64,000 bases of DNA from Komarekiella atlantica HA4396-MV6 (GTDB lineage Bacteria > Cyanobacteriota > Cyanobacteriia > Cyanobacteriales > Nostocaceae), in assembly GCA_019359395.1 (NCBI GenBank), contig JAHHHK010000011.1, positions 62,001-126,000 of the forward strand, written 5' to 3'. A model generated the notes under the pieces. It was not told where the DNA came from. It worked only from the letters and a program-made list of their open reading frames with translations, and made no database searches. Below, in pieces: positions 1-64,000 of the stretch (position 1 is the stretch's first letter; each line of letters begins with the position of its first letter). The translations under genes were made by a program, and so were the position numbers.

Positions 1-825
1 TCCAGAGGTTTTAAATAAATCCACTCTGGCAATGTGAGGGGTGACAACCTGTTGGTATCCGCGTTTTATTTGTTCCTGCTTCAGAAAATCTTCCAAAATA
101 CTTCGCAACAGCGTACCTTTAGGCGTCCATAAGGGTAAACCTGGGCCCACTTGGTCGGAAAATATAAATAATCCTAATTCCTTACCAAGTTTTCGGTGAT
201 CTCGCCGCAGCGCTTCTTCTTTGCGTCGCTTGTACTCAGCAAGTTGTTCTGGGTTTTCCCAAGCAGTGGCGTAGATGCGTTGTAGCTGAGCCTTGGTTTC
301 ATCCCCACGCCAATAAGCGCCAGCCACGCTTTCTAATTCAATAGCTTTCGGGTGTAATTCGCTGGTGTTTTCTAAATGAGGCCCAGCACATAAATCCCAC
401 CATTCATTTCCCAGGTGGTAAATCGTGATTGGTTCCTGTTTAATATCTGCCAGGATTTCTAGCTTGTATGGTTCTTTAATTTCCTGAATTCGGCGTTCAG
501 CTTCCTCGCGCTTGACTTCTTCCCGAATAACTGGCAGTTTGCGATTAATAATCTTTACCATCTCTTTTTGGATGGCTTTTAGATCACTTTCGCTAAATGG
601 TTCTGGATTGTCAAAGTCATAGTAAAAACCATTTTCAATCCAAGGCCCAATTGTAACTTGCGCTTTGGGAAACAGCCTTTGTACTGCCATTGCCATCACA
701 TGAGAAGCAGTGTGGCGAATCTTTTTTAAATTCTCCGATTCGCTGGTACGAGGTAAATACATTTTTTCAGGTTGTTCCATCTCTAAGTTTTGATCAGCGA
801 GATTTGAAGATGATTTTGGCGACAT
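1..825 (-). CDS. thrS: Threonyl-tRNA synthetase, N-terminal 275 residues (3' end outside window)
   Basis: Charges tRNA-Thr in the cytoplasm. The visible part starts at an ATG at 825 and stays open to the window edge, so the C-terminal catalytic core and anticodon domain lie outside. There is no room for the N-terminal TGS domain: the protein goes almost directly into the editing domain, as in other cyanobacterial ThrRS. The editing-domain metal-like signature is intact, with HTASH near residue 38 and CAGPH near residue 145, followed by WTPKG close to the start of the catalytic domain. Some Nostoc strains carry two thrS paralogues, one linked to zinc limitation; which one this is cannot be told from the fragment. 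Confidence 0.93.
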   Translation of the reverse strand, partial: MSPKSSSNLADQNLEMEQPEKMYLPRTSESENLKKIRHTASHVMAMAVQRLFPKAQVTIGPWIENGFYYDFDNPEPFSESDLKAIQKEMVKIINRKLPVIREEVKREEAERRIQEIKEPYKLEILADIKQEPITIYHLGNEWWDLCAGPHLENTSELHPKAIELESVAGAYWRGDETKAQLQRIYATAWENPEQLAEYKRRKEEALRRDHRKLGKELGLFIFSDQVGPGLPLWTPKGTLLRSILEDFLKQEQIKRGYQQVVTPHIARVDLFKTSG

Positions 826-1572
826 TGGTTGCTGAACTATTAGCGAAGTGATTGCAAAAGATAATTTACTAAGTTCGAGTTCTGAAAATCTACCCAAATA
901 TAACATGGGTATAGTTTCTAGGTTTGTATGCTTTTACCTATAATCGATGCATGGCATCACAACAGTATACTAAAATCAGTATTAAGCATTAATTTAGTTT
1001 ACCTATAGCTGTCTTAAACATTTCTCTTTGAATACGTTTAATCACTTAATTTTTGAGCGTTGCTATTGCTTCACAATAAAATGCAGAATATTTTGATTTG
1101 TAAGCTTATTCAACTATAACTATTTTAATTTCTATAAGTTTGGCTTAATATCCAAACTGCTGAATTAATTTGTAATAAAACATGTAGAAATTTATGTTTA
1201 ATTACATTAATCTGCGTATTCCTGGAAAAAAGCAAGCTACGCGTAGTATCTCCTAGAAAAGCAGTGCAAGAAATAGATGTCTATTGACATATTGATTAAA
1301 AGACTTAATCGCTTTATCATCATAGATTACAATCTTAACTTCTAATACCTCCTTTCTGATTTTTGATTGCAATTTGTTAGCAGCTATACCCGCGGGTATA
1401 TAGACATATCTCTCAGGGATCTGTACAAAACCCTCTGTCTGACCGTACAATATTAATTGTATCTTTTGTTACACAACATCTTCTCTCTAAATTATGAGAG
1501 AAATGAGAAAAGTGTTAAGAATGGTAAATAACGTTAATATTAGTAATAAAGTTGGAAGTATGCTTCTCATTT
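826..1572. other. Intergenic region of about 750 bp
   Basis: AT-rich and without a convincing gene. A 65-codon minus-strand reading frame (1253-1450) has no recognisable features and is probably chance. The one distinctive site is a perfect 16-bp GC-cored palindrome, TATACCCGCGGGTATA, at 1385-1400. A short inverted repeat TTCTCTC/GAGAGAA lies near 1482-1503. Promoters for thrS and for the DUF2605 gene must lie here, but none is obvious. Confidence 0.5.
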
Positions 1573-1890
1573 ATGCGAGACTCTAATTTACCGGGGACTG
1601 AGTTGCTAAAGACGGTTTTGGAACCTCTGCTGGACGATTTTCAGTATTGGTTTACGCGATCGCGCGACTTTCTGGAAACCGAACACATTTCATTTATGAG
1701 TGATCAAGAGCAATCGGATTTGCTCCTGCGAGTTAAGCAGGCGCAAGAAGAACTAAATACGGCGAAGATGCTATTTGCTGCCACTGACGGGCAAGTCGGG
1801 ATTGAAATGGCAACGTTAATACCTTGGCATCAATTGGTAACAGAATGCTGGAATGTGGCAATGCGCTTCCGCCGCTCTGATGAAGTTTAA
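1573..1890 (+). CDS. DUF2605 family protein
   Basis: Small soluble protein (105 aa) of a cyanobacteria-specific family of unknown function. I start it at the ATG at 1573 (MRDSNLPG); a TTG seven codons upstream is possible but less likely. It is mostly helical, with DDFQYWFTRSR near the N-terminus and a conserved-looking IPWHQLVTECW block near the C-terminus. The next gene downstream on the same strand is a DUF2973 protein; the two families commonly sit side by side in cyanobacteria, which supports both calls. The role is not known. Confidence 0.78.
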   Translation: MRDSNLPGTELLKTVLEPLLDDFQYWFTRSRDFLETEHISFMSDQEQSDLLLRVKQAQEELNTAKMLFAATDGQVGIEMATLIPWHQLVTECWNVAMRFRRSDEV

Positions 1891-2186
1891 GTCCTGGTTG
1901 CATCTATTGAAAATTCGGCAAACTACTTGAAAATAGCAAGACAGTATACAAGTCGAAGAAAGAGTACAAAATCCTTAACATTGTCTTAACATCATTCGGA
2001 TTAACAAAATAATGTATCCTATGTTACCGTAAATGGAATAACGGTTGACAATTTGCCTCAATAATAATCGTAAACGCACACACATAGAGTGCGTCAAATA
2101 TTCGCTACCACTGTGAGCCATAGTGTCCGCGAAGCAAAGCGTTACAATATAAAGTTTTAAAAATTGCTGCTCTGGAGGAAAACCCG

Positions 2187-2516
2187 ATGTTACACCTGCT
2201 TTACATTCTTGCTTTTACTATCCTTGCATTTATCGCTGTTGCTAATTTAATTCGCAACCTGATTATGTTCAGTTTTGATCGAGAGCGGACTTATCCGACA
2301 AATTCTTCAAGAATGGGTAATCAAGGTAACTTTGGCTATCTCGGATCAAGACAACAGTTTATACCTCATCCAGAGTTATTAGATAACGCGGGTAACTTAA
2401 TCAAAGAGCCACTTTTAGTAATGCGTTCGATTAATGTTGATGATGCTCGCCAACAACTCGATGCTCTTTACGAATCATCTCCAGGACATAAAAGCGAAAA
2501 TTCAGAGGAAGCATAA
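2187..2516 (+). CDS. DUF2973 family small membrane protein
   Basis: 109 aa. One N-terminal hydrophobic helix (about residues 3-26, LLYILAFTILAFIAVANLI) is followed by a hydrophilic domain with FGYLGSRQQFIPHPELLD. The start is firm: GGAGG lies 9 nt before the ATG. The family is almost restricted to cyanobacteria and has no assigned function. It lies 300 bp downstream of the DUF2605 gene on the same strand. The gap between them holds no gene. Confidence 0.8.
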   Translation: MLHLLYILAFTILAFIAVANLIRNLIMFSFDRERTYPTNSSRMGNQGNFGYLGSRQQFIPHPELLDNAGNLIKEPLLVMRSINVDDARQQLDALYESSPGHKSENSEEA

Positions 2517-2678
2517 GAGCTAGGAATTAGGAGTTTGGGTGTAAATTATTGTTGTTTTTACATCCTTAACCTTTTTCTGACGCAGAAATTTCTTACCATT
2601 CTTAAATTTGTAGGCGATCGCGTCGATAGGCTGGTAAGTTAAAATTATGCTGTCTACTTGACATAGGTTTAAGTTGCT

Positions 2679-2864
2679 ATGAGTGATAAAGAAGCTGTTA
2701 TTGAGTTGGTGAAACATTTGCCCCAAGATGTAACTCTACGAGAAATTATTTAGAAAATAGAGTTTATTGCAGCTATAAGGGAAGGGTTTGACCAAATTGA
2801 TCAAGGTTAAGGCATTCCGGTTGAGCAGGTTGAACACTTAATCGATGCGTGGACTACCAAGTAA
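2679..2864 (+). pseudogene. Antitoxin gene broken by two in-frame stops
   Basis: Read as one frame of 62 codons, this gives MSDKEAVIELVKHLP, then an amber stop at 2751-2753, KIEFIAAIREGFDQIDQG, an ochre stop at 2808-2810, then a tail ending in DAWTTK. This is the layout of the short antitoxins paired with RelE/ParE toxins in cyanobacteria. The last 16 nt overlap the start of the toxin gene, as in an intact operon. Both stops are one substitution from a Gln or Glu codon. No indel is needed, so decay is recent, or the stops are sequencing errors. Confidence 0.75.
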
Positions 2865-3145
2865 TTCTCTCGCCAAAAGCACTTGGAGATTTAGAAATTA
2901 TCATCCGGTACATCGCTCACGACAATCCTGAAGCAGCCAGGAAAATTTGTCAGCGTTTATTGGAGAAAACGAAAGAACTTAGCCAATTTCCATTTAAGAG
3001 GCAAAAGGTTTCTGAATTTGATGAGCCTGATATTCGCCAGTTAATTCTGAAGCCGTATCGCATCATTTATCGGGTTGAAGAGGATAAGAAACAGGTGAGT
3101 ATTGCAAGGTTCTGGCACGCATCAAGATTCAGCCCTGAATTGTAA
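2849..3145 (+). CDS. RelE/ParE superfamily toxin
   Basis: 98 aa, GTG start inside the 3' end of the broken antitoxin frame. The fold signature is clear: MDYQVILSPKALGDLEII at the start, then helices with NPEAARKICQRLLEKTKELSQFP, then the strand-rich end RQLILKPYRIIYRVEEDKKQVSIARFWHASR. Family members inhibit gyrase (ParE) or cleave mRNA on ribosomes (RelE); the SPKAxxDL start and RFWHxxR end are closer to ParE/YoeB-like chromosomal modules. The reading frame is intact although its antitoxin is not, which is unusual. Confidence 0.85.
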   Translation: MDYQVILSPKALGDLEIIIRYIAHDNPEAARKICQRLLEKTKELSQFPFKRQKVSEFDEPDIRQLILKPYRIIYRVEEDKKQVSIARFWHASRFSPEL

Positions 3146-3177
3146 TTGTAAGGTAAAACGACCAATTATCGTTGACT

Positions 3178-3206
3178 GTAGAGACGCTGCAATGCAACGT
3201 CTCTAC
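3178..3206. repeat. GTAGAGACG palindromic repeat
   Basis: 29-bp hairpin: arms GTAGAGACG and CGTCTCTAC around a GCAATGC-type centre. The same family recurs at 12528, 18350-18455, 19416, 23160, 25357, 37555, 40628 and 47973. It can form a strong stem on either strand. Confidence 0.85.
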
Positions 3207-3245
3207 GAAAGAATCGGTTGTTATCGCCCCTATCTTGAATACTGA

Positions 3246-3416
3246 ATTGGTGTTCTAGTGGTAGTTGATGTAAGCCGCAATGATGAGGAACGGGATGCTG
3301 TGATTGGCTTGGACAGACGATGGAATCTTCTGTACCTCGTCTACATTGAGCGTGAAAACGACATGATCCTCTGTCATGAGTCGCAGGAGTTATCTGCTTG
3401 TATTCGAGGTTACTAG
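3246..3416 (+). pseudogene. Possible BrnT-like toxin remnant
   Basis: A 56-codon frame without a good start reads IGVLVVVDVSRNDEERDA, then VIGLDRRWNLLYLVYIEREND and a short unrelated tail. The E-E-R-x4-I-G-x6-L-L-x-V-Y pattern resembles the middle of DUF497/BrnT toxins, but the N-terminal third and the basic C-terminal end of that family are missing. It follows the ParE-type toxin. I read it as a scrap of a second toxin gene; chance resemblance is possible. Confidence 0.35.
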
Positions 3417-3452
3417 CATAGAATAACCTGTGATCTATTATTTAGAAGTGCA

Positions 3453-3866
3453 TTGACCAGATTTGAGTTCATAGTAGATGGGCCACCAGTATCACAACAG
3501 GCTCGTAAGCGCGGTAAGGGCAATCGGCTTCAAGATTGGAAAAAGACAGTGCGACAAGAGGCTGAAAAATACTGGTCTTCAGAACAAAAAACAGCTACCG
3601 GGTTGGTTATGCTCCAGATAACCTATTTTTATGATTCTGTTCAAATAGATGTAGACAATATAGTAAAGCCTATTCAAGATGCAATTATTGGATTAGCATA
3701 CCTCGATGATGATCAAGTAAGCGACCTCCTAGTTAGAAAGAGAAATTTGTCAGGTAACTTTAAAGTAGAAGACATGACCTCGACATTGGCGGAAGGCTTT
3801 GCCCGTGGCAATGAGTTCTTATATATTGTTGTAATTGATGCTCCTAATCAGGAGGTAGGTACTTGA
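3453..3866 (+). CDS. RusA-family Holliday-junction endonuclease
   Basis: 137 aa, TTG start (no ATG fits). Family core present: FIVDGPPVSQQAR at residues 6-18, then DVDNIVKPIQDAI at 66-78 and YLDDDQV at 83-89. Asp66, Asp68, Lys72 and one of Asp85-87 match the catalytic Asp/Lys set of RusA. Members cut four-way DNA junctions as dimers and are often phage-derived; bacterial host copies also occur. It ends in TGATG with the next gene, so the two are translationally coupled. No phage genes are seen nearby. Confidence 0.85.
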   Translation: MTRFEFIVDGPPVSQQARKRGKGNRLQDWKKTVRQEAEKYWSSEQKTATGLVMLQITYFYDSVQIDVDNIVKPIQDAIIGLAYLDDDQVSDLLVRKRNLSGNFKVEDMTSTLAEGFARGNEFLYIVVIDAPNQEVGT

Positions 3867-4546
3867 TGGCAACTTCAACCGCAAACTTAGAAAGAGAACG
3901 ATTACTGAAACTAGCACAGGAGTATCGTGAAAAGGGTTACGAAGTTTTTTTTCATCCAAATCTAGAAGATTTACCTGACTTCCTTAATAACTATCGCCCC
4001 GACATGATAGTACGTCGGGGAGAAGAAAATGTAGTTATTGAAGTTAAGTCACGCTCCTCACTTAACTCTTCTTCTAATCAATACTTAGGTAATTTAGCTC
4101 AAGCAGTACAAAGACACCCTGGTTGGAGATTTGAATTAGTAATGACCAATCCGGAGGATACAACGTATTCTCTGAAAGCAGAAGTTTCTCTTCAAGAACA
4201 TGAAATAGAATCACAGTTGCAAGTAGCAAGGCAACTAACGACGCAACATCTCGAATCAGCTATCCTATATTCTTGGTCTTTAGTAGAAGCAACTTTGAGA
4301 CTTATTGCTGAAAAGGAAGAGTTAAGTTTACAAAGATTTGATCCACTCTACTTAGTGAAGCAATTAGTAACTGAAGGTGTAATTTCAAAATCTGAGTATC
4401 AGTTACTAATGAATGCACTTTCATTACGTAATACTATTGCTCATGGCTTCAAAACTACACAACTGAGGCAAAATACTGTATCTGAATTGATCGAGCTTAC
4501 AGAGCAGCTCTTGAGAAATCTACACACTGGCGATGAAGCAAGCTAA
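3866..4546 (+). CDS. PD-(D/E)XK nuclease-like domain fused to HEPN domain
   Basis: 226 aa, ATG at 3866 sharing one base with the RusA stop; GGAGG at 3851-3855 gives good spacing. Residues 1-95 look like a restriction-type nuclease fold: Asp46 in RPDMIVRRG, then Glu59 and Lys61 in VVIEVKSR (D-x12-E-x-K). Residues about 120-220 are helical and contain RNTIAHG with Arg188 and His193, the R-x4-H signature of HEPN ribonucleases. The first domain resembles the AHJR-like (archaeal junction resolvase-like) group. The link with RusA suggests a two-gene nuclease module; target and role are unknown. Confidence 0.72.
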   Translation: MATSTANLERERLLKLAQEYREKGYEVFFHPNLEDLPDFLNNYRPDMIVRRGEENVVIEVKSRSSLNSSSNQYLGNLAQAVQRHPGWRFELVMTNPEDTTYSLKAEVSLQEHEIESQLQVARQLTTQHLESAILYSWSLVEATLRLIAEKEELSLQRFDPLYLVKQLVTEGVISKSEYQLLMNALSLRNTIAHGFKTTQLRQNTVSELIELTEQLLRNLHTGDEAS

Positions 4547-4637
4547 CACTGAATTTCAAGTCATGCTGCGAAGCGATCGCCCCACAGCATAAAATTAAAA
4601 GTGGTAAATTATTGGCTCCCTACGCCTAACTCCCTTT

Positions 4638-6926
4638 TTATGCTTCAATGACTACCCGAAGATTGCCCCGTTTTTTAGCAACGCGACAAGCAGTAGTACC
4701 ACCAGAACGCTCAAATTCCAAATCGAGAATTGTTGCACCTACTCGCAAATTATGGAAGGACAGGCGATTAATCGATTCTGGTAAAGCGGGGTCGATAATT
4801 CGCAAGCAGTTATTTTGGGCGTCAGGCACTAAGTTGATCATCATTTGTAGTAATTGGAAGATACTGCCAGTAGCCCAAGCTTGCGGAGTACAAGCAACGG
4901 GATACTGCACAGGGGCATTATCACCATTGCGTTCGTAGCCACAGAAGAGTTCTGGAGGACGTTGGTAGGGCTGTTGACTAGTCATCTCAAATAAGCCTTG
5001 AAAGAGTTCCAGGGCTTGATCGATTAAACCAAGCGATCGCAATCCCATTGCAATGAGAGCATTATCATGGGGCCAAACTGAACCAATGTGATAGCCCATC
5101 GGATTATAAGCAGGTGACATACTACTTAGAGTGCGAATACCCCAACCATTAAACATATCTGGTGCGCGCAACCGTTCTGCTACACTATAGGCTTTTTCGG
5201 GTGTGAATATCCCCAAATGCAAACAGTGACCGGGATTTGAGGTAATACTATCTACTAGCTTGCCATCTCCATCTAAAGCTAGAGCGCAGAAATCCTGGTC
5301 TTCTATCCAAAAGTCTTTGTTGAAACGAACCTTGAGGTTTCTAGCCTCTTCTTGCCAACGATCTGCAAGATCAAGCCGCTTCTTCATCCTAGCTATTTCT
5401 GCTAAGCGCATTTTAGCAGCGTAGACGTAAGCTTGCACTTCACAAAGGGCAACTGGGCCGTTAGCTAGTTCTCCTTTACGGTCTACAATACAGTCGCCAG
5501 AATCTTTCCAGCCTTGGTTGGCAAGACCGCGTTTAGATTTACGGTAATAGCTAAGGTAGCTATCTTGTTTGGTATTGCGATCAATCCACTCCATTGCTGC
5601 TAGAGCATGAGGCCAAAGTTGCTCTAGAATTTCTTGATCGTGAGTCCAAGCATAATATTCGGCATAGAGCATCAACCACAGAGGAGTGGCATCGATTGTA
5701 CCGTAGTAGGGTGTATGGGGAATTTCTTGACAACGAGCCATTTCCCCTAAGCGTAACTCGTGTAAAATCTTACCTGGTTCCTCTTCACGCCATTCATCGT
5801 CTATTTGACCTTGGTGTGCTGCCAGTAAAATTAGAGTTTCCTTAGCTATTTGCGGGTTTAACATTAGGCTTTGGGAAGCTGTAATCAGAGAATCCCGCCC
5901 AAATAGTGTAGAAAACCAAGGCACTCCCGCAGAGACAGTTTTGTACTTGCCAAAAGACTGGCGCAACAAATACATATCTTGCTCGGCTCGTTCAATCACT
6001 CGATTGAAAATACTCTTATCAGAGCTAATCCGTGTAATTTGTTGTACCCAGTTTTGCTCCTCCATCAACTCGGCGGCTTTTGCTTGTACTAGGGTAAAAG
6101 CTGCACTCACTGTGGAACTAGACTTGTTGTTTTTCAACATATTCACTCGATAGCCCAACTTTTGGGTTTCGTGAGAAGCCAACTCTAGTTGCCAAACCGC
6201 TGTGTAACCCTTAAAACTGTCTGGTCGCCGATGCTGGAATTGGATACGCGATTCCATTATCGAACCATCCAGACCTTGATAGGCGAGTGTCAGAGATTCT
6301 TCCTTCAACGCAGAGGAATGAGTTGGCAACGAGGCGCTATCAACAACAGAAGATGCTTCTTCTTCAAGCGTCGGTTCCACTAGGCGTAAAAGCCTACCTC
6401 GTTTTTCTCTGTCATAACCCCGGACTTCAAATAAATCCACAAAATCTGCATCAAAGCTAATGCTTAGTTCAAAACTGACGTTAGTTGTACTGTAGTTAGA
6501 TACCTCTATTTCTTCAAATAGCGCTCCATTGAGTACTATTTCCCGGCGAATCCCCACAGTTTCCGCTCTCAAGCATTCATCAATTCTGGGATTTGTACAC
6601 AAAACTGAAAGTGAAAACCCTTTTTCAGCAGTACTACTAAGGAGTACAGGCGATCGCCCTTCAATTTGTAACTCTAGACGACTGAGAAATCGCGTATCAC
6701 AGCAAAACAGTCCCATACTGGGATTGCCATCATTGAGAGAACAGCCAGAAATGTTCCCCATAGTATCTGTGACGAAAAATAAATCATCATCTTTAACCGT
6801 CAGGGTTGGTTGTGGTCTTTGACTGACAACACAAGGCCACTCTGGGATAGGTAATTGTTCGGCAGGAATAAAAGTTTTTCCGTCCAAGAAAATTTTTTCC
6901 GGGGTCATCAGCGTATCCGGTGTCAT
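4638..6926 (-). CDS. Amylo-alpha-1,6-glucosidase (glycogen-debranching-type) protein
   Basis: 762 aa, cytoplasmic. Residues about 45-250 match the N-terminal beta-sandwich of bacterial glycogen-debranching enzymes (FFVTDTMGNISG, CDTRFLSRLEL). Residues about 300-720 form the alpha/alpha-barrel catalytic domain with VPWFSTLFGRDSLITA, YYGTIDATPLWL and GSVWPHDNALIA. Family members hydrolyse alpha-1,6 branches of glycogen-like glucans; many cyanobacterial members have not been tested. Start is M1 at 6926 or a second ATG six codons later; neither has a clear ribosome site. It stands alone, facing the nuclease genes. Confidence 0.85.
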   Translation of the reverse strand: MTPDTLMTPEKIFLDGKTFIPAEQLPIPEWPCVVSQRPQPTLTVKDDDLFFVTDTMGNISGCSLNDGNPSMGLFCCDTRFLSRLELQIEGRSPVLLSSTAEKGFSLSVLCTNPRIDECLRAETVGIRREIVLNGALFEEIEVSNYSTTNVSFELSISFDADFVDLFEVRGYDREKRGRLLRLVEPTLEEEASSVVDSASLPTHSSALKEESLTLAYQGLDGSIMESRIQFQHRRPDSFKGYTAVWQLELASHETQKLGYRVNMLKNNKSSSTVSAAFTLVQAKAAELMEEQNWVQQITRISSDKSIFNRVIERAEQDMYLLRQSFGKYKTVSAGVPWFSTLFGRDSLITASQSLMLNPQIAKETLILLAAHQGQIDDEWREEEPGKILHELRLGEMARCQEIPHTPYYGTIDATPLWLMLYAEYYAWTHDQEILEQLWPHALAAMEWIDRNTKQDSYLSYYRKSKRGLANQGWKDSGDCIVDRKGELANGPVALCEVQAYVYAAKMRLAEIARMKKRLDLADRWQEEARNLKVRFNKDFWIEDQDFCALALDGDGKLVDSITSNPGHCLHLGIFTPEKAYSVAERLRAPDMFNGWGIRTLSSMSPAYNPMGYHIGSVWPHDNALIAMGLRSLGLIDQALELFQGLFEMTSQQPYQRPPELFCGYERNGDNAPVQYPVACTPQAWATGSIFQLLQMMINLVPDAQNNCLRIIDPALPESINRLSFHNLRVGATILDLEFERSGGTTACRVAKKRGNLRVVIEA

Positions 6927-8246
6927 TAGCCAAAATTCCGTGTACAGGTCTGTATTTACGTGGTTATATCAGAGTCAACAAGTGATGAACCCGTAGATGC
7001 TTCTGCGTTAAGACAGCGCAAGCGGTAGCTTTAGCGAGTACTTGAACATCAGAACGGGACAAACCATAAAGCAGCGTTAACTACAGAGAAAGGTTTGCCG
7101 CAGAGTGGGTCTAAAACCGACCTTCAGAGCTTGGGAGAAAGATGTCTAAAAATCATTTAAGCCTTTCGAGTCAAAATAATAGTCACATGCTGTTGGCAGA
7201 GTAGCGATCAAACCTATATAAGCAAATATTTATTAAATGTATATTTTATACATCCGAAGTCAAGACTGGAAACTGGGGAATTTTTTAGATAAGTTCTCGG
7301 TCTTTCAACTTTAACAGACAAAAGGCGCAGAAAATACTTAGCGAAGATGCAAAATTCACTGTTGTTGATGGGTAGGCAAAGCATCTATAGACTAATATTG
7401 TATGCAATCATCTTTAATCTTTTTGGTATTGGATTAGACAAGTTTATAATAACTAATTAATTGATTACATTTGTTCAATTAATTATGGACTAAGTTATGT
7501 AAGTGTAGCAGCAATGATTTATGGATGACAAACAAAGATTAACTGAGTGGGTGTAAATCAACGTATGCGATCGCGAGTGTTAATAAAGTAGAAATTACAA
7601 GGCAAAATGATGATTTGACGATTTTGACTTCTGACTTTCACAGCTATGAGTTACAAGTGCAACTTCTTACCTTAGCACTATCTTGTCAACTTTTCTCTAC
7701 TCATCGGTGATAGACTTGACACTAAAGGTTTCCAAGTAAACGTCTAGAACATGGCTTGCTGTAAGACAATAAAGAACAAGCTGACAGAGACCAACCCTGT
7801 GTTTACTTGTCCCTTTCTATAATTTGTCGGTTCTTTGCCAGCGCTACCTAATGGCAAAGCTGAGCGAGAATGTATATTGGGCTTAGTAGCCTACTATTTG
7901 AAACATCACAATGCTAGCCAATGGATAAAGAAAACTTGGGTGAAGAACAAAGCGGCCATGGCAAATGGTTATGCTACATCTATGTTTGCGACACGCTATG
8001 GTGTAAAAGACGAATGCATTGCCGCTGTAGCTATATTTGCTAATTAAGACTTTTAAATTTGTAAATAAAGCTGCACATGCTCCTTCTTTATGGTAGTAAA
8101 GTGTTCCACTTGCATTGGCAAAAAGTGCTTTTTAGCATTCTTTACATATTGCAACTGTCTAATTAACTTGAGAGTCCTTTGTAATTTGTACAATGCAGCT
8201 GTGACGTGGATAGATCTTGTCGAGATTGGGCGTTTAACGATAATTC
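6927..8246. other. 1.3-kb region with little coding evidence
   Basis: AT-rich stretch between the debranching enzyme and the first DICT kinase. Apart from a possible 70-codon gene at 7835-8047, nothing convincing was found on either strand, and no tRNA or strong hairpin. The gap is larger than is usual here and may contain worn-out genes. Confidence 0.45.
7835..8047 (+). CDS. Small hypothetical ORF
   Basis: 70 codons from a TTG. The translation is protein-like (GKAERECILGLVAYYLKHH, SQWIKKTWVKNKAAM, then YGVKDECIAAVAIFAN), with two Cys residues and amphipathic helices but no membrane segment or signal peptide. I do not recognise the family. No ribosome site fits the TTG, and an in-frame stop lies just upstream (7820), so it could be the 3' end of a decayed gene. 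Confidence 0.28.
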   Translation: MPALPNGKAERECILGLVAYYLKHHNASQWIKKTWVKNKAAMANGYATSMFATRYGVKDECIAAVAIFAN

Positions 8247-10256
8247 ATGAGCATTTCGACTTCCGTGCTGAGTGATCTGCTAAAGTCCCTACCCTACCTG
8301 CGGCCCCAGCTATATTTTAAGGCTTCACTAACGGCGCTCTCCCACGCAATGGAAGATCAGGTTTTGGCTGCGACTTTAGTTCAACCCCTCGTAATTGCTA
8401 GCTTTCAGCGAGAGCGATTTTACCGCCAAGAAGCTCATCGCTACCAGCGGCTTGCTTTGCGAAGTAATCAAGTGTATGTATTGTCGGCTCCAGAAACAGA
8501 TTTTGCCAATAGTTCGGAATTCTACGAAAAGGTTGCTTTTGAGCCAGAAGATGGTTTAAGTCAAGAGTGGCATTTGATAGTAATTGCTGACAACTATGCT
8601 ACTTGTCTGGTTTGCCGTGAAAGCCTTGGCTCTATTGCCAAAAATAGCCAATTACCAGAGCTAAGCCCGAATCTGGATATGGATACAGCGCGAAGATTTG
8701 AGGGAATTTGGACATCGGAAAGGGGAGTTAGCCTGAAAGCAGCCCAATTGCTTTTAGACAGGATTGTGGTTTACAGACCAGAACTGGCAAGCAAAATTGA
8801 AAAGGCACGCCAGAGGTTTTGCATAGGGGAGCCAAGAAGCTACTCTGGAGCAGAACAGGTCAGCGAATATGCTTGTGACATTGATACAGACCCCTTTGTA
8901 CAGCGCTTAGTAACTTATTTACAAGCTAGTCAGTACAAATTGCACAAAGCTTATCGTTCAATTACTGCCCAAGCACGCAAAGAACGATTGGTCAACTCGA
9001 TCAGTACTGCCATCAGGCGATCGCTTGATCCTCATGAAGTTCTTCAAGTCGCAGCCCAAGAACTAGGGCAACATCTAGAAGCTTGTCGCTGTTTAATTTA
9101 CCGCGCTCAAGCTACAGATGCTCAAGCTGTAATTGAACATGAGTTTTTAACTCCTGGTACTGTATCTGTTCGCGGCCAAACCTGGGAGTTAGACAAAAAT
9201 CCCCTATTTCGGGAAATAGTCCAACAGGGTGAGGGCGTCTGTGTTAACGATACGCTGACTGACAATCGTGTTATTAATTCGGCGGGACTGTCCTTAATCG
9301 CCAAAAAGTTTGCTATTCGTTCTTGGCTAATAGAACCAGTATTTTATCAAGGGCGGTTATTGGGCATTGTAGAGTTACACTATTGCCGGATGCCACCGCA
9401 CGATTGGCAATCTGGGGAATTGGATCTAGTAGAAGCGATCGCCACTCAAGTGGGAGCAGCTCTGATTCAAGCGGAAGCTTACGCCAATCTAGAAGAACTT
9501 AACCAACAGCTAGAAGCCCTGGATCGCACCCGCAGCAACCTCATAGCCATCACCGGACACGAACTGCGTACCCCCCTATCTACGATTCAAGTGTGTCTAG
9601 AAAGCCTCGCCAGTGAACCAGATATGCCCTTAGAGTTGCAGCAGGTGATGCTTAACACTGCTCTTTCTGACTCCGAACGGATGCGAAAACTAGTACAAGA
9701 TTTCCTCACCCTTTCCAACCTAGAAAGCGGTCGAGTCGAATGGCATCCAGAATCACTGACGTTACAAGAGTGTGTGGATCTAGCACTCAGCCGAAATCGC
9801 AGCCGCTCCTCAACAGAAAAGCCGCCTCAAATCAAAACTCAAATTGCTCAAGACTTGCCTTTAGTCAGAGCTGACGGTGATTGGCTGGTGGAGGTACTGG
9901 CAAAACTTATAGACAATGCTTGTAAATTTACGCCTCCACAAGGAGAAATCACGATTATTGCTATTCGCAACAAGAGTCAGATGGTCGAAGTCACCGTAGC
10001 TGACACCGGACGCGGCATTGAACCCAATCGTCTAGAAGTAGTTTTTGACCGCTTCTATCAAGAAGAGGGCGCACTACGACGTACCACAAGCGGTACTGGA
10101 CTGGGATTAGCAATTTGCCGCCAAATTGTCAATGGCTGGGGTGGTGAAATTTGGGCAGAGTCATTTGGCAAAGACCAAGGTAGTCAGTTTCATTTCACCA
10201 TTCCCATCGTCCAGAGTAGTAAGGAGGAAAAACGGTCAAAAGTCAAGAGTAAATAG
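8247..10256 (+). CDS. DICT-GAF sensor histidine kinase (paralogue 1)
   Basis: 669 aa, no membrane segment. Order: N-terminal DICT domain (about 1-190), a spacer helix bundle, GAF domain (about 260-405, SWLIEPVFYQGRLLGIVELHY), short coiled coil, HisKA with ITGHELRTPLST (phospho-acceptor His438) and a HATPase domain with DNACKFT, DTGRGIEP and GTGLGLAI. DICT domains are known from cyanobacterial kinases and cyclases and are suspected of light-related signalling. No response regulator is adjacent. A near copy lies at 14884-16872; the genes between include psaD and ocp. Confidence 0.92.
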   Translation: MSISTSVLSDLLKSLPYLRPQLYFKASLTALSHAMEDQVLAATLVQPLVIASFQRERFYRQEAHRYQRLALRSNQVYVLSAPETDFANSSEFYEKVAFEPEDGLSQEWHLIVIADNYATCLVCRESLGSIAKNSQLPELSPNLDMDTARRFEGIWTSERGVSLKAAQLLLDRIVVYRPELASKIEKARQRFCIGEPRSYSGAEQVSEYACDIDTDPFVQRLVTYLQASQYKLHKAYRSITAQARKERLVNSISTAIRRSLDPHEVLQVAAQELGQHLEACRCLIYRAQATDAQAVIEHEFLTPGTVSVRGQTWELDKNPLFREIVQQGEGVCVNDTLTDNRVINSAGLSLIAKKFAIRSWLIEPVFYQGRLLGIVELHYCRMPPHDWQSGELDLVEAIATQVGAALIQAEAYANLEELNQQLEALDRTRSNLIAITGHELRTPLSTIQVCLESLASEPDMPLELQQVMLNTALSDSERMRKLVQDFLTLSNLESGRVEWHPESLTLQECVDLALSRNRSRSSTEKPPQIKTQIAQDLPLVRADGDWLVEVLAKLIDNACKFTPPQGEITIIAIRNKSQMVEVTVADTGRGIEPNRLEVVFDRFYQEEGALRRTTSGTGLGLAICRQIVNGWGGEIWAESFGKDQGSQFHFTIPIVQSSKEEKRSKVKSK

Positions 10257-10399
10257 TCATGGAGCATTGGGCATAGATTTTTAACAAATGACTAATGACA
10301 AATGACTCTTGACTAAAAACTGTTACAGTCTATGACGCGATCGCAATATGATCCTGATGGCGGTGTTAGGATGCCCTAAAAACGTTGAGAGACAACTCT

Positions 10400-10822
10400 A
10401 TGGCAGAAACACTCTCTGGACAAACTCCGCTATATGGTGGCAACACTGGCGGCTTGCTAACAAAAGCAAAAGTAGAAGAAAAGTACGCTATTACTTGGAC
10501 TAGCCCTAAAGACCAAGTATTTGAATTGCCTACAGGTGGTGCTGCCACTATGCGAAACGGCGAAAACCTTCTACACTTGGCTCGCAAAGAGCAATGTATC
10601 GCTTTAGGTGGTCAACTGCGGAAATTCAAAATTACAAACTACAAAATCTACCGGATTTTACCCAACGGAGAAACCACTTTCATTCACCCAGCTGATGGTG
10701 TCTTCCCCGAAAAGGTAAACGAAGGCCGCGAAAAAGTACGTTACGTAGACCGTCGCATTGGCGAAAACCCCAGTCCAGCAAAACTTAAGTTTAGCGGCGT
10801 TTATCCTTACGACGCTCCATAA
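10400..10822 (+). CDS. psaD: Photosystem I reaction centre subunit II
   Basis: 140 aa peripheral stromal subunit of photosystem I; docks ferredoxin at the acceptor side and stabilises PsaC. The full family sequence is visible: [19 protein letters not shown] at the start, [19 protein letters not shown], then [18 protein letters not shown] and [19 protein letters not shown]. Start set at the ATG of MAETL; a TTG five codons upstream is only an open-frame extension. Single gene, followed 107 bp later by trpE in the same direction. Confidence 0.97.
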
Positions 10823-10929
10823 CTAGCTGTTAGTAGTTAATGGGTAATTGGGTAATGGGTAACGGGTAATGGGTAAAAAAACAATTACCAATTAATCTAT
10901 TACCTATTGCCAATTACCATTGAAAAATT

Positions 10930-12453
10930 ATGATTTTTCCTGATTTTTCCCAGTTTTGCAGCCTAGCCCAACAAGGCAACTTTGTCCCAGTGTATCAAGA
11001 GTGGGTAGCAGACTTAGATACGCCCGTATCTGCTTGGTATAAAGTATGTGCAGGTCAGCCCTATAGCTTTTTGTTGGAATCGGTGGAAGGCGGGGAAAAA
11101 CTGGGACGCTACAGTTTATTGGGTTGCGACCCGTTGTGGATTTTAGAAGCAAGGGACAATAACACGACCCAAACACACCGCGACGGTTCGCAGGTGACGT
11201 TTGAAGGCGACCCCTTTACAGCTTTAGCCCAATGTCTAGAACCTTATCAGCCAGTCAAGTTACCGCAACTCCCGCCAGGAATTGGCGGATTGTTTGGATT
11301 TTGGGGTTATGAATTAATTCGCTGGATAGAGCCGCGTGTACCAATTCATCCACCAGACCAGAGAAATATTCCAGATGGGTTATGGATGCAGGTTGACCAC
11401 CTGTTAATTTTTGATCAGGTGAAGCGAAAAATTTGGGCGATCGCCTATGCTGATTTGCGTAACTCCGATTTACACCAAGCATATCAGCAAGCGTGCGATC
11501 GCGTCACCCAAATGCTCAATAAGCTATCTCTACCCCTATCGCTACAAAATACCAAATTGACATGGACACCCCCAGGGAGTAAGAGAGCAGAGGAACACAG
11601 AAACACAGGAACACAGGAATACACCAGCAACTTTACCCGCCACGATTTCTGTGCCAATGTCCAAAAAGCAAAAGACTACATCAAAGCAGGCGATATCTTC
11701 CAAGTTGTAATTTCTCAGCGATTATCAACGGCATACACAGGCGACCCTTTTGCCCTTTACCGTTCTTTGCGTCAGATTAATCCTTCCCCTTACATGGCTT
11801 ACTTTCACTTTCAAGATTGGCAAATTATCGGTTCCAGTCCAGAAGTGATGGTGAAAGCAGAACTAGACCCAGATGGTGGAGTGATAGCAACAGTACGCCC
11901 AATTGCCGGAACGCGTCCACGGGGTAAAACAACCCAAGAAGATACAGATCTAGCAGAAGATTTACTTAAAGACCCTAAAGAAATTGCTGAACACGTCATG
12001 CTCGTTGATTTAGGGCGCAATGATCTAGGACGTGTTTGCCAAAGCGGTAGCGTGAAAGTTGATGAATTAATGGTAGTTGAACGCTACTCCCATGTAATGC
12101 ACATTGTCAGCAATGTTGTGGGTAAATTAACACCAAACAAAACCGCATGGGATTTACTGAAAGCTTGCTTCCCAGCAGGTACGGTAAGCGGCGCACCTAA
12201 GATTCGAGCAATGGAAATTATCCACGAGTTAGAACCTAGTCGTCGGGGCGTTTATTCTGGCGTGTATGGATATTATGATTTTGAAGGACAACTGAATAGT
12301 GCTATAGCAATTCGCACAATGGTAATGCATGATAATACGGTAAGCGTGCAAGCTGGCGCAGGTTTGGTGGCTGATTCTGAGCCTGAGAAAGAATACGAAG
12401 AGACACTGAATAAAGCCAGAGGGCTTTTAGAAGCGATTCGTTGCTTACGTTGA
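10930..12453 (+). CDS. trpE: Anthranilate synthase component I
   Basis: 507 aa; makes anthranilate from chorismate with the TrpG glutaminase, first step of tryptophan synthesis. N-terminal feedback site LLESVEGGEKLGRYSLLG (about 49-66), then the chorismate-utilising domain: GDIFQVVISQRL, IGSSPEVMV, ATVRPIAGTRPRG, GTVSGAPKIRAMEI and VQAGAGLVADSEP. Between the domains (about residues 216-234) lies an odd hydrophilic stretch rich in E, N, T and R, coded by a purine-rich ACACAGGAA repeat, which looks like an insertion. The upstream 100 bp is made of GGGTAAT heptamers and their complement. Confidence 0.96.
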   Translation: MIFPDFSQFCSLAQQGNFVPVYQEWVADLDTPVSAWYKVCAGQPYSFLLESVEGGEKLGRYSLLGCDPLWILEARDNNTTQTHRDGSQVTFEGDPFTALAQCLEPYQPVKLPQLPPGIGGLFGFWGYELIRWIEPRVPIHPPDQRNIPDGLWMQVDHLLIFDQVKRKIWAIAYADLRNSDLHQAYQQACDRVTQMLNKLSLPLSLQNTKLTWTPPGSKRAEEHRNTGTQEYTSNFTRHDFCANVQKAKDYIKAGDIFQVVISQRLSTAYTGDPFALYRSLRQINPSPYMAYFHFQDWQIIGSSPEVMVKAELDPDGGVIATVRPIAGTRPRGKTTQEDTDLAEDLLKDPKEIAEHVMLVDLGRNDLGRVCQSGSVKVDELMVVERYSHVMHIVSNVVGKLTPNKTAWDLLKACFPAGTVSGAPKIRAMEIIHELEPSRRGVYSGVYGYYDFEGQLNSAIAIRTMVMHDNTVSVQAGAGLVADSEPEKEYEETLNKARGLLEAIRCLR

Positions 12454-12941
12454 AATTCAACTCCTCGTTACAAACAAAGCAAAGCTTAATCAGCCCTTAA
12501 TTTGCTATTTCTAAATATCCACTAGAGGTAGAGACGTCGCAGTGTAACGTCTCTACAGAGTCTATCTGTTTTGTATCAAAACTAACCATCGCTTTTGAGG
12601 AGATTTGAGCGAGTTTCAACACAGATGTTCTTCGTAACTTAAGTAAATCTTATATTTTATATAAAAATTACTTATTAACATATAGCTAAGAAATCATTGC
12701 TTATTTGTAACAAACTTGTTATGTTTCTTTACATAAAGATACAAAAACAATACAAATGCGTTAAACCACTGCTAACTAAAGCTCTTTGAATAACTATGCA
12801 GTTGAGCCTGTGATTTGCTTTGCTGAGTATCTAACTCAAGAGCAACAAAATTGTTGTGTGTAGCGCGTTTACTTTCTGTTTTTGACACATTTGATTTTTC
12901 AAATTTGACAGTACTTTAGTTTTCTTTTTGAAATTCCTGCC
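12454..12941. other. Intergenic region trpE-ocp with one GTAGAGACG palindrome
   Basis: Holds a 29-bp hairpin repeat at 12528-12556 and then about 380 bp of AT-rich DNA that must contain the ocp promoter. No gene seen. OCP genes elsewhere are induced by strong light, but I cannot point to a specific operator here. Confidence 0.6.
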
Positions 12942-13904
12942 ATGTCTTTTACCATTCAGTCGGCTCAAAGTATTTTTCCCGGCACTTTAGTTGCTGACGT
13001 TGTTCCAACTGTCGTTGAATCGTTCTCTCAGCTCAATGCTGAAGATCAACTAGCATTACTTTGGTTTGCCTATACCGAAATGGGTAGATCTATTACGGTT
13101 GCGGCTCCAGGGGCAGCTAACATGGTTCTGGCGCAAGGTTTACTTGAGCAAATCAAGCAGATGCCTTTTGATGCTCAAACACAAGTCATGTATGATTTGG
13201 CTAACCGTGCTGATACTCCCCTCTGCCGTTCTTATGCGTCCTTCACTGTAAACATCAAGTTAGGCTTCTGGTATCAGTTAGGAGAATGGATGGCGCAAGG
13301 AATCGTCGCTCCTATTCCAGAAGGCTATAAGCTTTCTACTAAGGCTGCCGATGTGCTGCAAGCAATCCGACAAGCTGATCCAGGTCAACAAATCACAATC
13401 CTACGCAATACCGTAATTAGCATGGGATTTGACCCGAATGCTCCAGGTAGTTACAAAAAAGTCTTAGAACCTGTGGCTCCCCCGACTGCACCAGCATTTC
13501 GGACTAAAGTTACTATTGAGGGCGTCACCAATCCTACAGTGTTGGGCTATATCAACAACATGAATGCCAACGACTTTGATGCGGCTGTGGCTCTATTCAT
13601 GTCCGATGGTGCTCTGCAACCTCCTTTTGAAAGACCGATTGTTGGTCAGGAAGCAATCCGCGCTTATATGCGTGAAGAATGCCAAGGATTGAAAATGATA
13701 CCAGAGCGTGGTGTATCTGAACCAGTGGAAGATGGGTATACCCAGGTTAAAGTCACGGGTAAAGTCCAAACTCCTTGGTTTGGTGCGAGTGTAGGTATGA
13801 ATATTGCATGGCGGTTTTTACTAAATCCCCAAGGTAAAATCTTCTTTGTTGCGATTGACTTATTGGCTTCTCCTAAAGAACTGCTCAACCTTGTACGAAA
13901 ATAG
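12942..13904 (+). CDS. ocp: Orange carotenoid protein
   Basis: 320 aa two-domain photoprotective protein; binds a keto-carotenoid and, once activated by blue-green light, quenches phycobilisome energy. N-terminal helical domain 1-168, linker, C-terminal NTF2-like domain about 190-318. Key residues by position: Trp41, Tyr44 and Trp110 in the N-domain, Arg155 and Glu246 (inter-domain salt bridge), Tyr203 and Trp290 (ketone hydrogen bonds). C-domain numbering is shifted by +2 from Synechocystis, so two residues are added in the linker. The fluorescence-recovery protein gene often found beside ocp is not here. Confidence 0.95.
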   Translation: MSFTIQSAQSIFPGTLVADVVPTVVESFSQLNAEDQLALLWFAYTEMGRSITVAAPGAANMVLAQGLLEQIKQMPFDAQTQVMYDLANRADTPLCRSYASFTVNIKLGFWYQLGEWMAQGIVAPIPEGYKLSTKAADVLQAIRQADPGQQITILRNTVISMGFDPNAPGSYKKVLEPVAPPTAPAFRTKVTIEGVTNPTVLGYINNMNANDFDAAVALFMSDGALQPPFERPIVGQEAIRAYMREECQGLKMIPERGVSEPVEDGYTQVKVTGKVQTPWFGASVGMNIAWRFLLNPQGKIFFVAIDLLASPKELLNLVRK

Positions 13905-13930
13905 AGCGTTAGCTTAGTTGCTCTAGCATA

Positions 13931-13975
13931 CTTAAGCGTGAGCGAGTTAGCGATCGCCACCTCGTCACGCTTAAG
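13931..13975 (+). terminator. Hairpin after ocp
   Basis: Inverted repeat 27 bp past the ocp stop: CTTAAGCGTG (13931-13940) pairs with CACGCTTAAG (13966-13975), extended by a partly matching GCGAG/CTCG part, with a HIP1 site in the loop. It lacks a clear T-run, so termination is likely but not certain; it may only stabilise the mRNA end. Confidence 0.5.
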
Positions 13976-14105
13976 CAAAAACATCGTTAAATAGTTTTAA
14001 CATCGGTGCATTTTTAAAAGTCTCTTAAAAGAACGCTATTTTCAGCAATTGTCAATTGGATACTGTAATTTCCAGGTAATCAATGGAGATTTGGAGGCAA
14101 GCTAT

Positions 14106-14726
14106 ATGGATGCTGACGAACTTCTCAAACGCTATTGTGCAGGAGAAAGAAATTTCACTTATGTAAGCCTGCACTCAGTTAACATGAGCGAGGTGTGTCT
14201 AGCTGGCATCAATCTAGATAAAGCTAATCTAGCTAACACGACTCTATCTCAGGCTAACTTACGTGGGGCAAATCTGATTGAAGCCAATTTGACTGCGGCA
14301 GCCCTCTGGAGAACCGACTTGAGTGGAGCAAATCTGATTTGGGCAAACTTAAAGGCCGCCAACCTCATTCGGGCGAAGCTTAATCAGGTAGATTTGCACA
14401 AGGCCTCTCTACTCAAGGCAGATCTACGCTTAGCAGACTTAAGTAATGCCGACCTCAGCGGTGCAAACTTGAGTGGTGCAGACTTACGCTATGCCAATCT
14501 CAGCGGCGCTTTTCTGGCAGGGGCAAATCTCAGCGGTGCAAATTTGACAGGGACAAACTTAAGCAAGGCAGACTTGAGTCATACCAATCTGACCAAAGCT
14601 ATTTTGTTCAAAACTGATTTAAGTGACGTAGATTTCACGGAAGTAGACCTGACTAAAGTGGATTTATACCACTGCTTCGTGAGCGGAGCAACCTTGCTTG
14701 AACGTAGCTTAGTCGAAGTAGGTTAA
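14106..14726 (+). CDS. Pentapeptide-repeat protein
   Basis: 206 aa from the ATG at 14106, which has GGAGG at 14093-14097; a TTG 19 codons upstream is in frame but has no ribosome site. From about residue 30 to 195 it is built of A(D/N)LxX five-residue repeats (ANLSGADLRYANLSG and similar), which fold into a right-handed square beta-helix. The first 20 residues (MDADELLKRYCAGERNF) form the short head common in cyanobacterial members. No signal peptide. Function unknown for most of these proteins; it follows ocp by 200 bp. Confidence 0.9.
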   Translation: MDADELLKRYCAGERNFTYVSLHSVNMSEVCLAGINLDKANLANTTLSQANLRGANLIEANLTAAALWRTDLSGANLIWANLKAANLIRAKLNQVDLHKASLLKADLRLADLSNADLSGANLSGADLRYANLSGAFLAGANLSGANLTGTNLSKADLSHTNLTKAILFKTDLSDVDFTEVDLTKVDLYHCFVSGATLLERSLVEVG

Positions 14727-14883
14727 CAAATGAAGAATTATTTTTACTCCTCTGAGACTTCTCTATTTGTCATTAGTCATTCGGGTTTATTTACAAAGAA
14801 CAAATGACTAATTACGGTCTTAACGACAAAAATACCATTGTTTAAAAGCTCATTATCAAAGGCAGTATCAAATCTAACTACTG

Positions 14884-16872
14884 ATGAGTGTCTCGAATTC
14901 CCTGTTGCAGGATTTGTGCGAAGTACTACCACATCTACAACCTCAAATCTATTTTAAGTCTTCGCTGACGGCTCTTTCTCACGCCATAGAAGACCTAGTA
15001 TTGGCAGGGACAGATCGACCCCTAGTGATTGCCAATTTTCAGCAAGAGCGTTTTTACCGCCAGGAAATTCCTCGGTATGAGAAAATTGCTCAGCATACTG
15101 ACCATATTTACGTGTTAGCTGCACCGGAGACTGACTTTGGCTCTGCTTCAGCCCCTTATGCAACTATCCCCTTTGCTCCTGACGACGAATTAGCTCAAGA
15201 GTGGCATTTGATCGTAATTGGTCGGCGATATTCAGCTTGCGTGATTTGTCGAGAGCACGCTTCACCTGTAGACTCAGCATCACTAGACCAGTTAAGGCAA
15301 TTTCAGGGGATTTGGACTTTTGACCCCCAAGTTAGCATTTATGCAGCCCGACTGATGTTAGAGCGGATTTTGGCTTATCAACCAAAACTAGCCTCTAAAA
15401 TTAAGCGAGCACAGCGGCGCTATCATCTGTTGGATGAATCGCAAGCGCAGACATCAACTAGTCGGGTATTAGAGATTGGCTCTAAACTGTTTGTCAACCG
15501 CCTAGTTACATATCTGCAAGCCAGTCAATACAGGCTACTAAAAGCTTATCGCACGATCGCCAGCAAGGAGCGGAAAGAGCGCCTGCTCAATGCGATCGCT
15601 ACTTCGATCCGTCACTCTTTGAACGCCGAAGAGATTCTGAATGTTACTGTTACAGAATTAGGTCAAGCCTTTAGCCATTGCCGGTGTCTGCTTTATCTTG
15701 ATCAGCCAGGTAGCCAGCAGCCAATTGCTTATGAGTCAACACCTGCTGAATTACCTTCTTTGAAAGAGAAAGTCTGGTCATTGGCAGATCATCCACTGTT
15801 TCAAACTGCTTTGGCGCAAAGTCGAACCAATAGCGAAAACCAGTCAGAAATTCTAGCTATTGCCGATATCACCCAGGATTTAGGCTTGCAATCACATCCA
15901 GACTTAAAAACGCAACTAGCGCACTGGCAAATCCGAGCTTGCTTATTAGTGCCCATCCGCTATCAGGGAACCTGGCTGGGAATGCTGGAATTACACCAGC
16001 CAAAGCCTTATCTGTGGACAGAGGATGATATAGCTTTAGTTGAAGCGATCGCTACTCAAGCTGGAGTTGCCTTAATACAGGCACAGGCTTACACTAACCT
16101 AGAAACTCTTAATCGCCAACTCGTAGACCTAGAGCGTACCCAAAGTAACTTAACTGCCATTGTTGGACATGAATTACGTACTCCTTTATCTACCATTCGC
16201 GTTTGCTTAGAGAGTTTAGTCACAGAACTAGAAATGCCGCCAGATTTGCAGCAAATGATGCTGCAAACTGCTTTGGACGATGCAGAGCGTTTGCGTAAGC
16301 TGATCCAGGACTTTATCACCTTATCTCGTTTGGAAAGTGGGTTGGTGCGCTGGCAACCAGAGCCAATTTCCCTTAAAGAATACTTAGATTTGGCTTTAAG
16401 TGGACTGGAATCGCGTCAGAAATTACCCAAAATTATTGTAGAATTACCCCAGCATTTGCCTTTAATTCAAATAGATGGAGAAGGACTGATCGAAGTTTTG
16501 AGTAAGCTACTCGAAAACGCCTGTAAGTTTACCGACAAAAGCGGACAAGTCACCATTCGTGCTCACTTCATGAGTTCACAAGAGGTTGGAGGTAAAGCAG
16601 CCTTGGAGAATTCCAATAAGACTTCTATGTTAAAAGTCACAATTGCGGATACAGGTCGAGGTATAGAACCTAATCGGCTAGAATCTATCTTTGAGCGCTT
16701 TTATCAAGAAGAAGGATTTTTGCAACGTACTGTGGGAGGAACCGGATTGGGTTTGGCGATTTGTCGTTGCATTATCGATAATCTGGGAGGAAAAATTTGG
16801 GCTGAGTCTCTGGGGAAAGACCAGGGTAGCCAGTTTCACTTTACAATTCCAGTTGCGTTGCCCATTCTTTAA
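14884..16872 (+). CDS. DICT-GAF sensor histidine kinase (paralogue 2)
   Basis: 662 aa, same domain order as the kinase at 8247-10256: DICT (about 1-185), helical spacer, GAF (about 245-395, ACLLVPIRYQGTWLGMLELHQ), HisKA with IVGHELRTPLST (His429) and HATPase with ENACKFT, DTGRGIEP, GTGLGLAI. The two proteins align nearly end to end, including their last residues (GKDQGSQFHFTIP), so they come from a duplication, yet four unrelated genes lie between them. Paralogue 2 has a short insertion in the ATPase domain (MSSQEVGGKAALENSN). No adjacent response regulator. Confidence 0.92.
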   Translation: MSVSNSLLQDLCEVLPHLQPQIYFKSSLTALSHAIEDLVLAGTDRPLVIANFQQERFYRQEIPRYEKIAQHTDHIYVLAAPETDFGSASAPYATIPFAPDDELAQEWHLIVIGRRYSACVICREHASPVDSASLDQLRQFQGIWTFDPQVSIYAARLMLERILAYQPKLASKIKRAQRRYHLLDESQAQTSTSRVLEIGSKLFVNRLVTYLQASQYRLLKAYRTIASKERKERLLNAIATSIRHSLNAEEILNVTVTELGQAFSHCRCLLYLDQPGSQQPIAYESTPAELPSLKEKVWSLADHPLFQTALAQSRTNSENQSEILAIADITQDLGLQSHPDLKTQLAHWQIRACLLVPIRYQGTWLGMLELHQPKPYLWTEDDIALVEAIATQAGVALIQAQAYTNLETLNRQLVDLERTQSNLTAIVGHELRTPLSTIRVCLESLVTELEMPPDLQQMMLQTALDDAERLRKLIQDFITLSRLESGLVRWQPEPISLKEYLDLALSGLESRQKLPKIIVELPQHLPLIQIDGEGLIEVLSKLLENACKFTDKSGQVTIRAHFMSSQEVGGKAALENSNKTSMLKVTIADTGRGIEPNRLESIFERFYQEEGFLQRTVGGTGLGLAICRCIIDNLGGKIWAESLGKDQGSQFHFTIPVALPIL

Positions 16873-16969
16873 TCTCATAGTTGAGATTTTGGGAGCGATC
16901 GCTTTCCATCATCGCATCAAGCGATCGCACACCCAACTCAACTAGAAAGTAAGATGTTCAGATACGCCT

Positions 16970-17556
16970 ATGAACGCTACTACAGTCACCTTAGCTCCTG
17001 TCCTGAAATTAAAAATCGACTTGACTGATGAACAATTTTTCCAGTTGTGTCAGAAAAACCGCGATTATCGATTTGAGCGTACAGCATCAGGAGAATTATT
17101 AATTATGCTACCTACAGGTAGTGATAGTGGCAGACGTAATGTTAAAATCACCACTCAATTAGATACTTGGAACTCTAAAAGTAATTTAGGCGAAGTTTTT
17201 GACTCTTCAACTGGCTTCACCCTACCCAATGGTGCAGAACGTTCTCCAAATGCTTCTTGGGTGAAAATTGAGCGCTGGAATGCTCTTACTTTAGAACAAC
17301 AAGAAAAATTTGCCCCCATTTGTCCTGATTTTGTAGTAGAGTTACGCTCTTTTAGTGATTCCCTAAAAGATTTACAGGATAAAATGCAAGAGTATATCGA
17401 AATAGCGCTCAATTAGGTTGGTTAATCGACCGGAAAAACAAGCGAGTAGAAATTTATCGTCCAGACAAAGATGTAGAAATATTAAACAATCCTATTAGTT
17501 TATCAGGAGAAAATGTGTTGCCTGGATTTGTGTTGCATTTACAGCAAATTATGTAG
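16970..17556 (+). pseudogene. Uma2-family nuclease-like gene with frameshift
   Basis: First 148 codons follow the Uma2 (DUF820) family: LTDEQFFQLCQKNRDYRFERT, GELLIMLPTGSDSG and the nuclease-like CPDFVVELRS. Near 17400 the frame shifts by a 1-nt loss in YIENGAQLGW (gaaaatggc has become gaaatagc) and stops at once. The next frame continues correctly: LGWLIDRKNKRVEIYRPDKD up to PGFVLHLQQIM, ending at 17556. The lost part is the C-terminal quarter. A real break or a base-calling error would look the same. Confidence 0.85.
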
Positions 17557-17584
17557 CTTTACTAATGTTTTATTCCCTATAGCG

Positions 17585-17623
17585 AAAAACCATGCCTCTG
17601 TCTTAAAAAGAGCATGGTTTTTT
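17585..17623. terminator. Bidirectional terminator between the Uma2 remnant and purQ
   Basis: AAAAACCATGC (17585-17595) pairs with GCATGGTTTTT (17612-17622). It is flanked by A on the left and T on the right, so it works as a Rho-independent terminator on both strands. It sits just past the ends of two convergent genes. Confidence 0.85.
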
Positions 17624-17648
17624 ATTATTGGAGGCGCAAACATTAACC

Positions 17649-18326
17649 CTAAGCTAATGCTGTTACTTTCTCTAACAATCCTTGGAACAACCTCAACCCA
17701 TCACTATTACCTAACATTACATCAGATGCCCTTTCTGGGTGCGGCATCATCCCTAAGACATTGCCTTGACGATTGCAAATCCCTGCAATGTTGTTTAGTG
17801 AGCCGTTGAGATTATCTTTTTCATAGCGAAACACCACTTGTCCGTTATCTTCAATCTCTGATAAAGTTGCTTGGTTAGCGTAGAATCGCCCCTCTCCGTG
17901 AGCAACAGGCAAAGTAATAATTTCAGCAGTGGTGTAAGCTTGCGTCCAAGAAAGATTGGTACGCTCAACTTTCATGGGAACGCGATCGCAAATAAAATGC
18001 AAATCCCGATTTCTGGTCAACGCCCCAGGTAATAAACCAGCTTCAGTCAAGACCTGAAAACCGTTGCAAATACCGAGGACAAACTTACCCTTTTGAGCAT
18101 GTTCTACAACCTGCTGCATTACAGGCGAAAACCGCGCGATCGCACCGCAGCGGAGATAATCCCCATAACTAAAACCACCAGGTATGATCACAACATCCAA
18201 ATCATCAATATCTGTTTCTTGATGCCAAACCATGCGAGTTGGTTGCCCCAGCAAGTCTCTGGTAACATAAGCAACATCGCGATCGCAATTAGAACCTGGA
18301 AAAACAATAACGCCGAATTTTGTCAT
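17649..18326 (-). CDS. purQ: Phosphoribosylformylglycinamidine synthase, glutaminase subunit
   Basis: 225 aa; supplies ammonia from glutamine to PurL for making FGAM in purine synthesis. Class I amidotransferase with IIPGGFSYGDYLRCGAIA, nucleophile Cys87 in GICNGFQ, and His196/Glu198 in MPHPERA. Expected partner purS lies 200 bp upstream on the same strand, so the order is purS-purQ. The gap between them is filled by three tandem palindromes. purL is not in the window. Confidence 0.97.
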   Translation of the reverse strand: MTKFGVIVFPGSNCDRDVAYVTRDLLGQPTRMVWHQETDIDDLDVVIIPGGFSYGDYLRCGAIARFSPVMQQVVEHAQKGKFVLGICNGFQVLTEAGLLPGALTRNRDLHFICDRVPMKVERTNLSWTQAYTTAEIITLPVAHGEGRFYANQATLSEIEDNGQVVFRYEKDNLNGSLNNIAGICNRQGNVLGMMPHPERASDVMLGNSDGLRLFQGLLEKVTALA

Positions 18327-18349
18327 TTGTAATTTGTCATTTGTGAAGA

Positions 18350-18455
18350 GTAGAGACGCGGTTAATCGCGTCTATACAGGGGTCAAGGGTAGAGACGCGG
18401 TTAATCGCGTCTATACAAGGGTCAAGGGTAGAGACGCGATTAATCGCGTCTGTAC
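18350..18455. repeat. Three tandem 39-bp palindromic repeat units
   Basis: Copies of a 28-bp hairpin (GTAGAGACGCG / CGCGTCTATAC-type arms) start at 18350, 18389 and 18428, exactly 39 bp apart, each followed by AGGGTCAAGG-like spacer. They lie between purS and purQ and would put three stem-loops in any purSQ transcript. A CCCCAGT/CCCCAAT heptamer block follows at about 18483-18530. Confidence 0.9.
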
Positions 18456-18529
18456 AAGGGTCAAGGGTCATTAATTATTCTCTGTCCCCAATCCCCAATC
18501 TCCAGTCCCCAGTCCCCAATCCCCAATCG

Positions 18530-18808
18530 CTAAAAGACTCCCGTTTGTGTTTCCACCTCAATCAACTCAAAGCGATAATTTTCAATTACGGTATTTGCTA
18601 GCATCTGATCACAGATGTTATCAAGGTCTTGACGCGCTTTTTTCTCTTCTGTCGAGGTGATGGTCAGTTCAATGTACTTACCAATCCGCACCTGTTCAAC
18701 GTTGTCGTATCCTAGTTGCTTAAGACCGGATTGTACAGCCACACCAGCGGGGTCTAAGACTGAAGGACGAAGCGTCACGAAAATTTTGGCTAAATACTTC
18801 CTTTGCAC
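18530..18808 (-). CDS. purS: Phosphoribosylformylglycinamidine synthase subunit PurS
   Basis: 92 aa small subunit that joins PurQ and PurL into the FGAM synthetase complex. Sequence typical: KIFVTLRPSVLDPAGVAVQSGL, then GYDNVEQVRIGKYIEL and a C-terminal ENYRFELIEV. Starts at a GTG (18808); no ATG fits the family N-terminus. Upstream of purQ on the same strand. Confidence 0.95.
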   Translation of the reverse strand: MQRKYLAKIFVTLRPSVLDPAGVAVQSGLKQLGYDNVEQVRIGKYIELTITSTEEKKARQDLDNICDQMLANTVIENYRFELIEVETQTGVF

Positions 18809-18952
18809 GGGCTTTTGCTGAATCCTGCGATCGCTATACTATAACTTTCTGTTCCAACTGAGTGAAAATAAGATTACGAAGCGGTTAAAGTTAATCTATC
18901 AGTTAGCCAGTCCAACAGCTTCAACTACAGTGGCAAATTTAACCTATTGTCT

Positions 18953-19363
18953 ATGAGAGCCATACGCACCCGCAGTCAAGAGCGGATTTTGAACCTGCTG
19001 AAAACTATCAAACAAGGCATTTCTGCCCAAGATATTTACGTAGAACTACGTAATAGCAGTCAGAGCATGGGTTTAGCAACAGTTTACCGCTCCTTGGAAG
19101 CCTTAAAATTGGAAGGCTTGGTACAAGTGCGGACTTTGGCTAACGGTGAAGCCTTATACAGCCTAGCGCAGCAAGACAAACACCACCTAACTTGCCTGCA
19201 ATGTGGCGTCTCAATTCCGATTAATCAATGCCCCGTTCATAACTTAGAAGACCAGTTAGAATCCAGCCATAAGTTTAAAATTTTTTACCATACCTTAGAG
19301 TTTTTTGGGTTGTGCAGCCATTGCCAAAGTATGCAAGCTGCCGGCATGGCGACAGAATCATAA
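18953..19363 (+). CDS. zur: Fur-family regulator, probably the zinc regulator Zur (FurB)
   Basis: 136 aa DNA-binding repressor. Winged-helix part includes ISAQDIYVELR and the recognition helix GLATVYRSLEALKLEGLV; then HHLTCLQCG and a C-terminal CSHCQ, the two CxxC pairs that hold structural zinc. The short N-terminus (MRAIRTRSQERILNLL), without the longer arm seen in FurA-type proteins, matches the FurB/Zur branch of Nostoc. Start set at the ATG at 18953; a TTG two codons earlier is in frame. The operator sites it controls are not evident in the window. Confidence 0.82.
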   Translation: MRAIRTRSQERILNLLKTIKQGISAQDIYVELRNSSQSMGLATVYRSLEALKLEGLVQVRTLANGEALYSLAQQDKHHLTCLQCGVSIPINQCPVHNLEDQLESSHKFKIFYHTLEFFGLCSHCQSMQAAGMATES

Positions 19364-19415
19364 AAGTTACGCCTGATGTGAATTATGAAAATCAACCACA
19401 TATCAAAAATTCTGC

Positions 19416-19454
19416 GTACAGTAGAGACGTAGCAATGCTACGTCTCTACTGTAC
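19416..19454. repeat. 39-bp perfect palindrome after zur
   Basis: Longest member of the GTAGAGACG family here: GTACAGTAGAGACGTAGC and its exact reverse complement around a short centre. It lies in the 136-bp gap between the convergent zur and aquaporin genes and may double as a terminator. Confidence 0.85.
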
Positions 19455-19499
19455 ATTGCTACATCTCTACTCAACAGATTAGTGATTTCCTGCAAAACG

Positions 19500-20258
19500 C
19501 TATCTTGGTTGAACGTCACCCACAACTTGCGCTCCTGATTCACCTAAAACTTTGGAATAGAACATACCTGCCAATATTGCACCTAAAATTGGAGCTACCC
19601 AAAACATCCAAAGTTGTCCAAACAACTCTACACCAGCAAAAAGAGCAGGGCCAGTACTACGAGCAGGATTAACCGATGTATTAGTTATGGGAATGCTGAT
19701 CAAATGAATGAGTGTTAGTGCTAGACCAATAGCAATAGGTGCAAAACCTTTAGGAGCGCGGCCATCAGTTGCACCTAAAATTACAATTAGAAAAATGAAG
19801 GTAAGTACAACTTCTGTAATAAAACAAGCAACAAATGAATAACCACCGGGAGAATGCGCTCCAAAGCCATTTGTTGCTAGTGGATTAGAACCAGAAAGTG
19901 TAAATCCTGATTTACCAGTGGCAATTAAATAAACTAGACCTGCGGCTACTATTGCTCCCAATACTTGAGAAATGATATATGGAAGCAGGTCAGAACTAGG
20001 AAAACGGTTTCCTGACCACAGCCCAAATGATACGGCCGGGTTAAGATGACAACCGGAAATATGAGCAATTGCGTAGGCCATAGTTAGCACTGTTAGACCA
20101 AATGCCAGAGCAACACCTACAAAACCAATTCCTAGTTCATTAGCTTCTGCATCAGGAAATGTAGCTGCAAAAACAGCACTACCACATCCACCGAGTACTA
20201 GCACAAATGTTCCAATAAATTCTGCAATGCATCGCGTAGAAAGTGGCATCGTCATCAT
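19500..20258 (-). CDS. aqpZ: Aquaporin Z-type water channel
   Basis: 252 aa, six membrane helices and two NPA half-helices: HLNPAVS (Asn73) and SVNPARS (Asn197). Arg200 just after the second NPA and His185 form the narrow filter of water-selective channels rather than glycerol facilitators. Plasma-membrane protein that speeds water flow during osmotic change. The start could be any of three ATGs in MMTMPLS. Convergent with zur. Confidence 0.93.
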
Positions 20259-20727
20259 ATTGAGATTCTTCCTTAAATTGATTTAAGTCAAGTAAGCGAT
20301 CGCCCCCTCTTCCATAGTCGCCAACCGTTACCCTCTATCAACACTTCATTAATCGGGAAGTATTGCTGGGTAAACAACTCATCTCAACCTATTAAAGAAA
20401 CCCTCAAAAATGAGTTAGAGACTAAAGGTAGTGGATTCTCTGCTTTATGTTCATTTGATGCTAGCTACGCGAAACCAGTAAAACTTCACTCGTAAGTTAG
20501 ATGAAGTTTGTCTTATTGTCTGAATGGTTCACAAAAATAACTCCAAAGTCGTACTTTCCATATCCTTGGCTTATTAACCGAACTTTAGACTAGTTGCAAC
20601 GAAACAATAAGGGTTTAAACCTTGCCGTAGGCATAGTACAAATCTCAGCTTTAGATAGACTTGTACTACTTTGCCCTTCATAACAAGAACTCTATATTTC
20701 CCCCCTACTTCCCACTCTCCCTTTTCG
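20259..20727. other. Intergenic region aqpZ-porin
   Basis: About 470 bp between the aquaporin start and the porin stop. No gene is supported; a 60-codon minus-strand frame here looks accidental. A small inverted repeat AAACTTCA/TGAAGTTT occurs near 20480-20508. The aqpZ promoter must be within it. Confidence 0.5.
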
Positions 20728-22635
20728 TTAAAATGTAAAAGTAGTACGAAGTACACCTACAGTTGTTGTCTCGTTTGTGCTGTTACCCTCTGGGTTAAAC
20801 AGAATAAACGCACCAGGGGTAATACTGATATGATCATTCAATTTAACGCGATAATACGCTTCTAAATGGTAGGGAGTAGCTCGATTTTCGCCAAGTTGAG
20901 CAGAACCACTAGCATCACTACGGTAAAGTGGCTGACCAAAAATAAGACCTGCATTGTTCCCTGACTTGAATAAGTCTTTAAAGTGAACTCCCACCATCCA
21001 ACTTGTAAAGGTAGTGGAAGCATTCACGCTATTAGAAGAATCATCAACAAACATGGCTGCACCGTAGCCAGATAAGGCTATCTTGGGAGAAAATCGCCAT
21101 GTCATCGTACCCCCAACAGAGTTGAGTGCCACAGGTGTCCCAGCCGCAACACCACCTAACGCACCAATATCATCTCTAATTAATCCTGTACCTAAAATGT
21201 TGATTTCATGATAACTGTGAGCATAGTTTAGACCGATATCGAGATCAGCACTTGGCTTGAAGGTTAACTGTGCTGCCACAACACTACTACCACTAAACAA
21301 ACCTGCTCCTAAAGGTGTAGTAGAAACTCCTGGTAGTGCCTCATTAGGAGATTTTTGGGGTAAGTTGGCATTTACACTGCCATACAAGGCTCTTAAATCC
21401 AAATTCGGGGAAATATTAAAGATAAATCCCGCCGCCGATGCTAAACCAGTACCCGAAGTCCCGCCAGAAACCCGTACCACAGGATTTAAGCCGCCAAAAC
21501 GAGAAATTGACTCTTGTCCTTCACCATAAAAAGGTGTGATTACTGGGAAAGCATCAGATGTTTCCGCCGCAGTTCCCGCAAACAAGGTTAATTTCTCAGC
21601 GACGGGAAAGATATACAGCAATTTATAAATTTCCACACTGTTAGCGCCAACACTCGACAAATTCTTGACGTTTATCCCAGGAAACTGAGGTTCAAAACTG
21701 GTACGAGCGCTACTTGCACTTAAAATAGGCGAAGCCAATCCTAAACTTTCTTGCAGGCTACCCTGTCCATCGGCTCCACCCAAAAAGTTATAAGATTGCA
21801 ATCCCGTAATTAATAAATCTTTACCTGTAAAGCTAGTGGTGAGATTTAACCGCACTCTATTTACTAGGATGATGTTAGGGTCGCCCCGATCAGGAGCGCC
21901 GCCAGTAGCACCAATACCAGCGAGAATTACCTCTCCATTGAGTTTGGTAGTAGTAGAAAACTGATTTGCTTCTAGTTCTGCCGTGCGAGCTTCTACCGCA
22001 TCCACTCTACCCCGCAATGTCCCCAGTTCCGCAGTAAATTGTTCTTGTAATTTTTGCAATGTGACTAAATCTTCTTTCTTGACCAAATCAGCAGTTGCAG
22101 TAGCGATTAGTTCGTTGATTCGGTCTAAACAAGCATTTAAGCCGGCCGCAAATTCATAGCGAGTCATCGCCCGATTACCGCGATAGGTTAGATTGGGATA
22201 ACCAGCGATACAACCATAGCGCTCAACCAAAGATTGTAGTGCTTGAAAGGCCCAATCAGTCGGCTGTACATCAGACAATTGAGATACGGATGTTACTTGT
22301 GCAAGTTCGTCTGATGGTTGAGATGAATTTGCAGATTGTGGTATGATTGGCTGCGAATTATTAGCAAAATCTAACTCTATATTTTCGCTTTTTTGCTGTT
22401 GATTCGCAGATGAAAAATCTTTTTGACTTTCATTAGCTATTAGCAATTCCCTAGAAATAGTATTGCCTAAATTACCTTTATGAAAATCCAGTTTTTCATA
22501 GCTGTCAACATCTTGAGAAATTACTACGTTTTTATCTGCAATCTCTAAATTAGAAAGGGCTTGCACTGGTGATAACCCAACAATTAACCATAGAAAGCCC
22601 ACTCCACCAGCAGCAACTAGTAGATGTTTTGCCAT
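20728..22635 (-). CDS. SLH-domain OprB-family outer-membrane porin
   Basis: 635 aa from the ATG at 22635 (GGGAG 6 nt upstream); the frame extends four codons further to a TTG. Signal peptide about 1-25 (LLVAAGGVGFLWLIVGLSPVQA). Residues about 120-180 form an S-layer-homology domain (LSDVQPTDWAFQALQSLVERYG). A short coiled coil follows (LRGRVDAVEARTAELEA), then a beta-barrel ending in the outer-membrane Phe signature TTFTF. These are the main cyanobacterial outer-membrane proteins; some members are linked to iron or inorganic-ion uptake. The SLH domain binds peptidoglycan-linked polymers. Confidence 0.93.
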   Translation of the reverse strand: MAKHLLVAAGGVGFLWLIVGLSPVQALSNLEIADKNVVISQDVDSYEKLDFHKGNLGNTISRELLIANESQKDFSSANQQQKSENIELDFANNSQPIIPQSANSSQPSDELAQVTSVSQLSDVQPTDWAFQALQSLVERYGCIAGYPNLTYRGNRAMTRYEFAAGLNACLDRINELIATATADLVKKEDLVTLQKLQEQFTAELGTLRGRVDAVEARTAELEANQFSTTTKLNGEVILAGIGATGGAPDRGDPNIILVNRVRLNLTTSFTGKDLLITGLQSYNFLGGADGQGSLQESLGLASPILSASSARTSFEPQFPGINVKNLSSVGANSVEIYKLLYIFPVAEKLTLFAGTAAETSDAFPVITPFYGEGQESISRFGGLNPVVRVSGGTSGTGLASAAGFIFNISPNLDLRALYGSVNANLPQKSPNEALPGVSTTPLGAGLFSGSSVVAAQLTFKPSADLDIGLNYAHSYHEINILGTGLIRDDIGALGGVAAGTPVALNSVGGTMTWRFSPKIALSGYGAAMFVDDSSNSVNASTTFTSWMVGVHFKDLFKSGNNAGLIFGQPLYRSDASGSAQLGENRATPYHLEAYYRVKLNDHISITPGAFILFNPEGNSTNETTTVGVLRTTFTF

Positions 22636-23326
22636 GATAACTCCCAATACATATGAAATAAGGAAAAACTTAATTGCGATGTTTAAATGCGATTGATAAA
22701 GAAACTTAAAGTAGATTTAGCAAGAGCATCTTGTTAACTTTAAATATTTCATATCAAAAAAAAAATTACTTAATTTAATTGATTTATCAAGACATTCAGT
22801 TTATATCGCAAGTATTAAATTCTAGTAAATACTATTTCTGCAATTAATTAACAATTAGTACTATTGATAATTTCTATAGTTACTATAGAAAAAATCGTAA
22901 TTACAAAAGTATAGTTTTATGGTAGGATTTTCATAAAAAAACAGTTAATAAGTAAATATAAAACTCCTATTTAATTTTTGTTAGCGTAGCCTGCGCTTGC
23001 GCTTAAAAACTCAAACTCGAAGAAGCTTTTTCCCGATTCCCCGTTACCTACACTAGTAAATTAAAAAATCAAAGCAAACTGCTATAGACGAAATTAACTA
23101 GCTATGCATTAAGTACCAATACAGTTCAGTTAAGGATTGTTTGTACAGATTTCATGCATGTAGAGACATTGCATTGCAACGTCTCTATACAGGTTATTGG
23201 TGTGTAAATTATCTTATCCCAAGCGTATTGCATTAAGTACTGGAGTCCAGACTGAAAAATGCAAAACGATCCAACATTTTTGAGTTAATAATAGACAGTG
23301 ATAAGTCCTCAAAATGCCAAAATCAT
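22636..23326. other. AT-rich intergenic region with one palindrome
   Basis: About 690 bp, very AT-rich next to the porin (likely its promoter and leader). A GTAGAGACATTGC-type palindrome lies at 23160-23190. No coding potential seen. Confidence 0.6.
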
Positions 23327-24361
23327 TTATGCTGTTTGCAATTGACACAGCAATAAACCAAACCACTGATTGGAGTCAGTCCAAGCTTGCAGAGGTACTA
23401 AACCCTTGGCAGTAAGTTGCTGCTTGATAGTGTCGAGGTCAAATTTACGAGATATTTCGGTGAGGATTGTCTCACCTGCGGCAAAGTTAATTTTGAGGTT
23501 GAGAGCGCGTAATTCTACAGTTTGCGATCGCAGACTTCGTAAATGCATCTCGATTTGATGCTCAGTTTCATTATAAAATGCCCAGTGTTCAAACTGTGCT
23601 GTATCAAAATCACCCTCAAATCGCTGATTTAAATGCTCCAGCATATTTAGGTTAAACGCTGCCGTTACCCCTTGATTGTCGTTATAAGCTGGTTCTAAAA
23701 TATGTTTCGGTTTTTGTAAATCTACCCCCAATAAGAAATACTCACCCACTTGCAAAGCATCTATAATTTGGGAGAAAAAGACATCACATTCTTGAGGTTT
23801 GAGATTACCTAAACTGCTACCGATAAAACAAATCATCCTAGTAGGTAATTGCGTTACTAGGAGTTGTGCAAGAGCTAATTCGTAGGTTCCTGCCATAGCA
23901 CAAACTCGCAGTGAGGGATAATCTACTAGTAACTGTTTAGCACTACTTTCTAAAATACCTGCACTTACATCAATAGGTACATAACGCAGAGGATAGCCTA
24001 ACTGCTGGTAGGCATTTAGTAAAATACGCGTTTTGGTAGAACTACCACTACCAAGTTCTACTAATTCACAAGCACCAGTTATGATGGCAATTTCACTGGC
24101 ATACTGCTGTAAAATCGCTGTTTCTGTGCGCGTCAGGTAATATTCTGGTAAATTACAAATTTGCTCAAATAGCTCAGAACCACGATCATCATAAAAGTAA
24201 CTGGGGGGTAGAGATTTGGGTATTTGAGTTAATCCCTTGATTACATCACTCCCAGTATTAGGCGTAATTATTTGGGTTGCCTCTACTAAACGCTGTATCT
24301 GCAAGCGTTTTTCAATGCTATTTTGAGAAGATTGGTTGCTAACAGCTTTAGATACTGACAT
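23327..24361 (-). CDS. egtD: L-histidine N-alpha-methyltransferase (ergothioneine)
   Basis: 344 aa; trimethylates histidine to hercynine with SAM. Matches the EgtD family: LPPSYFYDDRGSELFEQIC, the SAM loop LVELGSGSSTKTRILL, FIGSSLGNLKP and a C-terminal ILTEISRKFDL. Firm start: ACGGAGGTTTAATG. Last gene of egtC-egtB-egtD; a 144-bp gap with its own good ribosome site separates it from egtB. Confidence 0.95.
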   Translation of the reverse strand: MSVSKAVSNQSSQNSIEKRLQIQRLVEATQIITPNTGSDVIKGLTQIPKSLPPSYFYDDRGSELFEQICNLPEYYLTRTETAILQQYASEIAIITGACELVELGSGSSTKTRILLNAYQQLGYPLRYVPIDVSAGILESSAKQLLVDYPSLRVCAMAGTYELALAQLLVTQLPTRMICFIGSSLGNLKPQECDVFFSQIIDALQVGEYFLLGVDLQKPKHILEPAYNDNQGVTAAFNLNMLEHLNQRFEGDFDTAQFEHWAFYNETEHQIEMHLRSLRSQTVELRALNLKINFAAGETILTEISRKFDLDTIKQQLTAKGLVPLQAWTDSNQWFGLLLCQLQTA

Positions 24362-24505
24362 TAAACCTCCGTATATCTGGCGTAATTTAGGTTGCTTTTG
24401 AGGGCAAACTTTTTACCCCAGCCAGTGAAACACATAGATATATTCCATAACATCACGCTTGAGTGATATTATTCAAGCTTTAAAGCTATATTTAAGGATT
24501 TTTCC

Positions 24506-25846
24506 TTACTTAGCATTGATTAATAAGCTTACTTCGCTAGCAGCACAGCGAAACCCAGCAAAAATTTGGCGCACGTTGGGATGATACCAATTGCGAAAAC
24601 TAGAACGTAGCACCCAAGGGCGAGTTGCCCAACTACCACCTTTTAAAACACGATGCTGTTGGTCAAAATAAACTTTTGAGTAACCTGAGTAAGGGTAACT
24701 TTGAAAACCGTCGTAGGCATCAAACCAGCAAGCTGTCCACTCCCAGACATTTCCCAGAGTGTCGTATAAACCATAAGCACTTTGTCCAGCGGGGTAAGCA
24801 TCGACTGCGGTTGTCTTGCCAATGGCGCGATCGCAGTTACAATTCTGGGCTGGGGTCGTTAATTCTTCATCTCCCCAAGGATAGGTGCGGCGGCGACTAG
24901 CTCTTGCATCCCAACTTGCTGCTTTTTCCCACTCGGCTTCTGTGGGTAGCCGCTTACCAACAAACCGTGAATAAGCCTGCGCTTCGTACCAACTGACACC
25001 ACAAACTGGATGATTATCCCAAGTGCGTAGCTTGCTGCCGTAGGCATCGCTACACCAGTAAAAAGGTTGTGTTACCTGCTCACTTTTTAGCCACTGCCAC
25101 CCAGCTTTAGACCACCAGCGAGGATTTTGATAACCTCCAGCCTCTATAAATGACCGATACTGTCCACAAGTAACGGGATAGCGATCAATCCAGTAAGTAT
25201 CTAAGTATACTTTATGTTCAGGTTGCTCATTATCTAGAGCATCAATTGAGTTGTTACCCTGCTCAAATTCACCTGCTGGAATGCAAGCCATCTCCACTCG
25301 CTTTGTAAAGTCAAAAGTCCAAAGTTCAGAGTTCAAACTAACAAACTTTACCTCTTGTACAGACGCGATTAATCGCGTCTCTACGCTTGGCTCTTGACTC
25401 TTGACTAATTCCAGCACCATAGTAATTATTTCGCAGTGCTGGCTTTCATGCTGAATTAAAAAGCGCCAAAGACGTTCTTGCTGCTCGATATCATCTACTC
25501 CTAGGTATTCCAGCACTTTTTCTCTAACTGTATCCAGGTAATAGAGAATTTCCTCTAAATTTGGTAATTGGACACGTTGTGACTTAGGTAAACCGTCAGC
25601 TGCAAAAAGTTTACGGTATTGGGGGAAAAAACATGGCAAACCTGCACCGCGCTCTAAAATCCATAAAGACTCAATATAGGCAATGTGCCCTAAGTGCCAA
25701 CCAACGGGGCTAAAGTCAGGATGAGGCTGACTAGAGAATGTGGCTTGGTCTACATTTTGGAACAGCGAAAGGGTTTTAGTGCGACATTCATGAAAGGCTT
25801 GAAAAACAGTCTCTTTTACACTAGATTTGCTCAACTTGGATATCAC
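24506..25846 (-). CDS. egtB: Hercynine oxygenase (sulfoxide synthase)
   Basis: 446 aa, iron enzyme that joins hercynine to a thiol (gamma-Glu-Cys or Cys) with oxygen. N-terminal DinB-like domain with the three iron-binding histidines His51 (GWHLGH) and His133/His137 (HESQH); C-terminal formylglycine-enzyme-like domain with IPAGEFEQG, RYPVTCGQYRSF, GKRLPTEAEWE, GNVWEWT and VLKGGSWATRP. GTG start inside the last 26 nt of egtC. Between the domains the gene carries a GTAGAGACG palindrome in frame (residues about 155-165), so this linker is longer than usual. Confidence 0.95.
   Translation of the reverse strand: MISKLSKSSVKETVFQAFHECRTKTLSLFQNVDQATFSSQPHPDFSPVGWHLGHIAYIESLWILERGAGLPCFFPQYRKLFAADGLPKSQRVQLPNLEEILYYLDTVREKVLEYLGVDDIEQQERLWRFLIQHESQHCEIITMVLELVKSQEPSVETRLIASVQEVKFVSLNSELWTFDFTKRVEMACIPAGEFEQGNNSIDALDNEQPEHKVYLDTYWIDRYPVTCGQYRSFIEAGGYQNPRWWSKAGWQWLKSEQVTQPFYWCSDAYGSKLRTWDNHPVCGVSWYEAQAYSRFVGKRLPTEAEWEKAASWDARASRRRTYPWGDEELTTPAQNCNCDRAIGKTTAVDAYPAGQSAYGLYDTLGNVWEWTACWFDAYDGFQSYPYSGYSKVYFDQQHRVLKGGSWATRPWVLRSSFRNWYHPNVRQIFAGFRCAASEVSLLINAK
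25357..25384. repeat. Palindromic repeat inserted in frame in egtB
   Basis: GTACAGACGCG...CGCGTCTCTAC, 28 bp, the same element found between genes elsewhere in the window. Read on the minus strand it codes for SVETRLIASVQ. Flanks on both sides (TTGACTCTTGACTAATT and the TTGAACTCTGAACTTTGG type) also look like intergenic repeat DNA, so the insertion may be about 90 bp long. Confidence 0.85.
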
Positions 25847-26609
25847 AATCTTCTCTCACACTGATGATGCTATTTTCTGGGCAAGCAGTCCAATTACCAA
25901 TAAATAGTGGTTCGGAGGCAATTATTACAGATTTGGGGAAAATTAGATCATCCCGTATCCAATACAGAGATGGAGCAGGGGAAGTAGTAGTAAAGCGGGA
26001 GGCTATCAGCCGATGTCCGTCGCTAAAAACTACATTTGCAGAAACTTCTACTTGATAGCGTTTTGCCATCTCTAAAAGTGTTAATAATGTAGTGCGTAAA
26101 GCATATTGTGGAGGCCGATGCTTGTTGATTTTTATTTGGGAAAGCAACAGCGCAAAAATGTGTTCAGAATCAGTACTACCATTGATTTTTTCATAAAGAT
26201 TTTGAGTCAAAGTGCTGCGGATTTTTCTGTGTAATGTTTGGCGGAAATTCTCAATTCGTCCATTATGAATGAATAACAACTGTTGATCATTAAACGGCTG
26301 ACAATTAGAAAAATCAATAGCTTGACCTGGTGTAGCACTACGAACATAAGCAAGTACACACTTTGATTCAACATAACGGCTGAGACTAGGCAGGTTGATG
26401 TCGTTCCAAATAGGCAGCGTGTTTTTATAAATAAAAGGTTCAGTATCTTTTTGATTATGATACCAACCCATGCCGAAGCCATCTGCATTTACTACTCCAG
26501 AGATCATTTCGCGGGGTTGGTAACTCTGAACTATTAAAGAATGTTCTGGTTTATACAGAAGTTTTTCTAAAGAAATAGGCGAACCGAGATAAGCAAGTAA
26601 ACGGCACAT
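25821..26609 (-). CDS. egtC: Gamma-glutamyl-hercynylcysteine sulfoxide hydrolase (class II amidotransferase)
   Basis: 262 aa. The N-terminal nucleophile is Cys2 after Met removal (MCRLLAYLG), which fixes the start at 26609; the frame extends nine codons further upstream. Other signs: NADGFGMGWY, AYVRSATPG, NCQPF and FIHNGRIENF, as in class II glutamine amidotransferases. It removes the gamma-glutamyl group in ergothioneine synthesis, implying the EgtB here uses gamma-Glu-Cys. First gene of the egt operon. Its start codon is separated by one base from that of a divergent gene, and its ribosome site (AAGGTGG) lies inside that gene. Confidence 0.93.
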   Translation of the reverse strand: MCRLLAYLGSPISLEKLLYKPEHSLIVQSYQPREMISGVVNADGFGMGWYHNQKDTEPFIYKNTLPIWNDINLPSLSRYVESKCVLAYVRSATPGQAIDFSNCQPFNDQQLLFIHNGRIENFRQTLHRKIRSTLTQNLYEKINGSTDSEHIFALLLSQIKINKHRPPQYALRTTLLTLLEMAKRYQVEVSANVVFSDGHRLIASRFTTTSPAPSLYWIRDDLIFPKSVIIASEPLFIGNWTACPENSIISVREDCDIQVEQI

Positions 26610-26610
26610 T

Positions 26611-27366
26611 ATGAATATTCCACCTTCTATTAGCACAATTATTTGGCAGCAGCCTTACCCGTTTTTATTCACGATTATCAGTGGTTCCCATTTATATGGC
26701 TTTCCGTCACCTGATTCTGATTATGACTTGCGTGGTGTGCATATTTTACCAGTGCAAGAAGTAGTAAGATTAGAAACTGGTAATGAAACTATTGAAATTT
26801 CAGAAATTGGTGAATCTTTGCAAATTGATTTAGTAACTCATGATGTTAAAAAAATTTTTGTGATGCTATTTAAAAAAAATGGTTATGTATTAGAACAACT
26901 GTATTTACCTTTAATATTAACAACTTCTCCAGAACATGAGGAATTAAAATTTATTGCCAAAAACTGCATTACTCGCCACCACAGCTACCATTATATTGGT
27001 TTTGCTGCAACACAATAGAAACTTTTTGAGAAAGAACAACTACATCGAGTCAAACCATTACTTTATGTTTATCGAGTGTTGTTGACAGGAATTTATCTGA
27101 TGCAAACAGGAATTATTGAACCTAACTTAACTCAGCTAAATCAAGTCTTTAATTTACCATATATTCCTGATTTGATCGCCCAAAAGTTGACAAGTTTAGA
27201 AAAGTCTAGTTTGTCAGATACCGATGTGAATTTTCATCAAAGGGAATATGAGCGACTACGATATCAATTGCAAGAGGCATATGAATTAAGTACACTGCCA
27301 GAAGCACCTTCAGCTCAGGCAGCTTTGCATAATTTGCTAGTACGCTTGAGAGTGTGTGTATCATAA
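26611..27366 (+). pseudogene. Nucleotidyltransferase (PF10127-like) with one in-frame stop
   Basis: One frame of 252 codons interrupted only by an amber codon at 27016-27018. First part: FTIISGSHLYGFPSPDSDYDLRGVH, the GSxxYG-x5-SDxDxRG nucleotide-transfer motif of the DNA-polymerase-beta superfamily. After the stop: KLFEKEQLHRVKPLLYVYR, GIYLMQTGIIEPNL and a helical C-terminus. Without the stop it would be a full-length family member. Some members are linked to RNA repair or tRNA metabolism; the substrate is unknown. CAG to TAG is the simplest origin. Starts one base from egtC on the other strand. Confidence 0.85.
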
Positions 27367-27514
27367 GTTATTAACGTATCACTTATCACTTTATATAGTA
27401 AAAGCTAAAATATTTATATCTGCAAGAAAGACAGTACCGCTTAATTATGCAATTACTTTCGACAGTCAAAGCATCGGTAATTTTTAATTCTGCATTTTCC
27501 GTATAATAACATTA

Positions 27515-29374
27515 CTAGTTTATTTCTGTTTTAATCGGTAAGACGATTACAAACTCTGTCCCTTGTTCTAATTCTGAGGTTACTTCTATTTTTCCTTTGT
27601 GTTTGTCAACTATTTGATAACAAATACTTAAACCTAACCCAGTTCCTTTTCCTACTGGCTTAGTTGTGAAAAACGGATCAAATAGTTTATTTTTAATCTC
27701 TTGTGGAATTCCAAAACCATTATCTTTGATTCCTACTTGGATAAAACTATCATCTATCTTTAATGTATTTATAATAATTTGTTTGTTTTTATCCGATTGA
27801 CCTTTATGATCTAGCAGAACATCTATCGCATTACTCAGAATATTCATAAATACCTGGTTAAGTTGTGCTGGATAACACTCAACTAATGGTAAATCTCCAT
27901 ATTTTTTAATTACTTCAATTTCTGAATGAAATCTGTGATTTAGAATTAACAGGGTGTTATCAATTCCTTCATGAATATCTACATCTTTCATATCAGCTTC
28001 ATCTAATCGCGAAAAGTTCCGCAAAGATAACACAATTTCCCGGATGCGTTGAGCACCCATTTTCATAGAAGAAAGTAAGCTGGGTAAATCTTTATTAATA
28101 AAATTTAAATCAATTTCTTCTATTTTTTCTTCAATTTTCCAGACGGGTTCTGGATATTGTTGCTGATATAAATTTACCAGATTAAGTAAGTCTTGAGTAT
28201 AGTCATTAGTACATTGAATGTTACCATAAATAAAGTTAACAGGATTATTAATTTCATGAGCTATACCTGCTACCATCTGCCCAAGAGAAGACATTTTTTC
28301 TGTTTGAATTAATTGCCCTTGAGTTTCTTTTAAGTCTTGCAATATTTGTTGAAGTTCTTGAGTTCGTTCTTCTACGCGTTGCTCTAAACTTTGGCGAGCT
28401 ATTTCTAGTTCTTGGGTTCGTTCTTCTACTCGTTGCTCTAGACTTTGGTGAGCTAGCTTTAGTTCCTGAGTATAATCTCCCACCCATTCGACTAATTGAT
28501 TTAAAGAAGTAGCTAGTATCCCTACTTCATCTTTGCTTGTAACATTGGCTCTGAGTTGGAAATTTGATTCTTGAGTAATTTTTCTAGCAACGTTAGTAAC
28601 TATTTGTAAAGGACGGGCAATTAACCTACTGGTATATAGTGCTAGTAAAGCTGCGATCGCAGCTGATAATAGCATACTTACAACAATTACTTTAATTCGG
28701 AGTTTTTGAGCGTTCTTAAAATTAGTATTTGCTTGTTTTTTTTGAATTTCAGAAAATCCTATAATCCGAATTAACTCATCTGAAAGTTTCTCAAATTCAA
28801 TAGAAATATTAACTTCTTTATTGAAAAAACTTAATACATAGTTTTGATTAGATGTCGCTTCTTTCGTTGACAACTTCTTTTGTTCAATTTGCTGCCAAAA
28901 AGTTTTTACTATTTGTGTATAAATTTCAGTATTTTTTTTATAATTATTCAATAAATTTAATAAATCTGTATTATTTATGAGCAAATCATGAGGATAGGTA
29001 TTTATAAATATTTCTAATTCAGATAACTGCTGATTAACTTGAGTAATTTCGTCTAAAAACTTGTTTTTTTCAAATTCCAACCAAATAGAGTTTTCTAAAA
29101 CAGTAACTAACCTTTGTGGATGTAACCTCACTCTAGTTATTTTATTTTCTAAATCTTTTAAGAGAGACTGTTGTTGAGAAGATAAATTCAACTGTCGTTG
29201 AGCAAGCGTTTCATAGCGATATGCAAATAAAAAACCACTTATTGTGCCTATAAAAGTAATGCTAACTGCCACAGTATAGCCATAACTAATCTTTCTAGAG
29301 ATGTTCCAATCATCACTTAAGTGACTCAGAAAAAACAAAAGTTTTCTAAAATAGTGTTTTGGATTAGCTATCAT
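27515..29374 (-). CDS. Membrane sensor histidine kinase
   Basis: 619 aa. TM1 about 32-52, periplasmic helical sensor 53-225, TM2 about 228-248, HAMP 249-300, then a coiled coil made of two exact copies of [12 protein letters not shown], phospho-acceptor His373 in [12 protein letters not shown], and a HATPase domain with [17 protein letters not shown] and [10 protein letters not shown]. It lies 19 bp downstream of a PhnD-like binding lipoprotein, so the two are probably co-transcribed and the lipoprotein may present the signal. No response regulator is adjacent. Confidence 0.93.
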
Positions 29375-29393
29375 TCATTTATCAATTCTACTA

Positions 29394-30284
29394 TTATAAA
29401 AAATTTCCTTGCCCAATTTTTTGATAAACTTCACGAATTATATTATAATTGGCATCATTTGCCGGAATTAATTTGCTTCCTTTATATTTTTGGTTGGCTT
29501 TAGCAGTCAGCAAACTTTGAATTAGTTTATCTTGATGTTTAATCATGCGCGATTGCATGTCTGCTATCAAGCCAGATGCTAATTGATTACTGGCAACAAA
29601 TACATCATTAGGAAGTAATGGCCCTGTAAATATTATAGAAAAATCTTTTTCAACTAAGCCCTCAGATTCTAGAATATTTTTGTATCTGTCAGATGCAGTT
29701 GCCCAAGCATCTACTTCACCTTTCTTTAAAGCTTGTACTCCTTTATCACCTAACATAACAATTTTAATGTCAGTTCTTGGATCTAATCCGGCATCCATCA
29801 GTAGTTTTGTAGGAGCAAGATGCCCAGAGGTTGAGCCAACTTTTCGCATCGCAATTGTTTTATTTTTCAATTGAGCTAATAATTTAATTGTGCTATTTGC
29901 ACGAACTACAATAATAGGATGATAGTTACTACGCTCGATGGCAACTATCGGAATAGCTTTTGCTCTAGCATTCAAAATTAAGTATTCTGAAGGCCCTGCC
30001 AGTACAATATCTACTTCTCTTGATAACAGTGCTGGTGCTGCTGCTATGGGATTTTCTACAGGAAAAAACTCAATTTTTATACCTAATATTCCTTCTAATA
30101 TAGTGCGAAAATTTCCATAATCTTGTTGTAAATCTTCAATTCCAGTTGCATCTGTAACCGCAAATCTTAGCTTTTTTGGTGCAGCTATCGTCATCTGCTC
30201 TGAGTTATTATTAATAGAATTTACTCCTGTTGTACAGCCAGCAGTAAAAAGTAGCGAATACCAAAGTAAGTTCCGCCGTTTCAT
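29394..30284 (-). CDS. PhnD/TauA-type periplasmic binding lipoprotein
   Basis: 296 aa. Lipobox LFTAGC places the lipid on Cys16 or so. The mature part follows the phosphonate-binding (PhnD-like) fold: LRFAVTDATGIEDLQQDYG, AAPALLSREVDIVLAGPSEY, IAMRKVGSTSGHLAP and KKGEVDAWATASDRY. Such proteins normally feed an ABC transporter, but no permease or ATPase gene is nearby; instead a membrane histidine kinase follows. I infer a ligand-sensing role. The ligand could be phosphonate, phosphite or another small anion; the sequence does not decide. Confidence 0.87.
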   Translation of the reverse strand: MKRRNLLWYSLLFTAGCTTGVNSINNNSEQMTIAAPKKLRFAVTDATGIEDLQQDYGNFRTILEGILGIKIEFFPVENPIAAAPALLSREVDIVLAGPSEYLILNARAKAIPIVAIERSNYHPIIVVRANSTIKLLAQLKNKTIAMRKVGSTSGHLAPTKLLMDAGLDPRTDIKIVMLGDKGVQALKKGEVDAWATASDRYKNILESEGLVEKDFSIIFTGPLLPNDVFVASNQLASGLIADMQSRMIKHQDKLIQSLLTAKANQKYKGSKLIPANDANYNIIREVYQKIGQGNFL

Positions 30285-30551
30285 AAGTTTGAATGATATT
30301 ACAAATGTAAAATTTCTTAGCTGTTATTAGTAATACACTTGTGAAGTTTATTGCTTTTTTATATTTGTAGCTTCTGTAAAATTACGTAAATAAAGTTTAT
30401 AAATTTGAAAATTCTGGCTGTTTGTAATTATTCTTGTTGCTTGACGATTGTTTTTGAGACTAATAAATGATAAAAGTATTTAGCAATGCTGAGTTAATTA
30501 AAGTTAGGAATTAGGAGTTTTTAATTGATTTACTCCTAATTCTGAACTATT

Positions 30552-30932
30552 CTACAACTTTAAATTCCAAGCTGCAAAAGCTAAAGCACCCCAACCGGCA
30601 AGAAAGGCTGCGCCGCCTAATGGTGCGATCGCTCCTAAAGATTTAACACCACTTAAGCTGAGAGCGTACAAGCTTCCTGAGAAAATAGCAATGCCAATGA
30701 TAAATAACCATCCACTTGCTACAAGGCTGGGTGGAGGAGACTCGGTGCGACTAATTAGTAATGCTACTAGTAAGAGTGCTAGGGCATGATACATTTGGTA
30801 GCGAGCGCCAGTCTCAAAAATTTCTAGGCATCGCTCACTAATTTTTTCCCGCAAGGCATGAGAAGCAAAAGCACCAGCGGCAACAGACAAACCGCCTAAA
30901 ACGGCAGCTACGCTCAAAAAAATCTGCGTCAT
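30552..30932 (-). CDS. DUF423 (YgdD-like) membrane protein
   Basis: 126 aa with four membrane helices and the family marks GAFASHALREKI, GARYQMYHALALL and a glycine-rich last helix (GAIAPLGGAAFLAGWGALA). Cytoplasmic-membrane protein found across bacteria, function unknown. Next to another small membrane-protein gene on the same strand, 62 bp apart. Confidence 0.9.
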   Translation of the reverse strand: MTQIFLSVAAVLGGLSVAAGAFASHALREKISERCLEIFETGARYQMYHALALLLVALLISRTESPPPSLVASGWLFIIGIAIFSGSLYALSLSGVKSLGAIAPLGGAAFLAGWGALAFAAWNLKL

Positions 30933-30994
30933 TAGACTTAGCCGTAATTTGGTGTAAAATTTGACGGGGCTAAAGTTTAAATCCCTAATGGAAT

Positions 30995-31474
30995 TTAGAC
31001 TTCAAAATGATATGATACAGCCCCCTCTTCACTCACCTTAAAATTAGCATTGAATTCTTTAGCTTTTTTATCTAGATATTGTCTGGCGTCGGCTGCTGGT
31101 AATTGTGATTGCATAGCAAAGCCGAGTACAGTCATCCGCCCATTATTTTCTTCTAACATCTCATAAAAAACTGATTGCAGGCGATCGCTAGCTTGTTGAT
31201 TAAGTGCCTTTTTTTGCTGCCGACTTTGACTGTACAATCCCAAGGCTAACCATCCCCCCAATATTAAGGTAGGGACACCAAAAACCAGACCACCGACGGC
31301 AGTATTATCATCTTGATAAGTAGGATTTTGTGCCGTAAAATCATACTCATCTTTGGGATATACGTTTATCTTGTTTGTAGCATTTTTTTCAATTACCGCT
31401 GAGACTGATAACGTTACAAACATGAATCCGAGTGTGAGTAGCCAACCTGCGGCCAATTTTTCAGCAGTCTTCAT
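30995..31474 (-). CDS. Hypothetical two-helix membrane protein
   Basis: 159 aa. TM about 9-30 and 58-80 flank a 28-residue polar loop; the C-terminal half is soluble and looks like a small winged-helix or alpha/beta unit (NNGRMTVLGFAMQSQLPAADARQYLDKKA and SEEGAVSYHFEV). I do not recognise a named family; similar proteins are widespread in Nostocales. Probably in one transcript with the DUF423 gene. Confidence 0.7.
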   Translation of the reverse strand: MKTAEKLAAGWLLTLGFMFVTLSVSAVIEKNATNKINVYPKDEYDFTAQNPTYQDDNTAVGGLVFGVPTLILGGWLALGLYSQSRQQKKALNQQASDRLQSVFYEMLEENNGRMTVLGFAMQSQLPAADARQYLDKKAKEFNANFKVSEEGAVSYHFEV

Positions 31475-31733
31475 ATTTCCACTTCAGATTTTAACTTTGC
31501 TAGCGATTCTAACTTTACTTTCGCAAAGGTTCCAGTATCTCAATCTAGGCTTTTTAGCTGTTACACCTTACTATTTCGCTAACTCCAACGCCTGGAAAAA
31601 GCAGAGTTATTCAGCGCGTATAAGATACCCCAGCAATCATGTAATATTTTAATATAGTTATTCACTGTAAAAATTCGGCGTTACACAATTTTAAAATGAT
31701 ACTCGTAAAATAAACATCCTACGCGTTCCAAAA

Positions 31734-33356
31734 ATGCTAGGACAGGTGAAACGCCTATCTTACCAATGCATCAAGATTATCCCGCCAATATACAAGACTA
31801 AAAATTCAACATCAAAAACTTTACAAACCAAAAAATCGATGCTCAGTAGACCTAGTGCAGATATTACTATGATCCCATTACCGTCTCAGAGAAATCCTTA
31901 TATCATTGGTCGTCCGATTAGCGAACCAGAACTATTTTTTGGGCGAGAGGAAGAATTATCGTTTATTGAGGAAAACCTCAAACGAGGCGAAAAAGTCATA
32001 TTAGTGCATGGTCAAAGACGTATTGGTAAGTCATCCTTGCTTCATAAGATTTCTAAATGCGTCAAATTAGATAAGTTTGCTTTTGTTACCTTTGATTTAG
32101 AGCATTATAGCCAAGAAAAAATTGAGTATCTTTTAGAGAACTTAGCGGAAACCGTGATTGAACAATTGGAAATTACTCCAGACAAAGTAGTAATACCTAG
32201 AGTTCCACAAATTCAAGAACAAAAAGATATTTTTTACACCAAATTTTTGCATCAGATTTATGAATACTTGAAATCTACTAATTTAGTATTACTTTTAGAT
32301 GAATTTGATGCTTTAAACGATAAAAATATCGGTGCAACATTAGAATCGCTATTTAAGCAGTTAAACCATGTTGTTTATCAAAATAAAAGATTATTTGTAA
32401 TTATTTTTGCTGGTAGACAAACCACAGATATATCAAATTTAATAGAAATATTTCAGAACGTACCTATTGTAGAAGTTGGATTGCTAGACGACGAGAGCAT
32501 TAAGCAGTTGATTATCAAACCTGCGGCGAATTCTCTGAAGTACGAACCACAGGCTATACAAGCAATTACTAATTTATCCGCAGGACATCCGTACTTTATT
32601 CAAGTCTTATGTTTTGCGATTTTCAATAGAGCGCGAGAATTAGAAAAATGGCAAGTCACTGAAGAAGATGTAGAAATTATTGTAGATAAAGCTATTGAAC
32701 TCGCGGAAGCTGGCTTTGCATGGTACTGGGAGGCTTTATCTGTACCAGAGAAAGTAGTATTTTCTGCTGTGGCGGATGCACAAAGGATAGCTGTTAAAAA
32801 GAATGACCAACAATTAGAAGAAGACCCCTTAATGCTCCTGGAAGGTAATGATGTCTTGTCAAGATTTTTGCTAGATGAACTAGCTAGAGAATTAACATAT
32901 AAAGGTTTTTTAAACGAGCAAGGCAATAAAATCAGAATAGAATTAGTCCGCCGTTGGTTACTGCAACGTCATCCGTTATGGGATGAAATGAGGAAATTAG
33001 AGAAACTAGATCAACAAAAATTTGACCATACTTATAAAACACTTAATCAAACACCTCAAATAAGCAACATCCGAAACGAACCAATAAGGCAACAGCAGAG
33101 TAGTATTATTGAAAACAGTAATTTGAATCACCATCCTCAAAGTTTTAGTGATCATGTAGCTGCTGTCAAAACTGCAAAACCTAAAAATTATTTTACTAAG
33201 CGTGAAGTCTGGTTAGTTACTGGAATCATTCTCTTAGGAGCAGCTGCGATCGCTTCTTTTATGATCATGATTTATTCTTCAAAACAGAGCGATCGTCAAG
33301 ATGAAGCGCAGAACTTGATACAAATTGTAATACCTAGCAATAGTGCTGAGTGCTAA
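31734..33356 (+). CDS. STAND/AAA-type ATPase with C-terminal membrane anchor
   Basis: 540 aa. NPYIIGRPI and FFGREEELSFIEE precede Walker A GQRRIGKSSLL (about residues 97-107) and Walker B LVLLLDEFDAL (about 185-195); a sensor region IFAGRQTT follows. Then comes a helical winged domain and a polar linker. One membrane helix lies at about 493-515 with a short tail outside. Members act as NTP switches in signalling or defence, but no effector or repeat domain is visible here. The start is uncertain: later Met codons (residues 36 and 46) are possible and the first 40 residues look unlike the family. Confidence 0.78.
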   Translation: MLGQVKRLSYQCIKIIPPIYKTKNSTSKTLQTKKSMLSRPSADITMIPLPSQRNPYIIGRPISEPELFFGREEELSFIEENLKRGEKVILVHGQRRIGKSSLLHKISKCVKLDKFAFVTFDLEHYSQEKIEYLLENLAETVIEQLEITPDKVVIPRVPQIQEQKDIFYTKFLHQIYEYLKSTNLVLLLDEFDALNDKNIGATLESLFKQLNHVVYQNKRLFVIIFAGRQTTDISNLIEIFQNVPIVEVGLLDDESIKQLIIKPAANSLKYEPQAIQAITNLSAGHPYFIQVLCFAIFNRARELEKWQVTEEDVEIIVDKAIELAEAGFAWYWEALSVPEKVVFSAVADAQRIAVKKNDQQLEEDPLMLLEGNDVLSRFLLDELARELTYKGFLNEQGNKIRIELVRRWLLQRHPLWDEMRKLEKLDQQKFDHTYKTLNQTPQISNIRNEPIRQQQSSIIENSNLNHHPQSFSDHVAAVKTAKPKNYFTKREVWLVTGIILLGAAAIASFMIMIYSSKQSDRQDEAQNLIQIVIPSNSAEC

Positions 33357-33384
33357 GTTATAGGCTGACACTCAGCACTCAGAA

Positions 33385-34071
33385 CTACTGAAGCGTCGCT
33401 TCTAACAGACGGGAGAAATAGAAACGAGTCCGAGTCATTGACTGTCTTTGCACTGAAAAACCGTTACTTTCTAAGATTTTCACCACATCAGCCTCACGAT
33501 GCAAATAGGCACGAGTGGCTTTACTTGCTCCAGGAAAGAAACTGCCAATTTTCTTGAGTATACTCAGAGCAAAAGTCTTGGGTGCAAAACTGAGAATTAT
33601 CCGCGACTGCGCCAAAGAACAAAGGTGAGAAATCATTTCATCTGCTTTTTCTTGAGGGTAGTGGATGAGAACATCCAAGCAAATAACAGTGTGGTAACTA
33701 CCATTCAATGATTCCAAATCTTGCACGGCAAAAGTGGGATTTTCCGAGTTTCCCAAGATTTCTAAGGCTCTGTCCTTGGCTTCTGTCACCATTTTTTCCG
33801 AAATATCGCTGGCATAAACCTTAGCGCCATCTACCGCCAAGGGGATGCTGAGACTACCTACACCACACCCTGCATCACAGATTGATAGCTCTGCTAAATT
33901 GTTATCAGCTTTCAACCAGCCAAGAACTGTATCTACAGTTTGCTGGTGTCCATTGCGAATGTCTAACTGGACTTTATTGACTTCGCCATCGCCGTATATC
34001 CGCCTCCAACGGTCAAACCCTGTGGAATTAAAATACTCACGAACTATTGTTTTATCGTCGGTTGCATTCAT
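33385..34071 (-). CDS. chlM: Mg-protoporphyrin IX methyltransferase
   Basis: 228 aa from MNATDDKT; the frame extends 14 codons upstream but without family likeness. Adds a methyl group from SAM to Mg-protoporphyrin IX in chlorophyll synthesis. Signs: VREYFNSTGFDRWRRIYGDGEVNKVQLDIRNGH, SAM site ICDAGCGVGSLSIPLA, ICLDVLIHYPQ and RTRFYFSRLLEA at the C-terminus. Convergent with the STAND ATPase gene, 28 bp apart. Confidence 0.96.
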   Translation of the reverse strand: MNATDDKTIVREYFNSTGFDRWRRIYGDGEVNKVQLDIRNGHQQTVDTVLGWLKADNNLAELSICDAGCGVGSLSIPLAVDGAKVYASDISEKMVTEAKDRALEILGNSENPTFAVQDLESLNGSYHTVICLDVLIHYPQEKADEMISHLCSLAQSRIILSFAPKTFALSILKKIGSFFPGASKATRAYLHREADVVKILESNGFSVQRQSMTRTRFYFSRLLEATLQ

Positions 34072-35049
34072 AAACTGTGATTTTTTAAGATTCCTAATGC
34101 TTAAAATTATCATTGATAGGAACCCACAAGAGCGGTATTTCAGATTTTTCCATTTGTTTGGTTAGACTCAGACTTTAATCTGGGGACATTTACGGATTTT
34201 TGCATTAAATCTAACTTCGATATCGTTATCGTTATCTCACAAATTATTATTATTTTCTATTCAAAACTTGGACTCAGCATAAATTTGATTTATTTCAAAT
34301 AAAAATTTTTATTTTTCTATAATTTCACTAGACATCTTGCAAAAATCCTAGTTTTTTATTAGAACCACAGATGAACACAGCGAAAAGTTCTGTAGGCGAA
34401 GAGAAGTCTGTAGCAAGACCCCGCAGGGTGCGCCGGCGAAGGAGCGCGCAGCCCACCGTAGGCATCAGAACTTCTCCCAACGCGAATTAGCGTTTCGTAG
34501 AGAAGGGGAGCCACTGCGGTCTTGGGGTCTCCCCAAGTGGAGCAAGTGGCGTGAGACGCAATCATGCGAACGGGGTTTCCCAACCTAGGAACGCCACTTG
34601 CTACAAGCCGGGAAACCCGTCCAACGCAGTGGCTCAACTTTTCAAGACAAATGAACACTGATAAATTATCTGTCTTGAAAAGTTTTGCGCTCCTGTTACC
34701 CGGAGCTTCGCTTACTTTTCGCTGTGTTTATCGGTGTACCCTGCGGGAAGCCGCTGCGGTCTACATTTGTGGTTTAATTTTTATAAAATCGACTTTTGCA
34801 AGAAGTCTACTATTTATAACTCTTTAAATATAGATTATTTTATTAACAGACACTTACACTCTTATTTCTATCTATAGATATGAATAACGCCTTTCTTGAG
34901 GTAGAGTTATTAGTGCGATCGCAACATTTATCCTGTTAAGGATTTAACAAAGGGTAACTAAGGATACTAAATCATCTAATAAAATTAAGCAACAATTTGT
35001 GTGCTTTTTATTTATAATTAACTTTAACATTTAGGTTGATTTATTACCA
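34072..35049. other. Intergenic region with a nested-repeat island
   Basis: About 980 bp. The outer parts are AT-rich. The middle (34362-34775) is GC-richer and composed of nested inverted repeats, listed separately. Overlapping reading frames of 87-99 codons here are by-products of the repeats, not genes. Promoters of chlM and of the antiporter gene are expected at the two ends. Confidence 0.7.
34508..34682. repeat. Concentric inverted repeats (composite element)
   Basis: GAGCCACTGCG (34508-34518) pairs with CGCAGTGGCTC (34625-34635). Inside, AGCAAGTGGCG pairs with CGCCACTTGCT, and ACGGGGTTTCCC nearly pairs with GGGAAACCCGT. Adjoining is CTTTTCAAGACA (34638-34649) / TGTCTTGAAAAG (34671-34682). 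The element looks built by insertion of one palindrome into another. Confidence 0.85.
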
Positions 35050-37125
35050 ATGATACCAAACTCACTAATAGACAGTCCTATAATTGCATTTACAATTCTC
35101 CTGATAGTAATTTTTACCGTACCTCCTATATTTGAACGACTCCGACTTCCTGGATTAGTGGGATTGCTTGTAGCAGGTGTAATTTTAGGACAAAACGGGC
35201 TAAAGCTATTAGATTCTGAGTCTGATACTGTCAAATTACTCTCGGATATTGGCAAAATTTATTTGATGTTCGTAGCGGGTTTAGAAATTGACTTAGAGCA
35301 ATTTCGTAAAACTAGAAATCGCTCAATTGGGTTTGGTTCTCTGACATTCATAGTACCAATGATTGCTGGCATTCTTGTAGGGCGTATATTTAATTTTGGT
35401 TGGAATGCTTCAGTCCTCATTGGTTCTTTGCTTGCCTCTCATACTCTCTTAGCATACCCAATCGTGAGTCGCTTGGGAGTTGTAACAAATGAAGCTGTAA
35501 CAGTGACAATTGGTGCAACAATTTTTACTGACACGGGTGCTTTACTAGTACTAGCAATTTGTGTTGGAATTCATGGAGGAGAATTTTCCGCCTTGAGTTT
35601 AGCGACTTTGTTGGGTGGATTAGCAATTTACTCTGCTGTTGTTTTATTTGGCTTTGACTGGGCAGGAAAAGAGTTTTTTCGTCGCTCTGGGGATGAACAA
35701 AGTAATCAGTTTTTGTTTATCTTACTAGCATTATTTTTAGCATCTGTCGGAGCGCAGGTAATTGGAGTTGAGAAAATTGTTGGTGCGTTTTTAGCAGGAT
35801 TAGCTGTCAATGATGTTCTAGGACGTAGCCCAGTCAAAGAAAAAGTTGAATTCATTGGTAGTGTATTATTTATCCCTTGTTTCTTTGTAGACATGGGATT
35901 GTTAATTAATATTCCTGCATTTATCAAAACCCTCAGTTCAATTTGGCTGACGCTAGCAATTGTAGTGGCTTTGATTGGCAGCAAATTTATAGCGGCATTT
36001 TTAGCCAAATTGTTTTACCGCTACAATACAATGGAATTCCTGACCATGTGGTCATTATCTTTACCGCAGGTAGCGGCTACACTCGCAGCAACCTTGGTTG
36101 CCTATCAAACTGAAAATCCTGCTGGTCAAAGGCTAATCAGTGAAGGTGTCTTAAACAGCGTGATTGTCCTAATGCTGGTTACTGCAATTCTCGGCCCGGT
36201 AATCACAGCTCGATTTGCTAGCGCGTTACAGCTGACGCCCACAGATATAGGAACAGATAGTCTAACAACTTGGTGGGATTATGAGACTCAGCAGGTAGAA
36301 CAACAAGATCCATTTACTGTGGTAGTGCCGGTTTATAACCCTCAAACTCAGCGCTATCTAATAGAAATGGCAGCACTTTTAGCTCGTCATGAATCTGGTC
36401 GGATTGTGCCATTAGCTATTACTAAAGCACACATCCACATGGATGATCCGCAGTTAGTCACAGCACTAGAACAAAATCAAAAAAGATTGAATTTAGCTAG
36501 AGAAATCAGTCAAGAGTTTGACGTAGAAGTATCACCTGCAATTCGGATTGATGATGATGCGGCTTTGGGAATTAGTCGTACTAGTCGAGAACAAAACTCT
36601 AGTTTAATCGTGATGGGTTGGTCGCGGACAACAGGTTTGCGTGCCCGTTTATTCGGTAGTGTAATTGATAGCGTCTTCTGGTCTTCTCACTGTCCGGTAG
36701 CAGTAACACGCTTGTTAAGTAGTCCTACAACAATTCGCAAAATTCTCGTCCCGGTCGGAGACTTAACGCGTCAAACCATAGGTGCTGTGCGGTTTGCTCA
36801 AATTTTGGCTGATGTCAATCAAGCTGAGGTGGTACTGTTACATGTATGCGATCGCAAAATACCTCAAAACTTGGTAGAAAAATTTGCATCTCAATGGACT
36901 GATATCGCTGTTAAAAGTCAGTTACAGGTGAGTACAAACATTCAAGCAATTAGGGGTGATGATGTCGCTAGAGTCATAATCCGGGAGGCTCAGGCATTTG
37001 ATTTAGTCGTTTTACGTTCTGTCCGTTATCGCACAGCAGGGGGATTAGCCGTCAGCCAAGTGACAACGCAGGTAATTAAAGAATTGAAGTGTTCAATTGT
37101 ATTGCTGGGAGAACCTAACTCGTAA
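35050..37125 (+). CDS. CPA2-type cation:proton antiporter with universal stress domains
   Basis: 691 aa. Residues about 1-395 hold 11-12 membrane helices of the NapA/KefB type, with FERLRLPGLVGLLVAGVILG, MFVAGLEIDLEQFRKTRN and LASVGAQVIGVEKIVGAFLAG. Residues about 415-690 carry two universal-stress-type halves in the cytoplasm (SSLIVMGWSRTTGLRARLFGS and KILVPVGDLTRQT). The fusion is common in cyanobacteria. It exchanges Na+ or K+ for H+ across the plasma or thylakoid membrane; the nucleotide-binding tail probably regulates it. Confidence 0.92.
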   Translation: MIPNSLIDSPIIAFTILLIVIFTVPPIFERLRLPGLVGLLVAGVILGQNGLKLLDSESDTVKLLSDIGKIYLMFVAGLEIDLEQFRKTRNRSIGFGSLTFIVPMIAGILVGRIFNFGWNASVLIGSLLASHTLLAYPIVSRLGVVTNEAVTVTIGATIFTDTGALLVLAICVGIHGGEFSALSLATLLGGLAIYSAVVLFGFDWAGKEFFRRSGDEQSNQFLFILLALFLASVGAQVIGVEKIVGAFLAGLAVNDVLGRSPVKEKVEFIGSVLFIPCFFVDMGLLINIPAFIKTLSSIWLTLAIVVALIGSKFIAAFLAKLFYRYNTMEFLTMWSLSLPQVAATLAATLVAYQTENPAGQRLISEGVLNSVIVLMLVTAILGPVITARFASALQLTPTDIGTDSLTTWWDYETQQVEQQDPFTVVVPVYNPQTQRYLIEMAALLARHESGRIVPLAITKAHIHMDDPQLVTALEQNQKRLNLAREISQEFDVEVSPAIRIDDDAALGISRTSREQNSSLIVMGWSRTTGLRARLFGSVIDSVFWSSHCPVAVTRLLSSPTTIRKILVPVGDLTRQTIGAVRFAQILADVNQAEVVLLHVCDRKIPQNLVEKFASQWTDIAVKSQLQVSTNIQAIRGDDVARVIIREAQAFDLVVLRSVRYRTAGGLAVSQVTTQVIKELKCSIVLLGEPNS

Positions 37126-37994
37126 TCTGGAAGTTAACATAACTAAAAAGAGAATCTTTCTTTTACCCTTTTACTTTTGACTTCAAGATGCTAAGACTAA
37201 CTACACCCAGCATAATCGATTAATAGCTCTGGTAAACTGCGATCGCTTTTCAGCCAATTGCTCATTGACAGGAACCGCAAAGAGCGATCGCTTTTACAGA
37301 TTTTGAGTTAAGTGATGGTTAGCATTTATTATAAATAAGATTAAAATTAAATAAATCTAAATTATTATCACTATCTATAACATAAAGGTAGGAAACTTTA
37401 TTTTTAGCCGCTACAATCTGAAATTTACCCAAAATAACCTCATTTTTAAAACTAATTTAAAGTAATTTACATACCAGGCGAGCTATGAATACCGCTCTGG
37501 AGATTTACAGCATATTTCAGGTAAATGAAGTACATAAATAAAACCCGAAACCCTGTAGAGACGTTACATGTAGAGACGTTACATGTAACGTCTCTACTTT
37601 TTATTGGAAATTTGATTTTTTAAGAGCTAGCAAATCTTGAAAATATAATTAGGAGGAACAAAGGGAAATCTGGATTCTTACCTTGCATGATATTCTGCCT
37701 AAACAAAATCAAAAGAATTAACAATCAAATCTAAGCTTTGTTCATTTTAAACGTAAATTTTATCTTATATACTTTTTATCAGTGTGGTATTCAATATTTT
37801 TTACTTTGATTTTGGTAAATTAAAGCTTTATTAAATCAAAGTATTTTAATTGATATTTAACTTAATTACAACCAAATTCTAAATGACTGTCCAGAGATAG
37901 GTATGTAGTTAGAACATATTTTTTTATTGAAAATGAAAGTATTTTTTACTTTCATTCATGTCGTTGATCTTCCTCTTATTGGAGGAATTTCACT
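37126..37994. other. 870-bp intergenic region before the 14-mer-repeat gene
   Basis: AT-rich; contains two HIP1 sites near 37240-37290 and a GTAGAGACGTTACAT repeat with a hairpin copy (37555-37597). The last 400 bp are over 70 percent A+T and presumably hold the promoter of the gene at 37995. No coding potential. Confidence 0.6.
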
Positions 37995-39047
37995 TTGAAT
38001 AATGGGAATTTCATCCTGATGGCAACTTCTGAAAATAGCAATCAAACTGCTGGATCACAAAGTACTAGCAACAATTCAAATGGTAATAATAATTTTTCTT
38101 TCAGTGATGGCAAATGGCAATCGAGTAATGGTAACACTTTAAGTAATGGCGGTGGCTTCGGTGACGCTGGTAGTGGTGAGAACTCATCCACAACCAATAA
38201 AGATGGACAGCAGGCCTACAATTATGAGCGACCACTTGATGAGCGGGCTTTAACTGATACCAATAATCCGTTTAATCAATTGATTGGAGTCGTTGGCGGT
38301 GACACCAGCGCATTAGGTGGTAGCAACCCTTTTGCAGGTGGTAGCGCATCTGGTGCTAACAATGCCAATCTCCCTGGTAACTTACCATTTGGCAACACTC
38401 CCCCCTCAAAAGAGAGTGGTAGCAACCTACCGGAAACTGGCAACGGTCTACCTATACCTTATAAAAGTGACAACTGGATATCTGATATTCAAAACTTAGA
38501 TGGTGCAAATGCTACCGATAACAGTGGTCAAGGTAACGGTAACTGGTTATATGGTAGTGACAACAAAACCGACGGTAATGGTAACTGGAACTTTGGTAGT
38601 GGCAACACAACCAACGGTAACGCTAACTGGAACTATAGTGATGGCGGCAAAACCGAAGGTAATGGCAACTGGGGCTTTGGTAACGATAACAAAACCGACG
38701 GTAATGGTAACTGGAACTTAGGCAATAACAACGACATCTTTGGTAATGCCAATACACAAACGGGTAAGAATAATGACATCCTTGGTAGTGGCAATACTGC
38801 GAATGTAAGTAACAGTAATCTGCTAGGAAACCGGATTGAAGCCAGTGGTGATGGCAAAACACTCGTTGGTAATGAAGGCTGGAATTTCTCTGTCAGTGGC
38901 GAACTGACATCGCTAGGTAGTAGTACTCCCAACCAAGCGATCGCTACTGATATCATCAGTTTACTTGGCAGTCCTGACCTTGTAACATCCGCCATATCAA
39001 ATCCAGGCTACAACAACCCAAACTATGATTTCTCTGCCACAGTCTAA
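37995..39047 (+). CDS. Gly/Asn-rich protein with nine 14-residue repeats
   Basis: 350 aa, extremely rich in Gly, Asn and Ser. TTG start with GGAGGA at 37981-37986 (8-nt gap); the first ATG is eight codons later and has no ribosome site. Residues 1-75 low-complexity, 76-115 less so (NYERPLDERALTDTNNPF), then 180-305 nine repeats of exactly 14 residues, and a C-terminal segment with ATDIISLLGSPDLV. No signal peptide, membrane helix or Cys. I do not recognise the family. Repeat spacing and the G-x6-G pattern resemble the left-handed beta-roll of YadA-type adhesin heads, but no anchor domain exists, so this is only a structural guess. Confidence 0.75.
   Translation: MNNGNFILMATSENSNQTAGSQSTSNNSNGNNNFSFSDGKWQSSNGNTLSNGGGFGDAGSGENSSTTNKDGQQAYNYERPLDERALTDTNNPFNQLIGVVGGDTSALGGSNPFAGGSASGANNANLPGNLPFGNTPPSKESGSNLPETGNGLPIPYKSDNWISDIQNLDGANATDNSGQGNGNWLYGSDNKTDGNGNWNFGSGNTTNGNANWNYSDGGKTEGNGNWGFGNDNKTDGNGNWNLGNNNDIFGNANTQTGKNNDILGSGNTANVSNSNLLGNRIEASGDGKTLVGNEGWNFSVSGELTSLGSSTPNQAIATDIISLLGSPDLVTSAISNPGYNNPNYDFSATV
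38532..38909 (+). repeat. Nine 42-bp coding repeats
   Basis: Units start at 38532 and every 42 bp, without any indel. The first five are close copies (GNGNWNFGSGNTTN, GNGNWGFGNDNKTD and similar); the last four are diverged but keep G1, mostly N2, and length. Each unit begins GGT/GGA. The order from similar to diverged suggests growth from the N-terminal side. Confidence 0.93.
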
Positions 39048-39265
39048 AACTTTCTAGCAGACCAAAGTCAGTTTTTGCATTAGTCTAGCTTGTTTGTCAA
39101 GTATAAAAGTACGGTGTGTTGCCGCAAGCGCGTAACACACCATTTCTAGTTTTTGGTGCTTAAAAAAATCTCTGCGGATACTGGGCGTTTAATGTGGTGC
39201 ATTTTCATTGACATAATTCACAAAGTATGTTGATAATTATAGTTTGTGGAAACTTTACCTCATAA

Positions 39266-40627
<1,362 letters not shown>

Positions 40628-40749
40628 GTAGAGACGCGATTAATCGCGTCTGTACAGGTGAGTTATTAGTCAGAAGTCGATAGTCATTGGCAAAGAAGAA
40701 ACAAATGACAAATGACAAATGACAAATGACAAATGACAAATGACAAATG
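40628..40749. repeat. Palindrome plus ACAAATG heptamer tract
   Basis: A GTAGAGACGCG hairpin (40628-40655) starts 1 bp after the purA stop and may end its transcript. From 40701 to 40749 the heptamer ACAAATG is repeated seven times without a break. This is the short tandem repeat type common between genes of Nostoc. Confidence 0.9.
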
Positions 40750-40772
40750 ATAACTAACAACTAACAACTCCT

Positions 40773-41381
40773 ATGGCTCTCACAGTCGAATGTCAAAAGC
40801 GACCAGAAGGTAGCAAACCCGGAGCTTTGCGCCGTTCTGGAGAAATCCCCGCCAATTTATACGGTCATAAAGGTACAGAGTCAATTTCTTTGACTATTAA
40901 TGCCAAAACCGTTGAGCGCTTGCTCAAAAAAGCTTCAGTCAACAACACCTTAATTGATTTAAACATTACTGATATACCTTGGCGGGGCAAAACCCTGCTG
41001 CGGGAACTTCAGATACATCCAGCAAAAGGTACACCTTACCACCTCAGCTTTTTTGCGGTTGCGGGTCACGGCGACACCACTGTAGAAGTACCACTGCGTT
41101 ATGTGGGAAATGCTGTTGGTGTGAAACAAGAAGGTGGTGTGTTAGACACCGTGATTACCGAATTACAGGTAAGTTGTGCGCCTGAGAACATCCCAGATGT
41201 TATTGAAATTGATGTCTCTAACTTAAATGTTGGTGACAGTTTGCACATAAATGAACTGTTATTGCCTGAAGGTGTAACAGTTTTAGCTATACCAGAGCTA
41301 GTTGTTGTTAATGTTTTACCGCCGCGAGTTTCAGAAATAGAGAGTGAAACAGCGTCTACAGATAGCGAAACAGCCTCTTAA
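40773..41381 (+). CDS. rplY: Ribosomal protein L25 (Ctc/TL5 type)
   Basis: 202 aa; binds 5S rRNA in the large subunit. N-terminal L25 domain ([22 protein letters not shown]) and C-terminal TL5/Ctc beta domain ([47 protein letters not shown]), so the long, stress-type form. Ser/Thr/Glu-rich tail. Ends 32 bp before a good terminator. Confidence 0.95.
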
Positions 41382-41412
41382 GCTACGTAAAGTATGTAAT
41401 GATTTTTGTGAT

Positions 41413-41438
41413 ACCAGGGGAGGACTCCTGGTTTTTTT
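41413..41438 (+). terminator. Rho-independent terminator of rplY
   Basis: ACCAGG (41413-41418) pairs with CCTGGT (41427-41432), extendable to eight pairs with one mismatch, followed by seven T. Confidence 0.88.
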
Positions 41439-41462
41439 GTATTTGAACCGCAGAGGAAAGAG

Positions 41463-43007
41463 ATGACAGAAGCAACACTTCCAGTTTTAATTCAGCAAAT
41501 GTTGCAGCCTGGATTTTATCCCCATACAGTAACAGAACCTATTCAACTAATTCAAACCCATATTTCTTATGTGCTGCTGACTGGAGATTATGCTTATAAG
41601 CTGAAGAAAGCTGTGAATTTTGGCTTTTTGGACTTTTCCAGCTTAGAGAAGCGGCAGCATTTTTGTCACGAAGAGTTGCGTTTAAATCAGCGGGGTGCAG
41701 CCGAACTGTATTTGGAAGTTTTACCTGTAACTGTGGAGGGGGAGCAATACCATTTAGAGGGAACAGAGAAGCCAGTAGAATACGTGCTGAAGATGCGCCA
41801 GTTTCCCCAAGAGTCCCTGTTTAGTACACTTTTTGAAAAAGGTAAGCTAAACGAGACACACCTAGAAGATTTAGGACGGGTGGTGGCTCAATACCATGCC
41901 GAAGCACAGACGAATGATTACATTCGGAGTTTTGGCGAAGTGCCGCAAGTCCGGGCTGCAATTGATGAAAATTATCAGCAAACTGAGAAGTATATCGGTG
42001 GCCCCCAGACGCAGGCACAATTTACAGAAACAAAGCGATATACAGATAACTTTTTTATAGAACGTCCAGAATTATTTGCTAATAGAATTCAAAATAACTA
42101 CATTCGTGAATGTCATGGAGATTTACACCTGAGAAATATTGCTCTGTGGCACGACAAAATCATGCTGTTTGATTGCATTGAGTTTAATGAGCCGTTTCGC
42201 TTTGTCGATGTGATGTATGATGTGGCGTTCACGGTGATGGATTTGGAAGCGCGACAACGCCACGACTTAGGTAATGCGTTTTTAAATTCCTATATCGAGC
42301 AAACTGGCGATTGGGAAGGCTTACAGGTACTCCCTTTGTATTTGAGTCGTCAAGCTTATGTCCGGGCAAAGGTAACTTCGTTTTTGCTAGACGATGCTAG
42401 TGTACCTGTGACAGTAAAAGAAGAGGCGACAAAAACCGCCGCTGACTATTATAAACAAGCTTGGGAGTATACTAAACCTCAAAAAGGACAACTGATTTTA
42501 ATGTCTGGGTTGTCAGGTTCGGGTAAAAGTACGACAGCACGATATTTAGCTCGTCAACTAGGAGCAATTCACGTTCGTTCTGATGCTGTACGGAAACATT
42601 TAGGGGGAATTTCCCTGTGGGAAAAAGGTGGCGATGATTTGTATACACCTGAGATGACCGAGAAAACTTATGAGCGGCTGTTGACATTGGGAATTCTACT
42701 GGCTAATCAAGGTTTTCCAGTAATTTTAGATGCTAAGTATGACCGCCAGCAGTTACGACAAGCAGCGATCGCACAAGCTAATAACCACCAACTTCCTCTG
42801 CAAATCATCAACTGCACAGCACCTTTAGAAGTTTTGCAAGAACGCCTTGCTAATCGCACTGGTGATATTGCTGATGCTACCGCCGATTTATTAGCCTCAC
42901 AACTTAAGCAAGCGGAACCTTTCACTGAGGAAGAACAACCATACGTGAAGATTTTGGATACAACTCAACCACAGCAGGCACAATTAAAAGAAGTAATTCG
43001 CCAATAG
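41463..43007 (+). CDS. APH-like kinase fused to AAA-type P-loop kinase
   Basis: 514 aa. Residues about 1-330 resemble aminoglycoside phosphotransferase-type kinases (YVLLTGDYAYKLKKAVNFGFLDFS, catalytic ECHGDLHLRNI and LFDCIEFN). Residues about 340-510 form a P-loop kinase of the zeta-toxin/polynucleotide-kinase type: LMSGLSGSGKSTTARYLA, VRSDAVRKHLGG, VILDAKYD and ERLANRTGD. The fusion is widespread in bacteria; its natural substrate is not established. Good ribosome site (AGAGGAAAG). The next gene starts 13 bp downstream and may be co-transcribed. Confidence 0.88.
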   Translation: MTEATLPVLIQQMLQPGFYPHTVTEPIQLIQTHISYVLLTGDYAYKLKKAVNFGFLDFSSLEKRQHFCHEELRLNQRGAAELYLEVLPVTVEGEQYHLEGTEKPVEYVLKMRQFPQESLFSTLFEKGKLNETHLEDLGRVVAQYHAEAQTNDYIRSFGEVPQVRAAIDENYQQTEKYIGGPQTQAQFTETKRYTDNFFIERPELFANRIQNNYIRECHGDLHLRNIALWHDKIMLFDCIEFNEPFRFVDVMYDVAFTVMDLEARQRHDLGNAFLNSYIEQTGDWEGLQVLPLYLSRQAYVRAKVTSFLLDDASVPVTVKEEATKTAADYYKQAWEYTKPQKGQLILMSGLSGSGKSTTARYLARQLGAIHVRSDAVRKHLGGISLWEKGGDDLYTPEMTEKTYERLLTLGILLANQGFPVILDAKYDRQQLRQAAIAQANNHQLPLQIINCTAPLEVLQERLANRTGDIADATADLLASQLKQAEPFTEEEQPYVKILDTTQPQQAQLKEVIRQ

Positions 43008-43020
43008 TCTTTATTACCTT

Positions 43021-43521
43021 ATGGCAGACAAAAAGAATGACTTTTTAGGTATTTCTCCAGACTTCTTTTCTCAACTGTTATTTGGGGCATTTTTAACCTT
43101 TATATTGTTGATGACAAGGTCTTCACCAGCCCTAAGCATCTTTCTGGGGATTATGGGGGGGTTCACCTTGGGCTGGATCACAAGTGCCAGCAAAAATAGC
43201 CGCCAGCCTCCATCTGTAGCCTCTTCTGATGGTGTCGATACAGGGCTAAAATACTGGTTATTTTTTATGCTTGGCTTTGTGTTTTTGGGCTATCCTGCCC
43301 CCATGAGTATCTTCCTAGGTGCTCTAGGTGCTTTGGGTGGAGGCTGGATTACTGCTTGGTGGGGCAGTAAGGAAGAAACTAGAACTCAGTTGCAAGTCGA
43401 AGAGTCAGAAAATGGCGAAGTGGAACCAATTAACCAGAGAACTACCAAACAGCAAAGAAAAGCTACCCGTCGTTACCGTCGTACTCCTGGAAGTATCAAT
43501 TTTAAGTTTTGGGAAAGGTAG
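43021..43521 (+). CDS. Hypothetical membrane protein with internal duplication
   Basis: 166 aa. Two similar hydrophobic hairpins: about 20-55 (FGAFLTFILL, SPALSIFLGIMGGFTLGWIT) and about 77-115 (FFMLGFVFLG, APMSIFLGALGALGGGWIT). The shared SIFLG-x3-G-x3-GWIT pattern shows an internal repeat. Polar, basic tail (KQQRKATRRYRR). Not assigned to a family; likely an inner-membrane protein translated with the upstream kinase. Confidence 0.68.
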   Translation: MADKKNDFLGISPDFFSQLLFGAFLTFILLMTRSSPALSIFLGIMGGFTLGWITSASKNSRQPPSVASSDGVDTGLKYWLFFMLGFVFLGYPAPMSIFLGALGALGGGWITAWWGSKEETRTQLQVEESENGEVEPINQRTTKQQRKATRRYRRTPGSINFKFWER

Positions 43522-43523
43522 GG

Positions 43524-43580
43524 ATTGGGAATTGGGGATTGGGGACTGGGGACTGGGGATTGGGGATTGGGGATTGGGAC
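43524..43580. repeat. GGGGATT/GGGGACT heptamer tract
   Basis: Seven or more tandem heptamers (TTGGGGA, CTGGGGA). The complementary form CCCCAGT/CCCCAAT occurs at about 18483-18530, 46498-46605 and 54222-54297, and the same strand form at 61815-61850. Typical short tandem repeats of Nostoc; not coding. Confidence 0.9.
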
Positions 43581-43624
43581 GATAAGTAAGTAGGCATAGT
43601 TAACATAAAATAACATCCTAGTTC

Positions 43625-43735
43625 GTAGTGAGCGATTTATCGCTCAAAACAAGGATTATCAGGACTAAAGTCCCGACCCTTCGGGTTCGTTAGTCGCTCA
43701 TGGGGGAAACCCCCAAGACCGCGCTAACTCACTAC
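43625..43735. repeat. Hairpin cluster bounded by GTAGTGAG/CTCACTAC
   Basis: Ends form an 8-bp inverted repeat (43625-43632 and 43728-43735). Inside are four separate small stems: GAGCGATttATCGCTC, GGACTaaAGTCC, GACCCttcGGGTTC and GGGGGaaaCCCCC. It is AT-flanked and sits between genes, like a small non-autonomous repeat element. Confidence 0.8.
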
Positions 43736-43832
43736 AAGCTTTAATTTATTTACGCCTAGCTACTTATTAGATAGGTGAACAAGAGTAATTGTTAGTTACA
43801 TTCCCCACTCTGCTGCTCCCTCAATTTCTAGT

Positions 43833-44624
43833 ATGTTTTTATATCTCTCCAAATTACTGCCACTATTCTTTTACCCGTTGGGACTAGCTTGCGTGAGTTT
43901 GGTAGTGGCATTAATAACATTGTGGAAACGACCGCGCATTGCGACGATCGCAATTACCCTATCGTTAACTTTACTCCTATGTTGCAGTAATGCTTGGCTA
44001 GCTAAATCACTGGTGCGATCGCTAGAATGGCAAAATCTCCCACCTACTCAAATGCCAAATGCCGAAGCAATTGTAGTTTTGGGTGGCGCAACTAAATCAG
44101 CTTTCCCTCCAAGACCTACGGTTGATTTAAGTGAATCGGGCGATCGCGTAATTTACGCCGCGCAGCTATATCGCCAAAAAAAAGCTCCGATAATCATTTT
44201 GAGTGGGGGCCGCATTGATTGGCGTGGTGGCGGTTCACCAGAGTCGGCAGATATGGCAAATATTCTCACATCTCTTGGGATTCCATCTGAGGCAATTATC
44301 CAAGAACCTGACTCACTCAACACTTATCAAAATGCTCTAAATGTCCAGAAAATTCTAGTATCTCGTGGAATTCGCCAAGTGTTGTTAGTAACTTCAGCAA
44401 TGCACATGCCGCGATCGCTTAAAATTTTCCAACGTCAAGGTATTAATGCCATTCCTGCACCTACTGACTTTCTCGTCAGTCAAGGTGAACTACAAGAAAT
44501 TGGCAGCACGCCCAAAGCCGCTATACTAAATTTATTACCTGATACTGACAACTTACACCAATTTACCACCGCTTTAAAAGAGTACATTGGTACTTTTATA
44601 TATCGCTTGCGCGGTTGGCTTTAA
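43833..44624 (+). CDS. YdcF/ElyC-type DUF218 membrane protein
   Basis: 263 aa. Two N-terminal membrane helices (about 5-28 and 35-55), then a DUF218 domain: AIVVLGGATKSAFPPRPTVDLSESGDRVIYAAQLY, IIILSGGRIDWRG, ESADMANILTSLGIP, QEPDSLNTYQNA and VTSAMHMPRSLKIFQRQG. E. coli ElyC of this family affects envelope and lipid-carrier metabolism. The catalytic role is not established. Confidence 0.9.
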   Translation: MFLYLSKLLPLFFYPLGLACVSLVVALITLWKRPRIATIAITLSLTLLLCCSNAWLAKSLVRSLEWQNLPPTQMPNAEAIVVLGGATKSAFPPRPTVDLSESGDRVIYAAQLYRQKKAPIIILSGGRIDWRGGGSPESADMANILTSLGIPSEAIIQEPDSLNTYQNALNVQKILVSRGIRQVLLVTSAMHMPRSLKIFQRQGINAIPAPTDFLVSQGELQEIGSTPKAAILNLLPDTDNLHQFTTALKEYIGTFIYRLRGWL

Positions 44625-44744
44625 TCAAGTTAAGAGTTAAGAGTTGTGAGTTATTAATTATTAGATGCGCTAATTTACTGAATGCAAAACTTAGCTTTTC
44701 AAGTTCAAAATTCCTAATTCCTAACTTTTAACTCAATTAATATT

Positions 44745-44966
44745 ATGTCTCAAAATTTACCTTATATTCTTCCAGTTCCTCAACCCCAAGCTGAGGAAAC
44801 CTTTGCCACTCACCAAACAACCCACCAGTTTTATCAAGAAGTTAAAACGCGCTCAGAGTTTCAACGTTACTGTGAATGGTATTACACAACAGCAGAACGC
44901 AACCGCCAAGATTTAGAAAAAATGCGCGGCGAGCTGAATATTTTTCAGTGGTTTCGCCGCCGATGA
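44745..44966 (+). CDS. Small conserved hypothetical protein
   Basis: 73 aa, soluble, Gln- and charge-rich (HQFYQEVKTRSEFQRYCEWYYTTAERNRQDLEKMRGELNIFQWFRRR). Helical second half. Similar short proteins occur in other filamentous cyanobacteria, as far as I recall, with no known role. Converges on ftrV with a 4-bp gap. Confidence 0.68.
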   Translation: MSQNLPYILPVPQPQAEETFATHQTTHQFYQEVKTRSEFQRYCEWYYTTAERNRQDLEKMRGELNIFQWFRRR

Positions 44967-44970
44967 ATGT

Positions 44971-45192
44971 TCAGATAATTTCTAACTCAGTCTCACGCAA
45001 ATGAGCTTTAAATTTTTTACTGAACTTGACTAAAATTGGCAGGTTAGCGCTTACAGGTCTACCTTGCCATTCTGTGGCAATACCTGCGACTTCGCCTTCT
45101 TCACCTTTGAGGTCAAAACCCTGACCTTTATGCTCAGGATGATGGTAAACTATTACCGAATCTTTAACGCGGACGCGATCGCCAACTTTCAT
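44971..45192 (-). CDS. ftrV: Ferredoxin-thioredoxin reductase, variable chain
   Basis: 73 aa from MKVGDRVRVKDSV; the frame extends 11 codons upstream but the family begins here. SH3-like beta-barrel that holds the catalytic subunit (FtrC, not in the window) and passes light-derived electrons to thioredoxins. Family marks: VIVYHHPEHKGQGFDLKGEEGEV, TEWQGRPVSANLPILVKFSKKFKAHLRE. Confidence 0.95.
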   Translation of the reverse strand: MKVGDRVRVKDSVIVYHHPEHKGQGFDLKGEEGEVAGIATEWQGRPVSANLPILVKFSKKFKAHLRETELEII

Positions 45193-45338
45193 AACAACAT
45201 TCACACCTAACTTTTGTTTTTCCACAAGTATCGCTATAAAATAGACGATTAAACCGCCTAGGATTGGATGTAATCAACCATTTATTAACATTTCAAGGGG
45301 CGCGACGACGCACTGAACCTTTCAAATCCAGGCACGTT

Positions 45339-45614
45339 TTAGCCATCAGTGCCAACTTCGATAAGTTTTTTACTAGATTCTTTTTTTTGGTTCTCAAGAG
45401 TGTTAGGCTTCACTTCATTATTGAAAAAATTCCTTAATAAGAGTGAATTATATTTGTACAATTGACTCCATATAGCTAGTCCACAATTGTCAGTATATCT
45501 GGCAAAACTAACGTGTTTAGCCATCAACATTTCTTGGTTTGCAGTTAGTTTTATGTGAGTATTAATTGACGTATACAAGCCTGACACCTCTAGAAAATCA
45601 TTAATATCATACAA
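45339..45614 (-). CDS. Hypothetical ORF
   Basis: 91 codons from ATG; AT-rich codon use, one Cys, mixed helical sequence (LTANQEMLMAKHVSFARYTDN, LLLRNFFNNEV) and a Lys/Glu-rich tail. No known motif, no clear ribosome site. It could be a small orphan gene or chance. Confidence 0.3.
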   Translation of the reverse strand: MYDINDFLEVSGLYTSINTHIKLTANQEMLMAKHVSFARYTDNCGLAIWSQLYKYNSLLLRNFFNNEVKPNTLENQKKESSKKLIEVGTDG

Positions 45615-46593
45615 TAAATTAGTTGTAATTTATCAGATATAAATTATGTTAGGTTTTGTAATACTTAAGTAGAAAATTAGTTAAACTTTTGGCTATGTAG
45701 TAGATAGTCCATAGCTATCTCTGATTTGAATTGCTTTTTTGAAAAGTAGACGGTTTCACAAAGCGATCGCTTAGATCTAAGATTATACAGATGCACTGTT
45801 GAGGCATTTCTACTTAACTAGATACATAAAGTCACCTATGCAGGCTTTTGATATCGATTAGTTTAGAATCTTCATCCTCAGTTTCCGTCTTTACTCAATA
45901 AACAGGGAAACGAAAAGGAATCAGACAACACTAGATATACTTAGTACTTTAGAGTTATCACCCTTTTATCTTGACTTTAGAATGTTCCCAAGGTCAACTC
46001 TTTTGCCGATGGCGATAGCATAGTTGTTGTTTGGGATATTTTCCAGACGGTGAACTGTAGAATCCACTATTGCTTAGGGTGCTATCATGACGATAGCGAT
46101 CGCTCATACCAACTCACTAAAATCTTGATACATATAGATTTCTCGTAGGGGCACGGCAATGCCGTGCCCCTACCAACGTATTTGTATTATTTTTAAAGTT
46201 AAATGGTATCAACTATATCAGCTTACAGGTAATCACTACCTCATTGACTGTTACTCTGAATGTAGAAGTTGTTTTTACTAACATCGCGACATTTCTTCTT
46301 AACATCACAACTTTCATAAGCAATACCGCGACATTCATCATCAACATCGCGACTTTCATTATCAATACCGCGACATTTATCACCAACATCGCGACTTTCA
46401 TAAGCAATACCACGACATTCATCACCAACATCGCGACTTTCATTATCAATACCGCGACATTCATCATCAACATCGCGATATTTCGACATAACCTATTCCC
46501 CAGTCCCCAATCCCTAGCCCCCAGTCCCCAGCCCCCAATCCCCAGTCCCCATTGCCCCTTATCCCCAGAGGGGGCCCCGAGTTCCCCAGCCCC
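45615..46593. other. 1-kb non-coding, repeat-bearing region
   Basis: Contains a 29-bp palindrome at 46145-46173 (GTAGGGGCACGGC and its complement, another common cyanobacterial repeat), ten tandem 21-bp units at 46280-46489, and a C-rich heptamer block at 46498-46605. No gene can be supported in the first 500 bp. Confidence 0.7.
46280..46489. repeat. Ten tandem 21-bp repeats
   Basis: Units alternate between two types, AACATCGCGACTTTCAT- and AATACCGCGACATTCAT-, giving a 42-bp higher order. All three frames of the minus strand, and one on the plus strand, stay open because 21 is a multiple of three. Heptapeptide readings include NIATFIS/NTATFII (plus) and SRDVDDE/CRGIDNE (minus). No ribosome site or family supports translation. 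Confidence 0.92.
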
Positions 46594-48594
46594 CTACTCC
46601 CCAGGTGAACAAAGTTGCTGCACTCCTTGAGGAAGTTGCCGACAGATTTGTTGAAATCCTTGAGGATTCAGTTGCAACCAAGCCAATAATCCCAAACTTG
46701 CACCTCCCACAAGCAACGCCAACACTCTCGCCAGCATTACCAAGCGTTTACTGCGATTAGGTTTTTTAATTAAGGTTGATGGAATTTTTGGGCTTATAAA
46801 TGGTTCCTCTGAAATATCCAAATCTAGGTCTAAATCTAGTAGCGCTTGCGAACTTTCTGTCAAAGAGGTTGAGTCTTCTTGTTCTTGTTGTTCTTGTTCT
46901 TGTGGTTCTGCTTCTACAATCTCTAATGAGTGCGGCGTTGGAGTAAAAGGTACTAAATACTCTGATGAGACACGGCAATAAGTGAGAACAACCGACGTAT
47001 TATCATGACCATTTTTCGTGTTTGCCAGATTAATCAAATCGCGGACAGCATCTTCAACTGTAAGTTGACGTGTCAAGATAGGTGTTGCGTAATCCTGCCA
47101 AGATTGTTCTACCCAGTTATTGTCGCTTAAACCGTCAGAACACAGTAGCAATATGCCGTCTTCTTCCAAAATGAATCGCTGAATCTTGATATGCAAAGAT
47201 TCTGCATCTTTTGTGCCCAATGCTTGTGTCAGAGCAGTAGCATCTGGTCTAAGAAGCGCTTTTCGATATAAACTCCTAGCAAAGCGCACTTCTCGCGTCG
47301 CCACATCATCATCTACTGTGAGTAACTGACAATAGTTGCGAGTAATCCAATAAGCACGGCTATCGCCGACATTCACTAAGTAAAGTTCATGGGCATTTTC
47401 TGAACGCCATCCAGCAGTTGTTTGTACTCGTTGCGGCACTTGCACTGCCATCACGAGGGTTGTAGCCATGCGTTCTCTACCCTGGCGTTTTTGCTCCTGA
47501 TTGCGGGCGTAAATCACGTTATTTACTACCCGTAAGCTAGCCTCTAATTGTTCTTGCAATAATTTTGGCGGTACGAGTTCAGTTTGTTCGGCTACCTCTG
47601 CTAATAAAGCCCGAACTTGCAACTTCAAAGACTGTACTGCTAACTGACTGGCAACCTCGCCGCCTTCATGTCCGCCAATGCCATCGCAAACAATTGACAG
47701 CGGCAGTATGGGGTAATCTAAGTTATTGGAACTAGTGGGGTAGTAACTATCTTCATTTTGTATCATTACTGGGCCAGTATCGCTAGCCCCAGACACTTTT
47801 AGGCTTAATGGTAATTCTGCTACAGATGATAGTAATAACTCATTAAGTTGAGTGGAAATAGCTTCTAATTCTACCCCAGTTTCACACATCTGCTGGACTA
47901 TATTCTTTAACTTTTCGGCTACTGGTGTCTTTGCAGATGCTACCCAAGGCTGCCAACATTGTCCCAGATTTTGTAGAGACGTTTCATCATGTAGAGACGT
48001 TTGATCATGTAGAGACGTTTCATGAAACGTCTCTACAAGTTCCAATAATCGCACACACCAACCCTGGACTCTCAAATTATTCAGCACTAGTAAACTGCGA
48101 GCGACTCCCAATTCCGATAGAGGTGTCCAAAGCTGAAGAATTTGCCACAGCCAATAAACTTGTCGTACCGCTGTTGCTTGCTCCCAGGCATCAGTAATAG
48201 TTGGGTAAATATGTCCCGTCTCATCTATCGGCACATTTTCTAGCAAGAGAATATCATTTCCATCTTCCTCAAAAGAACGAGCAAAACCATAAGCCTGGGG
48301 TAGATGCAACCGTTGATATAATCGGAGGTAAGGAACTACTTCTTTTGGCAATTCTTCAGGCACATCGGGTGGTAGTCCGGGTTGAGTATCCAGCCAAATC
48401 TGGTACGTAATAACCTCATACCTATCTGCTACTTTTGTGCCTGGTGGGATTTTTGCAGAAAAGGAGCCAGTAGCCCAGAGATAGCGGTGGACTAGAGGAG
48501 TTTGACAACTTGCACAAAGCCTATCTCCTACAGGATTGATGGGGTTATTGCAGCTTGGATTTATACAATAAATTATCCGTTGAGTAGAAATCAT
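46594..48594 (-). CDS. PP2C-type protein phosphatase with zinc ribbon and membrane tail
   Basis: 666 aa. N-terminal zinc ribbon (CINPSCNNP ... CASCQTPL, residues 10-32), then a domain of about 200 residues, possibly a degenerate kinase fold, then a PPM phosphatase domain (about 275-545) with metal ligands in NEDSYYP, VCDGIGGHEGGEVAS, VNVGDSRAYW, LLLCSDGLSD and GHDNTSVVL. One membrane helix near the C-terminus (LVMLARVLALLVGGASLGLLA). Removes phosphate from Ser/Thr of proteins; targets unknown. Around residues 188-205 an in-frame repeat gives TSLHDQTSLHDETSL. The last residues run into a heptamer tract. Confidence 0.9.
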   Translation of the reverse strand: MISTQRIIYCINPSCNNPINPVGDRLCASCQTPLVHRYLWATGSFSAKIPPGTKVADRYEVITYQIWLDTQPGLPPDVPEELPKEVVPYLRLYQRLHLPQAYGFARSFEEDGNDILLLENVPIDETGHIYPTITDAWEQATAVRQVYWLWQILQLWTPLSELGVARSLLVLNNLRVQGWCVRLLELVETFHETSLHDQTSLHDETSLQNLGQCWQPWVASAKTPVAEKLKNIVQQMCETGVELEAISTQLNELLLSSVAELPLSLKVSGASDTGPVMIQNEDSYYPTSSNNLDYPILPLSIVCDGIGGHEGGEVASQLAVQSLKLQVRALLAEVAEQTELVPPKLLQEQLEASLRVVNNVIYARNQEQKRQGRERMATTLVMAVQVPQRVQTTAGWRSENAHELYLVNVGDSRAYWITRNYCQLLTVDDDVATREVRFARSLYRKALLRPDATALTQALGTKDAESLHIKIQRFILEEDGILLLCSDGLSDNNWVEQSWQDYATPILTRQLTVEDAVRDLINLANTKNGHDNTSVVLTYCRVSSEYLVPFTPTPHSLEIVEAEPQEQEQQEQEDSTSLTESSQALLDLDLDLDISEEPFISPKIPSTLIKKPNRSKRLVMLARVLALLVGGASLGLLAWLQLNPQGFQQICRQLPQGVQQLCSPGE
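47973..48036. repeat. Three 18-bp GTAGAGACGTTT repeats inside the phosphatase gene
   Basis: Starts at 47973, 47991 and 48009; the third completes a palindrome (GTAGAGACGTTTCATGAAAC plus complement). Period 18 keeps the phosphatase frame open, coding ETFHETSLHDQTSLHDETSL. Confidence 0.9.
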
Positions 48595-48827
48595 AAAGGT
48601 ATAAATTTAACAAACTAATAAACTCGTGAATTTCGATTAAATTTAGCAGTCATAAACTTGAAGGCTAGAATAGACTGGATTCGTGTACCCCTGGCTACAC
48701 CCTGTTACTGAAATTAATCAAAATTTTTGGTAAAAAGACCAAGTTTTGCTTTCTGTAAATAGTTAGCCTCTGGGTGTATCTAATCATAGAAATGCATTTA
48801 AGTGAATGTAGTCTCTAGGATGGCGCC

Positions 48828-49259
48828 ATGCCAAGTTTTACCTTAATCTGGCTGATAGCAGGAGCAGTTCTGTGTTTGATGGAACTGTTTTTACCATCGG
48901 CTTTTATCGCTTTCTTGATGGGAATCAGCGCTTTTGTGGTGGCGTTGCTGTCTCAAGTAGGTTTGCGAAGTTTATGGCTGCAAGTTTTGGTTTGGCTGTT
49001 GCTTTCCAGCGTGCTAGTTGTGCTTTCCCGCCGATTTTTGCAACCGCGACGACGCAAGTCGAAACTTCAAGATGCAGTTATGGCTGAGACTTTAACAGAA
49101 ATTCCGGTCGGGAAAACAGGGCGGGTACTATACGAGGGAAATTCTTGGCAAGCACGATGTGACGATGACATCGGCATAGCACCCCATCAAAGGGTTTATG
49201 TGGTTAGAAGAGAAGGGACTACTTTGATTGTGATACCAGAAAACTTGTTGCATTCTTAG
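48828..49259 (+). CDS. NfeD-family membrane protein
   Basis: 143 aa. Three membrane helices (about 5-25, 28-48, 52-68) and a C-terminal OB-fold domain (GKTGRVLYEGNSWQARCDDDIGIAPHQRVYVVRREGTTLIVIPE). It is the short NfeD form without a protease domain. NfeD genes are usually coupled to SPFH proteins, and one follows here 165 bp later, so they probably work together in membrane microdomain organisation. Confidence 0.92.
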   Translation: MPSFTLIWLIAGAVLCLMELFLPSAFIAFLMGISAFVVALLSQVGLRSLWLQVLVWLLLSSVLVVLSRRFLQPRRRKSKLQDAVMAETLTEIPVGKTGRVLYEGNSWQARCDDDIGIAPHQRVYVVRREGTTLIVIPENLLHS

Positions 49260-49315
49260 TTATTGGGCATAGGGTTCTCTCACTAACCCTGTCAAAGTCT
49301 AGCGTTCAACATTTA

Positions 49316-49390
49316 ATGTTCTTTGTGTCTTTGTGCCTCTGTGGTTAATTAAATTAATTTTTTTCACCACAAAGACACTAAGGCACTAAG
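49316..49390. repeat. Imperfect inverted repeat between nfeD and the SPFH gene
   Basis: CTTTGTGTCTTTGTGCC and, about 20 bp on, GGCACTAAG preceded by ACCACAAAGACACTAA: 26-bp arms with about seven mismatches. It would form a stem in a joint transcript. Such TTTGTG/CACAAAG blocks are common between genes in this genome type. Confidence 0.7.
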
Positions 49391-49424
49391 TAAAATTTAA
49401 TACTTAAAAATCAGGAGACTCGTA

Positions 49425-50435
49425 ATGGAACAGTTATTTTTGTTAGTCTTTTTAGCCCTTGGTGGTTCTGCTGTAGCTGGGTCTGTGAGAGTTATCAGTC
49501 AGGGCAATGAGGCGCTAGTAGAAAGATTAGGTAGTTATAACAAAAAATTGGAACCAGGGTTAAACTTTGTGATTCCTTTTCTAGATAAGACTGTTTACCA
49601 TGAAACCATCCGCGAAAAAGTCTTAGACATTCCTCCGCAAAAATGTATTACCCGCGACAATGTGGGAATTGAGGTGGATGCGGTGGTTTATTGGCGGATA
49701 GTCGATATGGAAAAAGCTTGGTATAAGGTAGAAAATCTCCAGTCGGCAATGGTCAATTTGGTGCTTACCCAAATTCGCGCGGAAATGGGACAACTAGAGT
49801 TGGATCAAACTTTTACGGCTCGTGCTCAAATTAATGAACTTTTGTTGCGGGATTTGGATATTTCTACTGATCCTTGGGGCGTGAAAGTGACGCGGGTGGA
49901 ACTGCGAGATATTATTCCTTCTCAAGCGGTGCGGGAGTCGATGGAATTGCAAATGTCGGCAGAACGGCGTAAACGGGCAGCGATTTTGACCTCTGAAGGC
50001 GATCGCGAATCTGCTGTAAATAGTGCTAGAGGTAAAGCTGAGGCGCAAATTCTTGATGCTGAAGCGCGTCAAAAAGCGACAATTCTCCAAGCAGAAGCGC
50101 AACAAAAGACAATTGTGCTGCAAGCGCAAGCAGAACGCCAGCAACAAGTTCTAAAAGCACAAGCAACAGCAGAGGCACTGCAAATTATCACTAACACCAT
50201 GAAAACTGAACCAGGCGCAAAGGAAGCGTTACAGTTTTTACTAGCCCAAAATTATCTAGAAATGGGAACAAAGATTGGCAGCAGCGATAGCAGCAAAGTG
50301 ATGTTTATGGATCCACGCAGTATCCCTGCTACCCTTGAAGGAATGCGTTCCATTGTTTCAGACAACACTAGTGGAAATTCTAACCCCTTGTTTGGTGGTG
50401 AAATGCCAACGGTAAATAATAACCGCCCCAATTAA
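49425..50435 (+). CDS. SPFH/band 7 (stomatin-like, paraslipin) protein
   Basis: 336 aa. N-terminal membrane segment (about 4-22), SPFH domain ([67 protein letters not shown]) and a long Ala/Gln/Glu-rich coiled coil ([21 protein letters not shown]). Oligomeric scaffold of the plasma or thylakoid membrane. Likely partner: NfeD gene just upstream. Confidence 0.94.
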
Positions 50436-50626
50436 ATCAGTGAACAGTGAACAGTAAACAGTAAACAGTTATCAAGGCGTCTGGTGGGGATTTAAACTCG
50501 CTAGATAGTGTTTGCCACTAATTGGCTTTGGGTTATTAGTTTTCAGTTGTCAGTACTAGCCCCCTTAGTGGTTCCCCTTAAACCCAATTATCTTGACTGT
50601 TAACTGTTAACTGTCAAGAGTTCCTT

Positions 50627-51235
50627 TTAGCCAATGGGAGGATTTCCAGGATTCACCGCGTGAACATATTCGCTACCCGATCGCGGTCTTCCTCGTTTAT
50701 AATAAGCTTCTTCTGGTTTGCCCCATCCTAGCTGCAAAATCATTTCCAAAAAGCTAGAGTTTTCCCACTTCCACAAACTTGCCCATTCTGTTCTTTGAGC
50801 AATCCTCTCTACATCAAGTGTGATAATTTGTTGGTATTGTTTGCTATTATTAAAACTCAAATATAAGTCCATCCCTTCAGTGACTTCATACCAAAATTTT
50901 AAAATAGAATTTTTTGCAGATTTCAATACTTCTAAGTCATTAGTTAGCGCAATTAATTCAGTGTCAACTTCTGGATACTGCAAGCTTTTACCTTTGACTT
51001 TTACCTCTTTCCAAACAATACCTGAAATTTGATGCTCTCTCTGGTATTCGTGAATGGCAGCTTTGAAATCTTGATAGGCAGTAAACTGTTGCAACCCATC
51101 AGTTCTGATAAACTGATCAATTACAGGATTCCCAGAAACCGGGACTTCTAATTTCAGCCGCTTTCCTTTAAGGCAAGCTTGGCGTTCGGCTGCCAAAATT
51201 TGGATTAGCTCCTCGGTAGTGTAAAGCTTTGACAT
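50627..51235 (-). CDS. Conserved hypothetical cyanobacterial protein
   Basis: 202 aa, soluble, helical. Begins MSKLYTTEELIQILAAERQACLKGKRLKL and contains GIVWKEVKVKGKSLQYP and FWYEVTEGMDLYLSF; ends in a disordered GNPPIG tail. I know of similar open reading frames in Nostocales but no function. Heptamer repeats (AACAGTA, GTTAACT) fill the 190 bp on its 3' side. Confidence 0.72.
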   Translation of the reverse strand: MSKLYTTEELIQILAAERQACLKGKRLKLEVPVSGNPVIDQFIRTDGLQQFTAYQDFKAAIHEYQREHQISGIVWKEVKVKGKSLQYPEVDTELIALTNDLEVLKSAKNSILKFWYEVTEGMDLYLSFNNSKQYQQIITLDVERIAQRTEWASLWKWENSSFLEMILQLGWGKPEEAYYKRGRPRSGSEYVHAVNPGNPPIG

Positions 51236-51241
51236 CAGAAC

Positions 51242-51345
51242 ATACTCTATTAGTCATTAGTCATCTCTTGAAAAGTTTGATCCGAGGCTTCCTCTCTACG
51301 AGACGCTTTGCGAACGGATCAAACTTTTCGCTTAGTCATCAGTCA
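51242..51345. repeat. Inverted-repeat element GAAAAGTTTGATCCG
   Basis: GAAAAGTTTGATCCG (51267-51281) pairs exactly with CGGATCAAACTTTTC (51315-51329) across 33 bp. Outside the arms are AGTCATTAGTCAT-like sequences in direct orientation. It is related to the CTTTTCAAGACA palindrome at 34638. Non-coding. Confidence 0.85.
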
Positions 51346-51509
51346 TTAGTTATTCGCTATAGACTATAAACTAGGGATTAACTCCTAACTTGTTGTCAGA
51401 TGGTAGATATTTCAAGCAGATATTTAAATATTATCTCTTGCCAGAATGGGGAATGTAGTAGCACATAGCACGAAAAATTAGGGCAGACCTATTTGGCCTA
51501 CCCTAAAAG

Positions 51510-52100
51510 TTATTTAGCTAACTCACTACTGAACTCGTTGAAGGCACGCCGTTTTAACTGTGCTGTTTCAGTACGAGGTAATAAATCAAACACTTGGCGA
51601 AGGCGATCGTCTATTTCCTCATAAGCTACTTGACCTTTCTTATTCAAAAGTACTTGACCTGACTTATCAAACACCACGATTTGAGGAACACTCCCAGAAT
51701 AGTAATATCCTGGTTCTGTAGGGTTATAAGTCTTTTTAGATGGGATGGTATCTACATTAACCGGGATAATTTCTGCCGCTCGACCGTAAAATTCTTGTAT
51801 CCGCGAAATGGAGATAGCATATTTTTTGCAATCGCTGCTGTCATCCACATACAAAGCCAATACCGTGGGTTTATGTTCTGCTAAAGCCTGTGCTAGTGTC
51901 TGTCTGGGAGGGACTAATGAACCATTGCCAGCATAAACTACAAAAATGTTGCCGTCATACAAATCGTTATTGATACCAGCATACGCAGGTTGAGTACTCA
52001 GAATTAACAGGCAAGCGAGCAGCAGCAGGCATTTAGACATCAACCGTCGCCAGTCAGCAATTTTGTTATGTAAAAAAAGAAACTTTATGCTATTCATCAA
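51510..52100 (-). CDS. Exported thioredoxin-like protein (possible photosystem I accumulation factor)
   Basis: 196 aa. Signal peptide in the first 40 residues (MSKCLLLLACLLILSTQPAYA, cut after AYA), so it may really start at the inner Met (residue 21). The rest has a thioredoxin-like layout: VLALYVDDSSDCKKYAISI, PVNVDTIPSKK, SGSVPQIVVFDKSGQVLLNKKGQ. The CxxC is replaced by a single Cys, so it is unlikely to act as a dithiol reductase. I recall related cyanobacterial proteins annotated as thylakoid photosystem I accumulation factor; that assignment is tentative. Probably in the thylakoid lumen or periplasm. Confidence 0.7.
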   Translation of the reverse strand: MMNSIKFLFLHNKIADWRRLMSKCLLLLACLLILSTQPAYAGINNDLYDGNIFVVYAGNGSLVPPRQTLAQALAEHKPTVLALYVDDSSDCKKYAISISRIQEFYGRAAEIIPVNVDTIPSKKTYNPTEPGYYYSGSVPQIVVFDKSGQVLLNKKGQVAYEEIDDRLRQVFDLLPRTETAQLKRRAFNEFSSELAK

Positions 52101-52364
52101 AGAGAACCTTGCAAGCTACTATTTGTCGTAAGTCTGTGCTGAATTTGGCAAACTGGGCTGGATATATAATTACGCCCACGCACTATTTTTTAAGATAACG
52201 CCTACTGAGATTATCTCTTGCAAGCGGCTGATATTACCGTCCAAGATTCTTTGCAAGTGTGATGTTATAACTGGCTTTTTGAGTCAGGATTCGCTAAACT
52301 CACAGGATTAAATTTGAAACTAAAGACTATCAGTTAGTAATCGCCAGAAGATTAGGGTACGGAT

Positions 52365-53702
52365 GTGGGAAAGAAAATACAACTCATAGATAGACTGCGA
52401 CTTGGTTTAGCGGTGTCAGTGGCAAAAAGCGTGACGTTTTTAGTGCGATCGCTGCGTCTAGGTGCTGCTAGTGTATTACCAGGCTCAATTGCTCGTCGTA
52501 TCGAACCCCGATTATTGCAACTATTAAGTCAGCAAGTGAAAAACGGGGTGATTTTGATTGCTGGTACTAATGGCAAAACTACCACAGCGCTGCTTTTATG
52601 CACAATCCTAGAACGCAAAGGCTACCGCATTGCTCATAACTCTACAGGTGCAAATCTAGAAAATGGCTTAATGACAGCACTTATAGAGAACACCAACTTG
52701 GTGGGTACGCTGGATGTTGATTATGCCATTTTGGAAGTGGATGAAAATATTGTACCGAAAGTATTGACACCGCTCCAACCGCAAATCATTCTCTGTTTAA
52801 ACTTGTTCCGCGACCAACTTGATAGATACGGCGAAGTAGACACAATTAGCAAACGTTGGACAAAGGTAATCTCTACACTACCAGCAGAAACGGTGGTAAT
52901 TCCCAATGCTGACGACCCAACTTTATCTTATCTTGGTCAGCAGTTACCCCAACGGGTGCTATTTTTTGGCTTAAATGAACCAAAACACTATCTAGAAGCA
53001 ATTCCTCACGCCGTTGATTCTATATATTGTCCTAAATGTGGACATTCCTTAGATTATCAAGGTGTCTACTTGTCGCACCTGGGAGATTTTACCTGTCCTA
53101 ACTGTGGCTTTAGTAAAAGTAAACCAACTCTAGAAAGCAGCGAATGGCAACAAATTCTTGTTGGTTTATACAATAAATATAATACTTTAGCTGCTGTTAC
53201 TGCGGCTATTGAGCTAGGAGTTGATGAAGCGACAATCAGAGATACTATTAACAACTTCCAAGCTGCTTTTGGTCGTGCTGAAGATTTGGTAATAAACGGT
53301 AAACGGGTACGGATTCTATTATCAAAAAATCCTGTAGGCACAAATGAAACAATTCGCGTGGTTACTCAAAGTACTGATAAAACCACACTACTAGTATTGA
53401 ACGATCGCACACCCGATGGCACTGATGTATCCTGGATTTGGGACGTTGATACAGAGAAATTAGTAGAACGAGGAGGGACTTTAGTAGTGAGTGGCGATCG
53501 CGTCTATGATATGGCACTACGTTTACGCTATAGTGAAAAGTCCACTCCGACTAACTTAAATCTGATTGTCGAAGAAGATTTAAAGCAGGCGATCGCTACT
53601 GCATTAGAGCATACACCAAACAATGAAACTTTACACATTCTGCCAACTTATTCAGCCATGCTAGAAGTGCGAGAAGTTCTAACTGGTCGTAAGATTCTCT
53701 AA
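52365..53702 (+). CDS. murT: MurT-type lipid II isoglutaminyl synthase subunit
   Basis: 445 aa. GTG start (an overlapping ATG leads nowhere). Mur-ligase fold: ATP loop LIAGTNGKTTTALLL (about 64-78), FRDQLDRYGE, a four-Cys zinc ribbon (CPKCG ... CPNCG, about 224-250) special to MurT, and the C-terminal DUF1727 part (KNPVGTNETIRVV, LVLNDRTPDGTDVSWIWD). With GatD it amidates the D-Glu of the peptidoglycan stem. In most genomes murT and gatD are adjacent; here gatD starts 1,450 bp later. Confidence 0.93.
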   Translation: MGKKIQLIDRLRLGLAVSVAKSVTFLVRSLRLGAASVLPGSIARRIEPRLLQLLSQQVKNGVILIAGTNGKTTTALLLCTILERKGYRIAHNSTGANLENGLMTALIENTNLVGTLDVDYAILEVDENIVPKVLTPLQPQIILCLNLFRDQLDRYGEVDTISKRWTKVISTLPAETVVIPNADDPTLSYLGQQLPQRVLFFGLNEPKHYLEAIPHAVDSIYCPKCGHSLDYQGVYLSHLGDFTCPNCGFSKSKPTLESSEWQQILVGLYNKYNTLAAVTAAIELGVDEATIRDTINNFQAAFGRAEDLVINGKRVRILLSKNPVGTNETIRVVTQSTDKTTLLVLNDRTPDGTDVSWIWDVDTEKLVERGGTLVVSGDRVYDMALRLRYSEKSTPTNLNLIVEEDLKQAIATALEHTPNNETLHILPTYSAMLEVREVLTGRKIL

Positions 53703-53765
53703 GTTAGGAACTGGGGACTGGGCAAAAATCTCTCGTAGAATTGAGAGACTTTAGATTGGGATGAT

Positions 53766-54170
53766 ATGGGAGATAGAGGTTTTGAGTCTTTAGACTTCTA
53801 TCAAGATAGCCTCAAGCTGCTAAAAGCGGCTTATCGACTAGCAGATAGTTTGCCAGATTTTGAGCGTTTCAATTTGAGCGATCAATTACGAAGAGCTGCT
53901 TGCAGTGTTTTACTGAACATAGCTGAGGGCTATGGTCGTTATCATTACCTAGATAGATTGCGTTTTATGTACATTGCTCGTGGCTCATTAACTGAAACGA
54001 AAAGCGCCTTTATTATTGCTGAGAGCTTGGGGTATTGTAATACGGAACAATTGCACTGGGTTAGTCAGCTTAAAGACCAAATTGAAAAAGGTCTTAACGG
54101 TTACTGTCGTTTCATTCGTTCCCAACAACAAGCTAAAGAAGAATATGGTACTCGATTAGGTAATTGGTAA
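53766..54170 (+). CDS. Four-helix-bundle protein (23S rRNA IVS family)
   Basis: 134 aa. Family marks: FESLDFYQDSLKLLKAAYRLADSLP, LSDQLRRAACSVLLNIAEGYGR and FMYIARGSLTETKSAFIIAESLG. These proteins form pentameric helix bundles; some are coded in rRNA intervening sequences, others, as here, stand alone and are often near repeats or mobile DNA. It lies between murT and gatD and is followed by a C-rich heptamer tract. Confidence 0.9.
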   Translation: MGDRGFESLDFYQDSLKLLKAAYRLADSLPDFERFNLSDQLRRAACSVLLNIAEGYGRYHYLDRLRFMYIARGSLTETKSAFIIAESLGYCNTEQLHWVSQLKDQIEKGLNGYCRFIRSQQQAKEEYGTRLGNW

Positions 54171-54221
54171 TTGAGTACTGGATATTGGTACTTAGTGTAG
54201 GGAAAATTCTTTTCTACTCTC

Positions 54222-54297
54222 AATCCCCAATCCCCAATCCCCAGTCCCCAGTCCCTAGTCCCCAGTCCCCAGTCCCCAGTCCCCAGTCCCCAGTCCT
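54222..54297. repeat. CCCCAGT/CCCCAAT heptamer tract
   Basis: Ten tandem heptamers between two convergent genes. It reaches into the last codons of the minus-strand gene. Confidence 0.92.
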
Positions 54298-54697
54298 ATT
54301 GCAACTTAACTGCTGCACGCTGTATTGGTAAAACCTCTTCTAAACTCATCTCGTGGTCAGCGGTAATATGACTATTACAACAGATAGTGCTAAAGAAAAG
54401 TTGCTGACCAACTAGTTCAGAAAAGTGTTTTTCTAGAAGTAACCGTGATGTAATATCACCTAATAAATCTGCTAGGTCTTTCGTTAATTGGTCTTTGTCA
54501 TCACGGTGAACCATTCTATATTTGAAATTTGATTCACCAATTAAATCTTTTACTGCCAAGTCAAACTTGTCTTCCTTCCCCTGAACATAAGCAAAAGATT
54601 GTTCCTCTAAGAACTTCCAAGCCTCTGGAAAAATCTCACGAATTTTTTCCAGATGATTCTCAATTTGGTAGACCAAAGTAGCCGTTTTACAATCCAT
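54296..54697 (-). CDS. Hypothetical protein
   Basis: 133 aa, soluble, acidic, mostly helical (LVYQIENHLEKIREIFPEAWKFLEE, DLADLLGDITSRLLLEKHFSELV). Two adjacent Cys (TICCNSH). No family recognised. It sits on the opposite strand between murT and gatD and may have come in with the neighbouring four-helix-bundle gene. Confidence 0.55.
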   Translation of the reverse strand: MDCKTATLVYQIENHLEKIREIFPEAWKFLEEQSFAYVQGKEDKFDLAVKDLIGESNFKYRMVHRDDKDQLTKDLADLLGDITSRLLLEKHFSELVGQQLFFSTICCNSHITADHEMSLEEVLPIQRAAVKLQ

Positions 54698-55152
54698 ATG
54701 GCAATTTATTAAGTTATCAAATAAACCCTGTAACCTTGTAATATTACGGCTAAGTAGGGAGACTTAAACTGATAAAGAAATATTTATTAAAATTTGCCAA
54801 CTATTCTTTTAAGAAAGGGTGAAATTCTGACTAAAAAACTGTTACATAAAATACTAAAGTAACTTGTTTTTAAAGTTAAATAAATCTGTAGAATAGACTT
54901 AAATACAGGTAAAAGGTTTGCGACAACGTTAAATCATCAAATCATTGATTTCTAGTTATTATCAAGATTTCTTGACGAAATCAATTCATTGGGTGAATAA
55001 TCAGACTAAGATTTATACTTACTCATTTAAATAGTTAGTGATACACTTTTTTTACAAGTCAACACGCAACCGAGAACAGATTTATTATATGCACCGGATT
55101 CTCAAAGCATAGAAAGAAAAAGTTATGAGTTATCAGTTATGAGTGAGGAGTT
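54698..55152. other. 455-bp intergenic region upstream of gatD
   Basis: AT-rich; nothing coding. It ends in GTTATGAGTTATCAGTTATGAGTGAGGAGTT-like heptamers that run right up to the gatD start codon and seem to supply its ribosome site. Confidence 0.6.
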
Positions 55153-55971
55153 ATGAGTTCTCAACAGTTAGAATTAACAATCGGTTGGCTGTATCCAACA
55201 CTAATGAGTACTTATGGCGATCGCGGCAATGTTATTACTATAGAACGTCGTGCCCAATGGCGCGGATACACCGTTAAAGTATTACCCCTAGATCAAAACG
55301 CCACAGCCGCAGATATTAAAACTGTAGACGTAATAGTTGGTGGTGGCGCACAAGACCGCCAGCAAGAAATTGTCATGCGTGATTTGCAGGGTGCAAAAGC
55401 CGACGCCATGCGCGAGAAGATCGAAAATGGCACACCAGGAGTGTTTACCTGTGGTTCACCTCAACTACTGGGACATTACTATGAACCAGCATTTGGACAG
55501 CGTATTGAAGGATTGGGAATACTCGATTTAGTTTCCATACATCCTGGTGAAAATACTAAGCGCTGTATTGGCAATTTGGTAATTGAAGTTACAGCTTCAC
55601 GTTTAGCGCCAGATTTAGAAGAGATGATGGGTAGCACACCGTATTTAGTTGGCTTTGAAAATCATGGCGGACGCACCAAGCTAGGAAAAGTGGAGGCTTT
55701 GGGACGAGTTGTGTACGGCTTAGGCAACAATGGTGAAGATGGGACAGAAGGAGCATTTTACCAGAATGCGATCGCAACTTATTCTCACGGCCCTTTATTA
55801 CCGAAAAATCCCTTTGTCGCCGATTGGTTAATTCAAACAGCACTACGGCTAAAGTATCAGCAGGCGATCGCACTACAACCGTTAAATGATACCTTAGCTA
55901 TGCAAGCGCGGGAGGCAATGTTTAAGCGGTTGAAAGTTAGTTTGCCAACTTCTGCGGGGGCTAAGGTTTGA
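55153..55971 (+). CDS. gatD: GatD-type glutamine amidotransferase (MurT partner)
   Basis: 272 aa, class I glutaminase that gives ammonia to MurT. LTIGWLYPTLMSTYGDRGNVI at the start, VIVGGGAQDRQQ, catalytic Cys in FTCGSPQLLG (about residue 96), GFENHGGRT, and catalytic His in TYSHGPLLPKNP (about 213). The frame is intact. Ribosome site GAGGAG is very close (2 nt) to the ATG and lies in repeat DNA, so expression may be weaker or use another mechanism. Separate promoter needed, since murT is far upstream. Confidence 0.92.
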   Translation: MSSQQLELTIGWLYPTLMSTYGDRGNVITIERRAQWRGYTVKVLPLDQNATAADIKTVDVIVGGGAQDRQQEIVMRDLQGAKADAMREKIENGTPGVFTCGSPQLLGHYYEPAFGQRIEGLGILDLVSIHPGENTKRCIGNLVIEVTASRLAPDLEEMMGSTPYLVGFENHGGRTKLGKVEALGRVVYGLGNNGEDGTEGAFYQNAIATYSHGPLLPKNPFVADWLIQTALRLKYQQAIALQPLNDTLAMQAREAMFKRLKVSLPTSAGAKV

Positions 55972-55975
55972 GTTT

Positions 55976-56126
55976 TTGTCTTTTTTGCGTTCCCTGTTAA
56001 AGTCAGGGAACACAACTTCCAGATTTCATCTAGTAAGTAAACAGTGACAAACGCCCCAAATTTATTGTTTTCGTCCACAAAATACCAACTGATTGCTATA
56101 GAACAATCTAGAACAAACTGCATCAT
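55976..56126 (-). pseudogene. VapC-type PIN toxin remnant
   Basis: The start reads MMQFVLDCSIAISWYFVDEN, the usual N-terminus of PIN-domain toxins with the first catalytic Asp. About 20 residues on, DEIWKLCSLTLTGNAKKTKT recalls the PEIWKLEVVNVLL-type second helix, with the stretch between shortened. The frame then runs antisense into gatD, so the C-terminal two thirds are gone. No VapB antitoxin remains. Confidence 0.55.
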
Positions 56127-56214
56127 TCAAAGTCAAAAGCGATCGCCTCAACTGCAACATCGCTAGCAATACTACGTCTATTGCTAAAACAGGATTATCC
56201 TAACAACTAAAGCT

Positions 56215-56874
56215 ATGTTACGTAAGTGGTTTTTGCCACACTGGCAACTCATATTAGGATTACTAGTGTTCAGTGCAACAATCAGTCCAGTAGTATTGAA
56301 TTTTTATGTAAATGCAGTTACTAAAAGTCGCTGTTATAATAACCTAGTACAAATTCCAGATCAGCGCATTGCAATTGTCTTTGGTGCAGGTGTTTTGGTA
56401 GATGGTACACCATCACCAATGCTAGCCGATCGCGTGATAGCTGCTGTAGAACTCTACAAATTGGGACGAGTTGAAAAGTTGTTAATGACAGGCGACAATA
56501 GCCGCCAAGACTACAACGAAGTCCAAGCAATGCAGAGTTACGCAGTAGAAAGAGGCGTAGCTGTTCAAGATATTACATTAGACTATGCTGGGTTCAGCAC
56601 TTATGAAAGTTGTTATCGCGCCAGAGATATTTTTGGAGTACAACAAGCAGTTTTAATTACCCAGCAATTCCATTTACCGCGCGCTATTTATACTTGTAGC
56701 CAGCTTGGGATAAAAGTCATTGGTTTAGGAACACCAGATTGGGGAAGCTACAGTTTTGAAACTGTTATGTACTATACACTACAGGAAAAGTTGTCTATTC
56801 TCAAAGCATTGTGGGAAGTTCACATCACTCGCCCTCTGCCAACTTTTTTAGGCCCTTTTGAAGGAATTAAATAA
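56215..56874 (+). CDS. SanA/YdcF-type DUF218 protein
   Basis: 219 aa. One N-terminal membrane helix (about 11-32), then a DUF218 domain: RIAIVFGAGVLVDGTPSPMLADRVIAAVELY, KLLMTGDNSRQDYNEVQAM, LDYAGFSTYESCYRARDIFGV and ITQQFHLPRAIYTC. E. coli SanA affects the envelope barrier to vancomycin. It follows gatD and is a distant paralogue of the gene at 43833. Confidence 0.9.
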   Translation: MLRKWFLPHWQLILGLLVFSATISPVVLNFYVNAVTKSRCYNNLVQIPDQRIAIVFGAGVLVDGTPSPMLADRVIAAVELYKLGRVEKLLMTGDNSRQDYNEVQAMQSYAVERGVAVQDITLDYAGFSTYESCYRARDIFGVQQAVLITQQFHLPRAIYTCSQLGIKVIGLGTPDWGSYSFETVMYYTLQEKLSILKALWEVHITRPLPTFLGPFEGIK

Positions 56875-56943
56875 TTAAGTAGGTTTTGTCATTTGTCGTT
56901 TATTTTTATCACCGATTTTGACCCTTGACCCTTGACTTATTTA

Positions 56944-59511
56944 CTATACTTCACTTTTTTCTTGGAGAAGCGATCGCCAATCGGTAATTGCTTGTTCTGT
57001 CCATAGCCAATTGCTACTCAATTTATCTATCTGAAAATTTATCGGATCATTCTTAAGCACTATTTGGCGTTGTTTTATTGCTTCCTTCATATACTGTGCT
57101 TGTTTATTAGCAGGTTGATTAGGCGCAGATTTATACAGCCCAATGGCTAAACCAGCATAAGAAGTTAAAGCATCGCGAGGTACTGCTTCTTTGAAAGATA
57201 CTGTTGCATTAAAGGCTCTATTCTGCTGTGTGAGAGCTAAATTTAAAGCCTTGAACCAAGAGTCATTAGCTCTATTCAGATTGCCTTCAGCGTAATAAGC
57301 AAATCCCAAAGCATTGTTATACAAAAGTGATTCCGGTTTGGCTTTTGCAGCATTTTCCCAATAACGGCGGGCATCATCAACACTATATTTCTTGTCTCCA
57401 GTTTGGATAAACTGCCACGCCAATCGTCCCTTGAAAAAGTTGACAGATGGATCACCGATTTGTTGATTGGGAACTAGCTTCAGGGCAGCTTCAGCCGCAG
57501 CAAGTGCACCACGATTAAGTAGTTCTTCTACAGCTAGCAGCCCAGCTTGTAAGTCACCCTGACTCAATTTTTCAGTGGCGGTAGCGGTGACAATTCCAGT
57601 TGCAGCTGTATTTAAATCGATAATCGGTTGCTTTTGGATGGGTAGAGACTGAATTGATGGTATCTCAGGTAAGGTTGCTTGAGGTCGTTGTCCCCACAAA
57701 TTTAAACCGATAACGGTGGCGATCGCACCTGCACCCATAATCCCAACAATCGGCCATAGCTTGCGGCGTTGAGTACGACGTCTCGCTGGAATTGGTTGCG
57801 ATGCCTGCGGCGGGCTACGCCTACGCAAAAGCTGAGAACTCTCCCAATCTCTTTCAAAGTGGCCAGCAGCGGGAATTTCCGTAGCAGGGTTTTCTCCCCA
57901 CAACTCTACTTCTTGCTCTTGAGAAGTCATTTCTTCTGAAACCTGCCTTTCATCAAGCATATCTTCTTGAATCTGTTGCACCAGTTCCGCATTCATTGAA
58001 GTTTTCTCAGGTGTAGCTTTTTGGTTATCTAGCTGGCGAAACAAATCCGAAACTATAGCAGAATCTTCTGCATAGCTTGAGTCATCATACTCAATTTCAT
58101 CAACGAGATCGCCCCAAGTATCTTCACCTAGCCAGTCCATCTCAGAATCGCGTGATAAACCAGAAGGGATCATCTCCTCGATTGCTAATGGCACCTCAGT
58201 ATCATCTGCCACAGCAGAATACATTGAACTGGGAGTTGCCGCCAGAGGTGAATTATTATACTGATTCAGTGACTCTGGATCAGATAAGTAAATTTCCGGG
58301 CTGAGAAAACCATCAAATTCTGGCTGGAGATACAAAATGGGTAATGCCCAGTACATCTGGTGAGAACCATAAGCCGAAATCAATCCTTGACGTACCCGAC
58401 TCACGCACAAATCCACAGGATATCCCTGACTCAAGTTACGGTAAAATAACTGTGTGAGCGTCACTGCCACTTCATCGGGAATGCGTTCTGACATCGCCAA
58501 AACACTCCGCAGCCCTCGTTTCACAAGGCTTTCGGCGAGGTTGCGTTCACCTGTATCTCCAGAGGCATTGTATGTAGCTGTATATGCCCCCAAGCAGGAG
58601 TTGAACACTGCCATTTGGATATTATTGTTAACGAGCAAGCCAGCCAGGTCATCTCCGCTCAAAGTTTCTGTTAAGCCAGTTCTCTTGCTAACAAGATAAA
58701 TTTCTCCACCATTAGAACCTAAATTACTATGACCAGAGTAGTGTAGAACGTGGAATCTTCCTTGTTCAAGCGCCTGCGTCAGTTCTTCGCGCCCTGGTTG
58801 ATCTAACACAGCAAGTTCAATTTCTGGCAAATGATTGCCACTTTCAACAGGTCGGTGTATTTGACGGTGAAGTTCAGCTTGCAGTTTGATAGCTTCTTGT
58901 TTTAGCAAGTCAAGACGGACTTGATCTGTAGGGGAAGCAATTACCATCAAGACTTTCACGCCACCTTCTTCCAGCGGTGATGGGATATTTCTTGAGCGCA
59001 AACGAGATGCACCGAGAATTCCACTTTGAAACCGCGAAAAAGCCACATAAGGCCCAGTAGCCAGAGGGCGATCGCCTGCGTGCATCACTTCCCAGGGCAG
59101 ACGAGCTAACCTAGTGTCTTTTAGCCCCAAACGCAAGCGTAATACCTGTTGATGGTTCTGGGCAATACCTTGGGCAGTAATCCAACTATCTCTGAGAGTG
59201 CCTTGAAACAGCGCGTTATAAAATTGTTGACCCAACGCCACCAAGTTTACAGAGTTTCTAGCGATCGCATCTCCCTGTAACACCAACTTCAAAGGGTCGT
59301 TCATCAAATGCCCAGCAGCAGCTAACCAATCAGCTACAGGCCAAGTCACCAACTCTTCAGCCAATGGCACCCCAGGCGCGACCTGTTCCGTCCGCACCAA
59401 GTAGTCATTTTGCCCTACTGGGGTTACGGAAATGTGAAATTCCTGGGTCACAGTTTCAGTTCGCCTCCTAAATCTGGTTTGAAACGCAAAAGTTTCAAGT
59501 CGATTTTTCAC
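56944..59511 (-). CDS. hetF: HetF-like CHAT-domain protease
   Basis: 855 aa. CHAT (caspase-like) domain about 180-400 with His261 in HYSGHSNLG and Cys306 in FNSCLGAY as the likely dyad; acidic linker 430-560; membrane helix about 585-606; C-terminal TPR-like helices (AAEAALKLVPNQQ, YNNALGFAYYAEGNLNRAND). HetF is needed for heterocyst differentiation and controls PatA/HetR levels. I assign hetF because the NsiR1 array lies directly upstream, as known from Nostoc. Start is GTG with GAGGGAG directly against it. A nine-codon upstream frame (59508-59534) ends in GTGA, overlapping the GTG. Residues 563-579 (RRRSPPQASQP) come from a repeat-like GC-rich stretch. Confidence 0.8.
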   Translation of the reverse strand: MKNRLETFAFQTRFRRRTETVTQEFHISVTPVGQNDYLVRTEQVAPGVPLAEELVTWPVADWLAAAGHLMNDPLKLVLQGDAIARNSVNLVALGQQFYNALFQGTLRDSWITAQGIAQNHQQVLRLRLGLKDTRLARLPWEVMHAGDRPLATGPYVAFSRFQSGILGASRLRSRNIPSPLEEGGVKVLMVIASPTDQVRLDLLKQEAIKLQAELHRQIHRPVESGNHLPEIELAVLDQPGREELTQALEQGRFHVLHYSGHSNLGSNGGEIYLVSKRTGLTETLSGDDLAGLLVNNNIQMAVFNSCLGAYTATYNASGDTGERNLAESLVKRGLRSVLAMSERIPDEVAVTLTQLFYRNLSQGYPVDLCVSRVRQGLISAYGSHQMYWALPILYLQPEFDGFLSPEIYLSDPESLNQYNNSPLAATPSSMYSAVADDTEVPLAIEEMIPSGLSRDSEMDWLGEDTWGDLVDEIEYDDSSYAEDSAIVSDLFRQLDNQKATPEKTSMNAELVQQIQEDMLDERQVSEEMTSQEQEVELWGENPATEIPAAGHFERDWESSQLLRRRSPPQASQPIPARRRTQRRKLWPIVGIMGAGAIATVIGLNLWGQRPQATLPEIPSIQSLPIQKQPIIDLNTAATGIVTATATEKLSQGDLQAGLLAVEELLNRGALAAAEAALKLVPNQQIGDPSVNFFKGRLAWQFIQTGDKKYSVDDARRYWENAAKAKPESLLYNNALGFAYYAEGNLNRANDSWFKALNLALTQQNRAFNATVSFKEAVPRDALTSYAGLAIGLYKSAPNQPANKQAQYMKEAIKQRQIVLKNDPINFQIDKLSSNWLWTEQAITDWRSLLQEKSEV

Positions 59512-59628
59512 TCCCTCTGATAACTTAGATGCATCCCGCCACTGAATGTTTCTGACTCCAGTCGCTTTGCTTTTTCTGCCTTTACAACTTTATCCGGATC
59601 GGATTACTTACGCCTAGAACACTCTATT

Positions 59629-59688
59629 GGTAGATGCACCTTGATCTTCAACTCCCCTAGTTGGCTGACACCCACTGGGGGTTTTTTT
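59629..59688 (+). ncRNA. nsiR1: NsiR1 copy 1 (antisense to the hetF leader)
   Basis: 60 nt from GGTAGATGCACC to the T-run; CCCCTAG and the CTGGGGG arm form the terminator. TCCGGA box at 59593-59598, start 36 nt later, with TAGAACA as -10-like element. Lies 118 bp upstream of the hetF start codon on the opposite strand, so it overlaps any hetF leader longer than that. Expected to be heterocyst-specific and HetR-dependent, by analogy with Nostoc. Confidence 0.85.
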
Positions 59689-59766
59689 AATTTTGGCAAA
59701 CAACAGCAACTTCTGACGTAATTATTCTTGAGCAGAAAATTGTGCTTAACCCTAGAATACTTGATT

Positions 59767-59825
59767 GGCAGATGCACCTTGATCTTCAACTCCCCCAGTC
59801 AGTTACTATCCATTAGGATTTTTTT
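59767..59825 (+). ncRNA. nsiR1: NsiR1 copy 2 (weak: no TCCGGA box, poor terminator)
   Basis: 59 nt, GGCAGATGCACC start. The position of the promoter box (59731) reads AGCAGA, and the terminator stem is broken (CCCCCAGT against CATTAGG), though the T-run remains. Probably silent or weak. Confidence 0.65.
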
Positions 59826-59896
59826 GACACACAACTACAATCAATCTTTTAGTAAATTTGTCCGGAGAATGGGCGTTCAACCTAGAACATTTAATT

Positions 59897-59957
59897 GGTA
59901 GATGCACCCTGATAACTAACTCCCCTGGTTGGCTAACACTTACTGGGGGTTTTTTTT
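59897..59957 (+). ncRNA. nsiR1: NsiR1 copy 3
   Basis: 61 nt with intact GGTAGATGCACCCTGATAAC start, stem CCCC/GGGGG and eight T. TCCGGA box at 59861-59866, 36 nt upstream; -10-like TAGAACA. Confidence 0.85.
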
Positions 59958-60019
59958 GTTGAGTCAGCAAAAACTCTCAACATATCCATTTTTTACTGGA
60001 GCTTACTAGTTATTTAATT

Positions 60020-60050
60020 GGTAGACACACCCTGATAATCATTGGTGTCA
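60020..60050 (+). pseudogene. NsiR1 copy 4, truncated
   Basis: Only GGTAGACACACCCTGATAA and a few following bases remain. The box is not at the right distance and the terminator is missing. Other DNA follows at about 60050-60230. Confidence 0.75.
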
Positions 60051-60230
60051 ACTTAAGCCTAACTCCTCAAAATTCTCGTTTCTAGGTTATACCTGAAAAT
60101 GCAGTCAATGCGGCTCTGCCGCAAGCCAGGAGGCGGCAACCCTCATAATAGGCATTTTCCAATTAGAGATTAAAAACAAAACAATCTTTAGAAGCAGCTT
60201 CTAGACTGGCTTAAACTTTCAGTTGATCAA

Positions 60231-60282
60231 ATTGCCTGATAACTAACTCCTCTGGTTGGCTAACAGCCATTAAGAGTTTTTT
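60231..60282 (+). pseudogene. NsiR1 copy 5, headless
   Basis: Lacks GGTAGATGCAC and the promoter box; keeps CCTGATAACTAACTCC, GGTTGGCTAACA and a T-run after a weak CTCT/AGAG stem. Confidence 0.75.
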
Positions 60283-60486
60283 CTTTGGTGAGCAGAAAGC
60301 AAGAGCTTCAATTTAACTCACATCTTGCACCTGCCATAAATTAGGTTTCTTGCAATTGGCTAAACCTGAAAACCTAAATGTTTTATCCATAAAACTGATT
60401 TCTCAGGTTTAATTGAGAGTCAATCAGTATATCATATCTAACCAAATTTATTCGGTAGATAGTGATAAACTTTAGAATATTTAATT

Positions 60487-60549
60487 TAGTAGATGTGCCC
60501 TGATAGCTCACTCCCTTGGCTGGCTAACACCGACTGGGGATTTTTTTTT
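60487..60549 (+). ncRNA. nsiR1: NsiR1 copy 6 (altered box)
   Basis: 63 nt; start changed to TAGTAGATGTGCC. Promoter box is TTCGGT at 60451-60456, still 36 nt upstream; terminator CTCCC/GGGGA with nine T. Spacing is kept but the box has drifted. Confidence 0.75.
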
Positions 60550-60621
60550 GGTTGGCATCACCATCGATTGATTGTGACACTTTTATCCGGGAGATACTGC
60601 TTGTCCCTAGAACAGATAATT

Positions 60622-60681
60622 GGTAGATGCACCCTGATAACTCACTTCCCTAGTAGGCTAACACCGACTGGGGATTTTTTT
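60622..60681 (+). ncRNA. nsiR1: NsiR1 copy 7
   Basis: 60 nt, GGTAGATGCACCCTGATAAC start. Box TCCGGG at 60586-60591, 36 nt upstream. Almost identical to copy 8 over a full 132-bp period. Confidence 0.85.
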
Positions 60682-60753
60682 GGTTGGCATCACCATCGAT
60701 TGATTGTGACACTTTTATCCGGGAGATACTGCTTGTCCCTAGAACAGATAATT

Positions 60754-60812
60754 GGTAGATGCACCCTGATAACTCACTCCCCTAGTAGGCTAACACCGAC
60801 TGGGGTTTTTTT
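60754..60812 (+). ncRNA. nsiR1: NsiR1 copy 8
   Basis: 59 nt. Box TCCGGG at 60718-60723, 36 nt upstream. Differs from copy 7 at CACTCCCC against CACTTCCC and in the first base of the T-run, so the two arose by a very recent duplication. Confidence 0.85.
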
Positions 60813-60885
60813 ATTTTAGAAACAAACAGCCCGCGTTTCTACAAATTTATCCGGAGAATGGTGTTAAGCCTGAGAACATTTAATT

Positions 60886-60945
60886 GGTAGATGCACCCTG
60901 ATAACTCACTCCCCTGGTTGGCTAACACCGACTGGGGGTTTTTTT
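60886..60945 (+). ncRNA. nsiR1: NsiR1 copy 9
   Basis: 60 nt with intact start, stem CCCC/GGGGG and seven T. Box TCCGGA at 60850-60855, 36 nt upstream; -10-like GAGAACA. Last copy before the thioredoxin-like gene. Confidence 0.85.
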
Positions 60946-61251
60946 ATACTTGTTTTCCCTGCAACAAGTTTGTTATTACCACTCTTGTCATCATTGTTAG
61001 TACATTTTGAATGTCCTGTTGTCAGACAAGAGCGAAACCTGCTCACTCATTTCCTAAATCGCTTTCCTTACATTGTCAGCCAGAGATGCCAATCAAAAAT
61101 GATTGCTGTGATATTTAATCACATTCTTAATTTTTTTTCTATATTTTGGCACTAAACTGCTTGACTCTCATTGTTTAGTCTTTCGGCAATGTACTAGTGT
61201 TCTTGGTCTATGCTAAAATATTGTGCCTAAAGCCAAGAGATTGACCAGTCC
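60946..61251. other. Intergenic region after the NsiR1 array
   Basis: About 300 bp with no further repeat unit and no gene; presumably the promoter region of the thioredoxin-like gene. Confidence 0.5.
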
Positions 61252-61575
61252 ATGAATTTAGCTGTGATTAAGTTCTCTTCAGAAGAGTGCGGCATCTGCC
61301 ACAAAATGTCCTTTTATGACAAAAAGGTGGCTGAGGAATTAGGTTTGCAGTTTATCGATGTAAAAATGCAGGATACGGCTGCTTACCGCAAGTATCGTAA
61401 GATATTACTAACTCAGTATCCTGATAAATCCGAAATGGGATGGCCTACCTACATTATCTGTGATTCTCCAGAATCAGAATTTCAGATTGTGGGTGAAGTA
61501 AAAGGAGGTCATCCCAAAGGAGAATTTAGAAGTCGTCTACAAGAGGTTCTGAATTCTACAGTTAGTCAGAACTAA
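61252..61575 (+). CDS. Thioredoxin-fold protein with CGIC motif
   Basis: 107 aa, cytoplasmic. VIKFSSEECGICHKMSFYDKKVAEELGLQFIDV carries the CxxC active site at about residues 13-16; MGWPTYIICD has the cis-proline expected opposite it. Shorter relative of thioredoxin with an inserted YRKYRKILLTQYPDKSE segment. Likely disulfide reductase or redox partner; partner unknown. Its 3' end overlaps the next, convergent gene by 14 bp. Confidence 0.85.
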   Translation: MNLAVIKFSSEECGICHKMSFYDKKVAEELGLQFIDVKMQDTAAYRKYRKILLTQYPDKSEMGWPTYIICDSPESEFQIVGEVKGGHPKGEFRSRLQEVLNSTVSQN

Positions 61576-61795
61576 TCACCTCAAAGGATTTGACTTCTAG
61601 AACAGGGCCAATCATGGCGATTGTCATGACATCTTCACGCACCTGTCCTTTAACTTTTGCTTTTTGTCCAGCTTTAAGTAAGTTCTTGTCAGCACCTTTG
61701 AGAATTTCGTAGGTAACACCCTCGTCGGTGAGTAATGCCCATGTGCCTGGGCCAATGTCACGGCGTTCAATTGTTCCTGTAACTGTAATGCTCAT
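61562..61795 (-). CDS. Small beta-rich hypothetical protein
   Basis: 77 aa: MSITVTGTIERRDIGPGTWALLTDEGVTYEI, LLKAGQKAKVKGQVREDVMTIAMIGPVLEV. Looks like a single OB-type barrel as in small nucleic-acid or lipid-related domains, without a known family name. No signal peptide. ATG start at 61795 with a heptamer tract upstream. Confidence 0.7.
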   Translation of the reverse strand: MSITVTGTIERRDIGPGTWALLTDEGVTYEILKGADKNLLKAGQKAKVKGQVREDVMTIAMIGPVLEVKSFEVISSD

Positions 61796-61987
61796 ATTTT
61801 TTTGAGTACTGAGTTGGGACTGGGGACTGGGGACTGGGGACTGGGGACTGGGATTCAGAATTAGGAAAGAGTTTTTTAGACCAAGTACCCAATCTCCAAT
61901 ACTCAGCGATGCACTGAGTTTCGACTGCGCGGCAGTTGAGCGAAGTCGAAACTCAACTACGAGAACAGAAGTGTCCCCAATCCCTTT

Positions 61988-63832
61988 TTATGCTGGTTCT
62001 CCGTTATTTTTCAATGCTAAACGAGCAAGTGCATAACAAAGTAGGGCGTTGACTATGAGAAAGACGCGTGCTAGATTACCACTTCCTAATCCCCAAACTG
62101 CCGGGTCGTAAACTGCACTTACTGTTAAACATGCAGCTATACCTAAGGTTGAACCAATGGCAAACCACTTCCAACTAGGATTTCCCAGCAGCAATGCCAT
62201 TAACACAATGGGAATTAGCACGCTGGCAAATAGAGGATTAAAAGCATCAGTTCCCTGAAGCGTATTTCCTAATTCGGGAATTGAACTGCCCAAAACTCGG
62301 AAAGGCCACTGGGGAAGGTCAAAGATATAGATTCCCTTGAGGAAAAATAGCCCAGAACTGCCAGCAATTAAGCCACTGGATAATGGCCAACTCCAAGAGA
62401 AGGGGAAGTAAACCCGTAAAAACCAAGCTAGTAGGTAGGAACCAACTACCATTAAAATCTTGGGTATTAATGCTACTGCACCACCATCAATCCAAAAGCC
62501 GGGGTTAAGATAACCGTTATCCCGTAACCACCTAAAGAAATCTGGGAAACTGATTTGCCCCCCAAAGGCTAGTTTGACTGCTGCTTCTGCATTGAGTTGT
62601 CCAGCGCCATAATAATTCAAACCATCATCTTGGATAACTCGCGCTGACTGTTTGAGGACTTTTAAAATTTCATCTGGTTCTTTGATTCCAGCGGCTTTGA
62701 TTAATGCTGTAACCCCAGCAACGTGAGGGGAAGCCATGCTTGTACCCTGGAAGCCAAGAAACACTCCTTCGCCTTCTTCGTTGATAGTTTCTTGCAGAAT
62801 CTTACCAGCATCGCTACCACCAGGAGCGGAGATGTCTACCCCTCCACCAAAATTAGAATAGGGTGCTCTTTCTCCGTCTGGGCCAAATGCTGAAACGCCA
62901 ATGACGTGGGGATAACGAGCTGGATAGCTTGCCCCATTAGTGTTTTCATTCCCAGCTGCGGCAACGATCGCAACACCTTTTCTATGAGCATACTCGATCG
63001 CTTGCTTCATTAACTGACTTTCACCACCACCACCCAAGCTCATATTAATCACGTCTGCGCCTTTATCCGCAGCAAACTTAATTGCTTCGGCGATATCGGC
63101 AACTGTACCACCGCCATACGAACTGAGTACCTTCAAAGGCATCAGATTGGCTTCGTAGGCTATTCCAGCGACGCCATATTTATTATTCGTGGCTTGGGCT
63201 ATGGTTCCAGCAACATGAGTACCATGTCCGTTGTCGTCTTTGGCTTCTTCTTTGTCGTTAACAAAGTCATAGCCTTTGACGAATTTTGTCTCATACAAGT
63301 CCCGCACACGCGTAATTCCGGTGTCAATCACAGCAACGGTGATGCCGCTGCCTTTAGTTTGACTCCATGCGCCTTCAACGCCAATTTTGTGCAGGTTCCA
63401 CTGCTTGCTGTAATACTGGTCATTAGGCCCAACTAACGAGGGATTTGCTTCGTCTGCTTGCGGGCGTAAAAATTCTCCCAGCCAAGCGGTTTTACCGGGA
63501 TTGGGAATCTTGTAGATGTAATTTGGCTCGATTAGTTCTGTAGCTTGGGCAAATTGCGATTTTTTTAGTTTTTTGAGTCGCTGGCGATCGCCCTCGATAA
63601 TATATACATTATCCTTCGCCGAAAATTTGTTGTCTAATTGGGGTGTAACGTTATATTGTTTAGCGATCGCTTGGAGATTCTGCTGTACTACTTCTTGTGG
63701 AATATCTTCCCGAAAATCGAGCAAAATCGTCTCAAACTCGCCTTTAGCTGTTAGTCCCTGAAAATTCAGGAAACCAAATATGGCAGCTCCCAACCCAATG
63801 ACAAACAAGCACAATAATATAAGTTTTCTCAT
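61988..63832 (-). CDS. S8 subtilisin-like protease with C-terminal membrane domain
   Basis: 614 aa. N-terminal signal anchor (about 3-23), propeptide-like part to about 130, peptidase domain with Asp170 (AVIDTGIT), His203 (NGHGTHVAG), oxyanion Asn295 (AAGNEN) and Ser365 (GTSMASPH). After about 440 come five or six membrane helices, so the catalytic part is held at the membrane, facing the periplasm or lumen. The polytopic tail is an unusual addition for a subtilase. Substrate unknown. Confidence 0.92.
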   Translation of the reverse strand: MRKLILLCLFVIGLGAAIFGFLNFQGLTAKGEFETILLDFREDIPQEVVQQNLQAIAKQYNVTPQLDNKFSAKDNVYIIEGDRQRLKKLKKSQFAQATELIEPNYIYKIPNPGKTAWLGEFLRPQADEANPSLVGPNDQYYSKQWNLHKIGVEGAWSQTKGSGITVAVIDTGITRVRDLYETKFVKGYDFVNDKEEAKDDNGHGTHVAGTIAQATNNKYGVAGIAYEANLMPLKVLSSYGGGTVADIAEAIKFAADKGADVINMSLGGGGESQLMKQAIEYAHRKGVAIVAAAGNENTNGASYPARYPHVIGVSAFGPDGERAPYSNFGGGVDISAPGGSDAGKILQETINEEGEGVFLGFQGTSMASPHVAGVTALIKAAGIKEPDEILKVLKQSARVIQDDGLNYYGAGQLNAEAAVKLAFGGQISFPDFFRWLRDNGYLNPGFWIDGGAVALIPKILMVVGSYLLAWFLRVYFPFSWSWPLSSGLIAGSSGLFFLKGIYIFDLPQWPFRVLGSSIPELGNTLQGTDAFNPLFASVLIPIVLMALLLGNPSWKWFAIGSTLGIAACLTVSAVYDPAVWGLGSGNLARVFLIVNALLCYALARLALKNNGEPA

Positions 63833-63952
63833 ATTAACTCATCACCGCTTTTTGCCAGTTTGTTCACTACCATAACGTAATCTCTGTTTCTTTTTGATGT
63901 ATTTTGCGCTTTAGTTACAATATTCACTCAGGACTCAGGACTTTTTTAAACA

Positions 63953-64000
63953 ATGGAACGAGGTCTTTTGTGGTTGCCGCTGTTAGCAATGTTTTTCTGG
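63953..64000 (+). CDS. Start of a gene cut by the window edge
   Basis: Sixteen codons from ATG, MERGLLWLPLLAMFFW, a hydrophobic N-terminus that looks like a membrane anchor. Divergent from the subtilase gene. Too short to identify. Confidence 0.55.
   Translation, partial: MERGLLWLPLLAMFFW

Follow-up and report, generated by a model that had tools for sequence, protein, structure and literature searches.

Beside a putative copy of the heterocyst gene hetF, the genome of the nitrogen-fixing cyanobacterium Komarekiella atlantica HA4396-MV6 carries a direct-repeat array (59593-60946, plus strand, divergent from hetF), and the question that it raises is whether the repeats are small RNA genes that act on targets elsewhere, parts of the control region of the neighbouring gene, or relics. 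Coordinates refer to the window, by which we mean the whole stretch of 64,000 nucleotides that was analysed (Table 1); papers cited by PMC number with the mark "in part" were consulted in part. The initial annotation had proposed that the array encodes the small RNA NsiR1 and had named a covariance search as a way to check it. With the NsiR1 covariance model RF02399, six copies lie at or above the gathering score of 39, at 52.0-75.3 bits and with E-values of 4e-13 to 2e-7 for 64 kb, which is beyond chance. Copy 2 (59766-59825, 26.1 bits) and the remnant of copy 5 (60232-60284, 19.9 bits) fall below this cut-off, and copy 4 gave no RF02399 match in the model search of the window. The nine units of the initial annotation therefore stand as six full copies, one degenerate copy (2) and two remnants (4 and 5). 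The hetF gene upstream of which such arrays were said to lie is matched by an adjoining, divergent CHAT-domain gene, which is probably hetF by analogy with the published NsiR1-hetF arrangement from which we take the name (PMC9045159). The array itself is a further NsiR1 locus of an already known kind. We regard it as highly probable that each intact copy in it is a self-contained gene whose 5' module acts in trans, and that the array is an amplified branch of a dispersed family.

Table 1. Features of the NsiR1 array and its surroundings in the window.
Feature	Position	Strand	Basis or remark
hetF (probable), 855 aa, CHAT domain	56944..59511	-	ORF; Pfam CHAT 3.2e-26
Predicted seed-binding site in the hetF leader, mRNA GCGGGATGCATCTAA	59525..59539	-	-14 to -28 from the GTG start
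DIF1 box TCCGGA, copy 1	59593..59598	+	pattern
NsiR1 copy 1, hetF-proximal type, CACCTTGATCTTCAACTCC	59629..59689	+	RF02399 66.7 bits (match 59628-59689)
Copy 2, box absent, terminator stem lost	59767..59826	+	RF02399 26.1 bits; fold
DIF1 box TCCGGA, copy 3	59861..59866	+	pattern
NsiR1 copy 3	59897..59957	+	RF02399 75.3 bits (match 59896-59957)
Copy 4, 5'-end remnant only, GGTAGACACACCCTGATAA	60020..60038	+	repeat and pattern
Copy 5, remnant without 5' start motif	60232..60284	+	RF02399 19.9 bits
Box TTCGGT, copy 6	60451..60456	+	pattern; 37 nt 5' of the start motif
NsiR1 copy 6	60488..60548	+	RF02399 52.0 bits (match 60487-60548)
Box TCCGGG, copy 7	60586..60591	+	pattern
NsiR1 copy 7	60622..60682	+	RF02399 71.2 bits (match 60621-60682)
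Box TCCGGG, copy 8	60718..60723	+	pattern
NsiR1 copy 8	60754..60814	+	RF02399 67.6 bits (match 60753-60814)
DIF1 box TCCGGA, copy 9	60850..60855	+	pattern
NsiR1 copy 9	60886..60946	+	RF02399 74.9 bits (match 60885-60946)
107-aa ORF, CxxC motif, beyond the array	61252..61575	+	ORF list

The promoter boxes read as first annotated in every copy, TCCGGA in three, TCCGGG in two, TTCGGT in copy 6 and none in copy 2, and the equation of TCCGGA-type boxes with DIF promoters agrees with the published DIF1 motif, TCCGGA, 35 bp upstream of the patS start point (PMC7377430, in part). An individual box stands exactly 36 nt before the start motif GGTAGATG in copies 1, 3, 7, 8 and 9; the spacing had been called fixed at 36 nt, but for the degenerate box of copy 6 it is 37 (60451 to 60488). 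Those same five copies are predicted to form the expected hairpin and to leave most of the 5' part unpaired (-13.8 to -19.6 kcal/mol), with z-scores of -0.2 to -2.0, so that copies 3 and 8 barely improve on shuffled sequences. The proposal that every copy has its own terminator holds for these five but not for copy 2, which is stemless (-5.0 kcal/mol, z +1.1), nor for copy 6, which folds worse than most shuffles (z +1.5). An intact copy would be transcribed from GGTAGATG under a DIF1 box (TCCGGR) at -36, giving an RNA of about 60 nt that has a mostly unpaired 5' module and carries a terminator hairpin. A simple scan for promoters and terminators was uninformative in this respect (promoters 4 against 4.1 expected, terminators 2 against 1.4). 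The ORF beyond the array gave no match in a Pfam search, and a homologue of it also lies 3' of NsiR1 at hetF in one genome outside the family (f5, L251). A search for similar plasmid records found none.

This architecture is closely matched by the array of Nostoc (Anabaena) sp. PCC 7120, which has 12 copies upstream of hetF (PMC9045159, in part). The two share the RNA family, DIF1 promoters, individual terminators, divergence from hetF and a diverged hetF-proximal copy; they differ in that the array described here has six full copies, a copy 2 that has neither box nor stem, two TCCGGG boxes and two remnants. Nodularia spumigena CCY9414 carries 12 NsiR1 repeats upstream of hetF (PMC3610870, in part), alike in position and tandem arrangement and different in copy number. 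A 51-nt small RNA, 4547237r, has also been published for PCC 7120, and in the parts consulted PMC9679502 and PMC4365693 mention NsiR1 only among their references.

With copies 2, 4 and 5 degenerate and copy 6 poorly folded, the array could be seen as a decaying tandem repeat that has no present function in this strain. We give this view next to no credence, for box, spacing, module and hairpin are all kept in copies 1, 3, 7, 8 and 9, and the 132-nt units of copies 7 and 8 are 98% identical, which points to a recent duplication that is still intact. NsiR1 is moreover kept in all 217 family genomes searched with RF02399, each with between 2 and at least 23 matches, off-array matches included; the upper figure is a floor because scoring took in 23 candidates in each genome. 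Throughout the family, the number of copies differs from genome to genome. The initial annotation had taken the copy number, the mix of promoter strengths and the pattern of decay as peculiar to this strain, and here the comparison speaks otherwise: a copy 2 without a box (AGCAGA at -36) is present in five of five genus genomes examined, our own among them, the distance from copy 3 to copy 6 is shared (591 nt in G000 and G089, 590 nt in G090), and the TCCGGG pair of copies 7 and 8 is common to G000 and G089. Since congeners share the pattern of decay, it is inherited and not specific to one strain.

Nor is TCCGGG evidently a weak promoter box. It precedes 9 of the 13 copies listed in G202, seven of these nine being identical in the printed RNA. 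Across eight arrays (seven with hetF seen alongside and the first array of G161, L114, with no HetF in the stretch fetched), 57 copies have an intact start motif; this count uses the exact motif, and an earlier listing of arrays left out candidates that lacked both T-run and box. A box with at most one mismatch precedes 51 of the 57, at 36 nt in 49, at 35 in one and at 37 in one, and is spelled TCCGGA in 34, TCCGGG in 13, TCCGGT in three and TCCGGC in one; among the six copies without a box, one adjoins an assembly gap. TCCGGG is a common variant of the box. Taken together, the initial annotation recognised a known system soundly; it was wrong in one claim, that the decay is specific to the strain, and slightly off in one detail, the spacing of copy 6. 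We also note extra multi-copy NsiR1 arrays, mostly with 36-nt spacing and with no HetF in the stretch fetched, in G003 (L112) and G161 (L115 and L116).

The copies nearest to hetF differ from the rest. In all seven arrays seen beside hetF, which come from three genera, the hetF-proximal copy begins GGTAGATGCACCTTGATCTTCAACTCC while the other copies vary, and the first copy of the G161 array begins in the same way. A similar split is reported for PCC 7120, where NsiR1.1, antisense to the hetF leader, blocks translation of hetF, and alr3234 is the target of the identical copies in the centre (PMC9045159, in part). Copy 1 would sit in the hetF leader, and it keeps its own diverged sequence. In this genus the box-less copy 2 has the same 5' type as copy 1. 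The hetF transcription start of PCC 7120 lies at -256, inside nsiR1.2 (PMC8406250, in part), and by arithmetic the same distance from the hetF start falls here on 59767, the start of copy 2. By analogy, the hetF promoter has probably taken over copy 2, whose own promoter and terminator may have been lost because the stretch serves in that role.

On another reading, the whole array works in cis only, through convergent transcription or through antisense action of copy 1 on the hetF leader, the other copies being surplus. The orientation of the array fits this, as do the retained sequence of copy 1 and the position of the PCC 7120 hetF start upstream of copy 1 (PMC8406250, in part). When the -10 box of nsiR1.1 was replaced or removed, however, a hetF-promoter gfp fusion changed little (PMC8406250, in part), which argues against a strong cis effect. 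A purely cis array appears quite improbable to us, given that alr3234 is a target of NsiR1.4 in trans in PCC 7120 (PMC9045159, in part) and that NsiR1 members far from hetF are conserved.

We instead favor action in trans through the shared 5' module, GUAGAUGCACCCUGAU in most copies, which would most likely serve as a seed on translation starts. Published work on PCC 7120 has NsiR1 copies firing early in cells that become heterocysts, repressing hetF and alr3234 and favoring commitment, and the copies described here would by analogy do the same to hetF and an alr3234-type gene. Footprinting in PCC 7120 places NsiR1.4 over the alr3234 start codon, where it acts in trans (PMC9045159, in part). 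The module is predicted to be complementary to the translation starts of both hetF and the alr3234-type hetP gene. As a background for the pairings we took 617 genes of at least 100 aa, called mechanically in 0.89 Mb of this genome; all pairing energies ignore accessibility, and starts were called mechanically.

At hetF, the duplex of the 17-nt NsiR1 5' end with the leader reaches -17.6 kcal/mol in G000, G088, G089 and G090, -24.3 in G091 and -18.3 in G003, and a weaker -12.3 in G202. In the background, 3 of 617 genes reach -17.2 kcal/mol or better, with a pairing window of 64 nt as against 85 nt for hetF. Outside the family, the pairing at five hetF loci (four distinct) does not suffice for a claim of conservation, being strong only at L268, whose HetF is 42% identical (-19.2 kcal/mol at -7 from the estimated start); L251 reaches -12.1, L253 and L265 have the same sequence and reach -9.8, and at L249 the sole pairing is with the small RNA gene's own complement.

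The second predicted target, the alr3234-type HetP-family gene P0001 of this genome, was found with NF037966 and is, judging from its likeness to that group, the likely counterpart of alr3234. Its start carries AAGGGTGCATACTATG and pairs with the 17-nt NsiR1 5' end at -19.8 kcal/mol, an energy reached by none of the 617 background genes. Among the 30 best-scoring alr3234-type orthologues from 118 genomes searched, each represented by the one start per locus nearest to the aligned P0001 start, 20 pair at -14.5 kcal/mol or better, compared with 24 of 617 background genes; the orthologues are related, so these are not 20 independent events. Of the other ten, five lie at -11.3 to -12.9 kcal/mol and five at -8.1 to -8.6, which is no useful pairing. 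The sites follow two layouts, with GGAGTGCATACT before the ATG, or with ATGCATC over the ATG and GAGGG before it. No comparable site was found in six examples of HetP proper (MNQN type). As a separate observation, a second HetP paralogue (MNYQ type; L212 at G000:C19, L207, L213 and L215) has AGGGTTA or something similar ahead of its ATG; for its predicted duplex with the 5' 34 nt of copy 9, the raw pairing energy is -16.1 to -21.9 kcal/mol (L212 being the -21.9).

The module is also found well away from hetF. NsiR1-like RNAs lie at three further loci of the same genome, on contigs C78, C56 and C48. The first (C78:175253-175303, minus strand; L079/L011) is a single copy that scores 51.5 bits with RF02399, over the cut-off. 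The second (C56:192875-193240, minus strand; L089, type III) has three copies at 32.6-35.8 bits, under the cut-off, with TCCTGA/CCCGGA-type boxes; this triplet is NsiR1-like only, and the same type, again with three copies, occurs in four of four congeners looked at. The third (C48:51561-51580, minus strand; L218, type IV) was found by pattern and is absent from the RF02399 matches of this genome at both E <= 0.001 and E <= 0.01, so that it may be called NsiR1-like by its 5' module only. Its module is spelled TTAGATGCACCCTGAT and that of array copy 6 AGTAGATGTGCCCTGAT, and the module therefore differs in detail between members. In the whole genome there are 13 occurrences of the exact 11-mer GTAGATGCACC, five in the array, three at C56, one at C78 and four at other sites with no box or terminator in view; its reversed control occurs once. 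From their translations we take the neighbours to be lgt and cobM at C78, where the RNA lies between them and is divergent from cobM, an exoD-like and a rluA-like gene at C56, and a gatB-like and an argJ-like gene at C48. Because close forms of the module recur at three further loci, the array would be the amplified branch of a dispersed family that extends beyond it. Type IV RNAs (L218; also L098 and L103-L107) have the same or nearly the same 5' module and no TCCGGA box; upstream of them stand a GGGTGACAACCCTCA-like inverted repeat, reminiscent of a HetR site, and a TATACT element.

Conservation runs deep for the copy between lgt and cobM, which keeps a fixed location in related cyanobacteria. 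A CobM protein scan of genome contigs gave 220 loci, and in the best 80 of these, with the upstream part limited to 900 nt, the small RNA lies directly upstream of cobM on the opposite strand in all 80; without exception, TCCGGA precedes GGTAGATG by exactly 35 nt and the first 23 nt of the RNA are the same. In the congeners G088 and G090 the box of this copy reads TCCTGA. Its hosts include Nostoc, Tolypothrix, Scytonema, Brasilonema, Chlorogloeopsis, Cylindrospermum and Dolichospermum. Among 22 chosen sequences, 3 of 12 predicted base pairs change on both sides and stay paired. When 388 genomes of the order were searched with the lgt-cobM pattern (at most one mismatch), each of the 71 family genomes had a single match and 56 of the 317 others had one or more, and a control pattern had no match in any row listed. 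The flanks of 29 of 30 loci outside the family (f3, f15, f18, f33) hold cobM and/or lgt, the exception being on a short contig, and one locus in f29 also has cobM, which would place an orthologous copy in five or more other families of the order (f3, f15, f18, f29 and f33). Separately, the lgt-cobM-type copy has four or five matches each, on one or two contigs, at L343 and L344 (f15; G401 and G432) and in G347 (f29). No title or abstract beginning found with NsiR1 and related terms names this copy, and it may have been listed earlier.

How far does the family reach? RF02399 matches 280 of the 388 order genomes at E <= 0.001, 256 of them over the cut-off, and 209 of the 317 genomes outside the family (71 of the 388 being family). 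Escherichia coli, used as a control, gives matches below the cut-off, so weak matches alone prove little. We read 30 of 93 matches in 12 genomes, one from each of 12 families, chosen among the matching ones. A box with at most one mismatch stands 33-38 nt before the start motif in 29 of the 30, compared with 3.5% when positions in these loci are taken at random. HetF homologues adjoin the RNA in f15, f5 and f21, with a weak one (42% identity) in f9. In the GTDB, heterocyst formers are placed in Nostocaceae. As a marker of heterocyst formers PatD (NF037954) proved useless, since it matched 16 of 16 genomes and the Synechococcus elongatus control. NsiR1 resemblance outside heterocyst formers has a precedent in RNA162 of Limnospira indica PCC 8005, a 57-nt NsiR1-like RNA of a strain without heterocysts (PMC8400943, in part). 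The matches outside the family may be a case of the same kind; we liken the two by description.

One may ask whether the module is shared for a simpler reason, namely that it is kept for transcription initiation or RNA stability at DIF1-type promoters, in which case the dispersed copies would share a start site and not a regulon. Such a constraint would explain why the module sets in where transcription is inferred to start and why it accompanies the box in 29 of the 30 loci read outside the family, and yet we hold this explanation to be rather unlikely. Type IV copies (L098, L103-L107, L218, and L260 of f8) keep all or most of the module without a TCCGGA box and under another promoter, many orthologues have an alr3234-type start region complementary to the module, and the NsiR1.4 footprint covers the alr3234 start codon (PMC9045159, in part).

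We lean towards a targeting module shared across the order, with the NsiR1 of heterocyst formers being the amplified, hetF-linked branch of a seed-sharing small RNA family and the lgt-cobM copy possibly its oldest stable home. Members of this family would share a DIF1-like box, a spacing of 33-38 nt, GGTAGATGCACCCTGRT and a variable terminator. As the lgt-cobM copy extends across further families and may be the oldest home, the DIF1-sRNA module would predate heterocysts and would have been recruited into heterocyst commitment.

If RNAs from several loci do share one targeting module, deletion or depletion of the hetF array in a model strain may leave some NsiR1 activity behind, and the phenotypes published so far could be incomplete. 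As a candidate regulator, the lgt-cobM copy lends itself to easy testing; the parts of the literature consulted do not mention it. And if the genomes outside the family are indeed without heterocysts, DIF1-type promoters would be older than heterocysts.
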